Source: a bacterium (GTDB taxonomy: Bacteria > UBA9089 > CG2-30-40-21 > SBAY01). From it: a stretch of 8,544 nucleotides of DNA. The stretch is from NCBI GenBank assembly GCA_040757115.1, contig JBFLYA010000160.1:1-8544 (forward strand), written 5' to 3'. The translations under genes and the position numbers were made by a program. This document shows, one piece after another, positions 1 to 8,544 of the stretch. The notes under the pieces were generated by a model. It was given only the letters and a program-made list of their open reading frames with translations, searched no databases and was not told where the DNA came from. The stretch's first letter is position 1. Each line of letters starts with the position of its first letter.

Positions 1-14
1 GTTTTCCACAATCA

Positions 15-54
15 ATTTCTACCTATTTCTATAAATTTCAATCTATTTCTATTA
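15..54. repeat. Four imperfect tandem units with 10-bp period
   Basis: Units starting at 15, 25, 35 and 45 share the core ATTTCTA; the third unit reads ATTTCAA. The period is exactly 10 bp, close to one turn of B-DNA. The array may begin upstream of the window. It is non-coding and its function is unknown. Confidence 0.6.
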
Positions 55-215
55 TCTTATCTCCATATCACTCTTATCTCCTTATCCCCTTTCTTACACT
101 TTTGATATATAGCCTGAACGGTTACCATTATTGCTTACTTGAAGACACGGAACTGGCTACTTCATTTTCCTTATAAAGAAGAAAGAAAATGGTAACTATT
201 CTTAACGGACTCTTG

Positions 216-253
216 GGGTCAAACCGTGAATGTTGAATGTAAAAGGATGACCC
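216..253. repeat. Short palindromic element with GGGTCA/TGACCC ends
   Basis: Six-base perfect inverted arms (GGGTCA at 216-221, TGACCC at 248-253) flank a 26-base centre containing a GTGAATGTTGAATGT-like direct repeat. Elements with GGGTCA-type ends resemble the REP-like palindromes that accompany Y1-type transposases in some genomes. That comparison is from memory and no transposase lies in this window, so the assignment is tentative. Confidence 0.3.
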
Positions 254-263
254 TAATCCTACT

Positions 264-345
264 ACGGATTTCACGGATAACGCTGATTAGCACGGATTAT
301 AAAAATAAAAAATCTGTCTCTATCCGGATCATCCGAGTAATCTGT
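264..345. repeat. Long imperfect inverted repeat upstream of first HEAT gene
   Basis: The arm at 264-298 pairs with the arm at 311-345. By hand alignment 23 of 35 positions are Watson-Crick, and three further positions become G-U pairs in RNA. The loop (299-310) is A/T only. Both arms are built from repeated CACGGATT-like words, so the element is also internally repetitive. It ends 33 bp before the start codon at 379, so it could form a leader hairpin if transcription starts upstream, or it may be an intergenic mini-repeat. No uridine run follows, so it does not look like an intrinsic terminator. Confidence 0.6.
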
Positions 346-378
346 GTACTAAAAAATAAAAGAGGAGTGTGAAGAAAA

Positions 379-1140
379 ATGAAAAAATGGAAAAAGATTG
401 TTTTATGGATAGCAGGAGGAATAGTGGTGATAATGAGTATATTGATTATTTATGTCGTTGATACCTTGTTTTATCTCTTCCCAAGAAGGGATACAGAGGC
501 AATACGGAAAATTTTGGTAGCAGATTTTAGACGAGAGACTAGCTGGCAAAGACATCATCGCACACCACCAATAATTTGGCCTTCCCCTTTTTATGAGCCT
601 AAATTAAAGAGAATGGGTAAATCAATACTTCCTGCGTTAATAGAAATAATAGAAGATGAGAAAGAAGATAGGTATGTTCGAGGATTTGCATCAGATTGCT
701 TTGAATTCGTGGGAGAAGAAGGGAAAAAATATGTACCCAGATTGATTAAGATTTTAAAACAAGGGGATGAGACAGGACAATGGTGTGCAGCAAACGCTTT
801 GGCTATTATTGCATATAAATTTGAAGATAAAAGTATTATAACTCCACTAACAGAAGCATATGTGAAAGATAATCACCCTTTTGTATGGGAATTAAGTAGA
901 GAAAAATCTTCATTATTTAAGGGTAATAAAAAAGCTATAGGACTACTAAGTGAATATTTATTGACCGAAAAAAAATATCATGGAATACGGCGTACAGTAG
1001 CTGAAATATTAGGGAATATTGGAGATAAGAGGGCAATTGAGCCTTTAAAGGAGATATTAAAAAGGAAGGATGAACATCCGCATGTTAAAAAAGCCGCTGA
1101 AGAGGCTTTAAAAAAAATGTTAAATAAAGGAAATGAATAA
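379..1140 (+). CDS. Membrane-anchored HEAT-repeat protein (copy 1)
   Basis: The protein has 253 residues. The N-terminus is lysine-rich (K2, K3, K5, K6) and is followed by one hydrophobic segment at about 7-27, with no signal peptidase site, so it reads as a signal anchor with the rest outside the cytoplasm (inference from the positive-inside rule). From about residue 81 to the end it is made of paired amphipathic helices of HEAT / PBS-lyase-HEAT type: about 81-111 (SILPALIEII), 116-147 (YVPRLIKILK), a weaker unit at 151-180, 184-214, and the clearest at 216-247 (GDKRAIEPLKEILK). HEAT solenoids normally bind proteins and are not catalytic; I see no enzymatic motif. The start is supported by GAGGAG at 362-367, 11 bases upstream. 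The stop is two bases before the remnant ORF at 1143, suggesting co-transcription. It is paralogous to the protein at 1522: both carry an RMG..I.P.LIEI block followed by VR..A. Partner and exact role are unknown. Confidence 0.85.
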   Translation: MKKWKKIVLWIAGGIVVIMSILIIYVVDTLFYLFPRRDTEAIRKILVADFRRETSWQRHHRTPPIIWPSPFYEPKLKRMGKSILPALIEIIEDEKEDRYVRGFASDCFEFVGEEGKKYVPRLIKILKQGDETGQWCAANALAIIAYKFEDKSIITPLTEAYVKDNHPFVWELSREKSSLFKGNKKAIGLLSEYLLTEKKYHGIRRTVAEILGNIGDKRAIEPLKEILKRKDEHPHVKKAAEEALKKMLNKGNE

Positions 1141-1142
1141 AA

Positions 1143-1283
1143 ATGAATAAAAGGATAAGTAAGTTTCTACTAACAATAATTACCATTCTAATTCTATTTA
1201 TCCCTATCTTTTCAACTGGAGATGATGAGACTAAACCTCAACCAGGGGATGTATTTTTCAGAACAGACAATGTCACGCCATGA
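1143..1283 (+). pseudogene. Remnant of exported protein: signal peptide plus short stub
   Basis: This 46-codon ORF is too short for a working enzyme. Residues 1-25 form a good export signal: MNKRISK, then a hydrophobic core at about 8-23, then FSTG. The mature stub contains KPQPGDVFFRTDN. The PGDV/PGDI word followed by hydrophobics is the usual opening of permuted NlpC/P60 (YiiX-like) domains, so it could be the first strand of such a domain. The frame ends with TGA at 1281-1283, inside the tandem ATGACGCA repeat (1280-1295), and nothing downstream continues the domain. It lies directly after a HEAT gene, just as the giant exported protein at 2865 follows the second HEAT gene, so I read it as the decayed exported member of a duplicated pair. 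A candidate binding site AAAGG (1126-1130) is weak and 12 bases away. An exact 10-base duplication (1131-1140 and 1141-1150) spans the junction. It could instead be a genuine small exported peptide. Confidence 0.5.
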
Positions 1284-1295
1284 CGCAATGACGCA
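1280..1295. repeat. Tandem 8-bp repeat ATGACGCA x2 at truncation point
   Basis: ATGACGCA occurs back to back at 1280-1287 and 1288-1295, preceded by a degenerate TGTCACGCC. The stop codon of the remnant ORF lies within it. The segment is more GC-rich than its surroundings and marks the boundary where coding sequence gives way to repeat-type intergenic DNA. Confidence 0.6.
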
Positions 1296-1314
1296 AAGAG
1301 AAGTAAGAAAATAG

Positions 1315-1343
1315 TTGAAAGGAAAAGGAAAGTGTGATATAAT
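1315..1343 (+). promoter_or_regulatory. Strong sigma-70-type promoter with extended -10
   Basis: The -35 box TTGAAA (1315-1320) matches the TTGACA consensus at five of six positions. The spacer is exactly 17 bp, and the -10 box TATAAT (1338-1343) is perfect and preceded by TG-A, giving an extended -10. Transcription should start near 1350. The transcript would carry the inverted repeat at 1376-1452 in its leader and then read the second HEAT gene and, with only 20 bases between them, the giant exported protein. Confidence 0.75.
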
Positions 1344-1375
1344 GGTAGTTAAAGTTAAGGAAGTATCAAATTTTA

Positions 1376-1452
1376 AAACCACCAAGTCCACAAAGGGCAC
1401 AAAGAGAGAATAATCTTATAAATCTTTGTGTTCTTTGTGTGCTTTGTGGTTC
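1376..1452. repeat. Long inverted repeat forming a leader hairpin
   Basis: The arm 1376-1405 and the arm 1423-1452 are reverse complements at 24 of 30 positions by hand alignment. In RNA three mismatches become G-U pairs, so 27 of 30 could pair around a 17-base loop (1406-1422). Each arm has a 9-base internal period: CTTTGTG words recur on the right arm and CACAAAG-type words on the left. It lies about 25 bases downstream of the predicted start of transcription and 70 bases before the second HEAT gene. There is no trailing uridine run. It may be a dispersed mini-repeat that doubles as a leader structure. Confidence 0.75.
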
Positions 1453-1467
1453 AAAACATATAATCAG

Positions 1468-1485
1468 TTTAATCCGTTTAATCCG
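1468..1485. repeat. Tandem 9-bp repeat TTTAATCCG x2
   Basis: TTTAATCCG occurs twice back to back (1468-1476 and 1477-1485), with a degenerate third copy (ATAATCAG) just upstream. It sits between the hairpin and the ribosome binding site of the second HEAT gene. The TAATCCG word recalls the ATCCG words in the inverted repeat at 264-345. Confidence 0.5.
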
Positions 1486-1504
1486 CTTACTAAAAAAACA
1501 AAAA

Positions 1505-1509
1505 AGGAG
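1505..1509 (+). promoter_or_regulatory. Ribosome binding site fixing the start at 1522
   Basis: AGGAG lies 12 bases before ATG 1522. The same frame is open further upstream from a TTG at 1426, but that codon lies in the right arm of the inverted repeat, has no binding site, and would place 32 low-quality residues before the obvious lysine-led membrane anchor. The ATG at 1514 is out of frame and reaches a stop after four codons. The context GGAGTGTGA (1506-1514) is identical to that before the first HEAT gene (364-372). Confidence 0.75.
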
Positions 1510-1521
1510 TGTGATGGAAAA

Positions 1522-2844
1522 ATGTTAAAGAAGATATTAATAATTGGTGGTATTTGTTTAGTGATGTTAGTGATAGCTTGGGTGTTGATGATAGGTTACT
1601 TTACTGTAGTGGTAAAGACAAAAGATGAGAAGACAATTCGTCTTGTAGACCAGAATAAGATTATGAAAATTACGGCAATTCCAATTAAGATTACTAATGC
1701 CATCATACCACCACCTAAACTTGAAAGTAAAAAACCAGAAGAAAGAAAAAGGATAATCATAAACTATCTAAAAGAAGCGATTGAGGCAAATGATAAATGG
1801 CTATTATTAAAGGGTGTAGAAATAGATAAGCGGGTACTAAGAATGGGTGATGTTATAGTTCCAGTATTAATAGAGATAGTTAGGGATACTAAACAAGAAG
1901 GTAGAGTGCGTCAATATGCAGCAAGTATGTTAGAAGAGATGTTTCGTTGTAAGAATAAAACACTTGAAGAATTAATCGGAGATGAAGAATGGAAAAAGGA
2001 TGTATTTACAGAATCGTTTAACTTAATTAAAAAGATAGATATTGAGAGTGCAGTGCCTACATTATTAGAAGCGATTGAGGATGAAAATGCGTTCACGAAA
2101 GAATGTATAATCGGGATATTCGAAGAAATGAAAGATAAAAGAACAGTTGAGCCTTTGCTAAAGATTTTAGATGAGCAAAGAGTTTATCAATGGGAAACAA
2201 ACTTAGGGAAAAGAACAAAAGAGGCATTGTATAAGATATTGAAGGAGACCCATGACCGAAGAATAGCTGAGGCATTAGATAGAAATGGAAGTGATTATGG
2301 GGTTTGGCTATGGGTAGATGAGGCAGGAAGACAAAAAGTAATTAACAGAGCTATGGATATATTAAGAGGTAATTATACCCCAGAAGTTAAACTTACCTAT
2401 GAAGATGAAGAGAATATAAAGGCATGGGTTAAGAGGGAGAGGAGAAGATCTGCAGAAGAATTCAGAGAATTAGAATTAGAAAGAAAGAGGGTTGCAATTA
2501 AAGAAAAGGCTATTGGATTATTAGGTGTGGCTAAGGCAAAAGAGGCTGTGCCTATGTTGATTGAGATGTTAGAGAAAGAGGTAGAAAAGAGAGATTTTTT
2601 TGGTATTATGGGAAATATAATTACTGCATTAGGGAAAATAGGAACTGATGAGGCAGTAAATGTATTAATAGAGTTATGCCGAGCCAAACAGATAGGGGGG
2701 GGGGTAACAATAGAAGCATTGGGAGAATCAAAAAATAGAAAGGCTATACCATTTCTTGAAGAAGTGCTAAACGGTAATGATAAGTTTAATGGTGAATTAG
2801 CAGCAAAGGCCTTAAAGAAAATAACAGGCAAGGAATATAAATAA
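1522..2844 (+). CDS. Membrane-anchored HEAT-repeat protein (copy 2)
   Basis: The protein has 440 residues from ATG 1522. MLKK is followed by a hydrophobic anchor at about 5-31 with no cleavage site, so the body is probably outside the cytoplasm. HEAT-type helix pairs appear at about 108-140 (RMGDVIVPVLIEI), across the middle (AVPTLLEAI and DKRTVEPLLKIL), and as a C-terminal block at about 326-438 (KEAVPMLIEML, GTDEAVNVLIEL, RKAIPFLEEVL). Between them, about 294-330 is a very charged predicted helix (WVKRERRRSAEEFRELE) that may be a coiled coil. It is a longer paralog of the protein at 379, sharing the membrane anchor and the RMG..I.P.LIEI block. No catalytic motif is visible; HEAT solenoids are protein-binding scaffolds. 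A promoter at 1315-1343 and a leader hairpin precede it. The giant exported protein starts 20 bases after its stop, so they likely form an operon. A ten-G run (codons 391-395) makes this gene prone to frameshift. Confidence 0.85.
   Translation: MLKKILIIGGICLVMLVIAWVLMIGYFTVVVKTKDEKTIRLVDQNKIMKITAIPIKITNAIIPPPKLESKKPEERKRIIINYLKEAIEANDKWLLLKGVEIDKRVLRMGDVIVPVLIEIVRDTKQEGRVRQYAASMLEEMFRCKNKTLEELIGDEEWKKDVFTESFNLIKKIDIESAVPTLLEAIEDENAFTKECIIGIFEEMKDKRTVEPLLKILDEQRVYQWETNLGKRTKEALYKILKETHDRRIAEALDRNGSDYGVWLWVDEAGRQKVINRAMDILRGNYTPEVKLTYEDEENIKAWVKRERRRSAEEFRELELERKRVAIKEKAIGLLGVAKAKEAVPMLIEMLEKEVEKRDFFGIMGNIITALGKIGTDEAVNVLIELCRAKQIGGGVTIEALGESKNRKAIPFLEEVLNGNDKFNGELAAKALKKITGKEYK
2695..2704 (+). 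repeat. Ten-G homopolymer inside HEAT gene copy 2
   Basis: An uninterrupted G10 encodes Gly392-Gly394 and the first base of Val395. Loss of one G gives TAA immediately after the glycines (394 residues). Gain of one G gives eleven altered residues and then TAG (405 residues). Either change removes the last HEAT unit. Confidence 0.9.
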
Positions 2845-2864
2845 TAATAAGAGGTGATAAAATT

Positions 2865-5800
2865 ATGAGAAAGATTAGATTATTAGTAGTATTGCTAAGT
2901 CTATTCGTAGGTTTTAGTGTTTATGCGGATGATGGACAAGGAGGAGGAGATGAAATGGAAATAGAAATTCCACTTGCCCCCCCACCACCGCCGCCACCTC
3001 CTCCGATACCATCTCCAACTGGCAATGAAAAAGTATATATAGTCTATCGGGATACAAATGGTAAAATGGCAAAAACCCCATTGGAAGCGGTAACAGGTAA
3101 AACTGGGCATGTAGGATTTTTGATTGTTATGCCAGATGGGACAAGTTATGTGATTGATACTATTCCTGATCCCGACGGAAATGGTCCACTAAGAGATGGT
3201 GTTAGAGAGACAGATTTGAATGGATTTAATGATGGTCAGGCACAAAACCTGTGGTTCATTGATACAGAATTAACTTCAACGGAAGTAGTGGACATTATTA
3301 AGTGGTTAATTACACCAGATAAGCCAGATACTCCTGAGATAGAAGGAGTTTGGGGTAAACCTTATACCAATCCACCTACTCACATAGGAGGACAACAAAA
3401 AGGTCCTAATCAATACGATTGTGTGGGATTGGTTGAGGTGGCATTGGAAATGTTGGCTAAAAAATACCCTCTAAATCATCCTGAAAGAGAACGACTTAAT
3501 CTTACACCCGATGAAGTTGAAAAATGGTGGCTCCTCCCTTATGAACAGCTAATGGAGGCATTAGCGAAATTAAAAGAAGTTGATATTACGGATATCTTTG
3601 GCGGAGAAGAGCTACCACAGCCGACTGATCCTGGGAATGATCATCCTGATGATTATATAGGGGTGTTGGGAAAACCAATACTTAAAGAGACTGAGGGACC
3701 AGTGGCTAATGTGGCGGTACTTTATCATGGATTCCCGAAAGAGGCATCAAGTATTATTGGTGATTCTTGCTGGATAACCCCTGAGTTTGAAATTGACCAG
3801 GTTACTATGTACCCTGCTATAATTATTCCCTCTGGTGGATTTTTTGGGCTGGAGACTTCACAGATACTAAAGTATAAATTAAGGAAATATGTAGAAGATG
3901 GTGGGGTATTAGTCTGTTTTGCCCAACAACAGGGGTATGAGTTTAATTGCCTGCCTGGAACTATTACTGCTTATGGGTGGACAGAAGACCAATCCTGCTG
4001 GCAAAATGCCGCTTATATCGAGACTGACCACCCTATATTCGCCTCACAACAAGATGCTACCTTAGATGTTGGTATTGACGGCTACTTCACTCAATGGCCT
4101 GATGATGCTACGATTTTACTTCGCAGAACCAAGAATCAAATGCCTGCTATGTTAATGTATAAATATGGCAAAGGCTATGTCATTGCCTCGACTATTTATA
4201 CTGACTTTAGTTCAGCCTATAATCGAGCATCAGATGAAGAAATAAGGTTAGTCAATGACCTGATTAGCTATGTTGAGGATATAAATAAAGAAATTCCAGA
4301 GTATAAAGCTGGGGATGAAATAAACCTGCCCATAAAAATCACCTACGAGGAATTCTATGAATTCTTCCAGGAGACCCCAGTTAGGGCAACACAAGTAGAA
4401 TTCACTATCCGCGATTCTGATAAAAAAACACTCTCTACCAGCATCTTACCACTTGCCACTCCGCTTGCTTTGGGGCAATCCACCCAAATCAATTTCACCA
4501 CCACCTGCCCAGACAAATTAGGCATCTTCTGGATAAACTATACCTTAAAAGACCAGGCAGGTAATATTCTCAAGCCAGAGACAAAAGGTGAACGATTTGT
4601 TGTATCCAAGCATCTAACTGGCAGTACAAAGATTGAAGGTTATTCTATCTGGGCGATAGCAGAGGAACAAATTTTAGTTGGAGCTACAGCTACCTATACT
4701 GTTTTTGTTCGCAATGATACGGATGAAGATTTTGAAGGCAATATTGGAATAGGAGTGCATGAAGAAAAGATTAATGGTGGAAGATGGTGGGCATATGTAG
4801 GTACAATTACGGATGTTACTATCCCTAATCATTCCCAAGCTAGCTTTACCTTTACCAGAAAAATGTATATTTCCGCCAGTACCTACTTTGGTCTGTTCCC
4901 TAAAGAAACTACTTGCAATACCTATTTTCTGAAAGGAGCAATAGCTACCTGCGAAAAAGGTGTACGAGTAATGAAACCAGTAGTAGATATTCAAATTATC
5001 ACAGATAAAAAAATTTATGATCAAGGGGATAAAGGAACTATTACTTTAATCTTGCAAGATAAAGACAATACATATAATTTAAGCTATAATCCGGAGGTTA
5101 GACTTAAGATAACTGACCCAATAGGAGATGAAGTTTTTGCTACTAATACAACTTTAAGTATTACTTCTAATGGTTCTGTATCTACTACAATAGGTTTCCC
5201 TTTAATTACAGCAATGGGAGGGGTATATTTGATAAAAGTGGATGTTTATAACAATGAGAGTAAAATAGGAGTATGGACAAGTTCTTTTGAAATACCAGAA
5301 CCTGAAATTAGCACTAATATAATTATTCCAGAGATTTTTGTACCAGATTCTACTAACACTACTTCATTTTTATTAAATAACATTAGTGCTAAAAGTATCT
5401 CAGGAGGTAGTATAACAATAGAGTTTAAAGACCAGGATTTAAACTTAATTTTTGGGAGTCAGAGTAATTTTGCGACATTATCAATATCTGGCTCTACTAC
5501 TGTAAATTTTAATATTCCAATTGAAAGTATTAAGTTTGGTACATACAAACTTGTTTATATTATATATTATGAAGGGAAAAGTCTGATAGGTAAAAAAGAG
5601 ATTTCTTGTAGTGCTATTACTAAAGTAAACCTTGATAAACCAGAATATCGAATAAGAGAAACTCTTATAGGTACATTGACTTTAATCAATTCAGGTAGAT
5701 TTAAAGAGGATTTAGAAGCCACTATAACCATAGATGACTTAAATTTTGTTCCTACTAATACATTCAGTTTATTACCAGAGCAAAAATGGACTTTACCACT

Positions 5801-8544
5801 CAATATATCTATTCCAGAAACTTTAACCTCTGGGTATCATTATGGGACTATAAACCTTCATCTTAGCACTTCTACTAAATCTACCCAATTTAAGTTTTAT
5901 ATTCCTCCTGCAGAATTAAAGATAGAGTTAGAGAAAAAAGATTACATAATTGGAGATATGGTAAATGTTACTATTAGTAATATAGGGGGTGTAGATGAAA
6001 GCTGTGATTATAAGATAAAATTGGCTGATAGTATGGGAGTTAAAATTTATGAAGAGAATAATAGAATTGATAAAATAGAATCGGGAAAAAATCAAATTAT
6101 TTCTTTCCTTATTTCTGACCAGGCAGTGACGGATAATTATGTTATAAGTATGGAATATTATGGAGAGGAAAGAGGGACTAAAACGGTTTTTTTACCTCTT
6201 AAGATAACTGGTGTGATTAGCAATGTAGATATCTCTCCTGATAAAACTTTATATTCCTTTGGAGAGCCTATCTCTATTCAAGCAGATATATTCAATCAAG
6301 GCTACCCTATAAATAATGGAAAACTTAATCTTAAAATATACAGGAATTTAAAAGAATTTAGTAAAATAGAGGGGATTTCACCTTCATCTATTGGTGTAGA
6401 TGATGATAATGTCTGGTTTACTATCAGCGAGAGTTTGATTAGATATAATAAGGTTACGGGCACAACTACTTTATATGATATAGCGGATGAGGTACCAAGT
6501 CTTTGTGTAGATGAAAATTATGTATGGTTTCTTGATCATGATACAGGATTAATAGAAAGGTTCAATAAAGAAAGCGGTCAAGTAGAAGATTTAGAGAAGA
6601 AAAATAAAGTAAAAGTAGGAAATGAAAAGTACTATTTTTATAAAGATATAACCCATGATAATCAAAATATATGGTTTACTTCCTTTTGTCTCAAATATTG
6701 TCCTCCAGAGCCATTAGAAGAAGAGCCATTATTTGTATTTGAAGTATTCTTATATCAATATAATAAATCTGGAGGTCAAAAGAGTATTATCTGGAATTAT
6801 TCAGTAGAGTCCACAGAAGAACCTGACATAATTAATTATCTCCCTCTTTGTGTAGATGACAGATATGTCTATTTTGGAGTAGAAAAGGTATATCCTGATG
6901 GAAATAAAGTACTTAGATATGATAAGACCAATGGAACTGTGATTATTCTATTAATCAGGAACGAAGAAATTACCTCACTTGCAGTGGATGATAACCATCT
7001 ATGGATTGGCACAAATGACAAATTAATATCTTGTAATAAAGATGGAGGTGCAGTTGAGGAATATTTTCAGGGAATGAAGATAACTTCACTTTGTAGAGAT
7101 AATAACTGGATATGGATTGCTACTAATGGAAATGGTTTGATAGAATATGATGAAAGAACAGAAAAGTTCCAGATATATACTACAGAAAATAGTGATATGT
7201 TAAGTAACAATATCACAACCTTATCGGCTAAAGATAGGGATGTATGGATGATTACAGATAAAGGTGTAGGCGAATATAGGGCAAAATTGGTAGAAGAAAG
7301 TATAAGTAATAACCTCGATATAGCGTCAAATGAGAAGAAATCAATGGTTATAGACATAGGCACACCTACAATCTGTGGTAAATACTATATAGATGCCAAA
7401 TTACTATCATCTTCAGGACAATTTATCGCCTTTGATTCAGAGAGTTTTTATGTTACTAAAGCTACAGTTACCTTAACATTTAACCTTGATAAGCCCGTGT
7501 ATAAACCGGATGAATTAATAACCATTACCGGAAAGGTTTATAACAAAGATTTAGTTTTGCCAGCATACAATCTTAATCTATACATAAACGCAGATGATAA
7601 AACGATATTAAGTGAAACAATTAATATAGGGACTAATTCACTCTACGAATTTATTGCTACTACTACAGCGACTAAGTCATTTACCATAGTTGCAGAGGTT
7701 GATGAGATAAGATTAGAAGAATATGTAGTCATTATAGAGGAGCCTTTAAAAATAGATATTACCGAAATAGGTAGTCCAAATAGAGGGACAAATACCTTTA
7801 CTATAAAATTAAATAACACCGGAGATGCAGAAACGGTAATAAATGGAAGATGGAAGATAGGAGATGAGGAGTGGCAGGAATTAGGGACAGTCACAATACT
7901 ACCAGGGGGAATAAAAGAAATTGCACTAAATTATCAATTCCCGCCAGATAATTATCAATCAGGTTATGCTACGCTTACCCTTGTTTTATCAGGGGATATA
8001 ACGGGAACATATACAGGACAGATAGAGTTTGGTGAAAAAGTTGATGTGAAGGTTGAACCAGAGATAGTCTATCCTTTGGGTTATGTAGAAGTACCATTTA
8101 CTATTACCAATCAAGGAAAACAGGATTCAGAATTTGAACTAACATTCTTATTGAATAAACAAGAGCAAAAGCAGAATATTAAAGTCTGTGCTTCTCCCAG
8201 ACCTAAAGTGCCTTCCTGGTTATTAAGTGAACCAAAGATAGTTATCAAGTCTAACCCTGTAAAGAATCCACACCCTGTAAAGAGTCCAGCAAAAGCACCA
8301 CAACCTGATTATTTGGAAGACATAATTAGAATAAATAGTGAATTCTATATCCCAAATGGCGGAACAATTACGGGTAGTCTTATCTATGAATTAACCGAAG
8401 GTGATTATTCCTTAAGTTATGAGTATTTTCGTGGTACTGGAAGTGCTAAGTTCAAGGTAGCAAAAGAAAACATTGCTAAGATTAAGGGGTTAACCGTAGA
8501 TAGTCCCCAGTTTAGAGTAAGGGTAGAAAATCCTGGCTCAAATG
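2865..8544 (+). CDS. Giant exported protein: permuted NlpC/P60-like, GATase1-like, Ig-like and propeller (3' end beyond window)
   Basis: The frame is open from ATG 2865 to the window end: 1,893 whole codons and no stop. GAGGTGAT (2851-2858) is a good binding site. Residues 1-21 are a type I signal peptide (cleavage likely after VYA), with no lipobox. P39-P47 is a nine-proline linker. About 55-250 looks papain-like: GHVGF (H82), a YVID strand, then YDCVGL (C186); His before Cys is the order in circularly permuted NlpC/P60 (YiiX/LRAT type) enzymes. About 279-470 resembles a class I glutamine-amidotransferase/ThuA Rossmann fold (AIIIPSGG, YVEDGGVLVCFA, YGKGYVIAS) without the GxCxG nucleophile motif, so it is probably not an amidotransferase. 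From about 480 on there are repeated Ig-like/macroglobulin-like beta domains, several opening with DK..Y (D714, D924, D1542; related at 1023 and 1126). About 1174-1475 is a seven-bladed propeller. Beta domains continue to the end. The location is surface or secreted; the substrate is unknown. Permuted NlpC/P60 relatives can act on lipid or amide bonds, so peptidoglycan cleavage should not be assumed. Confidence 0.8.
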   Translation, partial: MRKIRLLVVLLSLFVGFSVYADDGQGGGDEMEIEIPLAPPPPPPPPPIPSPTGNEKVYIVYRDTNGKMAKTPLEAVTGKTGHVGFLIVMPDGTSYVIDTIPDPDGNGPLRDGVRETDLNGFNDGQAQNLWFIDTELTSTEVVDIIKWLITPDKPDTPEIEGVWGKPYTNPPTHIGGQQKGPNQYDCVGLVEVALEMLAKKYPLNHPERERLNLTPDEVEKWWLLPYEQLMEALAKLKEVDITDIFGGEELPQPTDPGNDHPDDYIGVLGKPILKETEGPVANVAVLYHGFPKEASSIIGDSCWITPEFEIDQVTMYPAIIIPSGGFFGLETSQILKYKLRKYVEDGGVLVCFAQQQGYEFNCLPGTITAYGWTEDQSCWQNAAYIETDHPIFASQQDATLDVGIDGYFTQWPDDATILLRRTKNQMPAMLMYKYGKGYVIASTIYTDFSSAYNRASDEEIRLVNDLISYVEDINKEIPEYKAGDEINLPIKITYEEFYEFFQETPVRATQVEFTIRDSDKKTLSTSILPLATPLALGQSTQINFTTTCPDKLGIFWINYTLKDQAGNILKPETKGERFVVSKHLTGSTKIEGYSIWAIAEEQILVGATATYTVFVRNDTDEDFEGNIGIGVHEEKINGGRWWAYVGTITDVTIPNHSQASFTFTRKMYISASTYFGLFPKETTCNTYFLKGAIATCEKGVRVMKPVVDIQIITDKKIYDQGDKGTITLILQDKDNTYNLSYNPEVRLKITDPIGDEVFATNTTLSITSNGSVSTTIGFPLITAMGGVYLIKVDVYNNESKIGVWTSSFEIPEPEISTNIIIPEIFVPDSTNTTSFLLNNISAKSISGGSITIEFKDQDLNLIFGSQSNFATLSISGSTTVNFNIPIESIKFGTYKLVYIIYYEGKSLIGKKEISCSAITKVNLDKPEYRIRETLIGTLTLINSGRFKEDLEATITIDDLNFVPTNTFSLLPEQKWTLPLNISIPETLTSGYHYGTINLHLSTSTKSTQFKFYIPPAELKIELEKKDYIIGDMVNVTISNIGGVDESCDYKIKLADSMGVKIYEENNRIDKIESGKNQIISFLISDQAVTDNYVISMEYYGEERGTKTVFLPLKITGVISNVDISPDKTLYSFGEPISIQADIFNQGYPINNGKLNLKIYRNLKEFSKIEGISPSSIGVDDDNVWFTISESLIRYNKVTGTTTLYDIADEVPSLCVDENYVWFLDHDTGLIERFNKESGQVEDLEKKNKVKVGNEKYYFYKDITHDNQNIWFTSFCLKYCPPEPLEEEPLFVFEVFLYQYNKSGGQKSIIWNYSVESTEEPDIINYLPLCVDDRYVYFGVEKVYPDGNKVLRYDKTNGTVIILLIRNEEITSLAVDDNHLWIGTNDKLISCNKDGGAVEEYFQGMKITSLCRDNNWIWIATNGNGLIEYDERTEKFQIYTTENSDMLSNNITTLSAKDRDVWMITDKGVGEYRAKLVEESISNNLDIASNEKKSMVIDIGTPTICGKYYIDAKLLSSSGQFIAFDSESFYVTKATVTLTFNLDKPVYKPDELITITGKVYNKDLVLPAYNLNLYINADDKTILSETINIGTNSLYEFIATTTATKSFTIVAEVDEIRLEEYVVIIEEPLKIDITEIGSPNRGTNTFTIKLNNTGDAETVINGRWKIGDEEWQELGTVTILPGGIKEIALNYQFPPDNYQSGYATLTLVLSGDITGTYTGQIEFGEKVDVKVEPEIVYPLGYVEVPFTITNQGKQDSEFELTFLLNKQEQKQNIKVCASPRPKVPSWLLSEPKIVIKSNPVKNPHPVKSPAKAPQPDYLEDIIRINSEFYIPNGGTITGSLIYELTEGDYSLSYEYFRGTGSAKFKVAKENIAKIKGLTVDSPQFRVRVENPGSN
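8255..8290 (+). repeat. 18-bp tandem duplication in a Pro/Lys-rich linker
   Basis: CCCTGTAAAGAATCCACA (8255-8272) is followed directly by a near copy (8273-8290) starting CCCTGTAAAGAGTCCA. It encodes PVKNPH then PVKSPA within a proline- and lysine-rich stretch that looks like a disordered hinge between beta domains of the giant protein. Confidence 0.65.

What the first reader, a model, noticed from the sequence alone, without database searches (positions are those of the whole stretch)
3030..3620. Candidate circularly permuted papain-like enzyme at the head of a giant exoprotein
GHVGFLI (H82) comes before YDCVGLVEVA (C186). In ordinary NlpC/P60 peptidases the Cys motif (DCSGL-like) precedes the His motif (HVGIY-like). 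The reversed order is the hallmark of the permuted YiiX/YaeF and LRAT-like groups. A second histidine (H173) lies 13 residues before the Cys. Fusion of this fold to a GATase1-like domain and a propeller is unusual as far as I know.
Basis: partly seen in the sequence, partly recalled or inferred. Interest (0 to 1): 0.6.

Follow-up and report, generated by a model that had tools for sequence, protein, structure and literature searches.

The report
Permuted papain-like head, swappable exoprotein
The front of a very large secreted protein from an uncultured bacterium really does look like a rearranged (circularly permuted) papain-type enzyme of the YiiX/YaeF kind, and relatives of the same giant protein carry quite different enzymes in that position, each apparently with its own partner gene.

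Summary
Confirmed. The head of the 1893+ aa secreted ORF (residues ~54-253) carries His82 (GHVGFLI), Asp98 and Cys186 (YDCVGLVE), all invariant in five homologues from four genomes of the phylum (Desantisbacteria-type MAGs). H173 is not conserved. Aligned with 25 Peptidase_C92 (YiiX/YaeF) proteins, the three residues fall on that family's His-Glu-Cys triad in every alignment mode; only His and Cys are invariant over 29 sequences. Profile-profile score is 40.6 against a shuffle mean of 12.3 (max 19.7 of 200). A relative's head hits PF05708 at E ~1e-5, just under the gathering score. Two predicted models, one made without any C92 sequence, both retrieve papain-like NlpC/P60-type structures first, nearly all permuted. 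It is therefore a divergent, C92-like permuted NlpC/P60 enzyme, probably an envelope or lipid-amide hydrolase. The unexpected part is the setting. The rest of the protein, starting sharply at a DHPDD motif, is shared across the phylum, but its head is exchanged: C92-like, M23 peptidase, lipase-type hydrolase, unassigned types, none, or an Rhs fusion. C92-like heads sit next to a membrane-anchored HEAT gene, lipase heads next to a LolA-like gene. Function is untested.

The parts
379..1140 (+). HEAT-repeat protein with N-terminal membrane anchor (253 aa), first of two upstream HEAT genes
   Evidence: Pfam HEAT_2 E 3.9e-16; 72% identical gene at the same place in G001
1516..2844 (+). HEAT-repeat protein with N-terminal membrane anchor, immediate upstream neighbour of the exoprotein (gap 20 bases)
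   Evidence: HEAT_2 E 4.7e-19; homologues directly upstream of C92-like heads in G001 (41% identity, gap about 4) and G015 (36%)
2851..2858 (+). ribosome-binding site GAGGTGAT
   Evidence: read directly
2865..8543 (+). giant secreted protein, 1893 codons, runs off the contig
   Evidence: (contig is 8544 bases)
2865..2927 (+). signal peptide (MRKIRLLVVLLSLFVGFSVYA), by inspection
   Evidence: read directly; same kind of start in G001 and G015
2970..3020 (+). Pro-rich linker between signal peptide and head
   Evidence: read directly
3024..3623 (+). circularly permuted papain-like (C92/YiiX-like) head, residues 54-253
3108..3110 (+). predicted catalytic His82 (GHVGFLI)
   Evidence: invariant in 29 of 29 sequences
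3156..3158 (+). Asp98, predicted third polar residue; 16 after the His (15 in BcPPNE)
   Evidence: invariant in heads, D/E/H column in C92; PMC3142127
3363..3365 (+). Tyr167, candidate for the superfamily's fourth catalytic residue
   Evidence: a Tyr lies 14-19 residues before the Cys in the heads; alignment column ambiguous; compare YiiX Tyr115/Cys128
3420..3422 (+). predicted catalytic Cys186 (YDCVGLVE), at the start of a predicted helix
   Evidence: invariant in 29 of 29 sequences; helix 137-151 of the model
3639..3653 (+). DHPDD motif, start of the shared core and boundary of head exchange
   Evidence: D[HRN]PD[DE] found before the GATase1-like domain in 15 of 17 core proteins scanned; BLAST alignments with otherwise-headed proteins start at residues 226-312, most at 248-259
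3654..4289 (+). GATase1-like domain (residues ~264-475)
   Evidence: 19-member alignment A5; Glyco_hydro_42M matches in 5 of 19, best E 1.6e-4
4995..5267 (+). MG2 (macroglobulin-type Ig-like) domain, residues 711-801
   Evidence: Pfam E 6.4e-10
6957..7019 (+). Reg_prop propeller repeat, residues 1365-1385, just below cut-off
   Evidence: Pfam 19.1 bits vs 20.4
8046..8177 (+). CARDB-like Ig domain, residues 1728-1771
   Evidence: Pfam 23.1 bits vs 22.7

Best explanation
Residues 54-253 form a circularly permuted papain-like thiol enzyme closest to the YiiX/YaeF (C92) family: His82 on one strand and Asp98 on the next activate Cys186 at the start of a C-terminal helix, which attacks an acyl carbonyl and forms an acyl-enzyme (shown: residue conservation, register, fold match; inferred: the chemistry). 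The protein is exported (signal peptide), so the enzyme acts outside the cytoplasm, most likely on a lipid amide or ester, a lipoprotein acyl chain or a peptide of a cell envelope (inferred from what characterised relatives do). The long GATase1-like/Ig-like rest of the protein serves as a shared presentation or targeting scaffold (inferred). In relatives the same scaffold carries other envelope-type hydrolases in the same position (shown), so the head is an exchangeable catalytic module, and the membrane-anchored HEAT protein encoded just upstream is probably its cognate partner: inhibitor, immunity protein or folding/anchoring factor (inferred). The confidence below is for the permuted papain-like, C92-like enzyme; for the envelope target I would say 0.6, for the cognate partner 0.35.
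For: Invariant H82, D98, C186. Triad columns coincide with C92 in all MAFFT modes; only His and Cys invariant over 29 sequences. hhalign 84%, E 7e-6, score 40.6 vs shuffles 12.3 +/- 2.2, max 19.7 of 200. PF05708 E 9.5e-6 for L003:2354-2791, 26.2 bits vs 27. Model with C92 rows: 3kw0 Z 7.4, 2if6 7.1, PLAAT4 6.8, Aichivirus 2A 6.7, TseH 5.8. Model from heads only: TseH 5.1, 2A 4.2, PLAAT4 4.0, CLN5 4.0, 3kw0 3.2, DeSI-1 3.1 fill the first seven rows. Interchange of heads on one core: M23 (E 4e-28, 2e-8), Lipase_2/abhydrolase (up to E 3e-11), boundary at DHPDD. Core tree: C92-like heads one clade (99/99), M23 heads in three separate places. Neighbour genes: HEAT in 3 of 3 readable C92-like contexts, LolA-like family in 5 of 5 lipase contexts, each set mutually homologous, no cross-similarity.
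Against: The window's own sequence has no Pfam hit at E<1, and no head was seen to clear the PF05708 gathering score. Most of the profile score comes from the His half: with halves swapped the score is still 38.3. Models are of moderate (pLDDT 66, pTM 0.66) or low (43, 0.38) confidence, Z values are under 8, and the better model used C92 rows. The strict GD motif is not kept (GN/GE/GT). Substrate, activity and the partner's role are untested. Partner contexts are few and partly orthologous.
Confidence: 0.85

Rival explanations
1. The head is an ordinary (non-permuted) NlpC/P60 endopeptidase with DCVGL as the Cys motif and a His further downstream.
For: The Cys motif YDCVGLVE resembles DCSGL; NCBIfam RipC aligns there weakly, E 0.19; the NlpC profile aligns over it, P 11%.
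Against: No HVGI-like His motif follows the Cys; the conserved GHVGF lies before it. Two natural relatives end 7 residues after the Cys, which would leave no His at all. NlpC aligns over 26 columns only; C92 aligns over 130.
Confidence: 0.04
2. It belongs to the LRAT/PLAAT or PPPDE branch of the permuted group rather than to the YiiX/YaeF (C92) branch.
For: PLAAT4 and Aichivirus 2A (LRAT-like) score about as well as YiiX and BcPPNE in the structure comparison; differences under 1 Z are ties.
Against: The only relevant family library match is C92; the LRAT Cys motif NCEHF is absent (read directly). LRAT and PPPDE profiles were not compared by hhalign.
Confidence: 0.1
3. A catalytically dead permuted papain fold kept as a binding domain.
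For: The GD motif is lost and the Tyr position is uncertain; two G015 copies are truncated right after the Cys helix start.
Against: All three catalytic residues are invariant in every homologue, with a polar third residue at the same place as in C92 proteins.
Confidence: 0.08
4. Concerning the setting: head and neighbour differences between core proteins are ordinary domain accretion in slowly diverging paralogues, not an exchange system; HEAT and LolA-like neighbours are coincidental operon members.
For: Heads cluster on the core tree (9 changes, minimum 7, shuffled 13.4), as expected for rare events; few contexts.
Against: M23 heads lie in three separate places of the tree; similarity stops sharply near DHPDD; each head type has its own mutually homologous neighbour; G015 holds head-partner pairs without the GATase1-like core and with a 193-base identical stretch at both C92-like ends.
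Confidence: 0.4

Closest known systems
Peptidase C92, YiiX/YaeF family (PF05708; YiiX 2if6, BcPPNE 3kw0)
   Same: Order His-polar-Cys, spacing His to acidic residue 16 vs 15, Cys at the start of a late helix, triad in register, structural match
   Different: Sub-threshold similarity; D instead of E as third residue; G-[NET] instead of GD; insertion before the Cys; head of a >1893 aa secreted protein instead of a frame of at most 770 aa
Tox-Act1 and TseH (T6SS effectors with permuted NlpC/P60 domain; PMC12994826)
   Same: Permuted papain-like core acting outside the producer's cytoplasm; TseH is the top structural match of the heads-only model
   Different: Not seen as T6SS cargo here; own signal peptide; N-terminal position on a giant scaffold; activity unknown
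LRAT/PLAAT and picornavirus 2A proteins
   Same: Fold and residue order
   Different: No NCEHF Cys motif; no family hit
NlpC/P60 endopeptidases (PF00877)
   Same: DCxGLV-type Cys motif, HVGF-type His motif
   Different: Motif order reversed; profile aligns only over the Cys motif
Polymorphic toxin systems (Rhs and others)
   Same: Conserved long core, exchangeable catalytic module, adjacent partner gene that goes with the module; one core fused to and others next to Rhs/YD-repeat genes
   Different: Variable module at the N-terminus, partner gene upstream; no toxicity or immunity shown

Membership tests
Permuted NlpC/P60 (papain-like) group | Catalytic His and polar residue precede the Cys in sequence | tested here: met
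   H82, D98, C186 invariant; same columns as C92 in every alignment
Permuted NlpC/P60 (papain-like) group | Papain-like fold with permuted topology | tested here: met
   Two models, one without C92 rows, both give papain-like NlpC/P60-type chains, nearly all permuted, as the first rows, above unrelated ones; moderate Z, moderate/low model confidence
Peptidase C92 (PF05708) | Profile match above the curated cut-off | tested here: not met
   Best printed 26.2 bits vs 27 for L003:2354-2791; window itself none. Hence filed as C92-like, not as a formal member
Peptidase C92 (PF05708) | Acidic third residue about 15 after the His | tested here: met
   D98, 16 after H82; BcPPNE His49/Glu64
Peptidase C92 (PF05708) | GD motif on the first strand (superfamily trend) | tested here: not met
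   GN, GE or GT in the heads, next to an alignment gap; L034, L041, L049 and L053 among the C92 proteins also deviate, so the motif is not strict
Peptidase C92 (PF05708) | Active-site Tyr before the Cys (YiiX Tyr115) | tested here: inconclusive
   Tyr present 14-19 residues before the Cys in the heads, 13 in C92, but alignment column uncertain
Peptidase C92 (PF05708) | Hydrophobic lipid-binding S1 pocket and lipid-amide cleavage | not testable with these tools
   Needs a structure with ligand and assays
NlpC/P60 canonical (PF00877) | Cys motif precedes His motif | tested here: not met
   Order reversed; hhalign over 26 columns only
LRAT/PLAAT (PF04970) | NCEHF Cys motif | tested here: not met
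   YDCVGLVE instead; no Pfam match
Polymorphic toxin system | Conserved core with exchangeable catalytic module | tested here: met
   C92-like, M23, lipase-type, unassigned, headless and Rhs-fused versions of one core
Polymorphic toxin system | Module toxic to competitors and neutralised by the adjacent gene product | not testable with these tools
   Only co-occurrence of head type and neighbour gene seen

The most novel reading that the evidence does not exclude
These bacteria encode an N-terminally polymorphic exoprotein system: one giant secreted scaffold (DHPDD + GATase1-like + Ig/MG2/CARDB) whose first domain is swapped between unrelated envelope-attacking enzymes (permuted papain, M23 peptidase, lipase and others), each moving together with its own upstream partner gene (membrane-anchored HEAT protein, LolA-like protein), the mirror image of the C-terminal toxin plus downstream immunity layout.
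Probability: 0.35. Interest if true: 0.7.

Novelty: new variant of a known kind. Interest (0 to 1): 0.5.

Why it matters
Functions of bacterial permuted papain-like enzymes are poorly known. Here one sits in a natural exchange position with peptidoglycan-type peptidases and lipases, which narrows its likely target to the cell envelope and offers a directly testable enzyme/partner pair. If the exchange of heads together with neighbour genes holds, it points to a modular envelope-attack system in an uncultured phylum with the variable part at the opposite end from the classic polymorphic toxins.

Tried and rejected
Direct Pfam/NCBIfam/PHROGs/PADLOC searches with the window head: nothing useful. 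PDB sequence search with the window head or the heads-only profile: nothing; the A4 profile hits 2if6 at 1.4e-48 but contains C92 rows, so it is circular and not used. B1 metallo-beta-lactamase matches of the G015 copy are a short helix similarity, rejected. Plain Foldseek on the better model gave no match at E<=0.001; only the second-look aligner resolved it. The G118 hit (E 0.007) is an unrelated membrane protein. Viral-contig search: no relative. The own-genome NlpC hit G000:C153 is a repeat protein, not a core protein. The doubled-NlpC test shows the permutation for C92 (score 51.7 to 76.0) but gives no gain for the head itself, which is too weakly related to NlpC. Role of H173: rejected, not conserved.

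Full report
WHAT IS THERE. The window is a complete 8544-base contig of a 4.3 Mb draft genome; named relatives are Candidatus Desantisbacteria CG2_30_40_21 and a MAG, Yes70-06. ORF 2865-8543 (+) encodes at least 1893 residues and runs off the contig: signal peptide, Pro-rich linker, the head in question, a GATase1-like domain, MG2, a Reg_prop-like repeat just under cut-off and a CARDB-like Ig domain. H82 is at 3108-3110, D98 at 3156-3158, H173 at 3381-3383 and C186 at 3420-3422.

CONSERVATION. Five homologous heads were found in four genomes: the window, G001 (same genus), G007 (CG2_30_40_21) and two in G015 (Yes70-06). H82, D98 and C186 are invariant, H173 is not. A search of 386 genomes with the profile added only one false hit, and viral contigs gave none, so this head is rare in what could be searched.

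FAMILY. The window sequence alone matches no Pfam model over the head. The G015 head, which lacks the window's insertion after D98, matches PF05708 Peptidase_C92 at E 9.5e-6, 26.2 bits against a cut-off of 27; two of five heads match it at E<1. I collected 25 C92 proteins from 290 genomes. Profile-profile comparison gives probability 84%, E 7e-6, score 40.6, with H82 on the C92 His, D98 on its Glu and C186 on its Cys. Two hundred column-shuffled versions score 12.3 +/- 2.2 with a maximum of 19.7. In every MAFFT mode the three columns coincide, and in the 29-sequence alignment only His and Cys are invariant. Canonical NlpC/P60 aligns only over the Cys motif (26 columns, 11%). That C92 is itself permuted relative to NlpC is visible in the same data: doubling the NlpC profile raises its score against C92 from 51.7 to 76.0 in one continuous alignment. 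Caveat: most of the head-C92 score comes from the His half (38.3 with the halves swapped), so the Cys half rests on the motif, its position and the fold.

FOLD. A model from the five heads only has low confidence (pLDDT 43, pTM 0.38). A model with C92 rows added reaches pLDDT 66, pTM 0.66, with 75-90 over most of the strands and the Cys helix; His lies on a strand, Asp on the next and Cys at the start of a helix. The second-look alignment of the better model puts BcPPNE (Z 7.4), YiiX (7.1), PLAAT4 (6.8), Aichivirus 2A (6.7), TseH (5.8) and CLN5 (5.0) on top, then drops to unrelated folds at 4.4 and below. Because that model saw C92 sequences, the fairer test is the heads-only model: its first seven rows are TseH, 2A, PLAAT4, CLN5, 2A, BcPPNE and the deSUMOylase 2wp7, again papain-like NlpC/P60-type proteins (assignments of TseH, LRAT-like, YiiX-like and PPPDE proteins to the permuted group: PMC12994826, PMC3142127, PMC10318531; that of 2A and CLN5 is from general knowledge). 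Individually weak, jointly this is hard to get by chance.

THE SETTING. The part of the protein after the head begins with DHPDD (residue 259) and has relatives in 12 of 98 searched genomes, nearly all of the phylum. Its GATase1-like domain matches Glyco_hydro_42M weakly (best E 1.6e-4), and I see no class I GATase nucleophile elbow. What precedes it differs: C92-like in the window, G001 and G007; Peptidase_M23 in G005 and G011 (E 4e-28 and 2e-8) and, by eye, the end of an M23 domain in G001:C341; a lipase-type alpha/beta hydrolase in G000:C148, G001 twice, G002 and G007; unassigned heads in G014:C68 and G001:C341 (no Pfam match); no head in G003, G005:C394 and G014:C26; and a fusion to an Rhs/YD-repeat protein in G017. 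BLAST between the window protein and the otherwise-headed proteins begins at residues 226-312, mostly near the DHPDD boundary, and none of them aligns with the head. On a tree of the core domain the C92-headed proteins are one clade (99/99) while M23 heads lie in three separate places.

NEIGHBOUR GENES. Directly upstream of the C92-like heads is a HEAT-repeat gene with an N-terminal membrane anchor in all three readable contexts (window, gap 20 bases; G001, about 4; G015, about 150), and these are mutually homologous (26-41%); G007 is cut by the contig end. Directly upstream of all five lipase-type heads (gaps 10-24 bases) is a gene of one family, mutually 52-68% identical, matching LolA_like weakly in four of five. 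The two sets are unrelated. In G015, which has no match to the GATase1-like part, two C92-like frames and HEAT genes alternate in tandem; both C92-like frames end seven residues after the Cys, and the copies share a 193-base identical stretch across that end; the first follows a fragment resembling the MG2 region of the core. This looks like a rearranging locus.

MECHANISM. Shown: conserved triad, family similarity and fold match, head exchange and neighbours; the signal peptide is by inspection. Inferred: a thiol acyl-enzyme mechanism outside the cytoplasm. Characterised relatives act on acyl-amide or ester bonds of lipids: YiiX binds a fatty acid and is proposed to be a lipid amidase (PMC3142127), LnsA takes part in lipoprotein N-acylation (PMC7387801), and Tox-Act1 is a phospholipase effector (PMC12994826). 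That the alternative heads are M23 peptidases and lipases also suggests a cell-envelope target. The HEAT protein may inhibit, anchor or help fold the head; this is untested.

VERDICT. The finding is right in substance. The head is a divergent C92-like permuted papain enzyme (the formal C92 cut-off is missed narrowly). The more interesting result is the exchangeable head on a shared giant scaffold with head-specific neighbour genes; it rests on few contexts and needs wider sampling.

Noticed in passing
L003 1-3785 (G015:C68): Core MG2-like fragment, truncated C92-like frame, HEAT gene, second C92-like frame with signal peptide, HEAT gene; both C92-like frames end at DCVGLVEVG and share a 193-base identical stretch.
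   Followed up: partly
L104 5327-7630 (G017:C143): Rhs/YD-repeat C-terminal core fused in frame to the DHPDD + GATase1-like module; Rhs genes also lie directly upstream in L095 and near L105.
   Followed up: no
L101 89-5968 and 7300-10188 (G014:C68): Core proteins with an unassigned N-terminal domain containing VHSHAGS and FIAGCRSF motifs, perhaps a caspase/CHAT-like His-Cys peptidase; no Pfam match.
   Followed up: partly
L098 2-1276 (G001:C341): Core protein with a HEVNGHRRQF motif in the head, perhaps a metallopeptidase; no Pfam match.
   Followed up: no
L088 213-7319 (G000:C153): 2369-aa repeat protein (TITNNTISGN repeats, parallel-beta-helix type) with a C-terminal end like a type IX secretion sorting domain, in the window's own genome.
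   Followed up: no
window 3984-4031 (residues ~374-389): EDQSC and a following His are almost invariant in the GATase1-like domain of all core proteins, whatever the head; possibly an active site of its own.
   Followed up: no
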